From NCBI GenBank assembly GCA_025054775.1, contig JANWZA010000057.1:1-64000 (forward strand): DNA of 64,000 bases, in the 5' to 3' direction. Within the stretch, counting starts at the first letter, position 1. The number at the start of each line of letters is the position of its first letter. The notes beneath the pieces are model-generated. The model made no database searches and was not told where the DNA came from. It saw only the letters and a list, made by a program, of their open reading frames with translations. Positions 1 through 64,000 of the stretch are shown here, piece after piece. The stretch comes from Microscillaceae bacterium (lineage in GTDB: Bacteria; Bacteroidota; Bacteroidia; Cytophagales; Microscillaceae). Made by a program: the position numbers and the translations under genes.

Positions 1-53
1 TTTGAAAAAAAATATGGCTTGTTTGTCTCCTTACCTGTGCTGAACTATAAATT

Positions 54-188
54 GCGTTAGGGATCGAGAGGGCAAGCCCAAAAGGCTTGGTGTGAAGCGT
101 AAGCAAAGCACCGAAGCGTTAGCGAAGCCCTGCAAAGCCCGTCCTTTTGCCCTTTGAGCAGTAGCGAAAAGGGCAAAAGGAACGCCCA
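54..188 (+). repeat. GC-rich dispersed repeat, copy 1
   Basis: A GC-rich block in AT-rich surroundings, beginning GCGTTAGGGATCGAGAGGGC and ending GGAACGCCC. It resembles the blocks at 5951-6072 (same strand) and 50203-50322 (opposite strand). It contains many short GGGC/GCCC and GAAGC/GCTTC complementary segments, so it could fold extensively. This copy lies just past the 3' end of the GH97 gene and has a short internal expansion of GAAGC-type units relative to copy 2. No reading frame accounts for it. The role is unknown; a REP-like or non-autonomous mobile element is an inference. Confidence 0.8.
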
Positions 189-203
189 AAAAAGTGAGAA
201 AAA

Positions 204-2348
204 TTATTTCAATTTCTTGTATTTTTTCTTGTCCTCTTGGGTAGCAGGCACGAGGCTTGCGGCTAGCCCCCCACTGCGTGCAAGTTTGGCTTTGAGAACT
301 GAAGTGCTATCGGCTAAAAAGGTTTGGATTTGATATGCCATCGGATTGTGTTCAAAATCGGCATCGGGGGCATCAGCATAGATAGTGATTTTGTAGGTTT
401 GGTTTTTGTCAAGAAAAGTAAGTGGTATGTTGAGATTACGTGTGTTTTCGTTGGTGATAGCCCCTAAAAACCAATTTGGCGAATTTTTGGCTTTGCGGGC
501 AATGGTAATGTATTGAGCGGGTTCGGCTTCTAGGATTTGCGTATCGTCCCAGTCAACAGGAACATCTTTGATAAACTGAAAAGCATCAAGTCGCTGTTCG
601 TAATTTTCGGGCAAATCGGCAGCCATTTGCAAGGGGCTATACATAGTTACATAAAGGGCTAACTGCTTGGCGAGAGTGGTATGTATTTGGTGTGGGCTGT
701 TTGGGTTGTAGTGGCTCATACGAATTTGGAAAATACCGGGTGTATAATCCATAGGTCCTCCGATGAGTCGGGTAAAAGGTAAAATTGTTTCGTGATTGGG
801 TGGATTTCCGATACTCCAAGCATTAAATTCGTTGCCTCTGGCGGCTTCTGCTGCAAGCCAATTAGGGTAAGTTCGGTGTAACCCTGTAGGGCGTACTGAC
901 TCGTGAGAGTCAATCATAATTTTATTTTCAGCGGCTTTGCGGGCAACGTATTCATAGTGGTTTACCATCCATTGCCCGTCGTGGTATTCACCGCGAGGAA
1001 TAATTTTACCCACGTAGCCTGTTTTTACGGTTTCGTAGCCGTATTGTTTCATAAAGCGGAAGGCTTCGTCTAGGCGTCTTTCATAATTAGTAGCTGAGCC
1101 AGAGGTTTCGTGGTGCATGATGAGTTTTACGCCTTTCTGTTGGGCATATTGTTGTAGTTCCTGCACATCAAAGTCAGGATAAGGTGTAACGAAATCAAAA
1201 ACATTTTCTTTCCAATTTCCAAACCAATCTTCCCAACCTATGTTCCAACCTTCTACTAATACGCTTTGAAAGCCATGTTTGGCGGCAAAATCAATGTATT
1301 TTTTCACGTTTTGGGTGTTGGCTGCGTGTTTTCCGTTGGGTTTGAGGTCTTTGGGGTTGGTTTTTCCTATCACAATATTTTGGTTGTTGGCATAGTTCCA
1401 CGTGCCTGTACCGATGTGCATTTCCCACCATACACCTACAAATTTTTGGGGCTTAATCCAGTCGGTATCTTTAATAATAGAAGGCTCGTTGAGGTTGAGA
1501 ATAAGTTTAGAGGCTAAAATATCGGTAGCTTTGTCGCTTATTATTAAAGTTCGCCACGGGGTTTGGAAAGGGGCTTGCAAATAGGCTTTATCGCCCAAAA
1601 TATTAGGGACAAGGTGGCACTGCAAAAGGAAACGGCTTTTGTCTAAAACTAATTGCATAGCAGGGTAATTGACTAGAGCTGCTTCGTGGATATTGAGGTA
1701 AATTTTATCATCCGTTTTGAGCATGAGCGGCGTTTGTACGGCAGAGGGGTGGAAGGGGGTTCGCACCCCAATTTCGGAGGCACGCATAGCTTCTTGCGTA
1801 CTTACTTCGGAGAGTCGGCTTACGGTATAGCGGTATTCGTTGGTGTCGTAGTCGCCAGGTATCCAATAAGCGGTATGGTTAGCAGCGAGGTTAAATTGCG
1901 TAGTTTCGTCAGAAAGGATAGCATAAGCGGTATTGAGCAAAAAGGGGACTTCATACCGAAAGCCAATGCCGTCGTTGAAGGCACGAAAACGAAGGATTAG
2001 CTTTTGCCCTGTGGGTTGTTGGAGGGTGAGGGCTAATTCGTTGTAATGATTACGAATTTCTCGAACTTCTCCCCAAACGGGTTGCCATGTTTCATCAAAA
2101 GTTTGGGTTTTAGTTTCTATCACCTGAAAGTTCTCTACCATTGCCTCATGTGTTTTGAAGACCAACCCAAGGTAACTTTCTTGAACAATAGGCTTATTTT
2201 TGAACCATACTTGGTAAGTGGGTTTGCCTTCTTTGAGGCTAAAATTAAGTTTGATTTGTCCATTTGGAGAGAGTAAATCTTGAGCTTGTAAGGTGAAAAA
2301 GCCATGCAGTAGGCAAATGACTATGCAAAAGTAAGTTAATTTTTTCAT
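204..2348 (-). CDS. GH97 family alpha-glucosidase, inverting type
   Basis: Secreted or periplasmic glycoside hydrolase of family 97 (SusB-like), expected to release glucose from alpha-glucosides such as maltooligosaccharides. Residues 1-23 form a signal peptide ending LQAQ. An N-terminal beta-sandwich (about 24-270) precedes the catalytic barrel (about 290-560) and a C-terminal beta domain. Glu414 (HHET), Glu483 (DSHES) and Glu507 (RGNEF) are spaced 69 and 24 residues apart, which is the spacing of the SusB residues Glu439, Glu508 and Glu532. This supports the inverting subgroup over the retaining one, which uses Asp. At 714 residues it has the usual family length. It starts 27 bases after the upstream TPR gene on the same strand, so co-transcription is likely. 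There is no SusC/SusD pair nearby. Confidence 0.93.
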   Translation of the reverse strand: MKKLTYFCIVICLLHGFFTLQAQDLLSPNGQIKLNFSLKEGKPTYQVWFKNKPIVQESYLGLVFKTHEAMVENFQVIETKTQTFDETWQPVWGEVREIRNHYNELALTLQQPTGQKLILRFRAFNDGIGFRYEVPFLLNTAYAILSDETTQFNLAANHTAYWIPGDYDTNEYRYTVSRLSEVSTQEAMRASEIGVRTPFHPSAVQTPLMLKTDDKIYLNIHEAALVNYPAMQLVLDKSRFLLQCHLVPNILGDKAYLQAPFQTPWRTLIISDKATDILASKLILNLNEPSIIKDTDWIKPQKFVGVWWEMHIGTGTWNYANNQNIVIGKTNPKDLKPNGKHAANTQNVKKYIDFAAKHGFQSVLVEGWNIGWEDWFGNWKENVFDFVTPYPDFDVQELQQYAQQKGVKLIMHHETSGSATNYERRLDEAFRFMKQYGYETVKTGYVGKIIPRGEYHDGQWMVNHYEYVARKAAENKIMIDSHESVRPTGLHRTYPNWLAAEAARGNEFNAWSIGNPPNHETILPFTRLIGGPMDYTPGIFQIRMSHYNPNSPHQIHTTLAKQLALYVTMYSPLQMAADLPENYEQRLDAFQFIKDVPVDWDDTQILEAEPAQYITIARKAKNSPNWFLGAITNENTRNLNIPLTFLDKNQTYKITIYADAPDADFEHNPMAYQIQTFLADSTSVLKAKLARSGGLAASLVPATQEDKKKYKKLK

Positions 2349-2375
2349 AGTTGTTTTTGTGTTTGGAGGTAAAGG

Positions 2376-5198
2376 TTATTCTTTGGTATTGAATTGTTTA
2401 AGTTGGGTTTGTGCCTTCAAAAGCGTGTTTTTGTCGGTAGCTTGCGAAACGATTTTTTGCAAAATAGCTTTGGCAAGGAGTTTATTTTCGGTTTGTGTAT
2501 GGCAATAACTCATTAAAAGCAAAAAAAGATTTTCCCAGTAATTGTTTGGGCTAATTTTTAGTAAAGTTTGCTCTGCAATTTTCAAGGCTTTGTCATATTG
2601 TTGTGTTTGTTGGTAGAGAGCCGCTTCCAAATATTTGGCTTCTATGTCGGTTTCATCTGCAAGGTTAGCAGAGTTTTCATCATATACTTTTTGGTATAAG
2701 GTTTTCTCGGCCTCTTGCCATTGTGATTTCAAGAAATAAAGTTTGGCTTGGCACAAAGCAGCAGTTTTGAGGTTGTGTTTGTTCTCTTTGGCAAAATTTT
2801 GTGTTTGCAGTGTATTAAGCAACTGTTGTGCTTGCTCAAATTGCTGTTCGTGCATGAGGCATTCTGCAAAACCGACTTGTGCTAAAAAATACTTTTTGAA
2901 GTTGTTAGGATAGTTAAGGGCTTTTTGGTAATAGTTTTGGGCAAGTTTCCATTCTTGTTTTTGCCGATAGATTTGTCCGAGGCGAAAATTTGCTAAAAAA
3001 CTTGCATAGTTTTGAGTATTGTTTTGAGTTGCTTTCTTAAAATAGACTTCGGCTTGTGTGTCATTGTTCAGATGCTTGTAAGCATCGGCTATGTATAGGT
3101 AGATTTCACTTTGTTGGTTGGGGCTAATATTAGGTTGATTTTCAAGGTAGTCTTGTAAAATCCGAATTACCTCTACGTGGTGTTCTTTTTGGTAAGAAGG
3201 GAGTAATTCTGCCAGTAAATTCGGAGGTAGTTCAGAAGGAGGTTCTATTTCTTGTATTTTTTCCCAAGTGTGAGATAGGTGTGGTTGCCATTCTTGTTGG
3301 CTGTCCCAGGCCTGCAAAATTTCTTTTTTAGCAACAAGGTATTGAGGGGAAGCATTCCCTTCAGTCAATAAATCTAACACTTCGCGGGCTTCTTTTTCTT
3401 TTTTTAAGTATTTGAATATCAATGCCTTATACAAAATAGCATGGTTTCTTTGTGGATGATTTTCTACAATCACTTGCGAATATAAGTTAAGGGCTTCTTC
3501 AAATCGTTGTAGCATATAAGCACAGTCAGCTAATCGCACTAAGGCATCTTGGTAGCTATTTTCTAATACGCTTTGGTAGTTGTTTTGCTGATAAAAATTC
3601 AGAAAAGCCTGCCAATGGTGCATGGCTTTGCTATATTTTTGGGTAACAAAATAAATATATCCCAAACTATAATGCGTTTGCCCTGTGTAAATACTTTGTG
3701 GTGTATTTACTTGCAAAATATCTTGGTAAAGCCCTATTGCTTTGGAAAGTTGCCTAACTTGGAAATAGGCTTCGGCTAAGTAATATTGCACTATCACCAT
3801 TCGCGTTAGAGAGGTGTGTGCTGTTTGAGAAAGTCTTTCAAGCAAAGGGATAACTTGTGCGTATTTTTGTTGATTAAAAAGTTCTAAGGCATATCTGTAA
3901 AGTTGCTCATTTTTTTGCTCTTCATTGAGGTAGTAGTTAGTATTGTTGTATGAATAGGTGTCAGTAATATTTGTACTTAACGGTTGGCTATTTTCCTGCA
4001 TTATTTTTTGCATAACTTGTGTTTCTTGGTCTTCATTCTGAGAGGCATATTTTCTTAGCCATGCATTAGCATAATGTTGCGCTTCGCGAGAGAGTTGCAA
4101 TTCATTAGCTAAAATTGCCAAAATAGAGAGTACATTTTTTTGCAATTGCGTAGGTAGGTTCTCTGTTCGGTACAGGTGCTCAAAAGCGAAAAAGGCAGAT
4201 AATTTCTGTCCCAAATACCAGTAAGCCATTGCCAAATAATAATTAGCAAGATGCCCCTGTGAACTGTCATTTTGCAAAGCAATTGGTTCAAAAAAGCGGA
4301 TAGCTTGTTTGTATTGTTGGCTCTCAAAGTAGCACAAAGCAATTTTATAGCTTAAATCGTTAGTAATTTTTTGAGCCGAAACACTCATATATTGTCTGTA
4401 AAAATTAAGGGCTTCAGCGTATTTTTTTTGTTGATAAAAACTTTCTGCTAAGCAAAGATATATCTTGTCAAGGGCTTGATAATCAGCTACTTTTTTATCA
4501 AGGAATGGAGTTGCAAAGTGCGTAAGTTCCTCGTACTGGCGTAGTTCGTAATGACAAAATACCAACAGGAAGAATAAATCAGGAAAAAGCGATAGATTAT
4601 TCTCGTTGTTAGCGTAGGTAATTTCAAATTGAGGGAGGGCTTTTTCAGGGTTGCCTTGTGCCAAATAAATTTTACCTCGCCAGTACGATACGTTTACGTT
4701 TGGGGTATTGCTTGCTTGGTCTAAATAATAGGTAGCTTCCCGAAAGTCTTTTTGCAAATAATAAATTTGTACTAACTGCAAAAGATAATCTTGTCGTTTT
4801 GAAGTGTCAAGGGCGGCTAATTTTTCTAAACAAAACAAGGCATATTTTTGCTGTTTATTCTCTTGGAAGTATGCTAATGCCTGCTCTAATAAAGCTATTT
4901 TGAGCGGTATTTCTTGAAATTGTGCCAAAAAATGTTGTAATTCTTTCAAACTTACCTCTGCAGGCTGGGTATGCAAAATGCACAAAGTTTGATAATAATG
5001 GTATTCGGCTGTGTGGGCATATTGGTTGAGGGTTTGCAATTGTATTTGGGCAAAAGCATATTCTTTTTGCTCTACTAACATGGCTATTTGTTGCCATGTA
5101 GCCGTTTGTTGTGAAAAAATAAGCGAAGACTGCCCTGCTATTGGTTGGTTTAGCGACAGAAACAAAGCTCCAAAAATAAGCAGTAATAGCCGTTTCAT
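2376..5198 (-). CDS. Large secreted TPR-repeat protein
   Basis: A 940-residue protein with a signal peptide (about residues 1-22, ending IAGQ) followed almost entirely by tetratricopeptide repeats. The recurring pattern is of the type A-x-x-Y-Y-L-A-x-A-Y-x-x-x-G/K-Q-Y-x-x-A. Gln, Tyr and Leu are very abundant. Such solenoids serve as protein-protein scaffolds, and nothing here gives a specific partner. It most likely acts in the periplasm or at the outer membrane. It lies between the DUF1599 gene (53 bases upstream) and the GH97 gene (27 bases downstream), all leftward, so a single transcript is plausible. No catalytic domain or C-terminal sorting signal was recognised. Confidence 0.85.
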   Translation of the reverse strand: MKRLLLLIFGALFLSLNQPIAGQSSLIFSQQTATWQQIAMLVEQKEYAFAQIQLQTLNQYAHTAEYHYYQTLCILHTQPAEVSLKELQHFLAQFQEIPLKIALLEQALAYFQENKQQKYALFCLEKLAALDTSKRQDYLLQLVQIYYLQKDFREATYYLDQASNTPNVNVSYWRGKIYLAQGNPEKALPQFEITYANNENNLSLFPDLFFLLVFCHYELRQYEELTHFATPFLDKKVADYQALDKIYLCLAESFYQQKKYAEALNFYRQYMSVSAQKITNDLSYKIALCYFESQQYKQAIRFFEPIALQNDSSQGHLANYYLAMAYWYLGQKLSAFFAFEHLYRTENLPTQLQKNVLSILAILANELQLSREAQHYANAWLRKYASQNEDQETQVMQKIMQENSQPLSTNITDTYSYNNTNYYLNEEQKNEQLYRYALELFNQQKYAQVIPLLERLSQTAHTSLTRMVIVQYYLAEAYFQVRQLSKAIGLYQDILQVNTPQSIYTGQTHYSLGYIYFVTQKYSKAMHHWQAFLNFYQQNNYQSVLENSYQDALVRLADCAYMLQRFEEALNLYSQVIVENHPQRNHAILYKALIFKYLKKEKEAREVLDLLTEGNASPQYLVAKKEILQAWDSQQEWQPHLSHTWEKIQEIEPPSELPPNLLAELLPSYQKEHHVEVIRILQDYLENQPNISPNQQSEIYLYIADAYKHLNNDTQAEVYFKKATQNNTQNYASFLANFRLGQIYRQKQEWKLAQNYYQKALNYPNNFKKYFLAQVGFAECLMHEQQFEQAQQLLNTLQTQNFAKENKHNLKTAALCQAKLYFLKSQWQEAEKTLYQKVYDENSANLADETDIEAKYLEAALYQQTQQYDKALKIAEQTLLKISPNNYWENLFLLLMSYCHTQTENKLLAKAILQKIVSQATDKNTLLKAQTQLKQFNTKE

Positions 5199-5251
5199 AC
5201 CTCGATTTTTATATTTCTCGCAGAAAAATAGTTGCCATCCAAATCTAATTT

Positions 5252-5824
5252 TTAATTATTTGAATCTGTTTGACTTGCTTCTGCTTTTTCGTTAATCAGA
5301 ATAAGGCAAAAAACAGCATAGTTGAGTATATCTTGATAAATTGCCTCTACGCCCTCTGAAACTAATGTTTTGCCTTGATTATCTTCTATTTTTTTGATGC
5401 GATAAGTTTTTGCCAAAATGAAATCTGCCATAGAACTGACACGCATTTCGCGCCAAGCCTCTTCATAGTCATGATTTTTAGCTTGCAAAAGGGCTATGGT
5501 TTTATTAACAACCTCGTCATAGACTTTTATTAGCTGATTTTCAGGTAGTTCCAAAGGAGTATTTGGAGGCAAATTGAGTTGCATAAGGGCAATAATAGCA
5601 TAATTGACTATGCTCATAAACTCTGACTCAATGCTATCGGCTACAGCTTGTGTACCTTTATTTTGTATGGTAATAATTCGTTTAATGTTGATAAAAATTT
5701 GATCTGTAATGGTAGATAACCGCAACACACGCCATGCTGTGGAGCCGTAGTCGTGATGTTTTTTAAGAAATAAGTTTTGGCATTGAGCAATGACTTCGCG
5801 GTATTGGGCTAAGGTCTTTTGCAT
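5252..5824 (-). CDS. DUF1599 (Nmad1-like) protein with internal duplication
   Basis: Matches the DUF1599 / nucleotide-modification-associated domain 1 family, common in Bacteroidota and of unproven function; a role in nucleotide metabolism has been proposed from context. The protein is two copies of one unit. HDY...WR occurs at residues 24-32 and again at 118-125, followed by R-x-x-R-x-S/V-S, a conserved Arg-Ile segment, and NYA at 74-76 and 168-170. The frame extends to a TTG at 5848, but a TATTTTTG promoter box on the same strand (5846-5853) overlaps that codon. The ATG at 5824 is therefore the better start (190 residues). No signal peptide; expected cytoplasmic. Confidence 0.8.
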   Translation of the reverse strand: MQKTLAQYREVIAQCQNLFLKKHHDYGSTAWRVLRLSTITDQIFINIKRIITIQNKGTQAVADSIESEFMSIVNYAIIALMQLNLPPNTPLELPENQLIKVYDEVVNKTIALLQAKNHDYEEAWREMRVSSMADFILAKTYRIKKIEDNQGKTLVSEGVEAIYQDILNYAVFCLILINEKAEASQTDSNN

Positions 5825-5845
5825 AATTGAAACTAAAAGTGTATG

Positions 5846-5853
5846 CAAAAATA
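5846..5853 (-). promoter_or_regulatory. TAnnTTTG -7 box for the DUF1599 gene
   Basis: On the minus strand this reads TATTTTTG, the Bacteroidota -7 consensus, about 20 bases before the ATG at 5824. No good TTTG -33 element lies at the usual distance. The box decides the start codon: it overlaps the alternative TTG at 5848, so that codon would not be in the transcript. Confidence 0.5.
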
Positions 5854-5950
5854 CAAAAAATGATAACTATTTAGCTATGCTTTGATAGGTGAGCAAATTC
5901 GCATTCAATTTTTCAAAAATTAGTAGCTTTTAGGAAATTGACAAAAAATT

Positions 5951-6072
5951 GCGTTAGGGATTGAAAGGGCAAGCCCGCAGGGCTTGGTGCGAAGCACCGA
6001 AGCGTCAGCGAAGCCCTGCAAAGCCCGCCCCGAAGCCCATTGAGCGAAGCGAAAAGGGCGAAGGGAACGCCC
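5951..6072 (+). repeat. GC-rich dispersed repeat, copy 2
   Basis: Second copy of the block at 54-188, in the same orientation, beginning GCGTTAGGGATTGAAAGGGC and ending GGGAACGCCC. It fills much of the gap between the divergent DUF1599 and alpha/beta hydrolase genes and ends about 30 bases before the probable hydrolase promoter. It is more compact than copy 1. The flanking bases (ATT before, AAAA after) are shared with copy 1, so the repeat boundary may be slightly wider. Small frames across it look like chance products of the GC-rich sequence. Confidence 0.8.
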
Positions 6073-6099
6073 AAAAACCAAAACAACCACAAGCAATAG

Positions 6100-6130
6100 T
6101 TAGCTGTTTTGCTTTGGAATTGTATCTTTG
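6100..6130 (+). promoter_or_regulatory. Probable promoter of the alpha/beta hydrolase gene at 6170
   Basis: TATCTTTG at 6123-6130 matches the Bacteroidota -7 box TAnnTTTG. TTAG at 6100-6103 is 19 bases upstream, a weak form of the -33 element. This predicts a transcript start near 6137, about 33 bases before the ATG at 6170. Confidence 0.5.
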
Positions 6131-6169
6131 CATTTTGCAATGCAAAGTTGTTTTTCAAATATTTAGACT

Positions 6170-6820
6170 ATGTTACAAGAACACCAAGCCACATTCCTGA
6201 AAACCAGCCCTTTTTATACTTTTGGACAATTCACCGAAAAAACCACTCACGTTTGGTGGCTTTTTCATGGTTATGGGCAACTTGGGCAATATTTTTACAA
6301 AAAATTTGAGGTGCTTTCTCCAGAGCATCACTTCTTAATCATTCCCGAGGGCACATCCAAATTTTATTATGAGGGATTTACGGGCAAGATTGGAGCATCG
6401 TGGCTCACCAAATACCAACGCGAACAGGAAATAGCCGATGCCTTGCGATACTTGCGCGAAGTGAAAAGGCAAGTCCCCCTTCCTGCTGATGCCACCTATA
6501 AAACTACACTCTTGGGCTTTTCGCAAGGGGCGAGTATGGCTAGCCGTTGGGCTTTGAGCGAAGAAATTGATTTTAATAGGCTTATTCTTTGGGCAGGAAA
6601 CTTTCCTCACGATGCAAACAAGGCTCATGTAAAGAATGTATTTCAAGGTAAAGAAATTATTTTTGTTTATGGTACACAAGATGAATTCATTGAACGCGGG
6701 CTTGTACAGCTTGAAAAAAGCTATTTTGATAAATTAGGGATTAGTTTGCAAGTCATTACTTTTGAGGGCAAGCACGAATTAGTAAGTGAGATTATTGAAT
6801 CATTGAGCAAATCGCTTTAA
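6170..6820 (+). CDS. Alpha/beta hydrolase, phospholipase/carboxylesterase type
   Basis: A 216-residue cytoplasmic serine hydrolase without a signal peptide. The oxyanion-hole motif HGYG is near residue 29. The nucleophile elbow GFSQGAS places Ser118, followed by Asp171 (GTQDEF) and His202 (GKHELV), giving a complete and correctly ordered triad. The closest recognisable group is the small carboxylesterase/lysophospholipase family; the substrate cannot be told from sequence. It has its own promoter after repeat copy 2 and ends head-to-head with a histidine-kinase remnant on the other strand. The ATG at 6170 fits the promoter position. Confidence 0.85.
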   Translation: MLQEHQATFLKTSPFYTFGQFTEKTTHVWWLFHGYGQLGQYFYKKFEVLSPEHHFLIIPEGTSKFYYEGFTGKIGASWLTKYQREQEIADALRYLREVKRQVPLPADATYKTTLLGFSQGASMASRWALSEEIDFNRLILWAGNFPHDANKAHVKNVFQGKEIIFVYGTQDEFIERGLVQLEKSYFDKLGISLQVITFEGKHELVSEIIESLSKSL

Positions 6821-6927
6821 GCAGATAGGTTAGGAGTCTGAATAGTGAAGGTTTTCCTTTTGCCGAGTTCAGCATATACGCTAATTTGCCCATGAAGTTT
6901 TTGTTGTGGGATAGCTACAAAATTTAT
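6817..6927 (-). pseudogene. C-terminal remnant of a sensor histidine kinase
   Basis: The minus-strand frame ending with TAA at 6817-6819 reads LHGQISVYAELGKRKTFTIQ near its end. This resembles the last ATPase-domain motif of histidine kinases (HGGxIxVxSExGKGTTFxIxLP). The usual GKGTTF is degraded to GKRKTF, and the frame is closed by a stop some 15 codons upstream of the recognisable part. The rest of the kinase is gone: TerC follows at 7027. A decayed gene tail is the simplest explanation. The match covers only about 30 residues, so the family call is moderate. Confidence 0.5.
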
Positions 6928-7026
6928 TAGAAAATAAAATGCATGCGAAGTCTACACCTTCAGGTATTTTGAACCACTGTCGTTAAAATATTGTTTTTGG
7001 GGAAAAATAGCAGAGCTATGTTCAAA

Positions 7027-8121
7027 TTAGGCTTTAATTTTTTCTACTGCTTTTTCTGAATGTTCTTTGGGAGGAAAGAGCAGAGATGCTACAATGCTTA
7101 CTATTAAAATTCCTATAATTACATACAGCGAATAGCTGGATTTGAAGCCAATTGGTTTAAGCAACTTTTCGTAAGCTACCATTTTTACTCCAATAAATAT
7201 AAGGAGAAAAGATAATCCTGTTTTGAGGTAGTGAAAAATGTGCATAATGTTAGATAAGAAAAAGAACATCGACCGCAAGCCCATGATGGCAAAGATGTTT
7301 GAAAAAAATACAATGTAGGGATCTTTGGTTACAGAAAATACGGCAGGTACTGAGTCAACAGCGAAAAGCAAATCAGTAAATTCTATAATTAGCACCACCA
7401 CGAAAAGCGGAGTAATCATAACTTGGTTATTTCTATACTTATTTCTTATTACGAAATGATCGCGTACATAGCGCGGAAAAACGGCAAAGTAACGAGAAGT
7501 AAATTTGACCACAGGGTGTTTATCAGGTTCTATTTTCTCCTTTTCTTTGCCAAATATCATTTTCACCCCTGAGTAAATGAGCAACCCTCCAAAGATGTAC
7601 AATATCCAGCCGAACTGGTGAACAAGAGCAGAACCTACGAAAATGAAGATAAATCGCATGACAATCGCCCCTAAAATCCCCCACATTAACACTTTTTTGT
7701 AGTATTTTTCTGGTACTCCAAATGAAGTGAAAATTAAAATAATTACAAAAATATTATCTACTGAAAGCGAATACTCTACCAAGTAACCAATAATAAATTC
7801 CATGGATAACACATTACGATAGCTTTGTAGGCTCCGCTGAAAGTCATCAGCATTGAAGTAAGCTAATTCCTCAGGGCTATCTACGTATTTATTTACAATT
7901 GCTTTCAAGCGTTCAAAATTATCAATTCCGTGTATAAGATCTCCATAGCTCTTTAAAAAAATATAAAAACTTACGGCAAGGGCTACCCACACTATGCTCC
8001 AGGCTGCTGCCTCTTTGAAAGATACTACATGACTTTCCTTATTGAAAACTCCCAAGTCTAATACTAGCATCGTGGCAATGAGCATTAAAAAGGACGTAAA
8101 GAATAATAGTTCGTTGGTCAT
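7027..8121 (-). CDS. TerC/Alx family integral membrane protein
   Basis: A 364-residue polytopic membrane protein with about nine hydrophobic segments, of the TerC family (tellurite-resistance protein TerC, Alx, and the manganese-export-linked members). The family signatures are visible: an acidic SVDN motif in the first half (EYSLSVDNIFVI) and EFTDLLFAVDSVPA in the second half, both with membrane-embedded acidic residues. Homologues have been linked to Mn2+ export or metal loading of secreted proteins; which applies here is not known. No yybP-ykoY-type riboswitch pattern was seen upstream on the minus strand. Single gene, with divergent and remnant neighbours. Confidence 0.92.
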   Translation of the reverse strand: MTNELLFFTSFLMLIATMLVLDLGVFNKESHVVSFKEAAAWSIVWVALAVSFYIFLKSYGDLIHGIDNFERLKAIVNKYVDSPEELAYFNADDFQRSLQSYRNVLSMEFIIGYLVEYSLSVDNIFVIILIFTSFGVPEKYYKKVLMWGILGAIVMRFIFIFVGSALVHQFGWILYIFGGLLIYSGVKMIFGKEKEKIEPDKHPVVKFTSRYFAVFPRYVRDHFVIRNKYRNNQVMITPLFVVVLIIEFTDLLFAVDSVPAVFSVTKDPYIVFFSNIFAIMGLRSMFFFLSNIMHIFHYLKTGLSFLLIFIGVKMVAYEKLLKPIGFKSSYSLYVIIGILIVSIVASLLFPPKEHSEKAVEKIKA

Positions 8122-8401
8122 AATGATTGTAACAGGTCAATGCTTATATTATCAAACAAACTTTATTCCAAAAGAGAAATCTTTTGAAATGAAAGCCGAG
8201 TTCAGGGGGTGTTTATTTTTATTTTCATTACTTTGTTACACTTAGAGAAGTATACAAACAAGTAATCTTTACTTTGCCTCAAAAATAAGTTTTTTTTAAG
8301 AAAAACCAAAAGGAAAACTCAAAAAAAGCTAAAAAACTTACATCTGTTTTAGTGTTTGGCTCAAAATAGTGCATGTTGCTACAAGTTAAGTATTTATATT
8401 T

Positions 8402-9178
8402 ATGTTTTCAAAATTAGTTGTTTCATACCAAAAAATGGGTAAAGGGGAGAAAATCATGCTTTGTTTTCATGGCTTTGGGCAAACTCCTACCGATTTTTTG
8501 CCTGTTCTTTCCCCTTATTTGCAGGAATATACTTTTTATTGTATCGATCTTACGGCATTAAATCGTTACCTGTTGGAGATAGGGGAAAGAAGCCTACCAC
8601 TGCCTGTGTGGGAGATGCAGCTTAATCTCTTTCTCTCTCAAGAGAGTATTAATCATTTTGAAATTTTAGGCTATAGCCTTGGAGCAAGATTAGCTCTTGC
8701 CACATTTCACTTATTTACCTCACAGGTGAAAGGGGTTTGGCTTGTTGCTCCAGAAGGGTTATATTTCAATTCCACTTTTTTCTTTGCTACACGTACTTTG
8801 TTAGGTAGGTTTCTGTTTCGTTGGCTAGTTATGGAAAGATATGAAATTTTACAAAACGTGATAAAACTTTGTCAAAAGTTTCGTTTTTTGTCCACCTCTA
8901 CTGCCCGATTTTTTTTGAAACAGATTACTACCCCTGTAAAGCGAAAACTTATTTATGATACATGGCTTTTTTATGCATATTGTATGCCTAATATTTCAGA
9001 GTTAAGGCAAAAAATTAGAACTTTTACCCAAAGTTTTACTATTATTCTGGGAACAGAAGATCGCCTCATTAGTACAAAAAAGATAAAGAACTTTGCTAAA
9101 ACCTTACCAATCCTTTCTATTAAGGAACTACCCTATTCGCATCAAGAAATTTTTTTGCGGTTTCAATTAAAGAAATAA
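8402..9178 (+). CDS. Alpha/beta hydrolase
   Basis: A 258-residue cytoplasmic alpha/beta hydrolase. The oxyanion motif HGFGQ occurs near residue 24. The nucleophile elbow GYSLGA gives Ser92, and Asp220 (LGTEDR) and His247 (YSHQEI) complete the triad. The His lies only 12 residues from the C-terminus, which is short but acceptable. It is unrelated in detail to the hydrolase at 6170. The substrate is unknown; esterase-like members of this fold include MenH- and BioH-type enzymes, but no specific signature was seen. It converges with the POT transporter gene, 17 bases apart. Confidence 0.8.
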   Translation: MFSKLVVSYQKMGKGEKIMLCFHGFGQTPTDFLPVLSPYLQEYTFYCIDLTALNRYLLEIGERSLPLPVWEMQLNLFLSQESINHFEILGYSLGARLALATFHLFTSQVKGVWLVAPEGLYFNSTFFFATRTLLGRFLFRWLVMERYEILQNVIKLCQKFRFLSTSTARFFLKQITTPVKRKLIYDTWLFYAYCMPNISELRQKIRTFTQSFTIILGTEDRLISTKKIKNFAKTLPILSIKELPYSHQEIFLRFQLKK

Positions 9179-9195
9179 TGCTTACTTGATATTTT

Positions 9196-10530
9196 TTACT
9201 TCACCCCGTGCATCCATTTCTTTAAGATAGGAGAAAGTAACAAAAGAACAATACCTGATACTAATGGTATGATAACCACTATCATAAAGAAATCTGAAAT
9301 CTTGTATTTGTCGGTTTCACCAATAAAACCTGAAATATACCCTCCCAAGTAATTGCCCAAACCTGAACATAAGAACCATATTCCAAACATAAGTCCTAAA
9401 AATCGCTTGGGAGATAATTTGTTAATAAATGATAAGCCCACAGGGGAGAGGCATAATTCACCAATAGTATGAAGTAGATAAGCTAAAATGAGCCATAACA
9501 TGCTCACTTGTGCCGATTTTGCTCCCTGAGGAATAGAAGATGAGCCCATCACTAATACCCAAAAGCCCAAGGCTACGAAAAGTAGTCCCATAGCAAATTT
9601 AACAGGACCATTGGGATTGAGTTTTTTACTTTCTAAATACACCCACAACCACGAGAAAATTGGAGCCAAAGTAAAGATAAATAAAGCATTGATAGACTGA
9701 AACCATGTAGCAGGAACTTCAAAACCACCTATATTACGATCCGTATATCGGGCAGCAAAAATATTCATAGAGGAACCTGCTTGCTCAAAGGAAGCCCAAA
9801 AAATGATAGAAAAAATAGATAAAGTAATTGCGACAGCTAATTTTTCTATCTCTGTACGAGTGAGTGGCTCTACTGTGGTAACTTCTGCTTGCTTTTTAAG
9901 AGCAGGTTTTAGCCCTACGTTTCCCAAAGATTTTTGCCCTGCTTGGAAAATAATCATTCCAGACACCATACCTATCCCTGCCGAAGCAAAACCATATTGC
10001 CAGCCTACTTTCTCGCCTAAGTAGCCACAAATCAATGCCCCAAGAAATGCCCCAATATTGATACCCATATAAAAAATAGTATATGCCGAATCTTTTAGCT
10101 TACTGCCGTCTTCATAAAACTGCCCTACCATAGACGAAATATTAGGTTTGAAAAAGCCGTTACCTAATACTAATAGCACCAGCCCCACGTAAAATACACC
10201 TACAATGCCAAACGCCGAACCAGTAGCAAGTGAGAACTGAGCAATTGCCATCATAAACCCTCCAATGAAAACAGCACCACGAAAGCCCAAGTACCTATCA
10301 GCTAGATAACCGCCGATAAGAGTAACAATATAAGAAAAACCCGTGTAAAGTCCATAAAGTTGCCCTGCTTCTTGTGATGTCCAAGCGAGTCCCCCTTTAC
10401 TTATTTCAGAGGTCAGATAAAGAATAAGCAAAGCTCGCATACCATAATAGCTAAATCTTTCCCACATTTCCGTAAAAAAGAGCCAATAAAGGGCAGCAGG
10501 ATGTTTTTCTTTGAAGGAAATTGTTTCCAT
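9196..10530 (-). CDS. POT/PTR family proton-coupled peptide transporter
   Basis: A 444-residue major-facilitator protein with about 12 membrane segments. Residues 17-27 carry the family's ExxERFxYY signature (EMWERFSYYG), which binds protons and the peptide N-terminus, and FYMGINIGAFLG is the second PTR2 signature. Expected to import di- or tripeptides across the inner membrane. The length is slightly short of many members (about 450-500) but all segments appear present. A lysine-rich loop of about 20 residues sits in the middle, as is usual between the two halves. Single-gene unit with a 200-base AT-rich leader region before it. Confidence 0.93.
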   Translation of the reverse strand: METISFKEKHPAALYWLFFTEMWERFSYYGMRALLILYLTSEISKGGLAWTSQEAGQLYGLYTGFSYIVTLIGGYLADRYLGFRGAVFIGGFMMAIAQFSLATGSAFGIVGVFYVGLVLLVLGNGFFKPNISSMVGQFYEDGSKLKDSAYTIFYMGINIGAFLGALICGYLGEKVGWQYGFASAGIGMVSGMIIFQAGQKSLGNVGLKPALKKQAEVTTVEPLTRTEIEKLAVAITLSIFSIIFWASFEQAGSSMNIFAARYTDRNIGGFEVPATWFQSINALFIFTLAPIFSWLWVYLESKKLNPNGPVKFAMGLLFVALGFWVLVMGSSSIPQGAKSAQVSMLWLILAYLLHTIGELCLSPVGLSFINKLSPKRFLGLMFGIWFLCSGLGNYLGGYISGFIGETDKYKISDFFMIVVIIPLVSGIVLLLLSPILKKWMHGVK

Positions 10531-10752
10531 GCAAGCAAAAAAAAATTAAAATATAGCATCAGAATTGAACTATTAAAAAAATATAATTGTATTTGACGTG
10601 CAAGTAAAAACTATTTTTTGTGAAAATAAAATTTTAGCTCAAAAAAATTGCATTTTTCGTATTTTTGTGAAAAAGAACTTACCTTACTAGCTTGCAATAA
10701 AGACTCCATGCATTTCTCCACGTAGACCATACAAGTTTACCTCAACAATAGC

Positions 10753-12255
10753 ATGAAACGTAGTGCAAAATTTCAAAAAAAAGATTTTCTTAGATTAGGG
10801 ATTTATCATAAAGACTTGATAACAGAGGCAGTCAAAATAGTAAATAAGTGGATAAGTCAAAAACATACAACTAAATCCGAACTTGAACCAATTTTAAGAG
10901 ATATTGTCCAAAAACCTGAAAATTACTTACAAGACGAAAATTTTGGAAGCTTGGCACGAAATATTATTCGCCTGCAACCTGCCGTTTTGCCTACTAACCT
11001 AGGCATGCAAAATGCCAAGGCATTGGAATTAAAAAAAGAAGTACCGCACTATACCATTTTTGGCAAAGAACAAATTGAGGCAGGAGCATTAGAGCAAATG
11101 AATACAGCGATGCTATTACCTATTAGCATAGCAGGAGCTCTTATGCCCGATGCGCACCAGGGTTATGGCCTGCCTATCGGTGGTGTATTAGCTACCCAAG
11201 CCGATAAGATTATTCCTTTTGCCGTAGGTGTGGATATTGCCTGCCGTATGTGTATGTCCATTTTTGAAATAGAGGCTAATTACCTAACTAAACACGAAAA
11301 CCAACTTAAAAACCATTTGCTTAAAAATACACTCTTTGGAGCAGGAGCTGCATTCAACAAACCTATGCCTGATGATTTATTTGATAAACCTGAATGGAAT
11401 AGTACTTCTATTATCCGCCAGCTTAAAAGTAAAGCTATACAACAAATTGGTACGTCAGGCACAGGTAACCATTTTGTAGAATGGGGAATACTAGAAATTT
11501 TACAACAAGATGATTTACTCAAATTACCTCAAGGCAAATACTTAGCTTTGCTCTCTCACTCAGGTTCGCGAGGCTTTGGGGCAAGTATTGCTAATTACTA
11601 TTCCAAATTAGCAATGGAAAAGACTAAACTCCCTCAGCAGGCTAAACATTTAGCTTGGCTAGACTTGAATACGCAAGAAGGACAAGAGTATTGGATAGCA
11701 ATGAATCTCGCAGGCGAATATGCCTCTGCTAATCACCACCAAATACACAAAAAAATAGCTAAATCTTTGGGTATGTTTCCTGTACAAATGATTGAAAATC
11801 ACCATAACTTTGCTTGGAAAGAAACCCTCGCTAATGGCATGCAGGTCATGGTACATCGTAAGGGGGCAACTCCTGCCAAACTTAATGAATTAGGTATTAT
11901 TCCTGGTTCTATGACAGCCCCAGGCTTTGTAGTCAAAGGCTTGGGCAATCCAAAAAGCCTCTCTTCTGCCTCTCACGGAGCAGGCAGGCAAATGTCAAGA
12001 AATGAAGCTAAAAGAACCATTACTCCTAATGATATAAGAAAAATCTTACAAGAAAAGGGCGTTACTCTTATCGGTGGCGACCTTGACGAGGCACCAATGG
12101 CTTACAAGGATATCTATCAAGTTATGAACGCTCAAAGTGAACTGGTACAAGTTGTAGCCAAATTTACCCCTAAAATTGTACGTATGGCAGAGCCCGAGAG
12201 AAGAAAATCAAAACAAAGCAATGCTCAAAACTCGTGGCTCTCAGAAGGCGAATAG
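10753..12255 (+). CDS. rtcB: RtcB family RNA ligase
   Basis: A 500-residue RtcB homologue; the family joins 2',3'-cyclic phosphate and 5'-hydroxyl RNA ends using GTP and Mn2+. Recognisable blocks: PDAHQGYGLPIGGV, GVDIACRM with the metal-binding Cys164, GTSGTGNHFVE, LSHSGSRG, HHN, and SHGAGR with His408, the position of the guanylylated histidine. The Cys block reads DIACRM rather than the DxGCGM of the E. coli and archaeal enzymes, so this is a divergent subgroup. No RtcA, archease or release-factor partner is adjacent. A TATTTTTG box at 10660-10667 is the likely -7 element. Confidence 0.9.
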   Translation: MKRSAKFQKKDFLRLGIYHKDLITEAVKIVNKWISQKHTTKSELEPILRDIVQKPENYLQDENFGSLARNIIRLQPAVLPTNLGMQNAKALELKKEVPHYTIFGKEQIEAGALEQMNTAMLLPISIAGALMPDAHQGYGLPIGGVLATQADKIIPFAVGVDIACRMCMSIFEIEANYLTKHENQLKNHLLKNTLFGAGAAFNKPMPDDLFDKPEWNSTSIIRQLKSKAIQQIGTSGTGNHFVEWGILEILQQDDLLKLPQGKYLALLSHSGSRGFGASIANYYSKLAMEKTKLPQQAKHLAWLDLNTQEGQEYWIAMNLAGEYASANHHQIHKKIAKSLGMFPVQMIENHHNFAWKETLANGMQVMVHRKGATPAKLNELGIIPGSMTAPGFVVKGLGNPKSLSSASHGAGRQMSRNEAKRTITPNDIRKILQEKGVTLIGGDLDEAPMAYKDIYQVMNAQSELVQVVAKFTPKIVRMAEPERRKSKQSNAQNSWLSEGE

Positions 12256-12401
12256 GTATTTTTTTTGAAATACAACCGCTTTTCATTTTTTTTTCTTAAA
12301 ATTGCAAATTATTATGCTAAAACTTATATAATCTAAATCAACACAACTTGAAGAGGCTATCTATGCCCAGTAATTCGCATTTGTAAAGTATTCTAAAGCA
12401 A

Positions 12402-14627
12402 GTGAATAACTCCACCGTAGCTAATTTGATAGAAGCCCACAAAGTAGCCCCTGGAATTTATTGGGTAGAAATCCCAGAGGCGAAACTTTACATTCTATGC
12501 GGTTGCCCTGCCGACGCAGTAAAGCACTTAAAAAAGCGCGGATTGATAGCTCCTATTGAAAAAGATGGTGTAAAATTTGAAACAGGTCCGAATGTTATTC
12601 TCCTTTCAGACTTGCTTACGCAAAATGGTAACCTCTCCAACCTTTCAGAGTTCCCCGTTTTACAAATGCTCTATTTGCAAGGGCTACTCATTCCCAACCA
12701 CCCTAACAATACAGGAACAAAACCACTGCTCATTGGCAATGAAAAGCAGCTTAAAGCCCAAATGGAGTATATCTTCAGGGGAAACTATGGCTTAATATCC
12801 AAAGAAGAGATTATGGCAGCGGATAGTCTTATTTCTGAGGAATTAGCCGAGGAAATCATGTTCTTAAAGCTGAAATTTGCCTTCGGAAAAATAAATACTC
12901 CAGATAAATTGTTAGATAGTATTTGTTTGGGTGAGCAAGCTGAGCATATTAGAAATGGTGTCTATATCAAAAGAAAAGACCTCAACGTCTTTGAGTTTAG
13001 CTATAAGGAACAGAGTATTACTATAGACCTCAACCTCAAACCAAATGAATCTTATGAACCTCCTTATTATTTAGGCTATCACCAAATCCGTAGAGATTAT
13101 TTTGCAATTCTACATACAGGCGAGGGAGATGCCTGGGACGTGCACCGCCCTTGTATGGCAAGCATTATTATCTTTCAAGGAAAAATCTATTTAATTGACG
13201 CCGGACCTGACTTGCTAACCAGCTTGAATGCCTTAGGCATTAGCATTAACGAAGTAGCAGGAATTTTTAATACCCATGCCCATGATGACCACTTTGCAGG
13301 GTTAACATGTTTTGTGCGCTCCGACCACCGTATCAAGTATTACGCCTCCCCTGCTATTCGCTCTTCTGTGGCTAAAAAATTATGTGCTCTAATGCTTCAA
13401 AAAGAGGAAGCCTTTGAAAAATTTTTTGATGTGCAAGACCTCAAACTTAATCAATGGAACGATATTGACGGCTTGGAAGTCATGCCTTGCCTCTCACCAC
13501 ACCCCGTAGAAACTAACATCTTCTTTTTTAGGGCTTTCGGAGAAGACCGTTATTATACTTATGCTCACTTCGCAGATATTTGTGCCCTTAAGGTACTCAA
13601 AAAAATGGTTATGAATGAGCAAGGCGAAGGGAAATATGCTTATCTATACCAAAAAGCCAAGGAAATGTATCTTACTACTACCGATATCAAAAAAGTAGAT
13701 ATTGGCGGAGGAATGATCCATGGCGAAATAGAAGACTTTGTAGAAGACAAATCGCGCAAGATTTTATTCGCCCATACTTCAAGACAACAACTTACCCCCA
13801 AAGAACAAGAAATCGGTACGTTTGCTCATTTTGGTAGTACAGACGTACTAGTAAAAGCAAACTATGACTTTGTGCGTGAGCGAGCCTACAAATATCTCCG
13901 CTTCTATTTCCCTACCTTCAAAGAGCACGAGATAGACCTGATGCTTAACAGCCCTATTTTAACTATTAGCATGGGAGATATCCTATATAAGAAAGGTAAT
14001 AAGTACGAGTATGTCTATTTAGTTTTGAGTGGCTCGGTAGAAATTATTTTAGACTCCGGCATAACCAATACACTTACCGCTGGTTCTCTTTTGGGCTTTC
14101 ATATAGATAGAAATGACCTGTATGCCAAACATACCTGCAAAACTACTTGCTATACCTCTGTGCTTTCTATCCCTGTTGAGCAATATCTCATGCTCATAGA
14201 AAAACATCATCTAGTAAATGATTTCGATCTTTTAGAGCAAAGTATTAACCTTCTGAGCAATACCAGCCTTCTTTCAGAAAATATTTCCTTACCTACCTAT
14301 TTCAAGTTAGCCAAAGAAATGGTATTGCAAAAATTCTACAAAGGTGAATATTTTACCATTAACGATAGTTCCGAGTTCTACATCATTAAGAGTGGAAAAG
14401 TAGATTTACTTACCTCGTATGGAAGTCGTTTAGCAACTTTAGAGGCAGGCAATTTTTTTGGAGTAGAAAACTTATTTTCTGAAAGGAAAAACGAGGAGTT
14501 TGAAGTGTTTTTCATGGAAAACTCTGAAGTTTATCAAATTCCCATGGCAGTTATTTTGAATATTCCTATTGCTTGTTGGAAATTAGTAGAAATTGCTTAT
14601 CAACGAAGTGAAAGTTTGTATTATTAG
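12402..14627 (+). CDS. Metallo-beta-lactamase fold protein fused to two cyclic-nucleotide-binding domains
   Basis: A 741-residue cytoplasmic protein read from a GTG; no upstream ATG is in frame. Residues 1 to about 215 form a conserved-looking N-terminal region with no recognised domain. Residues about 230-500 form a metallo-beta-lactamase fold with the dinuclear metal motif His292-x-His294-Asp295-x-His297, followed by a second His (PHPVE) and an Asp/His (HFAD) further on. Two cyclic-nucleotide-binding-like beta-barrels follow: GDILYKKGN near 525 and KGEYFTIND near 645. The architecture suggests a hydrolase or sensor gated by a nucleotide such as cAMP. Substrate and ligand are unknown. A separate SDR gene follows after 35 bases and may be co-transcribed. 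Confidence 0.8.
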   Translation: MNNSTVANLIEAHKVAPGIYWVEIPEAKLYILCGCPADAVKHLKKRGLIAPIEKDGVKFETGPNVILLSDLLTQNGNLSNLSEFPVLQMLYLQGLLIPNHPNNTGTKPLLIGNEKQLKAQMEYIFRGNYGLISKEEIMAADSLISEELAEEIMFLKLKFAFGKINTPDKLLDSICLGEQAEHIRNGVYIKRKDLNVFEFSYKEQSITIDLNLKPNESYEPPYYLGYHQIRRDYFAILHTGEGDAWDVHRPCMASIIIFQGKIYLIDAGPDLLTSLNALGISINEVAGIFNTHAHDDHFAGLTCFVRSDHRIKYYASPAIRSSVAKKLCALMLQKEEAFEKFFDVQDLKLNQWNDIDGLEVMPCLSPHPVETNIFFFRAFGEDRYYTYAHFADICALKVLKKMVMNEQGEGKYAYLYQKAKEMYLTTTDIKKVDIGGGMIHGEIEDFVEDKSRKILFAHTSRQQLTPKEQEIGTFAHFGSTDVLVKANYDFVRERAYKYLRFYFPTFKEHEIDLMLNSPILTISMGDILYKKGNKYEYVYLVLSGSVEIILDSGITNTLTAGSLLGFHIDRNDLYAKHTCKTTCYTSVLSIPVEQYLMLIEKHHLVNDFDLLEQSINLLSNTSLLSENISLPTYFKLAKEMVLQKFYKGEYFTINDSSEFYIIKSGKVDLLTSYGSRLATLEAGNFFGVENLFSERKNEEFEVFFMENSEVYQIPMAVILNIPIACWKLVEIAYQRSESLYY

Positions 14628-14662
14628 ACTTCAATTTTATGTCATAAAGTTTTCCTAATACA

Positions 14663-15451
14663 ATGAATATCAATTTATTAGGTAAAAAAGCTATGGTTTG
14701 CGGTAGCACAAAAGGTATTGGCAAAGCTATCGCTATAGAGTTAGCAACGCTGGGGGCGGAAGTTACACTAGTAGCCCGTAATGAAGACCGACTTTTGCAA
14801 GTGGTAGAGCAACTAGATACATCACAAGGGCAAAATCACCATATATTAGCTGTTGATTTTAATAACTTAGAGCATTTGAGCCAAACCATAAAGAATTATG
14901 TTCAGCAACACCACGGAGTGCATATTTTAGTAAATAATACAGGCGGACCTGCCGCAGGCGCCTTGTTAGAGGCTGATAAAGAGGATCTTATACAAGCCTT
15001 TTCACAACATGTACTAGTTAATCAAATTTTAGCCCAAAACCTTGTCCCTTTTATGAAGCAAACAGGCTATGGTAGAATTATTAACATTACTTCCACCTCA
15101 GTCAAAGAACCTATTGAAAATCTGGGTGTTTCAGGTATAGTGCGTTGGGCAGTCGCCTCGTGGGCAAAAACGTTAGCTAATGAACTAGGGCAATGGGGGA
15201 TTACCGTAAATAATCTTCTTCCTGGTTTTACACAAACAGAACGACTAAAAGAAATTTTTGAACATAAAAGTCAAAAAACAGGAATTCCTCTGAATCAAAT
15301 AGAACAAGAGGCCCAAAAAAGCATACCACTTAAACGCTTTGCCCAGCCCGAGGAGATTGCATATGCCGTTGCTTTTTTAGCTTCTCCTGCCGCAAGTTAC
15401 ATTTCAGGTACAAACTTAGTAGTTGATGGTGGTAGAACTAAGAGCCTTTAA
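14663..15451 (+). CDS. SDR-fold protein lacking the YxxxK active site
   Basis: A 262-residue Rossmann-fold short-chain dehydrogenase/reductase-family protein. It has the nucleotide-binding GSTKGIG at residues 12-18, a basic residue after beta-2 (ARNEDR) suggesting NADP, NNTGG in the NNAG position, and the catalytic-type Ser near 144. The expected YxxxK is replaced by Ser157-GIV-Arg161 (GVSGIVRWAV). I recall related SDRs with Ser/Arg in these places, so this is probably a subfamily trait rather than damage. The usual dehydrogenase chemistry is nevertheless doubtful. It starts 35 bases after the MBL fusion gene and ends before a clear terminator. Confidence 0.82.
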   Translation: MNINLLGKKAMVCGSTKGIGKAIAIELATLGAEVTLVARNEDRLLQVVEQLDTSQGQNHHILAVDFNNLEHLSQTIKNYVQQHHGVHILVNNTGGPAAGALLEADKEDLIQAFSQHVLVNQILAQNLVPFMKQTGYGRIINITSTSVKEPIENLGVSGIVRWAVASWAKTLANELGQWGITVNNLLPGFTQTERLKEIFEHKSQKTGIPLNQIEQEAQKSIPLKRFAQPEEIAYAVAFLASPAASYISGTNLVVDGGRTKSL

Positions 15452-15464
15452 CCTGAAATACATA

Positions 15465-15495
15465 AAAAGCCTACCTCAACAAGAAATAGGCTTTT
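15465..15495 (+). terminator. Hairpin terminator after the SDR gene
   Basis: AAAAGCCTA (15465-15473) pairs perfectly with TAGGCTTTT (15487-15495) around a 13-base loop. The right arm ends in a short T run. It lies 14 bases past the SDR stop codon and probably ends the MBL fusion - SDR transcript. Confidence 0.75.
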
Positions 15496-15673
15496 CGGAA
15501 TAATAAAGTGTTAAACAGGTGTGTAAAACAAAATTGTTGTTTGTCATTCTTGTATCCTTTGGGGAAAGAAAAAGTAACCAGAAAAATTAAAAAAAAATCT
15601 ATTTTTTTATATTTTTTTACACTTTTATCATTATATCCAACATATTCTAACATATTTAAGGCTAAATACTTTT

Positions 15674-16525
15674 ATGTTAATGCTAATTTATCATTCAAAA
15701 CTTTGGTTTTGGATTATTTTTGCTCTGCTCGTGCAAGCTTGTAGCTCATCAAATGATACTACCCAGAAACCTAAAATCAATAACAAAGTAAATCCGCATG
15801 CATTGGCAGACTCCATGAAAATGGAAGATACCTCTAACGAGAAAGTCTTTCAACTTAATGAGACAAAATTAAGGCTTGTCATTCAAGCCTATTTTGAAAA
15901 ATATAACCAGCATGATTTTCAGGCTTTGAAAGATTTCTATGCAAACGAAGTAGCTCAATTTATTCAAATGAAAAACATAAAACGTGAAGTGGTGAGTAAA
16001 ACGGCTCAAAATTTCTTTAAAGATAAAGATAAAATTGCCTTTACTCCTGACCTTTCACAATTGCACATTGCCGAGAAAACAAAAAAAGGTGTAACCGTAG
16101 AGTTTCCGCTTGCAATGGCTTGGCAATATGAAAAAGAACCCACTCCCCAAGAGTTAGGAGAGGGAATCAAACAAGTAATTTATACTTACGGCGCTCAAGT
16201 TTTTTTAAGCCTTACTTTTGATACTGACTACAAAATAACAAGTTATGTAGAAAAAGATGTAATTGTAGAGAAATATATTACCAAATCGGAAACCGAAGCT
16301 CAAAATGCAAATAATCCTGAGGATAAGATCAATCTGAAAGAAGGAACTATCCTTACAGATGCCCTAGAAAGCCGTACAATTGTAAAAGAATTAGAAACAG
16401 GAGAACAAACACTTTTTCAGCGTAAAGTAAAATACAAAGATAATTTTTATTGGATTACTGACGGCGTAAAAGAAGCCGGGCATAGTAATCAAAACCTATA
16501 TTTAGAAAAAGTAGAAAAGGACTAA
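15674..16525 (+). CDS. Lipoprotein of unknown function, possible NTF2/SnoaL-like core
   Basis: A 283-residue predicted lipoprotein: hydrophobic N-terminus and lipobox LVQAC with Cys near residue 23, followed by a Ser-rich linker. The segment from about 60 to 190 (AYFEKYNQHDFQALKDFY onward) has the helix-then-strand pattern seen in SnoaL/NTF2-like domains, which often open with 'Y-x-x-x-N-x-x-D/H'. This is a weak resemblance. The remainder is Lys/Glu-rich with no known motif. It stands alone between a terminator and a 70-codon gene. Function not recognised. Confidence 0.65.
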   Translation: MLMLIYHSKLWFWIIFALLVQACSSSNDTTQKPKINNKVNPHALADSMKMEDTSNEKVFQLNETKLRLVIQAYFEKYNQHDFQALKDFYANEVAQFIQMKNIKREVVSKTAQNFFKDKDKIAFTPDLSQLHIAEKTKKGVTVEFPLAMAWQYEKEPTPQELGEGIKQVIYTYGAQVFLSLTFDTDYKITSYVEKDVIVEKYITKSETEAQNANNPEDKINLKEGTILTDALESRTIVKELETGEQTLFQRKVKYKDNFYWITDGVKEAGHSNQNLYLEKVEKD

Positions 16526-16700
16526 AAAGGGTTGAAAATATCACAAGGCTCTCTCGCATTTATTTGAGTTTTTTGTATTTTGAGAAAAATAAACTCTTGA
16601 AAGTCAAAAAACTAACCCAATTTAAGTAAACTTTGAAAACATGGTATTGTTTTTGTAAGCTCATATCTAATTACTTTTAACACTTACACAAAATTCTACA

Positions 16701-16913
16701 ATGATGTTCAAAACCAAACCTAAATATATTGCCGTACTAGAGCCTAACCCCCGAGTTGGCTTCAAAGCATACGTGGAAGAAATTCCTGAAATTCGTGCCG
16801 AAGGAAATAAAATTTCCGAAATATATGAAAGCTTACTCTCTCAAATATCCACCAAATTGAAAAAAGATAAAAAACAAATTCACCTTATCACATCGGTACG
16901 TGTGACAATTTAG
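16701..16913 (+). CDS. Small protein, HicB-like fold possible
   Basis: A 70-residue protein without signal peptide or membrane segment. The pattern KYIAVLEPNPRVGFKAYVEE, then IPEIRAEG and a helix, recalls the short beta-beta-alpha core of HicB/UPF0150 proteins (Y-x-A-x-hydrophobic, E-x-P, G, then a helix). The HicB DNA-binding tail is absent, and no HicA toxin lies next to it. It could equally be an unrelated conserved small protein. ATG codons occur at 16701 and 16704. A Lys-rich C-terminal third precedes a short beta-like end. Confidence 0.5.
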   Translation: MMFKTKPKYIAVLEPNPRVGFKAYVEEIPEIRAEGNKISEIYESLLSQISTKLKKDKKQIHLITSVRVTI

Positions 16914-17037
16914 AGTAATGCTTGAACTTGAAATGGTTTTCTTTACAAAGCTCATCTCCTCCTTTTCGAATGATCAGGTTACAATTTGTTAATGCTTGAA
17001 GCTTAAAGTCGCTTGAAGTTTACATTTCTTAGTGTAT

Positions 17038-17667
17038 TTATTTCCAGTACAAAGCTATTGCCAGCCCTAATAAGTGGGAGGTAGGTTTGAATTGAATACT
17101 TAATTTTTCGCTTACATCAAAACCTGAAAGATGAGCATCCACGGCAGCATCTACAATATTTAACCCATAGACTACTACTGCAACAATAATAGAAAGTTCC
17201 ATGTTTTGTTGTGCCGTGTTGCGTACCCGCTGAATTTGAGCTTGTGTAACAGCAGGGTAGGGATCAAATCGCAAATTAGTAGGGTTGTTGGCATTATGTA
17301 CCTTTATCTCAAATGCTTCTCTAAACTTTCTATACTGTTTTACATTAAAATCAATGATAGAACCTACTACTGCTCCTGCTCCTAACACAATCGGAACTTT
17401 CCAATACTTTCGGTTGTAAATTTGTCCTAAACCAGGTAATAGTGCCGAATACAAAGCCGCCTTTCGCGGAGAGCGAAGTGGCTTTTGGTAAGCTATGCTA
17501 TCAACTTCAAAAATAAGACTTTCAGAATAATGCTTCTTTGACGTATTACTAGCATTGCCTATAACTTTTGATTTGGCAATTTGAGCTTGAGTAGGTCGTT
17601 CTACTTGCCCGTATGCTATCCAACTAATTAGCCCAAACAGGGTGAGCAGGTAAATTTTTATTGACAT
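17038..17667 (-). CDS. DUF5683 protein
   Basis: A 209-residue protein of the DUF5683 family, widespread in Bacteroidota. A signal peptide ends near residue 20 (AYGQ). The family block follows at about 65-110: SPRKAALYSALLPGLGQIYN, then KYWKVPIV and a hydrophobic segment. A second hydrophobic segment (IIVAVVVYGLNIVDAAVDAH) is near 160. It is expected to be an envelope protein with one or two membrane segments; the function is unknown. In other Bacteroidota it often sits near parB, which is not in this window. It faces a 437-base intergenic region shared with the OppA-type gene. Confidence 0.82.
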   Translation of the reverse strand: MSIKIYLLTLFGLISWIAYGQVERPTQAQIAKSKVIGNASNTSKKHYSESLIFEVDSIAYQKPLRSPRKAALYSALLPGLGQIYNRKYWKVPIVLGAGAVVGSIIDFNVKQYRKFREAFEIKVHNANNPTNLRFDPYPAVTQAQIQRVRNTAQQNMELSIIVAVVVYGLNIVDAAVDAHLSGFDVSEKLSIQFKPTSHLLGLAIALYWK

Positions 17668-17810
17668 GGGAAAAATATAACTCTTGGTTTCAAAAGGAAA
17701 GAATGAAAAATTCAGAAAGATAATTGAACATGAGTAAAAATAGTAGAGTGTTAGCTAATTTAATTCAAAATTATATAGCTAGAAATTTAATATATTTTAC
17801 AAATATTTTT

Positions 17811-17977
17811 TAGCTTTGCACTTAATTAAGATAATTTTATACTCTAGTTAGTAAAAAAGTTTAATCCTTATAATCTTTTAGAAGTAAAATTATCAAACCA
17901 AAAAACGCAGTAACGAAACAAGAAAAGAGTAAAAAACATAAACAAAAACGTATTTATTAAAAAAATAACTATATTTG
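17811..17977 (+). promoter_or_regulatory. Intergenic region with two -7 boxes before the OppA-type gene
   Basis: The gap 17668-18104 has no gene. It holds two TAnnTTTG boxes on the plus strand, TAGCTTTG at 17811-17818 and TATATTTG at 17970-17977, each without a good -33 partner. If the first is used, the transcript has a leader of about 280 bases. No riboswitch fold or terminator was recognised in it. The sequence is very AT-rich and otherwise featureless. Confidence 0.35.
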
Positions 17978-18104
17978 GAGCGTAAAGTGAAATAAGCGGT
18001 TTGATTCAGATACATAAGCACTTGACTTAAGTCTAATTGTATGTTCGTTTTTTCCCATAAACAAAAAATAAAATAAAAACTTCAATCTAAAAATTTTAAC
18101 TTTT

Positions 18105-19787
18105 ATGAACATGATACGATACTTGCTTGTTTTTGTGTTAGTAGTCGCTTTCCTCACTAATTGCGGAGATGGCAATGAGGGAATGGTCGGCGAAACCAAA
18201 AAGGTTTTTAGATATAACCAAACTGGAGGACTAACCTCGTTAGATCCAGCCTTTGCACGCAACCGAGCAAATATCTGGGCGGTTAGTCAGCTATATAATG
18301 GCTTATTTAGTTTTAGCCGAAACCTTGATGTCCACCCTGAATTAGTAAAAGAGTGGGAAATCTCAGAAGATGGAAAAACCTATACCTTTACCATTCAGAA
18401 AGATGTCCATTTTCATGACGATGCCTGCTTCAAAGGGGGACGAGGACGTGAACTTAAAGCCGCTGACTTTGTGTATAGTTTTAAGCGTATCGTAGATAAA
18501 AATACAGGAAGTACAGGCGCATGGATTTTTAATGACAAGGTTCTTCGCGCGCCTAATGGTGAAATTTCAGATACCGCTTTCGTTGCCAAAGGAGAGTACA
18601 CCTTCAAAATTTATTTGCAAAGACGTTTCCCCGCCTTTTTGCAAATTTTAGCTATGCCTTATGCCTTTGTAGTTCCTAAAGAGGCTGTGGAGATGTATGG
18701 CAAAGATTTTCGTTCTCATCCCGTAGGTACAGGGCCATTTATGCTTAAACGCTGGGACGAAAAGAACTCCCTCAGCCTTGTGAAAAATGAAAAATACTGG
18801 AAAAAAGATGCCAAAGGACAACAACTGCCTTACCTAGATGCTGTTCAAGTATCTTTTATTGAAGACCCTAACCAAGCTTTTCTCACCTTTGAGCAAGGAA
18901 AATTAGACTTCCTGACCGGTATCACCGATTTTTCAAGAGGGCAAATTTTAGAAAAAAATGGAAAAATTAAAGAACAATTTGCTAATAAATTCATTGTAGA
19001 TAGAACAGATTACTTAAATACCGAGTACGTTGGATTTTTGTTAGAAGGAAAAGATGAAAAAGAAAATCCTTTTCTAAATAAAAAATTGCGCCAAGCCCTT
19101 AGTTATGCTGTTAATCGTAAAGCCCTCATCTCCTTCTTGCGTAACGGTTTAGGTAAACCCGCAGACTATGGCGTTGTGCCAATCGCTTTGCCTTCTTTTG
19201 ACAGTACTAAGGTAAAGGGCTACCCGTATAATCCACAAAAAGCCCAAGAATTGCTCAAAGAAGCAGGTTACCCGCAAGGGAAAGGTCTTCCTGAGCTTGT
19301 GCTAAATACTTATACCACAGACAAGGAAATCGCCGAATTTTTGCAAAAAGAATGGAAAAATACTTTAGGAATTGATGTAAAAATAGAAACTAATCAATTT
19401 GCTTTCCACCAAGACTTGGTAGATAACGGAAAAGTCAAATTCTTTAGGGGCTCGTGGCTCGGAGACTACCCCGATGCAGAAAACTATCTTGCTATGTTTT
19501 ACAGTAAGAACTTTTCCCCTACAGGACCCAATAAAACGCATTTCAAAAACGACGAGTTTGATAAACTTTTCCAAGAGGCACACGATACTGACAACCTTTT
19601 CACAAGGTACGAAAACTACTTAAAAATGGATCAAATTGTAATGGACGAAGCCCCTGTCATTGTACTTTATTACGATGAAGTACTGCAAATAAAGCAAAAT
19701 TATGTTACTGGATTGGTAATAGATGCTATGAATAATCTTGTTTTAGAGACAGTTGATTTCAAACCAAGAAATATCTCTCAAAAATAA
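18105..19787 (+). CDS. Peptide/oligopeptide ABC transporter substrate-binding lipoprotein (SBP_5 family)
   Basis: A 560-residue solute-binding protein of the OppA/DppA class (SBP_bac_5). A signal sequence ends in lipobox LTNC with Cys near 22, so it is lipid-anchored. Family landmarks: TSLDPAFA near the N-terminus, ELVKEWEISEDGKTYTF, HPVGTGPF, and NKKLRQALSYAVNRKALI in the second lobe. It is expected to capture peptides in the periplasm. The permease and ATPase genes that normally accompany it are not in this window, so it is an orphan binding protein here or the rest lies elsewhere. A strong terminator follows. Confidence 0.9.
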   Translation: MNMIRYLLVFVLVVAFLTNCGDGNEGMVGETKKVFRYNQTGGLTSLDPAFARNRANIWAVSQLYNGLFSFSRNLDVHPELVKEWEISEDGKTYTFTIQKDVHFHDDACFKGGRGRELKAADFVYSFKRIVDKNTGSTGAWIFNDKVLRAPNGEISDTAFVAKGEYTFKIYLQRRFPAFLQILAMPYAFVVPKEAVEMYGKDFRSHPVGTGPFMLKRWDEKNSLSLVKNEKYWKKDAKGQQLPYLDAVQVSFIEDPNQAFLTFEQGKLDFLTGITDFSRGQILEKNGKIKEQFANKFIVDRTDYLNTEYVGFLLEGKDEKENPFLNKKLRQALSYAVNRKALISFLRNGLGKPADYGVVPIALPSFDSTKVKGYPYNPQKAQELLKEAGYPQGKGLPELVLNTYTTDKEIAEFLQKEWKNTLGIDVKIETNQFAFHQDLVDNGKVKFFRGSWLGDYPDAENYLAMFYSKNFSPTGPNKTHFKNDEFDKLFQEAHDTDNLFTRYENYLKMDQIVMDEAPVIVLYYDEVLQIKQNYVTGLVIDAMNNLVLETVDFKPRNISQK

Positions 19788-19806
19788 ACTCCTTAAATAT
19801 CTGCTT

Positions 19807-19847
19807 AAAAAGCAAGGTAAACCTTTAATAGTTTATCTTGCTTTTTT
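19807..19847 (+). terminator. Rho-independent terminator after the OppA-type gene
   Basis: A long stem pairs AAAAAGCAAGGTAAAC (19807-19822) with GTTTATCTTGCTTTTTT (19831-19847) with one mismatch, and ends in a T run. It isolates the binding-protein gene from the HlyD-TolC pair. Confidence 0.85.
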
Positions 19848-20005
19848 ATTAAACCTTTCCTTGCTAGATTAGGTTATTCTAAAATGTAGAAGTGAAAACC
19901 CTTTTCGCTATCTTTGCACAGATGCAACTTTGGCAAACTTTATGTAGCAAATCGAGTAAAATACCCTAATTTTTCTGTCTATCACCAAAATCACCTTAAA
20001 AAAAT

Positions 20006-21391
20006 ATGCTCCCTATTTCCAGAGAACAAATAAATAGCTATGATATAGAAAAAAAGGTGTATTCTCTGAAAACACTGCATACACCGCGTATAAGCAAGGT
20101 ATTTGCCTACTGGCTCATGGGGATCTTAGCTATTACTTTACTAATAATGTTTCTACCTTGGCAGCAAAATATAGAAGGTTCAGGAGTAGTTACCGCATTT
20201 AACCCAAGTGATAGACCCCAAGAAATTCAAACAGTAATAGCAGGGCGAATTACCGAGTGGAGAATTAGAGAAGGACAATACGTAAACCAGGGAGATACTT
20301 TGGTAGTTATTTCAGAAGTTAAAGACGAGTATTTTGACCCCGAACTGCTGAAAAGGCTAAAAGAGCAAATTGATGCTAAGTTAGATGCTATTAACGCTAC
20401 AAAACGAAAAATAGAAGCTTTGAATAACCAAATCACAGCTCTTAAAGATGGACTAAATTTCAGCACACAAAAAGCCCTTAACAAATTACAACAAGCCAAG
20501 TTCAAACTATTAAGCGACAGTGCCGATTTAGAAGCCGAAAAAATACAACTTGCTATTGCTAAACGCCAATTCGAAGCCGCAGAGCAGATGTATAAACAAG
20601 GGGGAGTTATCTCCTTAGTAGATTACGAGCGACGTAAAGCCAAATTACAGGAAAGTACAGCCAAAGTAATCGCTATGGAAAACAAGGTATTAGTAGCTCG
20701 TAATGAAGTCCTTAATGCCCGAATTGAACTCAATTCTATACAAGCAGAATATAATGACAAAATTTCAAAAGCCGAGTCAGACCGCAGCTCAGCAGTTTCT
20801 TATTTAGCCGATGCCGAAGGAGAATATTCTAAAATACGAAACAAATACGCTAGCGTGGAAATGCGTACAAACCAATACTATATCATCGCTCCACAAGACG
20901 GATTTATTGTGAAAGCTAAAAAAACAGGTATCGGCGAAATGGTAAAAGAGAATACAGGTTTGCTCACCTTTCAGCCTGCAGACCCAAGCATAGCTGCTGA
21001 AATTTACATACGTGCTATGGATATAACCCTTGTAACCAAAGGCAGACACGTGAGACTTGAATTTGACGGCTTTCCCGCATTACAGATTACAGGCTGGCCT
21101 CGAGTAGCAGTAGGTACTTTCGGTGGTACAGTTTCGGTAATAGACCAAATAGATAGCAAAGAAGGAAAATTCAGAATATTAGTTACTCCTGACAAGAATG
21201 AAAAGTGGCCTAAGCAACTTCGCATAGGCTCGGGAGTGTATGGCTGGATCATGCTTGATGATGTGCCTGTATGGTATGAAGTATGGCGACAACTTAACGG
21301 CTTCCCACCAAGCCTCTATGAAGAACCCCCAGATGACGAGGAGAAAAAGAAAAAAAGTGGGCAAAAACTTAAAATTAAGTTAAAAAAATAG
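20006..21391 (+). CDS. HlyD family membrane fusion protein
   Basis: A 461-residue periplasmic adaptor. It has a short cytoplasmic N-terminus, one membrane segment at about 34-54 (FAYWLMGILAITLL), a biotinyl-lipoyl half (AGRITEWRIREGQYVNQGD), long alpha-hairpin coiled coils at about 110-290, the second lipoyl half (IIAPQDGFIVKA), and a beta-barrel ending in a Lys-rich tail. HlyD-type adaptors join an inner-membrane pump to an outer-membrane TolC channel. The TolC gene follows after 22 bases, so they form an operon. No ATPase or RND pump gene is present on either side. A TATCTTTG box at 19909-19916 is the probable -7 element. Confidence 0.9.
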   Translation: MLPISREQINSYDIEKKVYSLKTLHTPRISKVFAYWLMGILAITLLIMFLPWQQNIEGSGVVTAFNPSDRPQEIQTVIAGRITEWRIREGQYVNQGDTLVVISEVKDEYFDPELLKRLKEQIDAKLDAINATKRKIEALNNQITALKDGLNFSTQKALNKLQQAKFKLLSDSADLEAEKIQLAIAKRQFEAAEQMYKQGGVISLVDYERRKAKLQESTAKVIAMENKVLVARNEVLNARIELNSIQAEYNDKISKAESDRSSAVSYLADAEGEYSKIRNKYASVEMRTNQYYIIAPQDGFIVKAKKTGIGEMVKENTGLLTFQPADPSIAAEIYIRAMDITLVTKGRHVRLEFDGFPALQITGWPRVAVGTFGGTVSVIDQIDSKEGKFRILVTPDKNEKWPKQLRIGSGVYGWIMLDDVPVWYEVWRQLNGFPPSLYEEPPDDEEKKKKSGQKLKIKLKK

Positions 21392-21413
21392 CACCAAATA
21401 GCACCCAAATACC

Positions 21414-22862
21414 ATGAGAATAGCCATTTTTTTTGTTATTCAAATTGCTATTGGCATGGCAAATATTTTTTGGCATACACACGTTCTAGCACAATACAAG
21501 CAAAAAGCCAGTGCAAATGAAAAAATTCTCACTTTTAAGGACTTTTACCGACAAATTTTTGAGTTTCACCCTATCGTAAAACAAGCTAAACTTTTACCCG
21601 AACTTGCTCGCCAAGAAATAAGAATGGCACGAGGGCAATTCGACTGGAAACTACAAGGAGAATACCTGACTAAATCATTTGATAAAAAAAATTATTACAA
21701 TTTTTGGGATAGCTACCTAAAAATCCCTAACTGGATCGGAGATTTTAAGGTAGGGCATGAGCATAACTCGGGGGTATTTCTTAGCGAGGAAAATAAAACA
21801 CCAAAGCAAGGGCTTAATTATGTAGGCCTAACCCTCCCACTATTGCGTGGAGTTATCATAGATGAGCGACGAGCAACCTTGCGTCAAGCCCAACTTCTTA
21901 ACCAAATTGCTGAAGCAGAACGCATTAAGATAATTAACAAAGTGCTAATAAGTGCTACTAAAGACTATTGGGAATGGTACTTTACTTATCACCAAGCTCA
22001 CCTTTTGAAAGAAGGGTTACATTTAGCGCAAATTCGTTATGATGCTGTAAAACAACGAATTGAACAGGGCGACCTTGCTCCCATAGATAGCGTAGAGGCA
22101 AAAATAACCTTACAAGATCGTGCTATTCAATATAAGCAAGCCTTAATTGAGCTTCAAAACATGCGGCTTATCCTCTCTAATTATTTTTGGGCTAGTAATG
22201 AAACACCGCTTGAGCTAAATGAAAATGTTATTCCCGAACTCTTTGAGTTATCTTCTGCCTTAGTAAGTGAGAGTCAACTACAGGAATTGTACAACTATAT
22301 AGAAAAATCACACCCTGAAGTGTTAAAAATTACTTATAAAATAAAACAAATTAACATAGAAGAGAAATTAGCCACTAACAACCTATTGCCCAAAGTTGAT
22401 TTTAGCTACAATTTTCTTAATTCTACTCTTACAGGTGGACAAGAGCAGTTCCTTTCACCTTTTCAACAAAATTACAAGGCAGGAATTTACGTAGAAATTC
22501 CACTCTTTTTACGAAAAGAACGTGGAAAGCTACAACAAATTCGCATCAAGCAATTACAAGCTAATTATGACCGTACTCAAACTATTCGCGAAATTAGGAA
22601 CGAGCTACAAGCTGCTTATAATAACCTAAGAAACTTAAAGGAACTTATTGATTTACAAAGAGATATGGTTGCAAATTATAACCTATTGCGTGATGCCGAA
22701 CAGCAAAAATTTGAAATAGGAGAGAGTACTTTGTTTCTCGTCAATTCGCGTGAAGCTAAGCTAATTGAAGGAAAGATAAAGTTAGAGTCACTTAAAAGTA
22801 AGTATGAAAAAGAAAAATTGCTTTTATTTTGGGTAGCAGGCGTACCTCTTTGGGAATTGTAA
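21414..22862 (+). CDS. TolC family outer-membrane efflux protein
   Basis: A 482-residue outer-membrane channel subunit with a signal peptide of about 27 residues (ending VLAQ). Two repeats of the OEP type follow, each with long coiled helices (for example the region about 155-260 and the region about 380-470), plus beta segments. Partner of the HlyD protein encoded just upstream. It converges with the FtsX-type permease, 14 bases between stop codons. Together with HlyD it would supply two parts of a tripartite exporter; the energising component must be encoded elsewhere. Confidence 0.9.
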   Translation: MRIAIFFVIQIAIGMANIFWHTHVLAQYKQKASANEKILTFKDFYRQIFEFHPIVKQAKLLPELARQEIRMARGQFDWKLQGEYLTKSFDKKNYYNFWDSYLKIPNWIGDFKVGHEHNSGVFLSEENKTPKQGLNYVGLTLPLLRGVIIDERRATLRQAQLLNQIAEAERIKIINKVLISATKDYWEWYFTYHQAHLLKEGLHLAQIRYDAVKQRIEQGDLAPIDSVEAKITLQDRAIQYKQALIELQNMRLILSNYFWASNETPLELNENVIPELFELSSALVSESQLQELYNYIEKSHPEVLKITYKIKQINIEEKLATNNLLPKVDFSYNFLNSTLTGGQEQFLSPFQQNYKAGIYVEIPLFLRKERGKLQQIRIKQLQANYDRTQTIREIRNELQAAYNNLRNLKELIDLQRDMVANYNLLRDAEQQKFEIGESTLFLVNSREAKLIEGKIKLESLKSKYEKEKLLLFWVAGVPLWEL

Positions 22863-22876
22863 TATACTAAACAGAC

Positions 22877-24130
22877 TTATCGTTCTGCTAAAACATGAGC
22901 TACAGAGATACGATAAACTCGCAAAGCAGGAATAAGTGCGGATAATATCCCTACGGCAAGCGTAAAACCGATAACAGCATATTCTTCTAAAAAGAAAACA
23001 AAGCCTGTGAGCGGTATTTGTCCTTGTTGAGCAAGCCAAATACCTGTTTGGGCTACGGCAATGTGTCCTAACAATAGTCCTGTTATTAGTCCTAACATAG
23101 CCAAAAATATACCTTCCAAAAGCATTTGTCCTACTAATTTATGCTTACTTACCCCTAAACCGCGCATAAGGGCTAAATCGTATTTTCGCTCTTTAAGGGC
23201 GTTGAATAAGCTAATAAAAATACTCAACCCTGCAATACTTATCAAGATAAGGGCTAAAATTCGCACTAAATCAATACCTATACCTAACAAACTAAATAAA
23301 CGTGTTATCTCAGCGGCAGGAGAAGCCATTTGCATGTTCGTTTCAGCATTTACTTTTCGTGGTAAATTAAGCATTGCCAAAGGATTTTTTGCTTGTATAA
23401 GCATGGCTGTTATCTCTCGCTTGTCTTCTGCTATCTCCTCGTGATTGTGGTCACAGTTTTCATGGTCGTAGTCTTCTTTAAGGGAGGCTGTAGTCGGATG
23501 TGTATCGTGAACTTTCCAAATGCTTTCCAAAGGTGTGAGAATAAGTTTATCAATTACGCTACCACTTTTTTGCAAAATACCTACAACGGTATATTTCATT
23601 TCCTCGTGAGCGTGAGAACCTTCGGCATTTAGCCCATGCGAACCTACAAATTGGCTACCGATTTTCAGGTCAAGTTCTTGAGCAACTCCTGCTCCAAGAA
23701 GTGCCTCTAATGGTTTAGAGAAAGTTCTACCTTGTAAGATTTTAGCTTCAAAAAGGCTCAGATAATCAGTTGTGGTGCCTACGATACGATAGCCTGCATA
23801 GTTATCCCCGAGAGAAATTGGAATAGCTTTTTTGACAAATTGCTTGTTTTGGGCTATCTTTTGGGCTTCCTTCAAAGGGATATTTCCCGTTGGTACATCA
23901 ATATGATATACATTACACAATACCAATTGTAAGGGGCTACCTTTTGCCCCGAGTACGAGATTTATGCCTTTGGCGTTGTGTTGAAAGGCTTTTTCTACTT
24001 GTTTGCTTACCAACAAAATAAAAACTATCATACTCACACCTAGCCCTAAAAGTAATGTGGTAAGCAAGGTGTTTAATTTTTTTTGCCTAATGTATTTGAA
24101 ACACAATGAGAAAATGGAAATGGTTTGCAT
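22877..24130 (-). CDS. MacB/FtsX-type ABC transporter permease with His-rich loop
   Basis: A 417-residue permease with one N-terminal membrane segment, a large periplasmic MacB-core-like domain (about 45-275) and three C-terminal membrane segments, the usual FtsX layout. The segment GINLVLGAKGSPLQLVL resembles the group whose Vibrio members sit in zinc-regulated operons. Residues about 205-232 are rich in His, Asp, Glu and Cys (DHENCDHNHEE), and SHAHEE occurs earlier. These are possible metal ligands. The first codon is the ATG at 24130; the in-frame TTG before it is less likely. The ATPase subunit normally next to such a gene is missing, and an IS982 remnant lies directly upstream. Confidence 0.82.
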   Translation of the reverse strand: MQTISIFSLCFKYIRQKKLNTLLTTLLLGLGVSMIVFILLVSKQVEKAFQHNAKGINLVLGAKGSPLQLVLCNVYHIDVPTGNIPLKEAQKIAQNKQFVKKAIPISLGDNYAGYRIVGTTTDYLSLFEAKILQGRTFSKPLEALLGAGVAQELDLKIGSQFVGSHGLNAEGSHAHEEMKYTVVGILQKSGSVIDKLILTPLESIWKVHDTHPTTASLKEDYDHENCDHNHEEIAEDKREITAMLIQAKNPLAMLNLPRKVNAETNMQMASPAAEITRLFSLLGIGIDLVRILALILISIAGLSIFISLFNALKERKYDLALMRGLGVSKHKLVGQMLLEGIFLAMLGLITGLLLGHIAVAQTGIWLAQQGQIPLTGFVFFLEEYAVIGFTLAVGILSALIPALRVYRISVAHVLAER

Positions 24131-24199
24131 CAATATTTATGGCTTTAACGTGAGTTAGGTATCCAAATCTCGGATAAGTACAATATTTCTAAATTAAGT

Positions 24200-25080
24200 T
24201 TCAGGTTGATAGTCCTGCACCCAAGGTTTTCGTCCAAGAACTTATTAGGCGATAAATCCTGACCACAAATTTAACTATAAAGTCCCTAAGACTTCTATCC
24301 TCGTGTAAGCAATTTGACACCGATTTTTAAGTTTATCCATTACTGCTTCCATAACCCCTCTTTTGTAGAGGGAATATTTCTCTTCTTCACTCAACTCTTC
24401 AGGTTTCATATTTTTGCGGACTTTGGGAGTAGGTTTGATATTTTTTCCCGAAAGCAAGCCTTCCTTCTGATAGCTTTTTTAAGTACTCTTTGATTATTAT
24501 CGGTTGATTGCCCGAAGCAAGCAAAACTCTTACCGATTCGCCCTGCTGATTACAAATTAGATGTAACTTGAACTCAAGAAAGAAACACATACTCCCTCTG
24601 CTCTTGCTAGCTATTCCTTTGAATACTTTATGCTGCTTTTCTTGTTTAATATGGTAAACTGCTAAAGTAGTACTATTTAATAATTAGCTCTACCGCAACT
24701 ACTCAAATAACAAATATGCAAATAGGCATACAGCTCCAAAGGTAAGGAGGGTAGCGAACTTACAAAATGCTCTTATGCATACACGTGTTGAAAATAGCTC
24801 CGAAAATAGCCTTGAATGGCATCTGATGATAGTACGTCTTGAAATTTTGATAACTCACGTCAATATAAATACTCTCCAGTCGTTAGTGTAATTACTAAAT
24901 ACTATCATACATTTTAGACTGAAACCAAAATTTTTATAGGTGCTGAACTTTAGAGTATCTCAAAGCGTTTAGGTAGTAAAAAAATTAAGATTGATATGCT
25001 GTTTCATAGTTTAATGTTTTTTGTGCTAACCACTTCAATACCTTCAACTTTCTATCCTTGCTTTGCAAAAGTAATGCTAT
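24200..25080 (-). pseudogene. Decayed IS982-family transposase
   Basis: Reading the minus strand in shifting frames gives consecutive pieces of an IS982-type transposase. In order they are a YQNFKTYYHQMPF-like piece near 24850, LPLELYAYLHICYLSSCGRA near 24720, AVYHIKQEKQHKVFKGIASK near 24640, FKLHLICNQQGE near 24560, KNMKPEELSEEEKYSLYKRG near 24400, AVMDKLKNRCQIAYTR near 24310, and FIVKF near 24260. Stops and frameshifts interrupt every segment, so it is inactive. The ends are approximate and I could not identify terminal inverted repeats. It separates the FtsX permease from whatever used to precede it. Confidence 0.75.
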
Positions 25081-25124
25081 AAGCATGTTAAGAAGAATTT
25101 AGCATTAGCGATTTTTTTTCAATT

Positions 25125-25643
25125 ATGTTCTTTCGGCAGTTAGGCATATATTTTCTGTTGTTGGCTGTTCTTTTCAGTTCGGTAGGCGTACCAGTGTGGA
25201 GGCACTCTTGCCAAACGGAAAGTATTGTTAATTTTTCTTTTACCAAACCTACTGAAAGTTGCTGCTCCATAGCCGAAGTAACTGATAATCAAGAAGAAAT
25301 AAGTGATAGTTGTTGCACTTCCGAAACAAATGATAATGCGACCTGTGAAACTAATACAACCACAGAAAACGCCTCAACTTCCCCCGAAACTGAAAGCGAA
25401 CTTGACGAGCATTGTTGTAAAAATGAACTGAAAATTTATCAAGTTGATTTTCAGAATTTTACTTACAAAAAAATAGGTTTTTTATCTGCTTACTGGGTGT
25501 ATTTGCCCAAGCATCTTATTTTTGTTATTTCTTGGGTTTGCCCAACGGCTTCTTTTTTGGCTAAAACTTCTTTTCTACAAACCAAATCTCCCCCGCAAAT
25601 GCCCCAAAAGCGTACTGCTTTCTTACAAGTTTTTTTGATATAG
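25125..25643 (+). CDS. HYC_CC_PP family-type small Cys-rich envelope protein
   Basis: A 172-residue protein with an N-terminal hydrophobic segment (about 5-22). It then shows the ordered motifs that name the HYC_CC_PP family of Bacteroidota: His27-x-Cys29, Cys46-Cys47, further CC pairs (63-64 and near 105), and a PP motif near the C-terminus (KSPPQMP). The middle is acidic and Thr/Ser-rich. Members typically sit beside TonB-dependent receptors, as here, with 112 bases between the genes. Cys and His content suggests metal binding, probably copper or another soft metal; this is inference. A second hydrophobic stretch occurs near 130-145. Confidence 0.7.
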   Translation: MFFRQLGIYFLLLAVLFSSVGVPVWRHSCQTESIVNFSFTKPTESCCSIAEVTDNQEEISDSCCTSETNDNATCETNTTTENASTSPETESELDEHCCKNELKIYQVDFQNFTYKKIGFLSAYWVYLPKHLIFVISWVCPTASFLAKTSFLQTKSPPQMPQKRTAFLQVFLI

Positions 25644-25755
25644 CCTCTCTTACTTCCCATCTTATAGCTGGCTTAGGCAAGTGCCTTTGCTGTGCATATT
25701 TTTTATTTCTCTCCTCTTAATTTTTATCTCAAATATCAAAAAAACTTATTGAAAT

Positions 25756-27990
25756 ATGCAAAAAATTCTTATTTTCATATATTTTTGGGCAATTCATGTA
25801 GTTGCTTTTGCCCAAACCTTACAAGGCATTATTTTGGACAAAGAAAGCCAAAAGCCTCTTGTAGGAGCAAATATTATTTGGAAAAATACCCAAATTGGTA
25901 CACAAACTAACGATGAAGGCAAATTTTATTTGGAATACAAACCTAATTTTTTGCCAATACTTGTAGTCAGTTATACAGGTTATCAAATTGATAGTTTACA
26001 AATAAAAGATTTTTCAAGTCCGCTCACCATTTATTTGAAAGCAAACCAAACTTTGCAAACGGTAGAAATTAAGGCAAATCAAGCTCAAAACCGTGAAATT
26101 GCCAATACTGAAATCTTAACAAGCAAAGATTTGAAAAAAGCTGCTTGTTGCAACTTATCCGAAAGTTTTGAAACCCAAACTACCATAGACGTACAAACTG
26201 CCGATGCCGTTTCAGGTACGAAACAAGTAAAAATGCTCGGATTAGACGGTGTTTATGCTCAAATTATGATAGAAAATATACCTACGGTTCGCGGGCTAAT
26301 TGCCAAAACAGGTATGCACTATTTCCCTGGCACTTGGATACAAAGCATTGAAATTAACAAAGGGGCAGGCAGTGTTGCTAACGGCTACGAAAGTATGACA
26401 GGGCAAATCAATGTAGAAATGGTAAAGCCACAAAGCAAAGAAAAATTATTGTTTAATTTTTTTGCAGGTGACTGGGGCAGATTAGAGGCAAATTTGAATT
26501 TGAGCCAAAAAATAAGTGAAAAATGGCAAACGGCTACGCTTCTGCATGCAAGCACCTTGGCAGTAGCTAACGATAACAACAAAGACGGATTTATGGATTT
26601 GCCTCAATACCAACAACTTAATCTTATAAATCGTTGGAAATACGAAAATGAAAAAATAGAAACTCAATTCGGTATGCACGTTTTGGTGGATAACAAAACA
26701 GGCGGACAAGTAGAGTATAACCGTACTTTACCTCGCAGTTTGCAAATGCCTTACGGCTTTTTATCAGACGACAAGCATTTAGCTTTATTTGCCAAAACAG
26801 GGTTCTTCTTGGGTGAAAAGTCAAGTTTGGGTATCATTACCAACTATGCTCACCACCAAAAAAATGCCGCTTGGGGCTTGAATGATTACACAGGTACACA
26901 AAACTATGCCCTTATGAACTTGATTTATGAAACTGAAACTACTCGCAAAGACAAATTACGTTTAGGGGCAAACTTTATGGCTGACGATTACAAAGAAAGT
27001 TATATCCAAAACTTCCCTAATTTTCAATCATTTAATTTGCAAAGAAACGAAAAAAATACAGGACTTTTTGCAGAATATACTTGGAATATTCACACCAAGT
27101 TTCAACTATTGACAGGTTTACGGTATGATTGGCACAACCTCATGGGCAATTTCCTTACACCACGTTTGCACGCCAAGTATGAAATTGGGCAAAATACATT
27201 CCTACGCCTTTCAGTAGGTAGAGGGCAACGTATAGCTAATGCGTTGGTGGAAAGTATGCCTTTTCTTATGAGTTCGCGCAGTTTGCAAATAGAAAATAAT
27301 CTTTCACCTGAGAGGGCTTGGAACTACGGCATGAGCTTTTCGCACAAAGGCTCGTGGAACGAACAGCCGTACAATTTTGAAGTAAGCTACTATCGCACAG
27401 ACTTTGAAAATCAAATCATTACCGATTTGGATTATAGCCCACAAACTATTCGGATTTACAACCTACAAGGAAAATCTTTTGCCAATAGTTTGCAAACCGA
27501 ACTTAAATACGAACCTTGGAAAAATGTAGAAATTGCACTTTCCTATAAGTGGTATGATGTAAGAAATAGCTTTGTAAGCACACCACAAATCAATGAAAGT
27601 TCGCAAAGTCAGGTCTTGCTCGCCCCCTTAGTGGCACGCCACAGAGCGTTGTTTAATGTAGCTTATACTACACCTAACCAACGATGGAAAGCGGATTTTA
27701 CCACACAATTTTGGGGTAGAAAACGCTTACCCAATACAAAAACCAATCCCTCAGAGCATCAATTAGCTGATTTTTCACCGAATTTCTTTTTATTGAATAG
27801 TCAAATTACGCATATTTGGAAACGGTGGGAATTTTACCTCGGAGCAGAAAATCTGCTAAATTTTATGCAGGATATGCCTATTATTAAGGCACAAAATCCG
27901 TTTAGCCCACACTTTGACGCAGGGCTAATTTGGGGACCCGTCATGGGGCGTATGCTATATGCAGGGCTACGTTTTAGCGTAATGAGATAG
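25756..27990 (+). CDS. TonB-dependent receptor with carboxypeptidase-like N-terminal domain
   Basis: A 744-residue outer-membrane receptor. Signal peptide about 1-21 (ending VFAQ), then a carboxypeptidase-D-like regulatory domain (about 22-100; TLQGIILDKESQKPLVGANI), a plug (about 105-230) and a 22-strand-type beta-barrel ending in a basic/aromatic strand. The plug carries a Cys131-Cys132 pair (AACCNLSESF) and the usual GYESMTGQINVE motif. The neighbouring HYC_CC_PP-type gene and the Cys pair point to uptake of a metal or metal complex; the substrate is not proven. No SusD gene follows, which argues against glycan uptake. A strong bidirectional terminator lies downstream. Confidence 0.9.
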   Translation: MQKILIFIYFWAIHVVAFAQTLQGIILDKESQKPLVGANIIWKNTQIGTQTNDEGKFYLEYKPNFLPILVVSYTGYQIDSLQIKDFSSPLTIYLKANQTLQTVEIKANQAQNREIANTEILTSKDLKKAACCNLSESFETQTTIDVQTADAVSGTKQVKMLGLDGVYAQIMIENIPTVRGLIAKTGMHYFPGTWIQSIEINKGAGSVANGYESMTGQINVEMVKPQSKEKLLFNFFAGDWGRLEANLNLSQKISEKWQTATLLHASTLAVANDNNKDGFMDLPQYQQLNLINRWKYENEKIETQFGMHVLVDNKTGGQVEYNRTLPRSLQMPYGFLSDDKHLALFAKTGFFLGEKSSLGIITNYAHHQKNAAWGLNDYTGTQNYALMNLIYETETTRKDKLRLGANFMADDYKESYIQNFPNFQSFNLQRNEKNTGLFAEYTWNIHTKFQLLTGLRYDWHNLMGNFLTPRLHAKYEIGQNTFLRLSVGRGQRIANALVESMPFLMSSRSLQIENNLSPERAWNYGMSFSHKGSWNEQPYNFEVSYYRTDFENQIITDLDYSPQTIRIYNLQGKSFANSLQTELKYEPWKNVEIALSYKWYDVRNSFVSTPQINESSQSQVLLAPLVARHRALFNVAYTTPNQRWKADFTTQFWGRKRLPNTKTNPSEHQLADFSPNFFLLNSQITHIWKRWEFYLGAENLLNFMQDMPIIKAQNPFSPHFDAGLIWGPVMGRMLYAGLRFSVMR

Positions 27991-28026
27991 TTGCTAACAC
28001 TTTAATTAGCTAAAAAGATTACAAAT

Positions 28027-28058
28027 AAAAAGTGGTAAGGCGAAACCTTACCACTTTT
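28027..28058. terminator. Bidirectional terminator between TonB receptor and redoxin genes
   Basis: AAAAAGTGGTAAGG (28027-28040) pairs with CCTTACCACTTTT (28046-28058) over a five-base loop, with A and T runs outside. It lies between two convergent genes and can serve both. Confidence 0.88.
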
Positions 28059-28079
28059 ACTAAAAAATGAGTTTTTGGT

Positions 28080-28700
28080 TTAAGCATCTTTCCATTTGAT
28101 GGTGCAACCTACGGCTTTGGTAGTACTTACAGGAACATTTTTGCCTTTCAAAAGAGCCTCTACGGCATTTTCTAGATATTTTTCTTTCACTTTGGAAGGA
28201 TCTTTGGCACTATCGTCAATAGCTCCGATATATGCTACCACAAAATCATCGCCTTTCTTTTGCAATAAAAATACGTGAGGTGTGCGTGTTGCTCCGAAAG
28301 CCTTAGCTACCTCTTGAGTTTCATCTATTAAGTAAGGGAAAGGGAAGCCTTTTTCTTTGGCTCTTTCTTGCATTTTTTCAAACGAGTCGCTAGGTTCTTT
28401 TTTCACATCATTAGGATTAATAGCTAATACAGGATAGCCCTTGGGAGCATATTTATTATGCAGAGCAATAATACGGTCTTCATACGCAATAGCATAAGGA
28501 CAATGGTTGCAGGTAAAAATTACCATATACCCCTTAGCATTAGGGTTGCTTTTCAAAGAAATCATTTTACCGTCAATATTTTTGAGGTTAAAGTCAGCTA
28601 CTCTGTCCCCAATATTGTAGCCTTGAATATGGAAGGAAGCCGTAAGCATAGCTCCCAACCCTAGCAAAGTAAGTGCAAATAAAACTTTCGCTTTTCTCAT
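28080..28700 (-). CDS. Exported thioredoxin-fold (redoxin) protein
   Basis: A 206-residue AhpC/TSA-Redoxin-like protein with an N-terminal signal or anchor (about 1-22). It opens with the family's GDRVADFNLKNIDGK and contains Cys64-Asn-His-Cys67 followed by PYA, a CxxC redox motif typical of this group, and the cis-Pro region TRTPHVFLL. It is likely a periplasmic thiol oxidoreductase; the partner is unknown. The ATG at 28700 gives a proper signal peptide, so the TTG further upstream is rejected. It is a separate leftward unit. Confidence 0.85.
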   Translation of the reverse strand: MRKAKVLFALTLLGLGAMLTASFHIQGYNIGDRVADFNLKNIDGKMISLKSNPNAKGYMVIFTCNHCPYAIAYEDRIIALHNKYAPKGYPVLAINPNDVKKEPSDSFEKMQERAKEKGFPFPYLIDETQEVAKAFGATRTPHVFLLQKKGDDFVVAYIGAIDDSAKDPSKVKEKYLENAVEALLKGKNVPVSTTKAVGCTIKWKDA

Positions 28701-28803
28701 GATTATAAATGGTTTTTGATAAAGATAATACAATGTTGATTTATCAAATTATTTGATAATGAATCACCAAATAAGTAGATTCTTAGTTTACAAAATTACA
28801 CTT

Positions 28804-30258
28804 TTATGAGGAACTTTGTTGTTTGCTTTGATAAAATTTTTTTACATAGATACGAGGCTTTACTGAAGCCCCTAAAAGTTCATATTCTCGTGCTAAAAGT
28901 GGAACTGCCTCTAATATTTGAGGCATGATTTGCTTTTGGTCAATAATTACATCGGGTAAATCTGTACGAAAATTCTCGTAAACGGCAACGACGGTTTGAT
29001 AATGGTCTAAATTTTCAAAATGTTCACGCGATAGGTTATAGTCTAAATAGGGAGTAGCTAAACTTGCTTTTTGGTAATAAGACAGGTCATCTCCTATAAC
29101 AAGCACACGCTTATTTTGGGTAATAGCGGGATTAGTAAGTGATTTTACTAATAATTGATTAGCTTGAATAATAGGAGTATGCTGAAAATCTTGGCGCAGA
29201 GAATACAAAAAATCATAATGCAAAAAGAACGTACTACCTGCCCACATCAAGAAACCTAATTCTGTAAGGAGTTTACTTTTCGTATCCAAAAAATAATGAC
29301 TAAGGAGAAATACCAAAGCAGGTATAGTAATCATAAAGCTACTCGGGCTTATATTATTTGCTAATAGTGGCACAGCTAAACTAACAAAAAGCCACAGAAA
29401 CATAACATTACTACACCTATTTTGGTAATTATTGTAACGATTAAATTTATTAGGCGTGAACAACAAAAAGACACAAATAAATACACTCAATAGGTATAAA
29501 AGAAATACTTGCCACCACGAGACTAACCAACTAAACTCAAACATAAAAAGCGATTTGAAAAAACTATGATAAAGGTGATACTCAATGCCATTGACATAAA
29601 AAACGAGAAAAACGATAAAAAGTGTAAACAGCAACGAAAAAAACATAATTAGGTAATCGCGTAGAGGGGTAGAGGTTGCTATCAAAAACGCTAAAATGGG
29701 AACCGCCACAAGTAAGATAACAGGCAGGTAAAACAAAGAGGCTATGCCTAAATAAACTCCAATCTCAAAGACAGTGCTATTTTTTCTCTTTTCATTAAGT
29801 TGCAAAAAAATATATTTAATTGCCAAAAGCAAAAAAGTATTAGCTAACAGCGGTGCCGAAAGGCTGTAAAAGTCAATAAAAAGGTTCATCAATAAAATAT
29901 AAAGCAAAGCAGGTATTAAAGTATTTTCTTGTAAAATTCGCCGATTAACTAATAGTTGATTAAAGGTGAGAGCTTGCCAAAGTACCAAAAGCGAAGCTAT
30001 GATTTGATAGGCAGAGATGTTGTCTTCAAAAAATTGATACAAAAACCAATATACGACTGCTAAAGCAGGGCTAATACTAGCCCAAACTTCTTTGTACAAG
30101 ATAGCACCTTCGTTTAATTTCTTGGCTACAATAATAGCACTAAGCTCGGCTTGAAGGGTAGGCATAAAATACCAGTGCACAGGAAGCCGTATTAAAAGAA
30201 ATAATAAAAGTAAAAAAATATACTTGTAAGATGTACTAATGCGAAAGAAACTAACCAT
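28804..30258 (-). CDS. Polytopic membrane protein, GT-C-like layout
   Basis: A 484-residue integral membrane protein with about ten hydrophobic segments between residues 12 and 340, then a soluble C-terminal domain (about 350-484). The first extramembrane loop carries acidic residues (QAELSAIIVAKKLNEG, then YKEVWASISP), a layout seen in GT-C glycosyltransferase-like and related Bacteroidota membrane proteins. No sugar-donor motif is certain, so the function is unassigned. The frame extends to a TTG at 30363, but the ATG at 30258 just before the first membrane segment fits better. Confidence 0.6.
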   Translation of the reverse strand: MVSFFRISTSYKYIFLLLLFLLIRLPVHWYFMPTLQAELSAIIVAKKLNEGAILYKEVWASISPALAVVYWFLYQFFEDNISAYQIIASLLVLWQALTFNQLLVNRRILQENTLIPALLYILLMNLFIDFYSLSAPLLANTFLLLAIKYIFLQLNEKRKNSTVFEIGVYLGIASLFYLPVILLVAVPILAFLIATSTPLRDYLIMFFSLLFTLFIVFLVFYVNGIEYHLYHSFFKSLFMFEFSWLVSWWQVFLLYLLSVFICVFLLFTPNKFNRYNNYQNRCSNVMFLWLFVSLAVPLLANNISPSSFMITIPALVFLLSHYFLDTKSKLLTELGFLMWAGSTFFLHYDFLYSLRQDFQHTPIIQANQLLVKSLTNPAITQNKRVLVIGDDLSYYQKASLATPYLDYNLSREHFENLDHYQTVVAVYENFRTDLPDVIIDQKQIMPQILEAVPLLAREYELLGASVKPRIYVKKFYQSKQQSSS

Positions 30259-30421
30259 TACTGAAAAGGCATTTTTGAAGCACAAAATTACGTGATATTT
30301 ACCATCAAAAATAAACTTTTTACAAAAAAGTAAAAGTATTGAAAAGATAAGAAAAATAAGCAAAGTAACTTCCAGATTTTTTGTAGCTTTACAAAAAATT
30401 ATAGCAATCTAAAAAGGTTAC

Positions 30422-30646
30422 ATGCTTACTCGTTGGCTTAAAGAATGCTTTATTCTCTCTATTCGTTTCTATCAGTATGCTATTTCACCACTTTTGCCTC
30501 CTTCATGCCGTTACACGCCTACCTGTTCACATTACGCAGTAGAAGCAATCCAAAAGCATGGGGTGAGCAAAGGGCTTTATTTAGCTATTAAACGCATTTT
30601 GCGTTGCCATCCTTGGGGAGGGAGCGGATACGACCCCGTACCTTAA
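30422..30646 (+). CDS. yidD: YidD membrane protein insertion efficiency factor
   Basis: A 74-residue protein with the full YidD (UPF0161) signature. An amphipathic N-terminal helix is followed by [35 protein letters not shown] and GGSGYDPVP. The three conserved cysteines are present. It assists YidC in inserting inner-membrane proteins. In many bacteria it lies in the rpmH-rnpA-yidC cluster; here it stands alone, as is common in Bacteroidota. It diverges from the polytopic membrane protein gene. Confidence 0.95.
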
Positions 30647-30730
30647 ATATTTATGGTAAAAATAAAAGATAAAACATTGAAAATCAAAACTTTAATATAA
30701 ATTATAAAAAAATGTAATTGTAATTTTTTA

Positions 30731-30759
30731 TTGCAAAAAGTCTCAATTTATTACCTTTG
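30731..30759 (+). promoter_or_regulatory. Bacteroidota-type promoter of the DUF4197 gene
   Basis: TTG at 30731-30733 and TACCTTTG at 30752-30759, separated by 18 bases, match the -33/-7 consensus of Bacteroidota primary sigma factor. The predicted start near 30766 leaves a leader of about 28 bases before the ATG at 30794. Confidence 0.7.
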
Positions 30760-30793
30760 CACCGATTGTCAATTTTAATTCATTTTCAATTTT

Positions 30794-31543
30794 ATGCAAA
30801 AAATCATTCGTTTGTTAGTAGTAGGGCTAATACTTTCGCTTAATGCCTGCGAAGTAGCTCAACAAATTGCAAGTACAGGGCTACTTTCTCAACCTACCGA
30901 AGCTGAAAATGCCATGGGCTTAAAGGAAGCCTTGAACGTAGGGATTCGCAAAGGTGTAGAAAGTTTGACTAAAACTGATGGCTACTTTGGCAATCCTCTG
31001 CTAAAAATTTTACTTCCTCCTGAGGCACAAAAAGTAGAACGGATTATTACCCAATATATTCCCGATGGACAAGCACTGATTGATGCTGCTGTGTTAAAAA
31101 TGAACCGTGCTGCTGAAGAAGCTGCCAAAGAAGCTCTACCTATTTTTGCCAATGCTATTGCAAATATGACTATTCGCGATGCTACTGGGATTCTTTTTGG
31201 AGCAGATAGTGCAGCTACTACTTTTTTGAAACAAAACACGTATAACCAGTTAGTAGCTGCATACTCACCCAAAATCAATAATTCACTTAGTTCGGTAGGG
31301 GCTACGCAAGCATGGGAAGCATTAGTGAAACCTTACAATAAATTTGCTACCTCTCCTGCTGCACTTTTAGTAAAAGATGCCCGCCCTATCAATCCTGATT
31401 TGGGAGCATATGTTACGCAACGTGCTTTAGATGGTCTCTTCCTAAAGGTACGCGAAGAGGAACAGAATATCCGCAAAAACCCATTAGCACGGGTAAGTGA
31501 TATTTTGAAACGTGTATTTGGGCAACTAGATAATCGTAAGTAG
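30794..31543 (+). CDS. DUF4197 lipoprotein
   Basis: A 249-residue predicted lipoprotein with lipobox LNAC and Cys near residue 19. The remainder matches DUF4197: GLKEALNVGIRKGVESLTKT, GYFGNPLLKILLPPEA, a helical AAEEAAKEALPIFANAI stretch, and DATGILFG. It is largely alpha-helical, periplasmic and of unknown function. The promoter is well defined. The family is widespread in Bacteroidota and proteobacteria as a single gene. Confidence 0.88.
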   Translation: MQKIIRLLVVGLILSLNACEVAQQIASTGLLSQPTEAENAMGLKEALNVGIRKGVESLTKTDGYFGNPLLKILLPPEAQKVERIITQYIPDGQALIDAAVLKMNRAAEEAAKEALPIFANAIANMTIRDATGILFGADSAATTFLKQNTYNQLVAAYSPKINNSLSSVGATQAWEALVKPYNKFATSPAALLVKDARPINPDLGAYVTQRALDGLFLKVREEEQNIRKNPLARVSDILKRVFGQLDNRK

Positions 31544-31582
31544 GGTGTAAGTCAAATTAAACAGGGTTGTTCCTGTAACTGA

Positions 31583-31606
31583 TTAACTTATTAACTTATT
31601 AACTTA
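31583..31606. repeat. Short tandem repeat, TTAACTTA x3
   Basis: Three perfect tandem copies of the 8-mer TTAACTTA between the convergent DUF4197 and DUF1207 genes, followed by a partial variant copy. A small hairpin (ACAGG...CCTGT) precedes it. Confidence 0.8.
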
Positions 31607-31671
31607 ATTAACCTAATTTTCAATTGTTTGATTTTGCTTGAATGTAAAGCCAATTTGTTTTTTTACTACCA

Positions 31672-32553
31672 CTACCAGACTTGCCAATACATACCTGCTC
31701 CTACCCAAATGGTGCGGTTTCGCTCAAAAAGGCTATATGGCAGATGCCCCTGATACATTTCTAATAAGAGATAAGCGAACTGCCCACGGGGTTGCTTGAG
31801 GGCAAGCCCTACCCCAAATTTGGTATTAGGATAAAAATCAGTTTCCTGCATACTCTTTAAGTCAAGTCCTATGAACCAGTACCAGGCACTAAGTTGGTTT
31901 TGGCTCAAAGGGGTATGGTAATATGTACCTACTTGAAAACTTAATCGCTTGCGGCGGCTGTAGGGTGTGATTACTAGCCCTGCACCATAGTAATACCTAA
32001 TTGATTGTTCTTGATAGCTGTGTGTAAAATCTAATTGCTCAAAATTCATAGGATTAGGTAAATACCAGGTAACTTGGCGGGTGAACAAAAAATCATCTCC
32101 TAAGTGCGAAGAGTTATGAAAAATCCGCAAGCGGTATTGATTTTTACCTTTGCTAATTATGTAAGGAACAGAAGCGCGATAATCTGTATTGATAAGATTA
32201 CCTAATACTCGGCGTTTATTTTCTACCTCAAATTGCATAAAGGCTGCTGCTTCAAAACGGAGTTCTTGGGTAGTATTTTTTGCTTTCCAACGTATAATGC
32301 CCTTACTAAAACCTATTGAGGCATTAATGTATAAGCCATCAAAAAATTGATTGTTTTGTGAACTTATTGCTAATAAGCCATGGGTTTGGCATTCAGTAGG
32401 ATCAAGAACCAAAGGCAAAAATAACTGCCCTTGTGGAAAGAACTCTCTTTTTTTAGATGCTAATGTGTCGCTTTGAGCAAAAGTTTTTGGCCAAGAAAAG
32501 AGAAGAAAAAGAGAAAAAGAAGCAAAAACCTTAAAGTAGTACAAGTAAATCAT
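31672..32553 (-). CDS. DUF1207-like outer-membrane beta-barrel protein
   Basis: A 293-residue protein with a signal peptide (about 1-26, ending TFAQ) and an alternating-residue beta-strand pattern throughout, ending in an aromatic C-terminal residue run (MYWQVW) typical of outer-membrane barrels. The central motif HNSSHLGDDFL matches the diagnostic H-x-SSHLGDE block of DUF1207. The function of this family is unknown. It is a single leftward gene with a 275-base featureless gap behind it. Confidence 0.7.
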   Translation of the reverse strand: MIYLYYFKVFASFSLFLLFSWPKTFAQSDTLASKKREFFPQGQLFLPLVLDPTECQTHGLLAISSQNNQFFDGLYINASIGFSKGIIRWKAKNTTQELRFEAAAFMQFEVENKRRVLGNLINTDYRASVPYIISKGKNQYRLRIFHNSSHLGDDFLFTRQVTWYLPNPMNFEQLDFTHSYQEQSIRYYYGAGLVITPYSRRKRLSFQVGTYYHTPLSQNQLSAWYWFIGLDLKSMQETDFYPNTKFGVGLALKQPRGQFAYLLLEMYQGHLPYSLFERNRTIWVGAGMYWQVW

Positions 32554-32828
32554 TTATTTAATAAACGTAAATTTTATCAATTTTATGTTTTCAATTTTTA
32601 GAATATCCATTTTTGCCCTATATTAGTGGCTTGAGTCCTTAACAGAAGGGGTGGTCTATGGTTTTTGGTAAAGTTTCACAAAAATGATTACTTTTGTTAG
32701 TTTTTTAGTAGGTTGTCATTCGCTGCAAAATAGTTTTACTTTTACCTTATCTTTTAATAAATTGTGAGGTCAAGTTATACGAAAAAGGTTCAAGTTTTAT
32801 CTTTCATCATTTATTTGTTATTTATTGG

Positions 32829-33455
32829 TTAATAGGCAATTCCAACGCGTTTTTGTATAAATTCGTTACGGTGAAGTTCTTTAAGGATAAAGCTTGCAAC
32901 GTCATCTACTGAGATGTGCGTCCCGCCTTTGGGAAGGTAGTCGGCTTGGATACGGTATTTATTGGTATGCTCGTCATTAGGCATGATAGGTGGGCAAACC
33001 ATAGTCCATTTTAGCCCTGAATTGAGAAGAGTTTGATAACTTTCGTAATGTTGTTGCGAAATTTCTTGTAAGAAAGTAGGGAAGTTAGGACTATCTCTAC
33101 GTAGTGAGGTTTCTGTTTCTTGTAAGATACCTGCCCCTCCTATGGCAATAATTCGCTCAATAGCAAGCACTTGCATAGCTTTGACAATGTTTTGCATGCC
33201 TTCCGAAAGGATGGTAAGCGGTTTGCCTGTACTACGCGCTCCTAATACTGAAATGACGGCTTCTTGTCCTATTAAGGCCTCTTTTACTTGTTCGTACATT
33301 AACACATCTCCCTGAATGAGTTTTAATTGTGGGTGCTTGAAGTGAAGCATTGCTGCATTTCTTGAAAACCCTGTAACAAAGTGTCCCTCTGCTAAAGCGA
33401 GTTTGGTTACAATTTGCCCGAGTCTGCCTGTAACTCCTAAAACCGCTATTTTCAT
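32829..33455 (-). CDS. NAD(P)-binding epimerase-like (NmrA/SDR) protein
   Basis: A 208-residue atypical SDR with an N-terminal Rossmann motif GVTGRLG (residues 7-13) and a downstream block ISVLGARSTGKPLT. It resembles flavin reductase/NmrA-like proteins and NAD(P)H-binding domains of about 210 residues. No signal peptide. The substrate is unknown. It lies 88 bases after the crotonase gene on the same strand and may end that operon. Confidence 0.82.
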   Translation of the reverse strand: MKIAVLGVTGRLGQIVTKLALAEGHFVTGFSRNAAMLHFKHPQLKLIQGDVLMYEQVKEALIGQEAVISVLGARSTGKPLTILSEGMQNIVKAMQVLAIERIIAIGGAGILQETETSLRRDSPNFPTFLQEISQQHYESYQTLLNSGLKWTMVCPPIMPNDEHTNKYRIQADYLPKGGTHISVDDVASFILKELHRNEFIQKRVGIAY

Positions 33456-33543
33456 AGTTACTCTACGTAAAATACTATCTAAAAATATTTACTTGGCTTT
33501 GCAAATTACCACTCTTTTTCCTGAAAATTCAAAAATTTGTAGG

Positions 33544-34365
33544 TTAATTCTCAAACTGAGGAGCTCGTTTTTGCATTACAGCCATTACGGATTCCTGTAA
33601 GTCTTGCGAAAGCAATACAGCGGCATTCCAAGTAGCCACATAATTGAGTCCCTCTTCTATGGTGTGGTTTCGTGAATAATTTAATATGTGCTTAATTCCA
33701 CGTATAGTTATTGGAGATTTTTGGGCAATCATTTGGGCGAATTGTATAACTTGGGTAAGCATCGTTTCTTTATTTACAAATACTTGATTTACCAAGCCTA
33801 TGCTTTTAGCTTCGTGGGCTGAAACAGTACGTGCCGTAAATGCTAACTCTCGGAGCAGTCCCTCGCTCACAACTCCTCTGAGTCGTTGAAAAGTGCCAAC
33901 ATCAGCTACGATTGCTAAATCTGTCTCTTTTATACAAAAAAAAGCCTCTTCGGTAGCATAGCGCATATCACAAGCGGCAATAAAATCTACTCCTGCTCCT
34001 ACACAGGCCCCGTGAATAGCCGCGAGTACAGGCTTTCGGCACTGTTCTATGGCAGAGAAGCTATTTTGTAAGCCACGTATCCAGTAATAAAGATGTTCAC
34101 GTTTGCGTGCTTCGCAATTTATTTTAGCTAACTCTTGTTGCATTTGAGCAAGCATTATTAAATCAATGCCTGCGGAGAAATTTTTACCTTCAGCACTCAC
34201 CACTACAACACGTACTTGGGGTTGAGTATCTAATTCTTGAAAAACTTGCTTAATTTCAGTCCAAAAGATCTGCCCCATGGCGTTAGATTTTTGGGGATTA
34301 TTGAATTTTACGTGAGCCACGTGCTCTTGGAGTTCTACTAGAAGAGTTTGATAGGTAGTATTCAT
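33544..34365 (-). CDS. Enoyl-CoA hydratase/isomerase, dienoyl-CoA isomerase (ECH1) type
   Basis: A 273-residue crotonase-fold enzyme most like delta3,5-delta2,4-dienoyl-CoA isomerase. The oxyanion segments FSAGIDL and HGACVGAGVD are present. Glu147 (IKETDLAI) and Asp155 (VADVGT) have the same eight-residue spacing as the catalytic Glu196/Asp204 of rat ECH1. The aspartate in GAGVDFIAACD is also kept, and YSRNHTIEEGLNYVATWNA matches the ECH1 C-terminal part. It would isomerise dienoyl-CoA during breakdown of odd-position unsaturated fatty acids. It starts five bases after the small membrane protein gene. Confidence 0.88.
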   Translation of the reverse strand: MNTTYQTLLVELQEHVAHVKFNNPQKSNAMGQIFWTEIKQVFQELDTQPQVRVVVVSAEGKNFSAGIDLIMLAQMQQELAKINCEARKREHLYYWIRGLQNSFSAIEQCRKPVLAAIHGACVGAGVDFIAACDMRYATEEAFFCIKETDLAIVADVGTFQRLRGVVSEGLLRELAFTARTVSAHEAKSIGLVNQVFVNKETMLTQVIQFAQMIAQKSPITIRGIKHILNYSRNHTIEEGLNYVATWNAAVLLSQDLQESVMAVMQKRAPQFEN

Positions 34366-34370
34366 AAGGC

Positions 34371-34661
34371 TTATTTTTTAGGTTTTTTAGGTCTTACTCT
34401 AATACTTTGTGTGGTTTGTTTAGCAATAGTTGAGCTATTTTTTGGGGCTTTGAGCTTTGGGTTAGGTTGTTTTTCAGGTTGATTATTAGGTTGGTTCATT
34501 ACCTTTCGGATTTGAAAGAGCAATAAACACAAGAGCGAAAGCATAAAAATCCAGTAACTTTGGCTAAAACTATTTTTGGTAGTGCGTACAAAAGTCTCGT
34601 TTAGCCCAATGATAAAAAACCCGATGGAAGCCGAAAGAAGCAGTGAGTCTAGTAGTTTCAT
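34371..34661 (-). CDS. Small membrane protein of unknown function
   Basis: A 96-residue protein with two hydrophobic segments (about 5-22 and 36-50), then a Pro/Lys/Asn-rich basic tail ending RPKKPKK. It lies between lptC (six bases) and the crotonase gene (five bases), tightly packed in the leftward run. No family recognised. The packed position and conserved-looking start support it as a real gene. Confidence 0.6.
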   Translation of the reverse strand: MKLLDSLLLSASIGFFIIGLNETFVRTTKNSFSQSYWIFMLSLLCLLLFQIRKVMNQPNNQPEKQPNPKLKAPKNSSTIAKQTTQSIRVRPKKPKK

Positions 34662-34667
34662 AGGTAG

Positions 34668-35243
34668 TTATTCAAGATTTTTGGTCTGTTTTCTTATTTT
34701 GAATGTTCCTGTGGGTCGTAGTATTTTGTAAAAACTAAAATCTTGTTGTGCTTCTAGTCCTTCTCCTTTCAAAATCTCATCAGGGGTGGTAATAGTAACA
34801 AATTTTTGGGTAAATATTTTTTGATTAGCAGGCGTCCAGTGTAGTTCTTCGGTATTTAATTTTTTATTTTCTTTAAGATTTTGTACAATTACATTTCCTA
34901 TGGCAGTGTACTGATTTTTTGCTTTATCAAATTTACCGTAGTTAGCCGTGAGGCGTGCATAATTTTGGTGATATTGGTCGTAAAAGTTAAGCACTACTCC
35001 TTTCCTAAACACTTGATTACCGTCTGCAAATTCCTCTTGCAAAGGAGCCTCCATCCTGATTTTCACTTTTCCTGAGTCGCTGAAAGCGGTTTTTAGGTTT
35101 TGGGTGGTTATGATAGCTCCCTCGTATTTGGGCATGTCTTTAAGTTGTTTATTGTTTTGCATTTGACAGCTTCCCCATATATAAGCACATAATAAGGCTA
35201 AAATGAGCTTATTTTTACCTATAATTTCCTCCACAATGGTCAT
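34668..35243 (-). CDS. lptC: LptC-like LPS export lipoprotein
   Basis: A 191-residue protein with an N-terminal hydrophobic stretch and lipobox WGSC (Cys near 26). A beta-jellyroll pattern typical of LptC follows: SGKVKIRMEAPLQEEFADG, RKGVVLNFYD, LTANYGKFDKAKNQYTAIGNV, LNTEELHWTPANQKIFT and GEGLEAQQDF. LptC takes lipopolysaccharide from the LptBFG transporter and passes it to LptA. In Bacteroidota it commonly follows a TPR gene, as here. Its ATG overlaps the end of the upstream TPR gene by 29 bases, suggesting translational coupling. Confidence 0.85.
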   Translation of the reverse strand: MTIVEEIIGKNKLILALLCAYIWGSCQMQNNKQLKDMPKYEGAIITTQNLKTAFSDSGKVKIRMEAPLQEEFADGNQVFRKGVVLNFYDQYHQNYARLTANYGKFDKAKNQYTAIGNVIVQNLKENKKLNTEELHWTPANQKIFTQKFVTITTPDEILKGEGLEAQQDFSFYKILRPTGTFKIRKQTKNLE

Positions 35244-36063
35244 TGAGAAATTGGTTTACGGTATAGTCGCCGAGGTCTTTAGCCTTTCGCCAGTCGGCAC
35301 AAGCGGCATCTACTTGTTTCATGTTGAGGCGAGCTAAACCTCGCCAATAGTAGGCTTCTTTAAGCCTTCGGTCTATTTGGATGGCAAAGGTAAAATATTC
35401 TTCCGCTTCCTTGTAAAGCTTAGATTTGAATTTACTTTTTCCCCCTTCTAGGTATTGTTCAGCGGTCAATCCTGTTTGCGGCTTAACGGGTAGTCTTTCT
35501 ATTTTTTGGCAATACTGTTTTAGCTGGTCATATGCTTTAAGATTTCCTTTGTAAGCTGCATTTTCCCATTCGGCACAGGCTTCTTCTTGTAGCCCTTGTT
35601 TCCAATAAATCTTGCCTCTTAGGATATGTACGGTTGAAAAGTTAGGTTTAAGTTCCAGTGCCTTTTCCAAATCTGCCAAAGCTTTGTTATCTTGTTGAAG
35701 TAGCCAATAGACTAGGCCTCGGCTGTAATAATTGTCCGCCTCTTGGGGGGCAAATTGGATAGCTTTTTCAAAATATTCAAGAACTTCAAGATAATTTTGC
35801 TCACCAATTTCTTGGTAATAGGTCAATTTGGTAGAGCCTAAATTATGATAGGCTTTTGCCAATAAGCTGGCTTCAGGAAGCGGTTGGGTTTTGATTATTT
35901 TTTCATAATAGACTATTGCCTCTGTAAACTTTCTCTCGTGATACATTTTAGCAGCTAATTTGAGCCACTGTTCGGCTGCCGATTGAGCTTGTAGGTTTGA
36001 ATAATAAATTAAACTGAAAATTATCCCTAGTATCAAATATCTTTTTATATGCTTTTGGTGCAT
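35215..36063 (-). CDS. TPR-repeat protein upstream of lptC
   Basis: A 282-residue exported protein with a signal peptide (about 1-26, ending LQAQ) followed by at least five tetratricopeptide repeats (for example AKMYHERKFTEAIVYYEKI and YYSRGLVYWLLQQDNKALAD) and two ACAEW/ACADW motifs. It is probably a periplasmic scaffold. First gene of the leftward run TPR - lptC - small membrane protein - dienoyl-CoA isomerase - NAD(P)-binding protein. Confidence 0.85.
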   Translation of the reverse strand: MHQKHIKRYLILGIIFSLIYYSNLQAQSAAEQWLKLAAKMYHERKFTEAIVYYEKIIKTQPLPEASLLAKAYHNLGSTKLTYYQEIGEQNYLEVLEYFEKAIQFAPQEADNYYSRGLVYWLLQQDNKALADLEKALELKPNFSTVHILRGKIYWKQGLQEEACAEWENAAYKGNLKAYDQLKQYCQKIERLPVKPQTGLTAEQYLEGGKSKFKSKLYKEAEEYFTFAIQIDRRLKEAYYWRGLARLNMKQVDAACADWRKAKDLGDYTVNQFLNDHCGGNYR

Positions 36064-36161
36064 AATTTGTGCATATCTATTGTTGCGTGTTTTTTCTAAT
36101 ACAAGATTTAACAGATAAAACGACTAATTTGACGACAAAGTTGTAAAAAGTAAAGCAAAAA

Positions 36162-36192
36162 TTTGGAAGAACAAAATAAAAAACTATTTTTG
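36162..36192 (+). promoter_or_regulatory. Consensus promoter of the SLATT-like gene
   Basis: TTTG at 36162-36165 and TATTTTTG at 36185-36192, exactly 19 bases apart, match the Bacteroidota -33/-7 promoter well. Predicted start near 36199, about 33 bases before the ATG at 36232. Confidence 0.75.
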
Positions 36193-36231
36193 TGCATTAT
36201 ACCACTTTCGAGTTCTGTTTTCTAAAAAAAT

Positions 36232-37320
36232 ATGCCAAACCCTGAAGATGAGCTTTTCTTTACAGATGATGACGATCAACCCTCATCAGCACAGGGAGGT
36301 TTGTCAGGCAATAAAAATATACAGGATATGAATATAGACGCAGACGTAGGCAAAGCTAATGTTTTTAACAACCCTAACCCCTTTGAAAATCCTGATATGT
36401 ACGTTAAGAGTGGGGTGTACATTGATGGTAAATTTGTACCTGACGAGCATATTCTCTCTATCAAGGAGGTAGAGCGACCTTACGAGGATACTACCACTTA
36501 TAGTTTTGTATATCACCAGCCTAAAGAGCCTGTTATTGATTATGAAGATGTTGTGGAAAGTGAAACGGAAATGCAGGAACTTGCTCGGAACTTATTTGAA
36601 AATGCAAATTACAAAGAGCGAGTTACTGACGAGTACAAGAAAGAGATTATTCACAAACGTCTCAAACTTATTAAAGAAAAAGTAGAGGAAGACATCAAAG
36701 ACTTACGAAGAAAGGAGAGACGTACAGGAAGCTCAGCAGGGGCATTTAAGGTTTTGACTACGTTATTAGCCGCTATTGTAACAGTGCTTTTAGGGTTGAA
36801 CATCTCAGGAGTTTTAGAAGAACCTCTTTGGTATTACAAAACACGTGTTTTGGTAGAAGTACAAGTCAAAGAACCAGGAAAGGAAATACCCGTAGTAAAA
36901 CAGGCTTTCAAAGAAGTGGATAGGGAAGGGTTACGCCTCTCGTGGTTTATCAATACCGCCGCTTTGATTATTACCGCTTTTCTTACCTTATTGAGTGATT
37001 TACAAGCCTTTTACGACTCCAAAGAATATTGGCTTAAATACACCGATACTGCCAACAAATTAGAAATGCTTTTAGAGAATATTGAATATTTAGAACTCGG
37101 TGGGGACTATGTAAGCATGGAAGACGTCAATGAAATCAAATTTGCATATGATAAAATTAAAGAGAACTTAAATAACTACATTATTTATGTCCGTGCTGAC
37201 GAAGACACCAGACTCATAAGTGCAGTAATGAGCGGCGAAGTATATCAAGTTTCGCAGGAAGTACGCCAAGAAAAACGTGAGCGAGAGGCTTATATCAATA
37301 GTAGTAGAAGAGGGAGGTAG
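36232..37320 (+). CDS. SLATT/DUF4231-like two-transmembrane protein with long N-terminal region
   Basis: A 362-residue protein. Residues 1 to about 110 are acidic and probably partly disordered, and 110-170 are charged helix. Two membrane segments follow at about 172-195 and 236-258. The second runs into KEYWLKYTDTANKLEMLLEN and a helical tail with FAYDKIKENLNNYI, the arrangement of the SLATT (DUF4231) domain. That family groups two-helix membrane effectors, many beside SMODS nucleotidyltransferases or SLOG sensors in conflict systems. No such partner is adjacent here, so a role in defence is only possible. The loop between the helices is longer than usual and may be periplasmic. Confidence 0.6.
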   Translation: MPNPEDELFFTDDDDQPSSAQGGLSGNKNIQDMNIDADVGKANVFNNPNPFENPDMYVKSGVYIDGKFVPDEHILSIKEVERPYEDTTTYSFVYHQPKEPVIDYEDVVESETEMQELARNLFENANYKERVTDEYKKEIIHKRLKLIKEKVEEDIKDLRRKERRTGSSAGAFKVLTTLLAAIVTVLLGLNISGVLEEPLWYYKTRVLVEVQVKEPGKEIPVVKQAFKEVDREGLRLSWFINTAALIITAFLTLLSDLQAFYDSKEYWLKYTDTANKLEMLLENIEYLELGGDYVSMEDVNEIKFAYDKIKENLNNYIIYVRADEDTRLISAVMSGEVYQVSQEVRQEKREREAYINSSRRGR

Positions 37321-37497
37321 TTATTTATTCAGAAAGAATAGAAAAACAAACGATCATATTTTCAAGTATAATTTTTTGTGAGAATCTTTTGCTACTAAAC
37401 AAAGTAGCTTAGCTGTTATTCGCAGGATATCTCTTTTACATTTTTGCTCTTAGCTCAAAGGGCAAAAGTACAATTTTACAACATTTCGCTAATTACT

Positions 37498-37523
37498 TCA
37501 GTATTTTATACTGAGCGTTTTTT
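37498..37523 (+). terminator. Possible terminator downstream of the SLATT-like gene
   Basis: TCAGTAT (37498-37504) pairs with ATACTGA (37508-37514) around TTT, followed by GCG and six T residues. It is 178 bases past the stop codon, so it may instead be incidental. The gap 37321-37594 shows nothing else beyond a six-base stem at 37391-37408. Confidence 0.4.
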
Positions 37524-37594
37524 GAGCTTGTCTTTTCAATATTTTACGAATTTCAATTTTAATAACCTCTCTCAGTCTAGTAAGCTACCAATTT

Positions 37595-38386
37595 CTATAA
37601 TTTTATTCCAATTTTTTTAAGTTGTGCCTTGGTGAAGTTTTTTAGAGTTTCTTTCACGTTAGTTCCTACTTTTTTGAACATGCTATCCTCAGGCTTAGGC
37701 TTAAATACAGTGTCGTGATAGCCTACAGCATCTTGGCGTGAGGTAGTGTAAAAATAGGAGTAAATAGATTTACGGGTTACTCCCTCAGGAACGTGAATTT
37801 TGGAATAGCCGTGATAAGAAATTTCGTTAGTTTCAAAAAGTACCATTCTATTAAATATGGGGGCTACTTTCTTTTCGCATTTGGTCATATCTGCATTCCA
37901 CATTTCCAAATCTCCACCATATTCGGGCTTCCAATCTTTGTTTAAGTAAATAAGCATGTTTGCTCTACGATGCACATTTTTTTCTATATGGATATTAAAA
38001 TCAATGTGAATGTCTAAAAAGCTACCATTTGCCCCTTGGTGCAGTCCTGTGCCTAGCTTATCATCAGTAATGAAAAGGTCATCTATGCTTATGATTTGTG
38101 AAATATATTGCCAAAATTCTTTTTGCATGAGTAAATTTTGACGAAGCTCCGTAAAAACAGGGTGGAAATCTTGGAAATTAGAGCCTTCCGATTTCTGTTC
38201 GTTTAGCCCTTTATAGTGCTTATTTAGTTTATCTATGGAAGGAAAGTTATCATGCAGAAGATTAGCAAAATCTTCTCTTAAGAAGTTATCTAGAACAATA
38301 TGCTTGTAGGGTTTGGCTAATTGAAATTGCGTTTTGAGTTCAGCAATTTTTTTAGAAGTGAGGTATTCTGGATTGATGTATTGCAT
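37595..38386 (-). CDS. 2-oxoglutarate/Fe(II)-dependent oxygenase
   Basis: A 263-residue cytoplasmic protein with the double-stranded beta-helix residues of 2OG-Fe(II) oxygenases. His127-x-Asp129 (DIHIDFN) and His192 (SYHGYSK) would bind iron, and Arg205 (VTRKS) would bind 2-oxoglutarate. LIYLNKDWKPEYGGDLEMW is the usual central strand region of prolyl-4-hydroxylase-like members. The substrate is unknown. The C-terminal 50 residues are Lys/Phe-rich and helical. Upstream are a TAAATTTG box and, farther out, two tandem palindromes, so regulated expression is likely. Confidence 0.85.
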   Translation of the reverse strand: MQYINPEYLTSKKIAELKTQFQLAKPYKHIVLDNFLREDFANLLHDNFPSIDKLNKHYKGLNEQKSEGSNFQDFHPVFTELRQNLLMQKEFWQYISQIISIDDLFITDDKLGTGLHQGANGSFLDIHIDFNIHIEKNVHRRANMLIYLNKDWKPEYGGDLEMWNADMTKCEKKVAPIFNRMVLFETNEISYHGYSKIHVPEGVTRKSIYSYFYTTSRQDAVGYHDTVFKPKPEDSMFKKVGTNVKETLKNFTKAQLKKIGIKL

Positions 38387-38431
38387 AGAAAATAAGAAAA
38401 CAATATACCTTCAAATGTCTAAAATACTTTG

Positions 38432-38439
38432 CAAATTTA
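38432..38439 (-). promoter_or_regulatory. -7 box for the 2OG oxygenase gene
   Basis: On the minus strand this reads TAAATTTG, fitting TAnnTTTG, 46 bases before the ATG at 38386. No convincing -33 element was found, which would suit a promoter that depends on an activator. Confidence 0.45.
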
Positions 38440-38517
38440 GGCATTTTTTTACAAATAAGCAGAATTTGTAAGTAAGAAGATTTTTGTTTTGTAACTCATT
38501 GATTTTCAAGGCTAATC

Positions 38518-38556
38518 TTTTACATTTGTAAAATAGTTTCTTTTACATTTGTAAAA
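38518..38556. promoter_or_regulatory. Two tandem 16-bp palindromes, operator candidates
   Basis: TTTTACATTTGTAAAA occurs perfectly at 38518-38533 and again at 38541-38556. Each is a 7-2-7 inverted repeat, and the copies are 23 bases apart centre to centre, roughly two helical turns. The surrounding bases (C before, TAGTT after) are repeated too. They lie 79-124 bases upstream of the -7 box of the 2OG oxygenase gene and just past the 3' end of the CAP gene. A dimeric regulator binding cooperatively on one DNA face is the natural reading; which regulator is unknown. Confidence 0.65.
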
Positions 38557-38587
38557 TAGTTACTATCTTTTCTTTACCCAAATTAGA

Positions 38588-39295
38588 TTATTCAGGCAAT
38601 TTATCTATGGCTTTACCTGAATTTTGTATTTTTTTGAACCATTGAAAACACTGCACCGCATATACGCTATCACCTCTGAGCATAAGCCCACAGCCTAGGG
38701 CGTTGGCACTTGTAGATAAAATATTTTCTCTATGCCCCTTTGAACTCATCCACTGCTCTAAAAAACTTTCGGCTAACTTCAAGTAAGTATCCTCCCCAAA
38801 GCCGCCTTTCATAGCAATATTTTCGGCAATAGCGGGGTTGGCTATGCCTGCAAGTTTGGCTCTGTCGGAAGTAGTGCGGCGGTTAGAAGTTTTAGGGTTT
38901 TGGTGAGAAAAGAAGCCTTGTTCTAACATAGCCTTAGCATGGTGAAAAGCCATAATTTCTAACTCAGGGGCATATTCCAAAGGCGTAAGATTATTTTTAG
39001 AGCGTATTTCATTGGTTACATAAAAAATAGCCGCATTGATAAGTGGGAAATCCATATTTTCTGTATCAATGGATTTATTGAATACAGTTTGGTTACGGAA
39101 GTTTTTATGGGTAATGGTTTGGTAATTTTTTCTATCCCATGCTGATTTGGCTTGCTTTGTACCATTGTTGCGGTTATTTTGCGTTGTGTTTTGCCTACGA
39201 ACCATACCGTTAGACGTATTTTGTGCCAAAATAAATGTACTATTGATTAAAAAAATTATCAAAATAATGATTTGAGCAAAACGCAATTGTTTCAT
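38588..39295 (-). CDS. Secreted CAP-domain (SCP/PR-1) protein
   Basis: A 235-residue exported protein with a signal peptide (about 1-24, ending ILAQ), an Asn/Arg/Thr-rich linker of about 60 residues, and a CAP domain at about 85-225. The CAP signatures are MAFHHAKAMLEQGFFSHQNP, AENIAM and WMSSKGHRENILS, with the His and Glu residues of the CAP cavity present. Bacterial CAP proteins are secreted and of mostly unknown activity. It starts 81 bases after the M1 peptidase gene on the same strand. Confidence 0.88.
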   Translation of the reverse strand: MKQLRFAQIIILIIFLINSTFILAQNTSNGMVRRQNTTQNNRNNGTKQAKSAWDRKNYQTITHKNFRNQTVFNKSIDTENMDFPLINAAIFYVTNEIRSKNNLTPLEYAPELEIMAFHHAKAMLEQGFFSHQNPKTSNRRTTSDRAKLAGIANPAIAENIAMKGGFGEDTYLKLAESFLEQWMSSKGHRENILSTSANALGCGLMLRGDSVYAVQCFQWFKKIQNSGKAIDKLPE

Positions 39296-39376
39296 TGAAT
39301 TTTGAGTTTAGTAAATAAGTAATTTAACCCGAATTACTCTTTGCTTACGTAGCTTTTTGCCAAAAGTTTGCTCTTT

Positions 39377-41011
39377 TTACCAAGATTTTACCAAAATATA
39401 ATACCACTGAATAGGTATTTTTACTTTGTCTTTTTGTTTAACGTCAGTAAGTTTTTGCCATTCAGTGGTAGGTGTGATGCGTACATAGTTCTTGTCACCC
39501 AAATCTACATGAAAAGGCATTTGAAAGTCAGCCTCTACGCCTTGCCAACGGTAAAGCATATTCGTTTTTTCACCCTCTTGCTCAAATTTATACTCAAAAG
39601 TAGGCGGTTTGGGCTTATAGAGGTATTGCTTGAAAAAATAGGTATAATCCGTTCCTGTCTTTTGGTTAATGTACCGAATAATATCTTGCGTATCTACATT
39701 TTTCATTTTGAAATCGGTAGCCAATCCTTTAATAATCTTGAACCAAAGGTCGTCATTATCAATCACATGGCGAAGGGTATGCAACATCCAACTTCCTTTG
39801 AAATAAATATCTTGCGGGGCTTCGGCATTTACACCCAGCGGGGCTATCATTGGCTCATTGTTTTGGATACGGCGGCGTTGGTACATCAAATACTCTTCGG
39901 CTTTGGCTTTACTTCCGTGGATACACTCTACATAGAGGGCTTCAGCATAGGTGCAAAACGATTCGTGTATCCACATTTCGGCATAGTCTTTACAACTTAC
40001 ACTGTTGCCCCAATATTCGTGCCCTGTTTCGTGAATGATAATATAGTCAAAAGGAAAAGCGGGAACGATTAAGTTGCGTTCATAATTATTACCGTAAGCG
40101 ATTGCCCCTTGGTGTTCCATGCCCCAGTAAGGTGTTTCTACCAAGGCGTACCCATCTTTCCAAAACGGATATTTGCCAAAATATTTTTCGTAGCAAGCAA
40201 GCATAGGTTTTACTTGCTCAAAATGCTTGCGGGCTTTTTCTAAATTGTAGGGCAAAACGTAATAATCCAAAGCTAAGGTATCTCCGTCAAAGCTAATGTA
40301 TTTATCTGAAAAGTGGGCATATTTGGCAATGTTGAGCGTTACGTTATAGTTATTGATAGGGTAATGCACAAACCACGTAAACCGTTGAAAATTGTCAGGT
40401 AGAGGTTCGGTTTTGCGAAGTGTACCGTTGGAAACGCACATCAAATCTTGGGGGACTTCGCAAGCAATTTGCATGCTGTCAGGCTCGTCTGAAAGGTGGT
40501 CCTTATTTGCCCACCAGAGGCTTGCTCCAATTCCCTCACAAGAAACACCAATCCAAGTGTTGCCTTCTAAATCTTTTTTCCAAGAGAAGCCTCCGTCCCA
40601 AGGTGGATTAACCGCTTTGCGTGGATTACCGCTAAAAAATACTTGAATACTATCTATTTTACCCACTTTTTGCAAATCTTTGAATTGTACAAAAGTTGCA
40701 TTACCCTCTCGCCTAAATTTGAGCTTTTTGTTGCGGTGCATAATTTTTTCTATTGCCATGTTCGCAAACAAATCAATTTGGATTTCCTTAAAATCGGCAA
40801 CCACTTTATAGACTATCGTAGTACTTCCGCTAATAAACTCTTTTTCAGGCACTACACGCACTGACAACTTGTAAAAACCTACGTCATAACAACTTCGCAC
40901 CGTACTCAGCGTACCGCGTAGGCTATCTTGACGTGTGAAAACGGTTTTTTTTTGGGCAAAAAGGCTAAAATTGAATAAGAAAAATAGAAAAAAGCAAACA
41001 AAGCGTATCAT
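39377..41011 (-). CDS. M1 family metallopeptidase (aminopeptidase N-like)
   Basis: A 544-residue exported zinc peptidase with a signal peptide (about 1-19, ending LFAQ). The zinc motif is complete: His327-Glu328-x-x-His331 (HETGH) followed after 18 residues by Glu350 (WIHESF). The exopeptidase motif GAMEN is replaced by the related WGMEHQGAIAYGN, as in many Bacteroidota M1 proteins. It would cleave N-terminal residues from peptides in the periplasm or outside. It is shorter than E. coli PepN because it lacks the large C-terminal helical domain. Next in order on the strand is the CAP gene. Confidence 0.92.
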   Translation of the reverse strand: MIRFVCFFLFFLFNFSLFAQKKTVFTRQDSLRGTLSTVRSCYDVGFYKLSVRVVPEKEFISGSTTIVYKVVADFKEIQIDLFANMAIEKIMHRNKKLKFRREGNATFVQFKDLQKVGKIDSIQVFFSGNPRKAVNPPWDGGFSWKKDLEGNTWIGVSCEGIGASLWWANKDHLSDEPDSMQIACEVPQDLMCVSNGTLRKTEPLPDNFQRFTWFVHYPINNYNVTLNIAKYAHFSDKYISFDGDTLALDYYVLPYNLEKARKHFEQVKPMLACYEKYFGKYPFWKDGYALVETPYWGMEHQGAIAYGNNYERNLIVPAFPFDYIIIHETGHEYWGNSVSCKDYAEMWIHESFCTYAEALYVECIHGSKAKAEEYLMYQRRRIQNNEPMIAPLGVNAEAPQDIYFKGSWMLHTLRHVIDNDDLWFKIIKGLATDFKMKNVDTQDIIRYINQKTGTDYTYFFKQYLYKPKPPTFEYKFEQEGEKTNMLYRWQGVEADFQMPFHVDLGDKNYVRITPTTEWQKLTDVKQKDKVKIPIQWYYILVKSW

Positions 41012-41076
41012 TGTGTTTGGGAGGGATTATTGTAGAGTGTAAATATACGAAAAGTTAAGGCAAATAAGGCAAAGTC

Positions 41077-41781
41077 TTATTGGCAATACAGCCCTATGGC
41101 TTCTTGGGCAGAGGTGTAGCCTAGTTTTTCAGCTTGCCGCAGGTGAATGCAAGCGTTCTCTCGCTCTTGCAAAGCCAGTTCTACCAAAGCCAAAGCATAA
41201 AAGGCTTTGGCTAATTTACTATCTATACGAACAACTGCCTGAAAATCAGACAAAGCCTTATCATATTTTTTCTGTTCGTAGTAAATACTTCCTCTGTTAA
41301 AAAGTGCCTCTTTATCTTTGGGATATAGCGAAAGGGCTTTATCAAAATCTTGTAAAGCCTTATCGTAATTTTTGAGTTGAAAATGCAAGTAGCCTCTGTT
41401 GGTATAAAGTTCATTCGTATCGGCTTTGAGGCGAATGGCTTGGTCATAATCCGCAAGGGCGGCTTGTGGATTATTCATAGCTGCTTTCAGAATTGCTCTA
41501 TTATTATACGATTTGTAATTATTTTTATCTAACTCTATGGCACGATTATAATCTAATAAAGCATTTTGGTACTCTTTCAAAGAAAAATATGCCACACCAC
41601 GCGCATTAAAGGCTTCAGCATTTTGCGTATTTTTCTCTATGGCTTGGTTCAAGAAAGGCAAGGCTTCTTCAAATTTGCCCGCCTTCATCAGTTCTCTACC
41701 TTTTTGCAAAAAGGCTTCCGAACTATTGCTACAAGCCCACAAGCCTAACAAAACAATTGGCAAAAGTCTATGAAAAATCAT
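41077..41781 (-). CDS. TPR-repeat lipoprotein
   Basis: A 234-residue lipoprotein. The ATG at 41781 starts a signal sequence with lipobox LWAC (Cys near 18); the frame extends into the upstream gene but those residues make no sense. Six tetratricopeptide repeats follow, such as AEAFNARGVAYFSLKEYQNA and EALFNRGSIYYEQKKYDKA. It ends with a pattern seen in other Bacteroidota TPR proteins, CIHLRQAEKLGYTSAQEAIG. It probably acts as an outer- or inner-membrane-anchored scaffold. The start codon lies just inside the end of the S9 peptidase region, so the two are likely co-transcribed. Confidence 0.85.
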   Translation of the reverse strand: MIFHRLLPIVLLGLWACSNSSEAFLQKGRELMKAGKFEEALPFLNQAIEKNTQNAEAFNARGVAYFSLKEYQNALLDYNRAIELDKNNYKSYNNRAILKAAMNNPQAALADYDQAIRLKADTNELYTNRGYLHFQLKNYDKALQDFDKALSLYPKDKEALFNRGSIYYEQKKYDKALSDFQAVVRIDSKLAKAFYALALVELALQERENACIHLRQAEKLGYTSAQEAIGLYCQ

Positions 41782-41782
41782 T

Positions 41783-43912
41783 TTACTTATATTTAGGAAC
41801 AATCCCCATGTTGTAAAACATAAAGGACCACACATCTGTCTGCTCTTCTATGATTTTGGTAATTGATTTACCCGCTCCATGCCCTGCTTTGGTTTCTATG
41901 CGAATAAGTACAGGATTTTTACCTCGGTGCTTTTCTTGCAAGGTAGCAATAAATTTATAGGAATGAGCAGGTACTACGCGGTCGTCGTGGTCTGCCGTAG
42001 TTACCAAAGTAGCAGGATAACTTACTCCTTCCTTTATGTTGTGTAGAGGTGAGTAACGATACAAATTTTCAAATTCCTCTTTACTTCTTTCACTTGAACC
42101 ATACTCTACTACCCAGCCCCAGCCTACGGTAAACTTATGAAACCGAAGCATATCTAACACTCCTACGGCAGGAAAACATACCTTAAATAAATCGGGGCGC
42201 TGCGTCATGCATGCACCTACAAGTAAGCCACCATTAGAGCTACCTGCAATGGCTAAATAATCTCTGGAAGTATATTTTTCTTTTATCAAATATTCGGCTG
42301 CGGCAATAAAATCATCAAATACATTTTGCTTTTTGAAGAGCATACCTGCTTTATGCCACTCTTCGCCGTATTCGCCCCCTCCTCGAAGGTTTACCATAGC
42401 AAACACACCATTATTTTCCAAAAGCACTATTCGCAAAGCACTAAACGAAGGAGTTAGATTGACATTAAAACCTCCATACCCATACATATAGGTAGGATTT
42501 TTGCCTTTGAGTGCTAAGCCTTTTTTATGCACAATAAACATGGGTACTTTCGTGCCGTCTTTGCTTGTGAAAAATACTTGCTTGGTTACATAGTCTTCAG
42601 GATTAAATTTGACTTCTGTTTTACGAAAAACTTCCGATTTGCCTGTGGCAATATCATATTTGTAAATAGTGGGCGGATAGGTAAATGAGGTGAAGGTGTA
42701 GAAAATAAATTTATCATCTTTTTCTCCTTCAAAGCCTGAAGCCGTGCCTAAGGTAGGTAGCTGAATTTCACGTTCTAATTTACCATTCAAATCATATTGG
42801 TATATACGTGTGGTTACATCTTTAAGGTATTGAGCAAAAATTTTCCCACCTGCTGTGGTTACTCTGTCAAGCAATTCTTTGCGTTGCGGTATGATTTCTT
42901 TCCAGTTTGCCTCGTCAGGGTTTTGCGTATCTACTAAAATGAGCCGATAGTTTGGGGCTTTGTAGTTAGTGTAAACTAATAATTTGTCCTCAATGTTATC
43001 AACAATGCTATAATTAAAATTAAAACCTTTGAATAAAGTTTTGAAGTCTTTGTCTCCATTTCTTAGGTTTTTATAGCGTACTTCTGTTCCGTCTGTTCCT
43101 TCAGAGATGTAAAGAATTAAAAAACGCTCATCTTCGGTTACAGTAACTGTGTGATAACGTAGAGGATTTTGCTTATCTTCGTACACGAGTTGGTCATTGC
43201 TCTGTAAATCCCCTAATTTATGGTAATAAACTTTGTGAAATTCATTTTTTCCTGAATATACATTTCCTTCCAAAGGAGCATCATAGGCACTATAAAAGAA
43301 GCCGTCTTGATACCAAGCCGCCTTTGAAAATTTTACCCAATGAATGACATCTAGGAGTGGGGTTTTAGTTTCTACTTCCATTACTCTGATTTCAGCCCAA
43401 TCAGAGCCAGATTGAGAAACGTTATAGCTTACATACTTTTTGTTCTTAGAAAAACCAGATAGACTTACTGCCACTGTACCGTCTTCAGACATTAGGTTAG
43501 GGTTAAGAAACTCTTGTGGGGTACCATCTAATCCCTTTTGATAATAATATACACTTTGGTTTTGCAAGCCATCGTTTTTAGCAAAAAAGTAGTATTCGCC
43601 TGCTCTAACAGGTGAACTGTATTTAGGATAATTTGCCAATTCAGTCAAGCGGGCTTTTATTTTCTCACGGTAAGGAATTTGATTAAGGTAACTAAAAGTG
43701 AGTTTATTTTGCTCTTGAATCCAACTTTTTACAAATTCTGAGGTGTCTACTTCCAGCCAACGGTATGGATCTGGAACTTTTACACCAAAGTACGTATCAT
43801 AGGCACGGCCTTTAATTGTAGCGGGATATCGTAGGGTATCTTGTGCTAGGGTCTTTAGCATAGCTATTGAAGCAGGAAAAACACAAAAAATAAAACGAAC
43901 CCAATTTTTCAT
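41783..43912 (-). CDS. Prolyl oligopeptidase family serine peptidase (S9A)
   Basis: A 709-residue exported prolyl oligopeptidase with a signal peptide (about 1-23). The N-terminal part DPYRWLEVD and the seven-bladed propeller region (about 80-430) precede the hydrolase domain. The triad is complete: Ser559 (GSSNGG), Asp643 (DHDDRVV) and His678 (KAGHGAG). It cleaves short peptides after proline. The length matches porcine and bacterial enzymes (about 700). It lies immediately before the TPR lipoprotein. Its upstream region is cut short by the IS1-family element 82 bases away. Confidence 0.93.
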   Translation of the reverse strand: MKNWVRFIFCVFPASIAMLKTLAQDTLRYPATIKGRAYDTYFGVKVPDPYRWLEVDTSEFVKSWIQEQNKLTFSYLNQIPYREKIKARLTELANYPKYSSPVRAGEYYFFAKNDGLQNQSVYYYQKGLDGTPQEFLNPNLMSEDGTVAVSLSGFSKNKKYVSYNVSQSGSDWAEIRVMEVETKTPLLDVIHWVKFSKAAWYQDGFFYSAYDAPLEGNVYSGKNEFHKVYYHKLGDLQSNDQLVYEDKQNPLRYHTVTVTEDERFLILYISEGTDGTEVRYKNLRNGDKDFKTLFKGFNFNYSIVDNIEDKLLVYTNYKAPNYRLILVDTQNPDEANWKEIIPQRKELLDRVTTAGGKIFAQYLKDVTTRIYQYDLNGKLEREIQLPTLGTASGFEGEKDDKFIFYTFTSFTYPPTIYKYDIATGKSEVFRKTEVKFNPEDYVTKQVFFTSKDGTKVPMFIVHKKGLALKGKNPTYMYGYGGFNVNLTPSFSALRIVLLENNGVFAMVNLRGGGEYGEEWHKAGMLFKKQNVFDDFIAAAEYLIKEKYTSRDYLAIAGSSNGGLLVGACMTQRPDLFKVCFPAVGVLDMLRFHKFTVGWGWVVEYGSSERSKEEFENLYRYSPLHNIKEGVSYPATLVTTADHDDRVVPAHSYKFIATLQEKHRGKNPVLIRIETKAGHGAGKSITKIIEEQTDVWSFMFYNMGIVPKYK

Positions 43913-43993
43913 ATAGCAATTGATTTTGAAACGAGTGGATTACTAGTTTAATGCAAAATTACAAAAAAGTTGAAAACCATTAATTTTTCAGTA

Positions 43994-44734
43994 TTGTTAA
44001 TTTTGTATAGATTTTTTATTTTTGCAAAAAAATTACTAAAACCCCGAAACTATGGAACGATGTCCAAAATGCAAGTCAACAAAATTTTGTAAAGATGGTA
44101 TAGTTAAAGGCAAACAACGGTTCAAATGTAAAGACTGCAGTTTTCGTTTTAGAGTAGAACACATAGGAAAACCTGAAAAACTAAAACGTGATGCATTAAT
44201 ATTATATCTTGAAGGTCTAGGATTTCGCTCCATTGGCCGCTTCTTAAAAGTTAGCCACGTTACAGTCTTTAAATGGATTAAGGCATACGGAAAAAAACTT
44301 GATGAAATTCGGAGCAATGAGGCTATTGAAGTTGTTGAAATAGATGAGATGCACACATATATTGGTTCAAAAAAAACTATTGTTGGATATGGATTGCTGT
44401 TGATAGAGATGGACGTAAATTCATCAATTGCGAAGTTGGTACAAGGGGAACTGAAACTGGTGAAAAACTTTGGAAAAAGATTGAACCGAAGATAAAGGGA
44501 AAGGTTTGTACAGATTATTGGAAGGCATACGAAGCATTTGTGCCAGATGATATACATATACAATCCAAAGCGGACACCTTTACGGTTGAAGGATATAATA
44601 GTCTTTTGCGTCATTTTTTAGCACGATTAAGAAGGAAAACTAAATGTTACTCTAAAGTTGTTTATATGCTAGTCTATTCAGTTAAACTTTTAATGTTTAA
44701 GTGGAATAATGGTTTATCTATACTATTTTAACAA
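43994..44734 (+). mobile_element. IS1-family insertion sequence
   Basis: A 741-base element bounded by imperfect terminal inverted repeats: TTGTTAATTTTGTATAGAT at the left against TTGTTAAAATAGTATAGAT on the complement of the right end (16 of 19 bases agree). The length and gene arrangement are typical for IS1. No clear target-site duplication is visible, which fits insertion followed by a deletion. The left flank is the promoter region of the S9 peptidase; the right flank enters a truncated radical SAM gene. Confidence 0.82.
44052..44731 (+). CDS. IS1-family transposase, made by -1 frameshift
   Basis: Frame A (44052-44495) carries a four-Cys zinc finger (Cys4, Cys7, Cys26, Cys29) and a helix-turn-helix. 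A run of eight A residues at 44369-44376 lets ribosomes slip back one base: codons AAA-AAA re-pair and the next is AAC. The -1 frame then continues to the TAA at 44729-44731, giving a 226-residue fusion close to the 232-residue IS1 InsAB'. The DDE residues are in the EIDEMHTYIG, CTDYWKAY and FTVEGYNS segments, followed by LARLRRKTKCYSK as in IS1. Both frames are otherwise uninterrupted, so the element may be active. Confidence 0.82.
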
Positions 44735-45177
44735 CGCCAGTTGGATATTGACCGCATGAAAGGACACCACCTGTGGGCGCATTTTAGGGAGATACAACAC
44801 CTCTCCTTCCAGCAAAGTCAAGAGAGTATAAACCAATGGAATGAATACGTAAAATTAGCATACGAAGCTCAAAAAAATACTTAAAACCTAATGGCAAAAA
44901 AGTGATTTTAGAAAATATTATTCCTTTACAACTCCAAGAAACTACACAAGTTCCTGAAAATTACGATTGCCTTTTCCTTAACCGAGAACTTTGGATCTCT
45001 GCCGTAGGTAAAATTTCGCTTTGTTGTGCCCCTGACGAACTGCGTGATACCTTAGTAGGTTTCGGAAATATCCAGACATATACCTTACAAGAGGTACTTT
45101 TGAGTGAAAATTACCAAAATTTAGTAAAAAACTACAAACAAATTTCTTTATGTCAAACTTGCAATATGCGAAAATGA
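44735..45177 (+). pseudogene. C-terminal remnant of a radical SAM/SPASM protein
   Basis: Directly after the IS end the sequence reads RQLDIDRMKGHHLWAHFREI and continues for 45 codons. It then shifts frame at a run of seven A (44871-44877) into KYLKPNGKKVILENIIPLQL and onward to TGA at 45175-45177. The second part contains CLFLNRELWISAVGKISLCC and SLCQTCNMRK, the Cys pattern of a SPASM auxiliary iron-sulfur domain. The radical SAM core with its CxxxCxxC motif is missing; it is not on the other side of the IS either. The stop codon overlaps the next gene's ATG (ATGA), as in an operon. Confidence 0.7.
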
Positions 45178-45634
45178 AAGAAATTTTTACTACCTATTGG
45201 CATTTTCTAGCTTTGCGAAATGCTTGTCAATATCATCTTTTTGATTTGATCGAACAGCACCAACCTACTCATAAAGAATTACATTGTGTGCTAACTTGAA
45301 ACTTGTAAGTGGAAACTTTTTTAAGCCACTACCCTTCCAAACGGAAGCTATTATTTTGAGCCGTATCTTACATGATTGGAATGATGAGAGATGCACACAG
45401 ATTTTACAGAATTGCCACAAGGCACTGCTCCCTAATAGGAAAATTTACATTATAGAAAACTTACAAGATAAAAAAGAGACGCCTTTGCTTTCGCTTAATA
45501 TGTTGCTTATATGTCAAAATTATGAGCGCAATTTATCTGAATATCAATCACTTTTAGATAAAATAAATTTTCAAATTCAGACGATTGTACCTCTAAACGA
45601 ACTTCAATCGGTCTTGATATGCCAAACGCAATAA
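45174..45634 (+). pseudogene. O-methyltransferase with internal deletion
   Basis: An ATG at 45174 overlaps the preceding stop and starts MKEIFTTYWHFLALRNACQY, the dimerisation helix of plant-type/hydroxyneurosporene O-methyltransferases. This piece ends at a stop near 45300. A second frame from about 45300 reads SGNFFKPLPFQTEAIILSRI, LHDWNDERC and YIIENLQDK, the C-terminal SAM-methyltransferase blocks (family 2). Roughly 170 residues including the SAM-binding glycine motif are absent between them, so a deletion has joined the two ends out of frame. Non-functional. Confidence 0.68.
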
Positions 45635-45822
45635 TTTTGCCTGAACCTTCTCAGGATAATACACACTTTGTATTAAACGGGAAAGCAGTTTTCCAGCGTA
45701 CTTTTCTCTCGGCGTTGCCTTTTCATGCTGAAGTAGATCTTGCAGCAGTACAAGCTTATTTCAAACTCTTCATTCTAACTAATTATTCCAAAAATATTAC
45801 TATCTTTCCAACGTTTTATTAG
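45619..45822 (+). pseudogene. Truncated WG-repeat-like protein start
   Basis: A 67-codon frame starts 16 bases inside the end of the methyltransferase remnant, the spacing of an operon gene. It reads MPNAIILPEPSQDNTHFVLN, then FQRTFLSALPFH and LAAVQAY. The F-x-x-ALPF-x-x-x-LAAVQ pattern resembles one unit of WG-repeat proteins (A-x-P-F-x-x-G-L-A-x-V). After that the sequence loses all resemblance, so it is probably cut off by a deletion. The family call is weak. If translated, it would be a fragment. Confidence 0.4.
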
Positions 45823-45884
45823 CTTATTTACGTAATGTAAGTAAGCTAATTTCATTGTCTCACCTAACCCTTCTCTACAAGACT

Positions 45885-48800
45885 ATGTTACGTTTTTATC
45901 TCCTTTTATGCTTTTTTTACCTGCTTTTAGCTCAAAAAACACTTTGCCAAACCTGGGCAGAACTACTAGCTCAACCCGAGAAATATTACCAAACAGGCAA
46001 CTATCTGAAAGCCCGTGCAAAAAAATCGGCTTACGAAAGAATGCTTAGAAAGAAATTCAAAAACCAAGATGTAGAAATATATCGTATTTGGTTCACCATC
46101 CTTGAAGCCCGTTGTAATGAAGCCCTCGGCTTATACGACCGCATGGAAGCCCAACTCCAAGAGGTACAAAAACAACTACAAAATTGGAAACAAAAAGACT
46201 TCAAAAATTTTGCCTTCGCTCAATGCCAAATTGCCGAAGTATATCTACAATTTGGGTATTATACCCAAGCTGAAAGAATTTTGTTAGAAAACTACCAAGA
46301 AATTACTCAAAAATTACCCCAAGAAAAGCTACTTCAAGCCGAATATGCTCAACGCTTAGCCTACGTTTTAGGGCAAAAAGAACTTGTCAAAGAAGCTCAA
46401 ACATATACCCAAGAATTAGAAAAAATATGGCAAGAGGCAATAAATAGTAAACAAATTGACAACCGAAAAGCTACCAAAAATGAACTCGCTTACCTAAAAA
46501 GCCGACTAGCTGATTTCTATACCTTGCAAGCCTTTCTGCTTTCGCAAAGCGGCGATTACAAGCAAGCTGACAAGATTTTTGAGGCTAACGAACAGAAGAT
46601 ACGCAGTTTAGTGGGCTCAAAATCAATGGCTTACATCAATCACTTACTTCTGCGAGGCATCAATTCTATTCAGGGAGAAGCCCGCGATATGGACGAGGAG
46701 ATGGAAACTGCTTTCAAAAAAGCAGGAAAAGCTCTTAAAAAAACGAGCAAAGTGTATTTAGCCACCTTGTATAACCTAATACGCCTCAGTGCTAATACTT
46801 TGCAACTGGAACGTGCTAATAAGTTGCTAAAGCAGTGGACTTCAGCTACTGCTTCATTTCCTAAAAATGGTATCTATGACCTCACTCTCGCTACCCTGAA
46901 AGCAGAGATGCAACTCCTAATAGGCAAAAAAGAAGCCCTTAATATTTTGAAAAATTTACTTAAAGACACAAAAAGCCTACCTCTAACCCACCCACTAAGA
47001 CTAGATATTTTAGATATTTTATATGAATTTAATACTAAAAATGATTATGACCTATTAGCCGCTGAAATGAATGTCAAAGAACGTTTGGCTTTTGTGAGAG
47101 AAGTTTTAGGAGAAAATGCTATTCCATTCTTTGTAAATCGTATTCTTTTAGCAGAATATTTAATAGAAAATTCAGAAAATTTAGCCGAGGCAAAAAAAAT
47201 TTATGAAGAAAGCCCACAAAAAATGGTATTTGATGCTCTAAATCCACAACACCGTGATTATTTGCAAGTATTACAATACGTAAGCAATTTTGCCGAAATT
47301 ACTGATGACTATACCCAAGCCCTACAACTCAGCAAACAAAAACTAGCTATCTTGAAAGATAAGTACGGAGAACAAAGCCTGAACTATGGAGAACATCTAC
47401 TTAACATTGCTAATCTACAACTAAAAAAAGGAGAGTATCGGCAGGCAGAGGAAAATATAAACCAAGCCATGAAAACTATCCGCAAAGAAACAAGCAAAAA
47501 ATCAGTAGAATATGCCAAAGCCCTCAGTACTGCTGCACACCTATACGGTATTATCGGCTTGTATGATGAAGCCGAAGAGGCCTTAGAAAAAGTGAGTGAT
47601 ATTATCGAGAAAACCAACGATGTTACCCTCAAAATGCAAACCATTGAGGAGTTGGCATTTTTGTATCTACGCATGGGCAAATATAATGAAACCGAAGAAA
47701 TGCTCGTGTTAGATATTACAGAAAAGGAGAAAAAATATGGCAAGTTTAGCCGAAAACTTATCTCTCCACTTAACCAAATGAGCCAACTCCAACTGCTCAA
47801 AGGTGATTACAAGTTAGCTGAAAAAACTGCTCAACGTGCCGTAAATATTGCCGAAAAAGTATTTGGTAAAAGCAGCATCCCCTATGCAGAAGCCACTTTC
47901 AACCTAAGTAAGTTTTATGCAGAAATCGGGGATTATCAACGTGCTGAAAAGCAAATACAAGACGTGATACAACTTCAAAGAAAACTCCTCGGCGACAAGC
48001 ACGTAGAGCTGGCTAACTCACTCACCGAACTAGCACTCATCAAATTCTATAAAGAAAAACCTGAAAAAGACCAAGCCGCTGAACTATTAGAGGAAAGTAA
48101 AAGTATTATCTCGTATAACTTTGATAAAAAACATCCGCTTTATGCTGAAGCCTTGAAAAATTTAGCCCTTTTAGCTATTGAGCAGGGAAATACTGAAATA
48201 GCTTTCAACTACTTGAAAGAGGCAGACAAAATCCTAGAAAATAAACTCGGTAGCAGAAATAAAGGCTCTGCAGAAGTCGCTCTCCTATTAGGCGATCTTT
48301 ATTTGAAACGAAATGACCTTGTTACCTCAGAAAAGAAATATGCCCAAGCAGAAAGGATATTTGCTAAAATTTTTAGCCCCGAGCATCCTAAATACGTAAA
48401 AACACAAAGCAAACTCGCCCAAGTAAATTACATCAAAAATGATTTCGCCGATGCTAACAAAAAAATGGACGTAGCAATTAGTGCCTACCTTAAATACATC
48501 AAAAATTATTTTCCTGCTTTGAGCGAAAACGAAAAAGCCAAATTTTGGGCTTTAATAAAGCCTGATTTTGAGTTCTTTAATTCGCTTGCTCTCAAACAAG
48601 CCGACCGCAACCCCGAAATGATAGAAAAAATGTACAACAACATTTTGGCTACCAAAGCCATTTTGCTCAGCTCTTCTATCAAAATGAAACAAAGAATTTT
48701 GAACTCTAAAGACCAAGAAATAAAAGACCTGTACAAAAAGTGGATTGAAAAAAAAGAATACTTAAATACCATTATTGCCCTCTCTCCTGAGCAATTAGCC

Positions 48801-50108
48801 GAACAGGGTATTAACAAAGAGCAACTAGAAAAAGAAGTAGAACAAATTGAAAAAGAATTAAGCGAAAAGTCTGATGCCTTTGCCCAAGGAGTGGATAACC
48901 TAACTTACCAATGGAACGAACTAAAAAAAGGATTAGCAAAACACGAAGCCGCAATTGAAATAGTGCGATTTCGCCTCTTTGACCGCGGCTTTACAGACTC
49001 CGTGCTATACGCCGCACTAATTGTTAGCCAAGAAACGAAAAAAGCACCTAAACTCGTCTTATTGAGCAACGGAAGAGAATTGGAGCAGAAGTATTTCAAG
49101 TATTACAGAAATTCTGTTCGCTTCCGAAGTATAGATAAATACTCTTATATCAATTTCTGGAAGCCAATTGAAAATAATTTGGGAGAAAAAATCACCGACA
49201 TATATCTCTCTCCTGACGGCGTATATAACCAAGTAAACCTTGAGTCTATGCAAATTGATGAAAATACCTTTGTGATTGATAAATTCAACATACGCTTGGT
49301 AAGCAATACCAAAGACTTGATAATTAAGTATAAAGAACAGGAACTGGCAGCAACTAACAAAAAAAGCCGTAGGAAACGAAAAGAAAATACTACCACTACG
49401 GAAGCTCCCAAAGCTGTACTTATTGGCTCACCTGAATTTTACTTGCAAACCTCAGGAAATCTCCTTACTCCTCTTCCAGGCACATTAGAAGAGGTGAACA
49501 AAATTAGTCAGATTTTGCAAGCTAATAATTGGCAAAGCGAAGTCTTTACTCAAAGTCAAACTGATGAAGCACTTATCAAAAGTTTATCTAATCCTAAAAT
49601 ATTTCATATTGCTACGCACGGGCTTTTCAGAGAAGACAAAGAAACCGATATCGAAGGTAGTTCGCTTCAGGGAAATGCCTTACTTAATAATCCGATGTTT
49701 AAGGTAGGGCTTGCTGTGAGAGGAGGAGGGGATGTACTAGAAAAAAGTAGCACTAATTTTAACCTTGAAGACGGAATTTTGACTGCGGCAGAAGCCTCCT
49801 GCCTGAATTTTGATAATACAGACTTGGTAGTTTTGAGCGCCTGTGAAACAGGACGGGGCGACGTACAAGTAGGGGAAGGTGTATATGGCTTGCAAAGGGC
49901 TTTTCTCGTGGCAGGTGCTAAATGCGTGATAATGAGCCTCTTTAAGGTAAATGATGAAATTACGCAACAACTCATGACTACCCTCTACCAAAAAATGATA
50001 CAACAAAAAGACATACGCAAAGCCTTTAATGAAGCCCAAAAAGAAATTAAAAGTCAGTATAAACACCCGATTTTTTGGGGGGCATTCAACATTATTGGCT
50101 TGGATTAA
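45885..50108 (+). CDS. Secreted TPR-CHAT protease candidate
   Basis: A 1407-residue protein with a signal peptide (about 1-22, ending TLCQT). It has a long stretch of tetratricopeptide repeats including Kinesin-light-chain-type units (EHLLNIANLQLKKGEYRQAE, SPLNQMSQLQLLKGDYKLAE), a charged linker and a C-terminal CHAT caspase-like domain (about 1100-1405). The catalytic pair is His1245 (IATHG) and Cys1320 (SACETG), and the domain ends PIFWGAFNIIG as usual. CHAT peptidases cleave proteins, but the targets of secreted Bacteroidota versions are unknown. The ATG at 45885 starts the signal peptide; the TTG at 45855 is rejected. A strong hairpin follows. Confidence 0.88.
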   Translation: MLRFYLLLCFFYLLLAQKTLCQTWAELLAQPEKYYQTGNYLKARAKKSAYERMLRKKFKNQDVEIYRIWFTILEARCNEALGLYDRMEAQLQEVQKQLQNWKQKDFKNFAFAQCQIAEVYLQFGYYTQAERILLENYQEITQKLPQEKLLQAEYAQRLAYVLGQKELVKEAQTYTQELEKIWQEAINSKQIDNRKATKNELAYLKSRLADFYTLQAFLLSQSGDYKQADKIFEANEQKIRSLVGSKSMAYINHLLLRGINSIQGEARDMDEEMETAFKKAGKALKKTSKVYLATLYNLIRLSANTLQLERANKLLKQWTSATASFPKNGIYDLTLATLKAEMQLLIGKKEALNILKNLLKDTKSLPLTHPLRLDILDILYEFNTKNDYDLLAAEMNVKERLAFVREVLGENAIPFFVNRILLAEYLIENSENLAEAKKIYEESPQKMVFDALNPQHRDYLQVLQYVSNFAEITDDYTQALQLSKQKLAILKDKYGEQSLNYGEHLLNIANLQLKKGEYRQAEENINQAMKTIRKETSKKSVEYAKALSTAAHLYGIIGLYDEAEEALEKVSDIIEKTNDVTLKMQTIEELAFLYLRMGKYNETEEMLVLDITEKEKKYGKFSRKLISPLNQMSQLQLLKGDYKLAEKTAQRAVNIAEKVFGKSSIPYAEATFNLSKFYAEIGDYQRAEKQIQDVIQLQRKLLGDKHVELANSLTELALIKFYKEKPEKDQAAELLEESKSIISYNFDKKHPLYAEALKNLALLAIEQGNTEIAFNYLKEADKILENKLGSRNKGSAEVALLLGDLYLKRNDLVTSEKKYAQAERIFAKIFSPEHPKYVKTQSKLAQVNYIKNDFADANKKMDVAISAYLKYIKNYFPALSENEKAKFWALIKPDFEFFNSLALKQADRNPEMIEKMYNNILATKAILLSSSIKMKQRILNSKDQEIKDLYKKWIEKKEYLNTIIALSPEQLAEQGINKEQLEKEVEQIEKELSEKSDAFAQGVDNLTYQWNELKKGLAKHEAAIEIVRFRLFDRGFTDSVLYAALIVSQETKKAPKLVLLSNGRELEQKYFKYYRNSVRFRSIDKYSYINFWKPIENNLGEKITDIYLSPDGVYNQVNLESMQIDENTFVIDKFNIRLVSNTKDLIIKYKEQELAATNKKSRRKRKENTTTTEAPKAVLIGSPEFYLQTSGNLLTPLPGTLEEVNKISQILQANNWQSEVFTQSQTDEALIKSLSNPKIFHIATHGLFREDKETDIEGSSLQGNALLNNPMFKVGLAVRGGGDVLEKSSTNFNLEDGILTAAEASCLNFDNTDLVVLSACETGRGDVQVGEGVYGLQRAFLVAGAKCVIMSLFKVNDEITQQLMTTLYQKMIQQKDIRKAFNEAQKEIKSQYKHPIFWGAFNIIGLD

Positions 50109-50119
50109 ATAATTTCTAC

Positions 50120-50157
50120 CCACCCTTTCCAAAAGTTTAGAACTTTTGGAAAGGTGG
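50120..50157 (+). terminator. Strong hairpin after the CHAT gene
   Basis: CCACCCTTTCCAAAAGTT on the left pairs with AACTTTTGGAAAGGTGG (50141-50157) around TAG, with one bulged C. It begins about 12 bases after the stop codon. There is no clean T tract, so it may act as a terminator or as an mRNA end stabiliser. Confidence 0.7.
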
Positions 50158-50202
50158 CTAATAGTTTAGTTAGTACAAGCAAAAAAAATCTTTTATCTTC
50201 TA

Positions 50203-50322
50203 GCCTTCCCTCACCTTTTCGCTTTGCTCGAAGAGCTTCGGGTAGAGCCTTGCAGAGCTTCGCTAACGCTTCGGTGCCATCACACTAAGCCCTTTGGAGG
50301 GCTTGCCTTTTCAATCCCTTAT
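50203..50322 (-). repeat. GC-rich dispersed repeat, copy 3
   Basis: Read on the minus strand this block starts AAGGGATTGAAAAGGCAAGC and runs through GCACCGAAGCGTTAGCGAAG to GGGAAGGC, following copies 1 and 2 throughout with scattered changes. It lies between the 3' ends of the CHAT gene and the unidentified gene at 50405. Together with the terminator it fills the gap 50109-50404. Confidence 0.75.
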
Positions 50323-50404
50323 ACAAATTAGCAAATTTTCAATTCAGCACCAAGTATAACTCTACTTCAAATTGAATAAAAATCTTTGCAGGTTGGTAGG
50401 TGCT

Positions 50405-51259
50405 TTATTCTACATTTATTTCAGATGTAAATGCGTAGTTTTGATATTTAGGAGCTTCTTGTTCAAACTTGAACCAGAAAATATATCTGCCTGCCTCTTG
50501 TGGAGCAATTAGATTAGATAAACGAATATTATCCTCATTTTTTTCAATATCAATGTTTTTCTCAATAACTCTCTCGCAATTTGCTGCGTTTATCCAAGCA
50601 TATTGAGCTTGAGCTCTGCCTTGAAATTTCTTAACTTTTTCTAACCATAAATCAAAAGGTTGAGCAGCTCTGAGTTTACTTACAACTTCTTGAGCCTGCC
50701 TCCATTCTATTCGTTGAATTTCAATCTCACCTACATTTTTAGAAACTATGTCTTGTCCTAAAACACCAAAAGAGTACTTAATAAAATCACTGATACGAGT
50801 TGTTGGCTTTGTTACAAATGGCAAATTGATAGTAATTTCTGCATTGCTCTGTTTATCAAAAATACGTAACCATAGTTGGTAATCTTTATTTTCCTTCAAA
50901 TCGTCCAAACTGATAGTAAATTTTAAGTATTTGAGCAGTTCAGCATTTATTCCCATGAATTTATTTTTGTAGGGGTCTTCCAATTTTTGAAGTAACTTAT
51001 CTTCTTCACGTATTTCAAATTCTAATCCAAACAAAATATCATTTTCTTTATTCTTGCGAAATCCCTTAGGTTGAATAATTTTGAAAACAACATGGCTATT
51101 ATTAGCAATTTTATTGTTTACTAAGAAATCACTTTCATTTTCACCTACATAGATTTCTAAGTTTTTATAGTTAATACCTTTCGAAATAATAACTGCTCCT
51201 GTAAAAGGTTCAATTTCTACTTTAGAAATTGGTATGAGGCTATCATCTTTTTCAATCAT
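50405..51259 (-). CDS. Protein of unknown function, possibly 5'-truncated by a frameshift
   Basis: A 284-residue soluble protein with no signal peptide, rich in Lys, Glu and Ile, with alternating beta-strand segments (KVEIEPFTGAVIISKGI; QLWLRIFDKQ) and a helical middle (EWRQAQEVVSKLRAAQPFDL). No family recognised. Upstream of the ATG the same frame stays open for 22 codons (HLRSYKEAGEFFNRNFAKP) and meets, in another frame, a short reading frame starting at 51414. The gene may therefore originally have begun there and suffered a frameshift near 51315. The promoter was not identified. Confidence 0.6.
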   Translation of the reverse strand: MIEKDDSLIPISKVEIEPFTGAVIISKGINYKNLEIYVGENESDFLVNNKIANNSHVVFKIIQPKGFRKNKENDILFGLEFEIREEDKLLQKLEDPYKNKFMGINAELLKYLKFTISLDDLKENKDYQLWLRIFDKQSNAEITINLPFVTKPTTRISDFIKYSFGVLGQDIVSKNVGEIEIQRIEWRQAQEVVSKLRAAQPFDLWLEKVKKFQGRAQAQYAWINAANCERVIEKNIDIEKNEDNIRLSNLIAPQEAGRYIFWFKFEQEAPKYQNYAFTSEINVE

Positions 51260-51309
51260 AGGTTTAGCAAAATTACGATTAAAAAATTCCCCTGCTTCTT
51301 TATAGCTTC

Positions 51310-51414
51310 TTAGATGCCACCTTCAAAGGCTTTTTCATAGTCTGTACAATGCAAACATTCGATTGATTTGAATAGATTGCGTATGAAGGTAATAGCTTCA
51401 AAGTATTTTTTCAT
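51310..51414 (-). CDS. 34-codon open frame, possible detached N-terminus
   Basis: ATG at 51414 to TAA at 51310-51312, reading MKKYFEAITFIRNLFKSIEC, then LHCTDYEKAFEGGI. It directly precedes the 284-residue gene and would join it through a single frameshift. It could also be a genuine small protein or chance. The rest of the gap 51415-51664 has no frame or structure beyond a 7-bp stem at 51620-51640. Confidence 0.3.
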   Translation of the reverse strand: MKKYFEAITFIRNLFKSIECLHCTDYEKAFEGGI

Positions 51415-51664
51415 TGAATTTGTTTAGAATTTTTCTTGTTTATTCTGCGTGGTAAAAACGAGTAAACACATAACTTATGAATACCTAGCTTTGCTTGGGA
51501 TTTCCACAACAGGATTATTTTAGACTAGACCTCTAAAAAAACCTTGATTAGAAACTTTTACAATCTTAGATAACTTCATAATCAGCGTTGATACCCTAAA
51601 TAGTTACTTATGCGTTGAGTATGAAATTATACGTTTCATATACTTTGAACCACTGCTTGTTTTT

Positions 51665-52774
51665 CTAACTCTCCTCTTCAAACTCTTCCTGCTCTTGAAC
51701 GCTTGCATTAGCAGAGGCAGATTTATTCCCTAGGGCATCATTATTTTTTAGTGCCTCTTTGATACGTTGTTCTAGCTCTTCCATCAATTCAGGGTTGTCT
51801 TTTATCAAATTTTTCACTACTTCGCGTCCTTGCCCAAGTTTGACATTGTTGTAAGAGAACCAAGAACCAGATTTCTTGATTACATTCAATTCAGTAGCTA
51901 GGTCAATAATTTCTCCTGCTTTGGAGATACCCTCCCCATAAATAATATCAAACTCAACGGTTTTGAAAGGGGGTGCAACTTTGTTTTTCACTACTTTCAC
52001 GCGTGTTCTATTACCCACAATATTATCTGCTCCTTCTTTAATTTGGCTTATTTTACGAATATCTAACCGAACTGAGGCGTAATATTTGAGGGCATTTCCA
52101 CCTGTGGTAGTTTCAGGATTTCCGAACATAACCCCAATTTTATCACGAAGTTGGTTAATAAAAATACAGCAACAATTTGTCTTGTTGATAATAGCTGTTA
52201 GTTTACGCAAAGCCTGAGACATGAGTCTTGCTTGCAAGCCCATCTTGCTATCACCCATATCACCTTCTAATTCACTTTTAGGAACGAGCGCTGCTACAGA
52301 ATCAATCACAATAATATCAATTGCGCCAGAACGAATAAGATGTTCGGTAATTTCTAAGGCTTGCTCGCCGCTGTCAGGTTGAGAGATGAGCAGGTTTTCA
52401 GTATCAATACCTAATTTTTCAGCATATTGGCGGTCAAAAGCATGTTCAGCGTCTATGAATGCGGCAATACCTCCTAGTTTTTGAGCTTCAGCTATACAAT
52501 GTAGGGCTAGAGTAGTTTTTCCTGAGGACTCAGGTCCATAGATTTCTATTATTCTCCCGCGAGGTAATCCACCAACTCCAAGGGCAATATCTAACCCTAG
52601 CGAACCTGTAGAGATGGCTGACACGTCCTCTACTTTGTTATCACTCAATCTCATGACAACCCCCTTGCCATATTCTTTTTCTAACTTATCAATCGTATTT
52701 TTTAGGGATTTGAGTTTTTCTGCCTGGTTGGTTGTGCCGCTGTTTGCAAAAGATTGGTTGCCCATAGAATACAT
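51665..52774 (-). CDS. recA: Recombinase RecA
   Basis: A 369-residue RecA, the ATP-dependent strand-exchange protein of homologous recombination and SOS control. Walker A GPESSGKT is at residues 80-87; the Walker B-type [20 protein letters not shown], loop 1 and loop 2 ([20 protein letters not shown]) are all present. The acidic C-terminal tail ([10 protein letters not shown]) is typical. A second ATG lies three codons in (MGNQ) and may be the true start. A TACCTTTG box at 52807-52814 on the minus strand is the likely promoter element; no LexA box was recognised. Confidence 0.97.
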
Positions 52775-52806
52775 CAGACTTTAAGGTAGATAACATATAA
52801 TTTCAA

Positions 52807-52814
52807 CAAAGGTA
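52807..52814 (-). promoter_or_regulatory. -7 box of recA
   Basis: Reads TACCTTTG on the minus strand, an exact TAnnTTTG match, 32 bases before the recA ATG. The -33 partner is not clear. Confidence 0.5.
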
Positions 52815-52981
52815 GTTTATTTTCTTGACATTTGAAAATTTAAGCAAACTTTTCTGCCTTCTAGCTTCTTAGTTGTTTTAAGTGTTCTTTGGAAAAAAAT
52901 AGCAATAATTTTCGTTTATCAACCGAAATTCTTACTTTTGAGAAATAGTTTCATTTTTAACCTAATTTTCCTAATACAATT

Positions 52982-54118
52982 ATGAAAAGCCCTACATTTT
53001 ATCTTGCATTCTTGGTTGTTTTAGCTCTGTTTACGGCTTGTGGTAGTAGCCGAAAGGCTATGGAAAGAGGTAATTTTGTGGCTGCTGCAGAGCGTTCTTC
53101 GCGAGAACTTTGCTCACGAACCAAAGACAAAGAAAGTTCTGCTAATGTATTGCGTCAGAGCTACCCGTTGGCAATGCAAGATTTGAACCTAAAAATTAAA
53201 GCGGCACTCTCCTCCAACAATCCGTTGCGTTGGGAAGAGGTAATTGGTTATTACACTATTGCCAACAATTTGGCAAATAACATCATGCGTTGCCCCGAAG
53301 CCACAGCCATTGTGGGTACACCGCAACGGTTTGATACAGAATTGCAAAATGCCACTACCCAAGCTGCCTTAGCACACTGTCAAATGGGACAGGAAAAATT
53401 AGCTACCCGTCGTCGCGACCTTGCCCCGCAAGCTATGCAACATTTTCAGAAGGCACAACAATATAATGCCTCTGCCTGCCCCGATGTTATCAACAAAATT
53501 GAAGAGGCACGCTTGTTAGGAATTATGAAAGTATTAGTACAACAAATGCCTGTACAAGGCGTTTACCAACCTTCTGACGAATTTTTTAGAAATCAAATCA
53601 ATAGTTTTATTGTTACTCTTCGCAAACCTAATCGGTTAGATTTTTATTTTGATGCCCTTTCCATTCCAATGCGATTGATGCCTAATCAGACTATAAGATT
53701 TCAGTTTTATGACTTTACCATAGGGGAAACTACTAACCGCGAACGCATTGAAACTGTTACTGATTCGGTGCAACAACACGACCATACAGGAGGAGATTTA
53801 CGCTTGCCTAAAATTCCTGTTCGTGCTGAACTGCGTACTTTTGAAAAGAGCGTTCGCTCTACGGCTATCCTTGAAATGAAAATTACTGATGATGAAAACC
53901 GCGTTTTGGTGCATGACCGTTTTCCTTCCGAGTATATCTGGCAAAGCACATGGGGGACTTACCAAGGCGATAACCGCGCCCTTAAACCTTATCATGTAGA
54001 GCTTTGTAATCGCAGAGAGCAAGCAGTTCCTGATAGGCAAACCCTTTTTACAGAAATGTGTAAACCTTTGGTAGAGCAAGTAAAACTCAAACTACAAGAG
54101 TTTTATAGGGATAAGTGA
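52982..54118 (+). CDS. Lipoprotein of unknown function with helical repeats
   Basis: A 378-residue predicted lipoprotein (lipobox LFTAC, Cys near 20; followed by GSSRKAMERGNFVAAAERSS). Residues about 30-180 are helical with TPR-like pairs (QAMQHFQKAQQYNASACPDV). The C-terminal half is beta-rich (RLDFYFDALSIPMRLMPNQT, AELRTFEKSVRSTAILEMKI). No named family recognised. TACTTTTG at 52933-52940 is a plausible -7 box. It probably resides in the periplasm, anchored to a membrane. Single gene divergent from recA. Confidence 0.7.
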   Translation: MKSPTFYLAFLVVLALFTACGSSRKAMERGNFVAAAERSSRELCSRTKDKESSANVLRQSYPLAMQDLNLKIKAALSSNNPLRWEEVIGYYTIANNLANNIMRCPEATAIVGTPQRFDTELQNATTQAALAHCQMGQEKLATRRRDLAPQAMQHFQKAQQYNASACPDVINKIEEARLLGIMKVLVQQMPVQGVYQPSDEFFRNQINSFIVTLRKPNRLDFYFDALSIPMRLMPNQTIRFQFYDFTIGETTNRERIETVTDSVQQHDHTGGDLRLPKIPVRAELRTFEKSVRSTAILEMKITDDENRVLVHDRFPSEYIWQSTWGTYQGDNRALKPYHVELCNRREQAVPDRQTLFTEMCKPLVEQVKLKLQEFYRDK

Positions 54119-54167
54119 TATTTTTCTCAATACAACTTATTGATTTTTCTTGAAACTTCAAGAAATA

Positions 54168-54848
54168 TTACTTTTTTCTTTTTAGCGGTTTTACAATTAC
54201 TTCATCAATAAAGTAATAAGCAGCGGGAAAATTATCAGCATTACTCAATTTATCGGTTTTGGTGGCCTCACGCGGGAAAAAATTGCCCAAAAGTAAATAT
54301 TCATAATCAGCATCTGCTTTAATGACTTTGGAGATAGTTTTCCAGGTACTCTGTTCGCGAATGATCTCTTTTTCTAGCACGTGTGCTTTTTGTGCCTGCA
54401 CGTCCTGCTCAGGGTTGTTGGTAAAAAGTATACCCAAATTATTAGCATAAAAAGAAGAGTACTTGCTTCCCAAGCAAACTTTGAATGATACTAAATATCG
54501 TTTTTTTCTTCTAAGAGGTTCTTTAAGTCTTACCCCAATAATATCAGGCTGGGCTGAAGCATGCCATACTGTTAGCCCAATATACCCATTGCCCTCAGCA
54601 GCAGGAAGAACCCCATAAAAATTTTCAGGTACTCCTGCATTTGTGCCAGCCGCACAAACGTTAAACAAGTCAGGAACGGCTTGGTAAGGTTGCCAAACGC
54701 TAAGTCTGTTGCCTTGGTTATAATCATTAGGGCAACGGCTAAACTCCTCAAAGCTATGGTTAGGTACTAAGTTTTGAGCAAAGGTAGCTATTGGAATAAA
54801 GTACAACCACAATATGAGCCAAAGACAAATAATTTGCAACTTTTTCAT
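54168..54848 (-). CDS. Secreted protein with galactose-binding-like fold
   Basis: A 226-residue exported protein; the ATG at 54848 begins a signal peptide (ending TFAQ), and the longer frame upstream is not convincing. The opening NLVPNHSFEEFSRCPNDYNQ with two cysteines and the later GNGYIGLTVWH is the N-terminal beta-jellyroll seen before OmpA domains in many Bacteroidota surface proteins. Here the OmpA domain is absent, so the protein is the jellyroll alone. Ligand unknown. Convergent with the lipoprotein gene. Confidence 0.7.
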   Translation of the reverse strand: MKKLQIICLWLILWLYFIPIATFAQNLVPNHSFEEFSRCPNDYNQGNRLSVWQPYQAVPDLFNVCAAGTNAGVPENFYGVLPAAEGNGYIGLTVWHASAQPDIIGVRLKEPLRRKKRYLVSFKVCLGSKYSSFYANNLGILFTNNPEQDVQAQKAHVLEKEIIREQSTWKTISKVIKADADYEYLLLGNFFPREATKTDKLSNADNFPAAYYFIDEVIVKPLKRKK

Positions 54849-54968
54849 AGAGCAGACAAACTTGTATTTGGCAAAAAAAGATAAAGAAAGTTTGAAAATA
54901 CACAAAAACTCCTAAAAATAGCATAAATGTAAATTATTAAGAGCATAAGCTATGATTTACATAACTTT

Positions 54969-55982
54969 CTATTCATCACCTTTTTCTAAGGGTGGTAGTT
55001 TCTCTTGGTCATCTCCTGTGGATTTAGCTTTTTTCTTCTTTACAGGTTTAGGTTTTTGCCGTTCAGGTACTCTAAAACCTTGGTCTTTAAGGCTTCCGCC
55101 TGTACGCCAAAATTCTGCTTCACGCGCATCATAACTTATTTTCTTAGGTGGATTTTTTTGGTAATTAGGCAACTCCGATTTTTTTAGTTTAGCTCCTGCT
55201 TTGAGTTTACTACGATTATAGTTAGCAGGTGTACGGTTTCGCAAAGGGCTTGAATAATTGATAGTTTTGTATTTATCACGGGCAGGTTTTTGCTTGATAA
55301 GTACTTCCCCTTTGAAGGAGGATATTTTTTTAGCACGTTTACGCATAACAGCAGGGGTATTCAACACCACTATATCCCCTGAAAAGGTACTCATCTGTTT
55401 GCGAACTTGCTCACTTCTGCGTTGCTTTTTGCGAATAGTCGCTATGGATAAATTACCTGTATAACGCGCCCTATCGTCTTCTATTCTTTGAATTTTACGT
55501 TCTTTTTTCTTTAGTTCTCTTATTGCAATTGTACCGCTATATCGGCTTTGTGGATTGGTCTTAGCTTTGGGAGCTACATAATCACCCTCGTAGCTTGCTC
55601 CTTCAAAGGGTTTCTTTTGAGATGCCAAGACAGGCGTAGTAATTTCCTTAGCAAGAGGCTTTTTAGTTATTGCACGTACAGGTTTTACCAATGATTTAGC
55701 GGCTTTATTTTTGGGCAATTTCTTAGCAATAATGCCTTCGGCGTAGGTTTGGCGAAGTTTGCGGTCTGTACTACTTTCTTTTTGAACAGGAACGTTAAGC
55801 AGTGCTTTTTGCCTCTCGCGGCTGTTTTTAGGAGGTGTAGTTCGGTGAATAGGCTTAGCTTCTTGGGCAAACAACTTCTCTGAGAGTATCAACACGAGAA
55901 CGCCTATCAATAATATACGAAAAATAATAGCAACTAAATAGGTAAAATAGCTATTTAGAAGCGAATTCAAAAATTGAGACAT
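54969..55982 (-). CDS. Basic exported protein with repeated (Y/F)xG beta motifs
   Basis: A 337-residue, strongly basic protein with a signal sequence (about 15-40, ending LFAQ). From about residue 135 a short motif recurs five times: YEGDYVA, YSGTIAI, YTGNLSI, FSGDIVV and FKGEVLI, spaced 17, 26, 26 and 23 residues, with Lys/Arg-rich linkers between. The C-terminus is Lys-rich with the sequence AREAEFWRTGG. No family known to me. The motif looks like short hairpins that could bind an acidic polymer or assemble in the envelope. It is probably transcribed with the 117-residue lipoprotein gene 57 bases upstream. Confidence 0.7.
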   Translation of the reverse strand: MSQFLNSLLNSYFTYLVAIIFRILLIGVLVLILSEKLFAQEAKPIHRTTPPKNSRERQKALLNVPVQKESSTDRKLRQTYAEGIIAKKLPKNKAAKSLVKPVRAITKKPLAKEITTPVLASQKKPFEGASYEGDYVAPKAKTNPQSRYSGTIAIRELKKKERKIQRIEDDRARYTGNLSIATIRKKQRRSEQVRKQMSTFSGDIVVLNTPAVMRKRAKKISSFKGEVLIKQKPARDKYKTINYSSPLRNRTPANYNRSKLKAGAKLKKSELPNYQKNPPKKISYDAREAEFWRTGGSLKDQGFRVPERQKPKPVKKKKAKSTGDDQEKLPPLEKGDE

Positions 55983-56039
55983 ATTTTACTCACAAATTCA
56001 CTTACAAATTGAATTGAAGTATGCTGTCAAATTAAAAAT

Positions 56040-56393
56040 TTACCTCCAAGAGTCCACACCTTTCAAAGTGCGCGGATCGTACTGAAATCCCTTATGAGTA
56101 TTTGTGTTGTTCTTGCCTTTTTTTATTTTTTTCTTTGATTTCACCAAGCCTGTTTTTTTGTCTCTTACTACTGAAATATAAAAATCTTGGGACTCTAAAA
56201 GTCGTTTACTTTCTTTTTGAATTTCCTCTGGAGTTTTATTGGCCTCCTCTTGTACGCTGATGGTTCCCTCTCCCATACGAGCATATGCAGGGCATTGCGC
56301 GCGAGGAGCAGTGCAGGATTGTATTTGTAGAAAAGCAATTCCAAAAAATAAACATGCAAAAATACTTTGGCAAAGGGTAAGACATTTTTTCAT
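56040..56393 (-). CDS. Small basic lipoprotein of unknown function
   Basis: A 117-residue lipoprotein with lipobox IQSC (Cys near 27), followed by APRAQCPAYARMGEG, a helical Glu-rich stretch, a very basic segment (KSKKKIKKGKNN) and an end reading FQYDPRTLKGVDSW. CPAY directly after the anchor is a recurring feature of small Bacteroidota lipoproteins of unknown role. It is likely first in a two-gene leftward unit with the repeat-motif protein at 54969-55982, whose basic composition it shares. Confidence 0.65.
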   Translation of the reverse strand: MKKCLTLCQSIFACLFFGIAFLQIQSCTAPRAQCPAYARMGEGTISVQEEANKTPEEIQKESKRLLESQDFYISVVRDKKTGLVKSKKKIKKGKNNTNTHKGFQYDPRTLKGVDSWR

Positions 56394-56599
56394 ATCTATT
56401 CAGATTAAAACTTTATTAGCATATACTTATGATTACAAAAAAAAGTTGAATTTAGTGCCGTATTTTTCTCTTTTTTTGCTAATTTTCGCCAAAAAAAACG
56501 AAAAAAAATTTTTCATTACTTACTTTTCCGTTTTTTTTTACGAAAATAATTTATATTTGTGCTAATACGGCTGCCGTCTAACTGTTTAAAATTGAAAAT

Positions 56600-57679
56600 A
56601 TGCAACCAACTATCAAGCCCACTCCTACTCAAACCCAAACAATACCAGAACCAATTTTTACCTCTCGTTGGATTGTAAGCCCAACCTATGACCTATTTTT
56701 TTTCATAGGTAGTTGCATGTTTACTTTGGTATTCTTTGGCTTGTACCAAATTGCACACCAGTTCAAATTTTTTTTACATGGTGATTCTATTCTAATTACT
56801 TACTTCATTTTTACAGCCATCTTTGACCAACCACATATTTTTCAAACCTTTTCACGAACACACCTTGATAAAGACGAATTTGCAAAACGAAAACACACGC
56901 ACACGTGGGGCCTATTGATTTTTATCTTGACTGGTTTTGTAGCAATAGTATCAGGCTATGAGAGTGAATTGATAGTATTTGCTGCTATTTTTGGAAGCTA
57001 CCACATTATCCGCCAACATTATGGCTTTTTGCGTGCCTACAAAGGCATTAATCACGATACACAAACCATAGATAACTGGATCGACTACGGGCTTTTTTAC
57101 ACAGGTATGTTCGCCTGCTTTTTTAATGATTACACCGATATAAAAGGCCCCATCGTAATCTACAAGGATTTGAAAAGTTTTTTTCCAAGTTTACCTCCTC
57201 AAATTACAGAGTTAGTTTGGTTCATTTTTATTGTTTTTCTTGTAGTATTTGTTATCCAACAACTTTGGAAATTAGCCAACGGAAAAGCTATCAACTTACC
57301 CAAAATATTACTGCTTATTGCCACTATTTCTACACATTACTTCATATTTTTTGCCACTGCTACACCTTTTTTGGTTGCCGAAGCCTTAGAAACGGTATAC
57401 CATGATATACAATACCAAGGTTGGATAATGCACTATCAGCGTAGGAAATATCCCCATATCCGTAATGTAGTAGCCAAATGGCTGGGGCTTGCCTTGGCAT
57501 ATGGCTTAGTGGTGGGAGTGATAGAAATTTGCGGCTTAATGTATCGTGGGTGGGCAATGTGGTTGTTTGTGCCATTCACTATGGTTGTAATTTATCATTA
57601 CTACGTAGATGGGCTAATTTGGCGATTTAGCAAAGAACCAGAATTAAGAAAATTACTTTTTGAACAGAAAAACTGTTAA
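56600..57679 (+). CDS. Polytopic membrane protein with conserved-looking histidines
   Basis: A 359-residue membrane protein with about eight hydrophobic segments. Loops carry His-rich motifs: FDQPHIFQTFSRTHLD, RKHTHTWG, GSYHIIRQHYGFLRA, ETVYHDIQYQGWIMHYQRRK and IYHYYVDGLIWR. Such intramembrane or membrane-edge His clusters are typical of di-iron or other metal-dependent membrane enzymes (fatty-acid hydroxylase, Brp/Blh-type carotenoid cleavage). No exact family signature was matched, so enzymatic function is an inference. A TATATTTG box at 56552-56559 is the likely -7 element. The esterase gene follows after four bases. Confidence 0.6.
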   Translation: MQPTIKPTPTQTQTIPEPIFTSRWIVSPTYDLFFFIGSCMFTLVFFGLYQIAHQFKFFLHGDSILITYFIFTAIFDQPHIFQTFSRTHLDKDEFAKRKHTHTWGLLIFILTGFVAIVSGYESELIVFAAIFGSYHIIRQHYGFLRAYKGINHDTQTIDNWIDYGLFYTGMFACFFNDYTDIKGPIVIYKDLKSFFPSLPPQITELVWFIFIVFLVVFVIQQLWKLANGKAINLPKILLLIATISTHYFIFFATATPFLVAEALETVYHDIQYQGWIMHYQRRKYPHIRNVVAKWLGLALAYGLVVGVIEICGLMYRGWAMWLFVPFTMVVIYHYYVDGLIWRFSKEPELRKLLFEQKNC

Positions 57680-57683
57680 GTTT

Positions 57684-58604
57684 ATGGAAAAAAAACTGAT
57701 ACTTTCTCTAGTACTTTTTACTTGGGTAGTGCTCACTATTGCTCAAATCCCACAAGTGAGTAAAGGCAAAATAGAAAGAATTGATAGTTTTCCCTCACAA
57801 TTTGTAACACCTCGCAATATTGATGTTTGGCTTCCCGAAGGCTACTCTGCTAAAAAAAAATATGCCGTTCTCTATATGCATGATGGGCAAATGCTTTTTG
57901 ATGCCAATACCACTTGGAACAAACAAGAATGGGGCGTAGACGAAACCATGAGCCAACTTCTAGAAAGTGGGAAAATCAAAAATACAATTGTAGTGGGAAT
58001 ATGGAATACAGGCAAGCTCCGTAGAAGCGAGTACTTTCCACAAAAAGCCTTTGATTTATTGACTGAAAACCAAAAAGATACCATACTTAATCCTCCAAGT
58101 GGCAAGCTCTTTTTTGAGGCTAACATTCAATCTGACAATTACCTCAAATTTTTAGTACAAGAACTTAAACCCTACATTGACAAAAAATATGCTACCTTAA
58201 AAAACAAAAACAACACCTTTATAGCAGGTTCAAGCATGGGCGGTTTGATTTCTTTGTATGCCCTGTGTGAATACCCTGACGTCTTCGGAGGAGCAGCTTG
58301 CCTCTCTACGCACTGGATAGGAGGATTTACTGATAAAAATAACCCCATTCCACAAGCTATTATGCAATACTTAGAAAAAAAATTACCTAATCCTAAAAAT
58401 AATAAAATTTATTTTGACACGGGAACTGCTACAATTGATGCTTTCTACCCACCTTATCAAAAGCAAGTAGATGAAATCATGCGAAAAAAAGGTTTTCAAT
58501 CAAATGTCAATTGGATAACGCAAGTATTTGAAGGGGAACCTCATAACGAGAACGCTTGGAAAAAACGCTTACATATTCCACTCACTTTTTTACTAAAAAA
58601 ATAG
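57684..58604 (+). CDS. Exported esterase of the esterase D / enterochelin-esterase-like family
   Basis: A 306-residue exported alpha/beta hydrolase, signal peptide about 1-21. The pattern VTPRNIDVWLPEGYSAKKKY, LYMHDGQMLFD, WGVDETM and nucleophile elbow GSSMGG is that of the putative esterase (PF00756) family, which includes Fes and IroE. The catalytic Asp and His are expected near the conserved FDTGTATID and EGEPHNENAW segments. The natural substrate is unknown. The ATG at 57684 begins the signal peptide, four bases after the membrane-protein gene; the pair is probably one operon. Confidence 0.85.
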   Translation: MEKKLILSLVLFTWVVLTIAQIPQVSKGKIERIDSFPSQFVTPRNIDVWLPEGYSAKKKYAVLYMHDGQMLFDANTTWNKQEWGVDETMSQLLESGKIKNTIVVGIWNTGKLRRSEYFPQKAFDLLTENQKDTILNPPSGKLFFEANIQSDNYLKFLVQELKPYIDKKYATLKNKNNTFIAGSSMGGLISLYALCEYPDVFGGAACLSTHWIGGFTDKNNPIPQAIMQYLEKKLPNPKNNKIYFDTGTATIDAFYPPYQKQVDEIMRKKGFQSNVNWITQVFEGEPHNENAWKKRLHIPLTFLLKK

Positions 58605-58856
58605 GTAGCATTCTAAAAACGCATGTATGAAATAGCTACCCTTACTGGAAATAAATACTTCTGCTGAAAAACTAATCCTACCAACGTCTGAAAACAACCT
58701 TTTTCAATATTGTTAAATTTTGCTCACGTGTATACATAATGCAAAATTTTGTGAAACGAGGCGCGCATCTAATCAAAAAAAGTAGCATATTTGCACCCGA
58801 TTTGAGCCTTCGGAGTAGGATTTTAGGAGTATCTATTCAACCATACTTTTTTGAAG

Positions 58857-61271
58857 ATGTCAAAGAATTTAGTCATAGTAGAGTCGCCTGCCAAAGCCAA
58901 AACTATTGAGAGCTATTTAGGAAAAGATTTTATCGTGAAATCTAGTTTTGGACATGTAAGAGATTTACCCAAAAACGACAAAGCTATTGATATTCAGAAT
59001 GGTTTTAAGCCTACTTATGAAATCTCAGAGGACAAAAAAGAAATAGTAAACGACTTGAAGAAATTAGCTAATCAAGCGGAAGTAATATGGCTTGCTAGTG
59101 ATGATGATCGTGAGGGAGAAGCTATTTCATGGCATTTGAAAGAGGCACTTAATCTAGAAGATGCTAAAACGCGTAGAATTGTGTTTAGAGAAATTACCAA
59201 AAATGCTATCTTAAACGCTATCCAAAACCCAAGAAGTATCAACGAGAATTTAGTAAATGCTCAACAAGCACGACGCATTTTAGACCGTTTAGTTGGTTTT
59301 GAAATTTCTCCTATTCTTTGGGCAAAGATAAAAACAGGACTTTCCGCAGGACGCGTGCAATCAGTAGCTGTGCGGCTGATTGTAGAGCGTGAGCGTGAGA
59401 TTAGTAATTTCAAACCACAATCTTCTTACAAAGTAGTTGCATTATTTCAATTGGATAAAGATAAGATACTTAAAGCAGAATTAGCTCAAAAAATTCCCAC
59501 ACAAGAGCAAGCTCAAACTTTCTTGGAAAAATGTATTGGAGCAGAGTTCTATATCCAAAACTTGGAAGTGAAACCTGCTAAAAAAAGCCCTGCCCCCCCT
59601 TTTACTACCTCTACTTTGCAACAAGAAGCCAGCCGAAAACTCCGTTTTTCAGTAGCACAAACGATGATTTTAGCCCAAAAACTTTACGAAGCAGGTAAAA
59701 TTAGCTACATGCGTACTGATTCCACCAACCTCTCAGAAGAGGCCATTAGCAATGCCGCTCACGAAATTAAAAGACAATTTGGGCAAGCCTTCGTGCAAAC
59801 CCGCCAATATAAGACCAAAAACGAGACCGCCCAAGAAGCTCACGAAGCCATACGCCCTACTGACTTCAGCTCCCTCCAAGTAAGCAACGATAGGAACGAA
59901 CAACGCCTCTACGAACTAATCTGGAAACGTGCTATCGCCTCGCAAATGGCTGATGCTCAATTAGAAAGAACAATCGTTACCATAGCTATCAATCCTGTGG
60001 CTTACAACCAAAAAAATAATACTAATGAAACCATGCCCACCCTTACTGCCACTGGAGAAATAATTAAATTTGAAGGCTTTTTGAAAGTTTATTTAGAATC
60101 TACCGACGATGAAGAGGACGAGAAGAAAGAGCAGGAAAACATGCTCCCTCCCCTACAAATTAACCAAAAACTACCTCTCAAAGAAATGTTAGCTACAGAA
60201 ACGTTTACTCGCCACCCACCACGTTATACCGAAGCCAGCCTTGTGAAACAACTAGAAGAAATGGGTATCGGTAGACCTTCTACCTATGCCCCTATCATTT
60301 CTACCATTCAACAACGTGGCTATGTAGTAAAAGAAGACCGTGAAGGCAAGGAACGAATTTATCAAGAAATTGTACTAAAAGATAACACCATTACCCAAAC
60401 ACAAAAAAAAGAAATCACAGGAGCAGAAAAAGCTAAGCTCTTTCCAACAGATATGGCAGGATTAGTTAATGATTTTTTGCTCGAACACTTTAAGGATATT
60501 GTCGATTATTCCTTCACGGCACAAATAGAAAAAGAATTTGATGAAATTGCCCAAGGCAAAAAGGAATGGGTAAAGATGTTAGAAAATTTCTACAAGCATT
60601 TTCACCAAAAAGTAGAAGAGAGTAAGCAGGTTGAAAAGTCAAGTATAGGTAATTCACGAATATTAGGCATACACCCTACTCAAGGAAAAGAAGTTCAAGT
60701 AATTATCGGCAGATACGGTGCCTTTGTGCAAATTGGCAATGCAGAGGATAACAAAGAAAATCCCCAACGTGCCAGTTTGCAAAAAGGACAACGCTTCGAA
60801 ACTATTACTCTAGAAGAAGCCTTAGCACTTTTTCAACTACCACGTATTGTAGGTAGTTACGAGGGCAAGGATATGAAAGTAGCCATCGGTAAATTCGGAC
60901 CCTACATACAACACGATAATAAATTCTATTCTCTCGGTAAAGAGGATAATCCCTACAGCATTACCGAGGAGCGTGCTATTGAAATTATAGAGCAAAAGCG
61001 AAAGCAGGATGCTGAAAAGGTAATCAAAACTTTTCCCGAGCGCCCAGATATTAGCATCCTAAACGGAAGATATGGAGCTTATATCAAAGTAGGAAACGCA
61101 AACGTGAAAATACCCAAAGAAAAATTAGCTAATCCACAAACGCTTTCTTTGCAGGACTGTCTAGAAATTATTGAACAGAAAATTACTACCTCACCCAAAA
61201 GTAAAGCTACTGCAAAAACAAAAACTACTCAAAATAAAGAAAAGAGAACTACTAAAAAGAAAAAATCTTAG
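58857..61271 (+). CDS. topA: DNA topoisomerase I
   Basis: An 804-residue type IA topoisomerase that relaxes negatively supercoiled DNA. The Toprim domain opens LVIVESPAKAKTIESYLG and includes the DDDREGEAI metal-binding motif. The catalytic tyrosine is Tyr284 (YMRTDST). The C-terminal part lacks the Cys4 zinc fingers of E. coli TopA and instead has topoisomerase C-terminal repeats (GRYGAFVQIG, GKFGPYIQ, GRYGAYIKVG), the usual Bacteroidota form, ending in a Lys-rich tail. The ATG at 58857 is preferred over an in-frame TTG six bases upstream. The EVE gene begins four bases after the stop codon. Confidence 0.96.
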   Translation: MSKNLVIVESPAKAKTIESYLGKDFIVKSSFGHVRDLPKNDKAIDIQNGFKPTYEISEDKKEIVNDLKKLANQAEVIWLASDDDREGEAISWHLKEALNLEDAKTRRIVFREITKNAILNAIQNPRSINENLVNAQQARRILDRLVGFEISPILWAKIKTGLSAGRVQSVAVRLIVEREREISNFKPQSSYKVVALFQLDKDKILKAELAQKIPTQEQAQTFLEKCIGAEFYIQNLEVKPAKKSPAPPFTTSTLQQEASRKLRFSVAQTMILAQKLYEAGKISYMRTDSTNLSEEAISNAAHEIKRQFGQAFVQTRQYKTKNETAQEAHEAIRPTDFSSLQVSNDRNEQRLYELIWKRAIASQMADAQLERTIVTIAINPVAYNQKNNTNETMPTLTATGEIIKFEGFLKVYLESTDDEEDEKKEQENMLPPLQINQKLPLKEMLATETFTRHPPRYTEASLVKQLEEMGIGRPSTYAPIISTIQQRGYVVKEDREGKERIYQEIVLKDNTITQTQKKEITGAEKAKLFPTDMAGLVNDFLLEHFKDIVDYSFTAQIEKEFDEIAQGKKEWVKMLENFYKHFHQKVEESKQVEKSSIGNSRILGIHPTQGKEVQVIIGRYGAFVQIGNAEDNKENPQRASLQKGQRFETITLEEALALFQLPRIVGSYEGKDMKVAIGKFGPYIQHDNKFYSLGKEDNPYSITEERAIEIIEQKRKQDAEKVIKTFPERPDISILNGRYGAYIKVGNANVKIPKEKLANPQTLSLQDCLEIIEQKITTSPKSKATAKTKTTQNKEKRTTKKKKS

Positions 61272-61275
61272 TATT

Positions 61276-61683
61276 ATGCAATATTGGTTAGTTAAATCCG
61301 AACCTTTTAAGTACTCTTGGGAAACATTCGTAAAAGAAGGACGGACTTTTTGGGACGGAGTGCGTAACTTTCAAGCACGTAACAATTTGAAAGCGATGAA
61401 AGTCAATGATTTAGTCCTATTTTATCATAGCAACGAAGGCAAAGCCGTAGTAGGAATTGCCAAAGTAATAAAAGAATATTACCCAGACCCTACCACCACA
61501 GACCCTCAATGGGTAGCAGTAGATTTAGCCCCCGTTCAGCCTTTGGCTCAACCTGTTAGTTTAGAAATGATAAAGCGAGATAGCCGTTTAGCAAACATCC
61601 CTTTGCTTAAACAACCACGCCTTTCAGTAATGCCTCTTACCCAAGAAGAGTTCGATACGATTGTAGCCTTGGGAAATGCTTAA
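61276..61683 (+). CDS. EVE domain protein
   Basis: A 135-residue protein consisting of one EVE domain, a PUA/YTH-like fold thought to bind modified bases in nucleic acids. The family landmarks are YWLVKSEPFKYSWETF, FWDGVRNFQARNNLKAMKVND and FYHSNEGKAVVGIAKV. The ATG at 61276 is the natural start; an open frame upstream only overlaps topA. It sits four bases after topA and converges with the adenine methylase gene two bases away. Its role in the cell is not known. Confidence 0.92.
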   Translation: MQYWLVKSEPFKYSWETFVKEGRTFWDGVRNFQARNNLKAMKVNDLVLFYHSNEGKAVVGIAKVIKEYYPDPTTTDPQWVAVDLAPVQPLAQPVSLEMIKRDSRLANIPLLKQPRLSVMPLTQEEFDTIVALGNA

Positions 61684-61685
61684 AA

Positions 61686-62771
61686 TTACCCGTCAAATGT
61701 TAATTGTTCAATATATTTTTTTCGTAAATCATCAATCAATACAAGTTGATTATCACGCATGACATGCCAAAACTTCCAGCCGTTATTACTGGGTTTGCCA
61801 AGTAACATGGCACTTATTTTATGAATAGAACCCACCTTCTGATTACAAACTAGGCTACCATCTGCCAAAACTTGGGCTTGGTGAGTTCGTGTATAGTCAA
61901 AAAGCATTTCTCCAACTTGTACTATGCCTTGACTTACAAGTTGGCCAAAAAGCACTCTAGGGGAAGGAATTTCTACTTTGTAGGCTAATAGTTCTTGGGG
62001 TAAAGGTTGTATTTGTTTCAATCGTTCTTGGATAATTTGCACATAAGTAGGTTCTTTTTCAATACAAACAAAATTTCTACCTAATTTTTTAGCTACGGCA
62101 GCAGTAGTACCACTCCCACTAAATAAGTCTAGAATAGTATCACCTACGTTAGAAGTAGCTATGATAACACGGTACAAAAGAGCTTCGGGCTTTTGGGCAG
62201 AGTGCGCCTTTTGATTACTGATTTTAATACGCTCTTTACCCGTACAAAGAGGCAAGTACCAATCGCTACGCATTTGTAAGTCTTCGTTCATAGTTTTAAG
62301 GCTATGGTAATGAAAAGTATATTTCGCTTTTGGGTGAGTGGTAGCCCAAATTAAGGTTTCGTGAGCATTAGCAAAGCGAGTGCCGTTGAAATTAGGCATA
62401 GGATTACTCTTTATCCAAACGATATCGTTTAAGAACCAAAAGCCTAAGTTTTGCATTATAGCCCCTACTCTGAAAATATTATGATAACTGCCTATTACCC
62501 AGATACTTCCGTTAGGTTTAAGTAATCTTTTGCATTCACTTAACCACGCTTTTGTAAACTGGTCATATTGTTCAAAACTTTCAAACCTATCCCACTCATC
62601 AAATACTCCTTCCACTTTGCTTTGGTCAGGGCGATAGAGCTGATTTTTAAGTTGCAGATTATAGGGCGGGTCTGCAAAAATTAGATCTACGCTTTGGTCA
62701 GGAAGGGTTTGCATTATTTCTATGCAATCTCCTTGCAGTACAGAATTGAGGTAAGCATTCAGATTTTGCAT
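61686..62771 (-). CDS. CcrM-like beta-class N6-adenine DNA methyltransferase
   Basis: A 361-residue methyltransferase. DPPY at residues 34-37 comes before the SAM-binding FSGSG at 217-221, the beta-class order. The body (GSYHNIFRVGAIMQNLGFWF, NPMPNFNGTRFANAHETLIW, QMRSDWYLPLCTG, QKPEALL) matches CcrM closely. The C-terminal CcrM extension is also present (GSIHKISAMLLG, NGWKFWH near 330). CcrM and HinfI-type enzymes methylate adenine in GANTC; the same target is predicted here. No restriction endonuclease gene is adjacent, so it appears to be an orphan methylase. The ATG at 62771 is preferred to the TTG before it. Confidence 0.9.
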   Translation of the reverse strand: MQNLNAYLNSVLQGDCIEIMQTLPDQSVDLIFADPPYNLQLKNQLYRPDQSKVEGVFDEWDRFESFEQYDQFTKAWLSECKRLLKPNGSIWVIGSYHNIFRVGAIMQNLGFWFLNDIVWIKSNPMPNFNGTRFANAHETLIWATTHPKAKYTFHYHSLKTMNEDLQMRSDWYLPLCTGKERIKISNQKAHSAQKPEALLYRVIIATSNVGDTILDLFSGSGTTAAVAKKLGRNFVCIEKEPTYVQIIQERLKQIQPLPQELLAYKVEIPSPRVLFGQLVSQGIVQVGEMLFDYTRTHQAQVLADGSLVCNQKVGSIHKISAMLLGKPSNNGWKFWHVMRDNQLVLIDDLRKKYIEQLTFDG

Positions 62772-62850
62772 CAATTAGTATAAGAAAAAGAAGCTAATTT
62801 TTAGAGATTTACTCCCTTATTTAAGACATAAAATTGTGTCATTGACAAAT

Positions 62851-63648
62851 TTATTTCTCCTTTTGCATATTACCAATTTTTTTATATGACGTTACAATAC
62901 CTTTAATAAGTGAAGAGCTAAACCCACGATGCTCCATTTCATTAAGTCCTACAATTGTACAGCCTTGGGGTGTAGTTACTTTATCTATCTCAATTTCAGG
63001 GTGTTGGGTATCTTGTAAGAGCAATTGTGCGGCTCCTTTCACAGTTTGCGTAGCAATTAAAGCAGCAGTTTTGGAGTCAAAACCTATTTCAATTCCTCCT
63101 TGCATAGCAGCACGAATAAAACGAAGGGCAAAAGCAATCCCACAGGCCCCTAGCACGGTAGAAGCATCCATAAGCGACTCTTCAATAAAAATAGCTTTGC
63201 CTAATTGCTCAAATAGGGTAAGAGCTACTTGTTTTTGCCTCTCATGGGCTGTATGGCTTGCTAAGCACGTCATAGACTCTCGCAAAGCAATTGCAGTATT
63301 AGGCATTGCCCGAATGATACACAGGTCAGGAATTCGTAAATAATTTTCTAATTGTTTGATAGACAAGCCCGTAACCACAGAAATAAAAATGCAATCCTTC
63401 CGTAAAACGGAACGAACTTCCGCACATACGGCTTCAGCTTGCTTGGGCTTTACAGCTAAAATCACAATATCAGCTTCAGGCAAAAATTGCTTATTATCGG
63501 CAGTAAGGCGAATACCCAAAGTTTCTAAATGCTGAATATGAGATATATTCCTACGTGAAACAGAGATTTGATAACTTTGTTGTGCCGCATTTAATCCGCG
63601 TGCCATTGATGTTCCTAGATTCCCCCCACCGATGATGTGTATTTTCAT
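62851..63648 (-). CDS. proC: Pyrroline-5-carboxylate reductase
   Basis: A 265-residue enzyme for the last step of proline synthesis, reducing 1-pyrroline-5-carboxylate with NAD(P)H. The N-terminal Rossmann motif GGGNLGTSMARGL, AVKPKQ, IIRAMPNTAIAL, VLGACGIAF and VTTPQGCTIVGLNEMEHRGF are the successive P5CR signatures. The length is standard. It is upstream of the methylase on the same strand (79 bases), possibly co-transcribed. The gene is divergent from the HDAC-like gene. Confidence 0.94.
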   Translation of the reverse strand: MKIHIIGGGNLGTSMARGLNAAQQSYQISVSRRNISHIQHLETLGIRLTADNKQFLPEADIVILAVKPKQAEAVCAEVRSVLRKDCIFISVVTGLSIKQLENYLRIPDLCIIRAMPNTAIALRESMTCLASHTAHERQKQVALTLFEQLGKAIFIEESLMDASTVLGACGIAFALRFIRAAMQGGIEIGFDSKTAALIATQTVKGAAQLLLQDTQHPEIEIDKVTTPQGCTIVGLNEMEHRGFSSSLIKGIVTSYKKIGNMQKEK

Positions 63649-63760
63649 AACATTTTAGTTTAGTAAAAAAGCAAAAACAGTTAGCAAAAAAAGCAAACAA
63701 AGGTAGATAAAAAAAGTTAGAAGTGCAAAAATGCTTTTTATGCAACAAACTGTAATCTTT

Positions 63761-64000
63761 ATGCTCAAAATTGCTTGGCATGCTTGTTATGCACACCCGC
63801 TCCCTGAGGGGCATCGTTTTCCGATGGAAAAATATACACTCATTCCAGAACAACTTTTGTATGAAGGCATTGCCAAAGAAGAAAATTTTTTTGTGCCTAC
63901 CGCTATTAAGGAAGACTTAATCACCACCACCCACGAAGTAAGCTATTGGCACAAACTTAAAAATTTATCACTTACACATAGCGAAATTAGAGCCACAGGC
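63761..64000 (+). CDS. Histone deacetylase family protein (5' part, cut by window end)
   Basis: The first 80 codons of a bacterial HDAC/AcuC-like deacetylase: WHACYAHPLPEGHRFPMEKY, then LLYEGI, FFVPTAIKEDLITTTHEVSY and LTHSEIRATG. This matches the N-terminal part of this arginase-fold zinc hydrolase family (H-x-x-Y, P-x-GHRFPM-x-KY, and H-x-x-x-Y-W). The catalytic His pair lies beyond the window. Other in-frame ATGs at 63731 and 63740 exist, but the family normally begins close to the chosen one. Related proteins deacetylate acetyl-lysine or small acetylated amines. Confidence 0.85.
   Translation, partial: MLKIAWHACYAHPLPEGHRFPMEKYTLIPEQLLYEGIAKEENFFVPTAIKEDLITTTHEVSYWHKLKNLSLTHSEIRATG

Follow-up and report, generated by a model that had tools for sequence, protein, structure and literature searches.

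A dead operon remnant beside an IS1 copy leads to a mobile glycosyltransferase, radical SAM and WG-repeat cassette that may tailor a glycosylated small molecule

Results

Remains of three genes at the edge of an IS1 copy

The window (the whole stretch of 64,000 nucleotides analysed here) is contig C50 of a 3.0-Mb draft genome in 65 contigs from a Microscillaceae bacterium. As judged by alignment, positions 44739-45822 are almost certainly the 3' remains of a radical SAM (rSAM), O-methyltransferase (OMT) and WG-repeat operon, adjoining a copy of IS1. The features are:

43991-44738, forward strand: IS1-family insertion sequence abutting the rSAM remnant; its ends were set by near-full copies elsewhere in the genome
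44739-45177, forward strand: 3' remnant of a rSAM gene of the Twitch type, family residues ~204-349 of 349
44968-45162, forward strand: Twitch (half-SPASM) cysteine motif C-x12-G-x4-C ... C-x2-C from the motif scan, unbroken in the fragment
45174-45299, forward strand: N-terminal OMT fragment, dimerisation domain (alternative start 45150)
~45293-45634, forward strand: C-terminal fragment of the same OMT gene, following an internal loss of ~170 codons
45619-45822, forward strand: 5' remnant of a WG-repeat beta-propeller gene, family residues ~1-42 of ~233

The rSAM frame begins at the edge of IS1, with a CAG codon at 44738, and ends with a TGA at 45175-45177; it is frameshifted at a run of seven A (44871-44877), so that the truncation and the frameshift of the original prediction are both seen in the sequence. 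Once joined, the fragment aligns over residues ~204-349 with five intact relatives at 57-66% identity (E 2.5e-55 to 1.7e-69; best, the rSAM of locus L018 at 66%, E 1.7e-69) and with a sixth at 45% (E 1.9e-39), and it falls inside the free-living branch of the rSAM family tree. The N-terminal CxxxCxxC domain and the upstream glycosyltransferase (GT) are missing from the window. Against the 324-aa OMTs of L018 and L021, the first OMT fragment covers residues 8-39 (52-56% identity), with a weak match to PF08100 (Dimerisation, E 0.023), and the second covers residues 211-323 (55-58%, E to 8e-44), with a match to Methyltransf_2 (PF00891, E 5.7e-20); the ~170 residues gone from the middle include the SAM-binding segment, and the SAM-binding domain is not intact. 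In the WG fragment, residues 9-42 alone align with the best ~233-aa WG proteins (52-54%, E 8e-9). WG profile A1 matches at 45649-45759 (E 2.2e-4), the frame beyond the family part is unrelated, and the fragment by itself has no Pfam match. Alignments and Pfam or profile matches thus place the three fragments in the families originally named, the second gene without its middle and the third without its end, as had been read. OMT and WG are separate genes in the family order, and the predicted overlaps are present at both junctions (ATGA at 45174-45177 between rSAM and OMT, 16 bases between OMT and WG), similar to those of intact relatives.

The IS1 copy has terminal inverted repeats visible directly in the sequence, and its transposase lies in two frames around an A8C run, an IS1-style -1 slip site. 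Because a split at such a run is typical of programmed -1 frameshifting, the transposase at 43991-44738 may be functional. IS1 is found in many, often fragmentary copies across this genome: of 34 matches, about 8 are near full length and several lie at contig ends. The present copy has no target-site duplication, its flanks being different (AATTTTTCA / AGTTGGATA), and on its left lies an unrelated gene on the opposite strand (41783-43912, a prolyl oligopeptidase by eye); the 5' part of the cassette was therefore lost through deletion or rearrangement at IS1 and not by simple insertion. Directly 3' of the remnant, 45855-50108 encodes a large protein that, by eye, is rich in TPRs and has a CHAT-like (caspase-type) region at its C-terminus.

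Genome-wide protein and profile searches found no second intact copy of the cassette in this genome, in keeping with the prediction that the strain has lost the operon. Neither the GT (best match 27%) nor the rSAM has a close copy elsewhere in the genome, and the other WG matches lie on other contigs, in longer ORFs with WG repeats. Biologically, the remnant is dead; it represents the ordinary decay of one copy of a little-described mobile cassette.

Intact relatives share a conserved gene order

A protein search with the rSAM was positive in 8 of 57 related genomes (the host included, one of them weakly), and an order-wide profile search in 9 of 391, this remnant counted. The arrangement nearest to that of the window was found within the same family, in genome G007, where a PspF-like regulator, a GT4 glycosyltransferase, the rSAM, the OMT and the WG gene follow one another. 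The intact cluster whose existence in related Cytophagales had been proposed as a check thus exists, with all three families adjacent. This bears on the simplest alternative, that three unrelated genes were joined by chance in a genome where abundant IS1 copies could rearrange the DNA: since intact relatives keep the same order and overlaps, both within the family and at much greater distance, we reject chance adjacency, and its probability seems to us vanishingly small.

Scanning 84,980 species genomes gave 282 confirmed relatives, from which 80 loci were fetched, mostly of Bacteroidota with a few from Planctomycetota, Leptospiraceae, Anaerolineaceae and Melioribacter and one from a Lachnospiraceae bin. 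The full cassette reads: divergent regulator, optional small gene or viperin, GT4, rSAM, phosphatase (usually one), OMT (often), carbamoyltransferase (sometimes) and WG. GT4 and rSAM are fused in 50 ORFs and are neighbours elsewhere; clustering detected WG in 73 of the 80 fetched loci, and within 7.5 kb an OMT lies near 40 of 87 loci, a carbamoyltransferase near 10 and PhyH near 3. As its GT4 is lost, the window holds a decayed derivative and not a working member of the cassette. Within L048:2424-5470 (locus L021), a kinase-like ORF precedes the GT, and two related ORFs of ~200 aa with no Pfam match stand between GT and rSAM.

The distribution is patchy, with WG present in 1 of 396 genomes of the phylum, and the GT-rSAM proteins of L049 (a Flavobacteriaceae isolate), L056 (a Cytophagales bin) and L062 (a Saprospiraceae bin) share ~89-92% identity. 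From this patchiness and the identity of about 92% across orders, we infer that the cassette is horizontally moved. In one prophage-like contig the whole cassette is cargo between endolysin-like and integrase-like genes (L174:7293-13345), and in L175 it lies in a phage-like high-GC contig (the neighbouring domains in both being our own reading of the sequence). It is also carried by phage WO (L177), and GT, rSAM, WG-OMT and PhyH genes lie on an Arsenophonus plasmid (L178:7828-12897). The GT and rSAM of L178 are separate ORFs missing from the gene table of the record.

Enzymes and phosphatase exchange

The first gene had been predicted to be of the SPASM type. Its fragment does match Pfam SPASM (PF13186, E 2.2e-10), but the cysteines fit a four-cysteine Twitch domain: the pattern C-x10-14-G-x4-C ... 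C-x2-C is present in all 87 rSAM relatives and in the window, and the full SPASM pattern CxxCx5Cx3C in none of the 88 rows of the motif scan (relatives plus window). The CxxxCxxC cluster motif, lost in the window, is found in 86 of 87 relatives. Since the auxiliary domain is Twitch and not SPASM, a peptide substrate is not implied; of the peptide- or metabolite-tailoring pathway that had been suggested, tailoring fits and the peptide does not follow. Profile matches among solved structures are SuiB (5v1q, E 2.4e-6) and, in the Twitch region, BtrN (4m7t, E 2e-4). No curated equivalog matched the rSAM above its cut-off, and any reaction ascribed to it is for this reason a guess.

In the fusion alignment of GT-rSAM proteins an E-x7-E motif (E331, E339), typical of retaining GT4 enzymes, is invariant. 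The GT half of an AlphaFold model (pLDDT 82.5 for the whole model) resembles methylmannose mannosyltransferase, MshA, sucrose-phosphate synthase and BshA. The modelled WG protein (pLDDT 96.6) has beta-propellers as its structure matches, and OMT relatives with structures include many natural-product enzymes.

Three kinds of phosphatase occur: a histidine phosphatase (HP), a second histidine-phosphatase type located after WG (HPb) and a tyrosine phosphatase (PF13350) that in most cases carries a nucleotidyltransferase at its N-terminus. Among 80 WG loci (a set widened with phage, plasmid and relative loci), exactly one phosphatase is present in 67, two in 1 and none recognised in 12; the kinds are mutually exclusive (Fisher p 5e-11) and change 16 times along the rSAM tree. 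On these two grounds the pattern looks like repeated replacement of swapped enzymes at one step, a concrete clue to the chemistry. The exclusivity of the phosphatases and the fold neighbours of the GT, which many GT4 enzymes share, together suggest that the GT4 acceptor is probably phosphorylated.

Regulators, viperins and flanking genes

Among 58 loci with at least 2.2 kb of upstream sequence, a regulator stands directly upstream in 39 (37 divergent, 2 on the same strand; 22 of the long CARF type) and is missing from about a third. The long form (E 2e-79) and the short form found in G007 (E 5e-26) both match the PADLOC model RtcR_PspF1 CARF_AAA_HTH. The GAFTGA motif occurs in some regulators and is missing from many. 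Sigma-54 promoter matches were found in 10 of 68 upstream regions with ~3 expected, too weak a signal for us to keep such a promoter as the clear target of the regulator.

The gap between regulator and GT may hold one of several first genes: a DUF4258-like gene of ~100 aa (93%, E 4e-7 in a profile comparison), a member of another ~100-aa family, a 46-aa peptide gene (pepA) or a second peptide gene of ~46 aa. A viperin lies upstream of the GT in 6 of the 80 loci (L051, L095, L096, L100, L112 and L125), and the two checked with PADLOC were confirmed. Viperins are present in 1 of 396 phylum genomes, and those of the six loci may merely share islands with the cassettes. The 132 flanking genes matched 213 PADLOC models, against 6 for 126 control genes, and some flanks include named genes of restriction-modification or other defence types. 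The models being redundant and the controls drawn from other genomes, this defence-island enrichment is only suggestive. The cassette's own GT-rSAM, WG, HP, OMT, NT-PTP and carbamoyltransferase have no strong match in the PADLOC 2023 library.

A 46-aa peptide gene beside some cassettes

A short peptide gene beside the cluster had also been proposed as a check; the 46-aa gene pepA lies beside some intact cassettes (about 15 distinct loci from 19 tblastn rows, some loci being duplicated) and is absent from most. Its codon differences are 301 synonymous to 107 nonsynonymous, as pairwise sums over pairs that are not independent. In L056:8606-8719 the pepA sequence forms an in-frame N-terminal fusion with the GT-rSAM ORF, and a fusion to the GT N-terminus is also seen in L019. 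It cannot be considered a cassette-only gene, as it is also found alone. In the host genome outside the window, the only cassette-related gene is a lone intact pepA homologue near a contig start (C32:255-386, L181), 97% identical over 34 aa to the pepA of G038 (L184), which sits after a dioxygenase-like gene and a gene with a WHYHI motif. The lone homologue is possibly the split-off 5' end of the window cassette.

Discussion

The dead remnant is of value as a lead to a compact, mobile cassette, for whose intact copies a biosynthetic or tailoring role is likely. With a GT4 as first enzyme, often fused to the rSAM, and with phosphatases and a carbamoyltransferase, a sugar-based small molecule is the more likely product. 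We lean slightly towards an inducible pathway that tailors a glycosylated small molecule, whose dead 3' end is what the window would hold. In such a pathway, the regulator would sense a stress or infection signal and switch the cassette on; the GT4 enzyme would glycosylate a probably phosphorylated acceptor, the phosphatase would take off the acceptor phosphate, and the rSAM would oxidise or rearrange the product. Methyl and carbamoyl groups would then be added as caps, with the WG propeller binding an intermediate or the enzymes. The outcome would be a small glycosylated metabolite, most plausibly for defence or competition, a role that we put just short of an even call. As a tentative extension, intact cassettes could constitute an undescribed inducible defence system, in which infection or RNA damage is sensed by a CARF/PspF-like regulator that triggers the synthesis of a glycosylated, radical-modified small molecule, the exchangeable phosphatases and caps being diversified steps; WO and other mobile elements would then bear this chemistry as a means of controlling superinfection or interacting with the host.

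Other products have to be considered. Building glycans is common for GT4 enzymes, surface sugars often bear methyl and carbamoyl groups and phages carry such genes, so the cassette might modify a cell-surface polysaccharide (LPS, capsule or exopolysaccharide), for instance by lysogenic conversion that alters phage receptors; exopolysaccharide or LPS roles have indeed been suggested for WD0611-WD0613 and WD0620 of phage WO (Baldridge 2015, PMC4701759; Bordenstein 2022, PMC9203015). Yet no flippase, polymerase or membrane transferase was recognised in the conserved cassette, the signal suggested by the CARF-type regulators and viperins is an intracellular one, and a Twitch rSAM with a soluble propeller would be unusual for a surface glycan, which makes this reading unlikely in our view, if still the strongest of the alternatives. 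A RiPP-like system, with the 46-aa peptide as substrate of the GT, rSAM and OMT, is less probable again. The peptide's presence in about 15 cassettes, its coding constraint and its GT fusions all speak for it, as do its co-occurrence with the cassette among the 57 relatives (Fisher p 0.001) and the rSAM match to SuiB. Against these stand its absence from most cassettes, where in other loci unrelated short genes take its place, its occurrence apart from any cassette (in G038 and G002, and alone in the host genome) and the Twitch nature of the rSAM; by our own reading, the peptide also seems to be hydrophilic and disordered and shows no obvious division into leader and core.

RNA repair or tRNA modification is the least probable of these products, and we give it little credence. 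The kinship of the regulator with RtcR, which governs RNA repair (PMC9650030), the DUF4258-like first genes and the nucleotidyltransferase-phosphatase of many loci would fit a cassette under the control of an RtcR-like regulator that shields RNA, or tags it, once damage has occurred; none of the conserved genes was recognised as an RNA ligase or cyclase or as having an RNA-binding domain, and the OMT is in the small-molecule PF00891 class.

Comparison with known systems

The regulators, the viperins, the carriage by prophage and plasmid and the link to phage WO all go beyond the original prediction. In the literature searched, we found no description of the conserved cassette, its regulators, the phosphatase swapping or the viperin link. 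The same literature held nothing relevant on WG repeats together with radical SAM or defence, on RtcR and viperins, on viperins and either CARF or carbamoyltransferase, or on the combination of CARF, sigma-54 and radical SAM; an earlier mention elsewhere, in work on CARF classification or prokaryotic viperins, is possible.

By profile, SuiB and BtrN are the sole solved relatives of the rSAM; they are distant, and their substrates are not transferable. MshA/MshA2-type and sucrose-phosphate synthase/phosphatase pairs, each a GT4 plus a phosphatase, resemble the cassette in GT4 fold neighbours and a same-operon phosphatase, by analogy only. The divergent regulators share the match to RtcR_PspF1 CARF_AAA_HTH with the RtcR/CARF-AAA-HTH activators, which have been linked to restriction-modification systems (Makarova 2014, PMC4012209), but are linked here to GT-rSAM-WG and not to rtcBA or restriction-modification. 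Prokaryotic viperins (pVip, PADLOC PDLC02903/04) are found upstream of the GT in the six loci above, whereas the cassette rSAM is a different, Twitch-bearing enzyme whose own pVip match is weak (E 4e-9).

The closest described relative of the cassette is WD0613/WD0614 of the Undecim Cluster of Wolbachia phage WO. This cluster comprises WD0611-WD0621, and its core WD0613 (a GT and rSAM fusion), WD0614 (WG repeat plus O-methyltransferase) and WD0615 (PhyH); Undecim genes have also been reported from Cardinium and from rickettsial plasmids (Baldridge 2015, PMC4701759; Bordenstein 2022, PMC9203015). In a proteome study, Baldridge 2015 (PMC4701759) described the WG-OMT fusion WD0614 and the expression of Undecim genes, gave BLAST homologues in Saprospira grandis, Capnocytophaga granulosa, Haliangium and Desulfovibrio hydrothermalis, and pointed to homologues in Saprospira grandis and Capnocytophaga that might be syntenic; the kinship of WO and free-living genes was thus remarked on as early as 2015. 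Bordenstein 2022 (PMC9203015), where WD0613 is likewise a GT/rSAM fusion, proposed envelope, methylation and antibiotic-export roles from annotation.

The WO GT-rSAM is ~47% identical over its full length to a Bizionia fusion, and the likeness extends to WG and O-methyltransferase adjoining GT-rSAM and to mobility (phage, plasmid). The rSAMs of WO, Cardinium, Arsenophonus and L175 nevertheless form a separate branch, in whose loci (L175 excepted) WG is fused to OMT, followed in WO and Arsenophonus by PhyH and threonine aldolase. PhyH, threonine aldolases, an ABC transporter and an epimerase are found in WO and partly in Arsenophonus; none of these, and no regulator, stands beside the remnant in the window. 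Unlike WO, the free-living type has separate OMT and WG genes, exchangeable phosphatases, a carbamoyltransferase and CARF/PspF-like regulators. The cassette ties Undecim core genes to CARF-type or viperin-associated loci of free-living bacteria, a link absent from the literature found, and since free-living cassettes are present in isolated Flavobacteriaceae strains, what the Undecim genes do can be tested in hosts other than an obligate endosymbiont.
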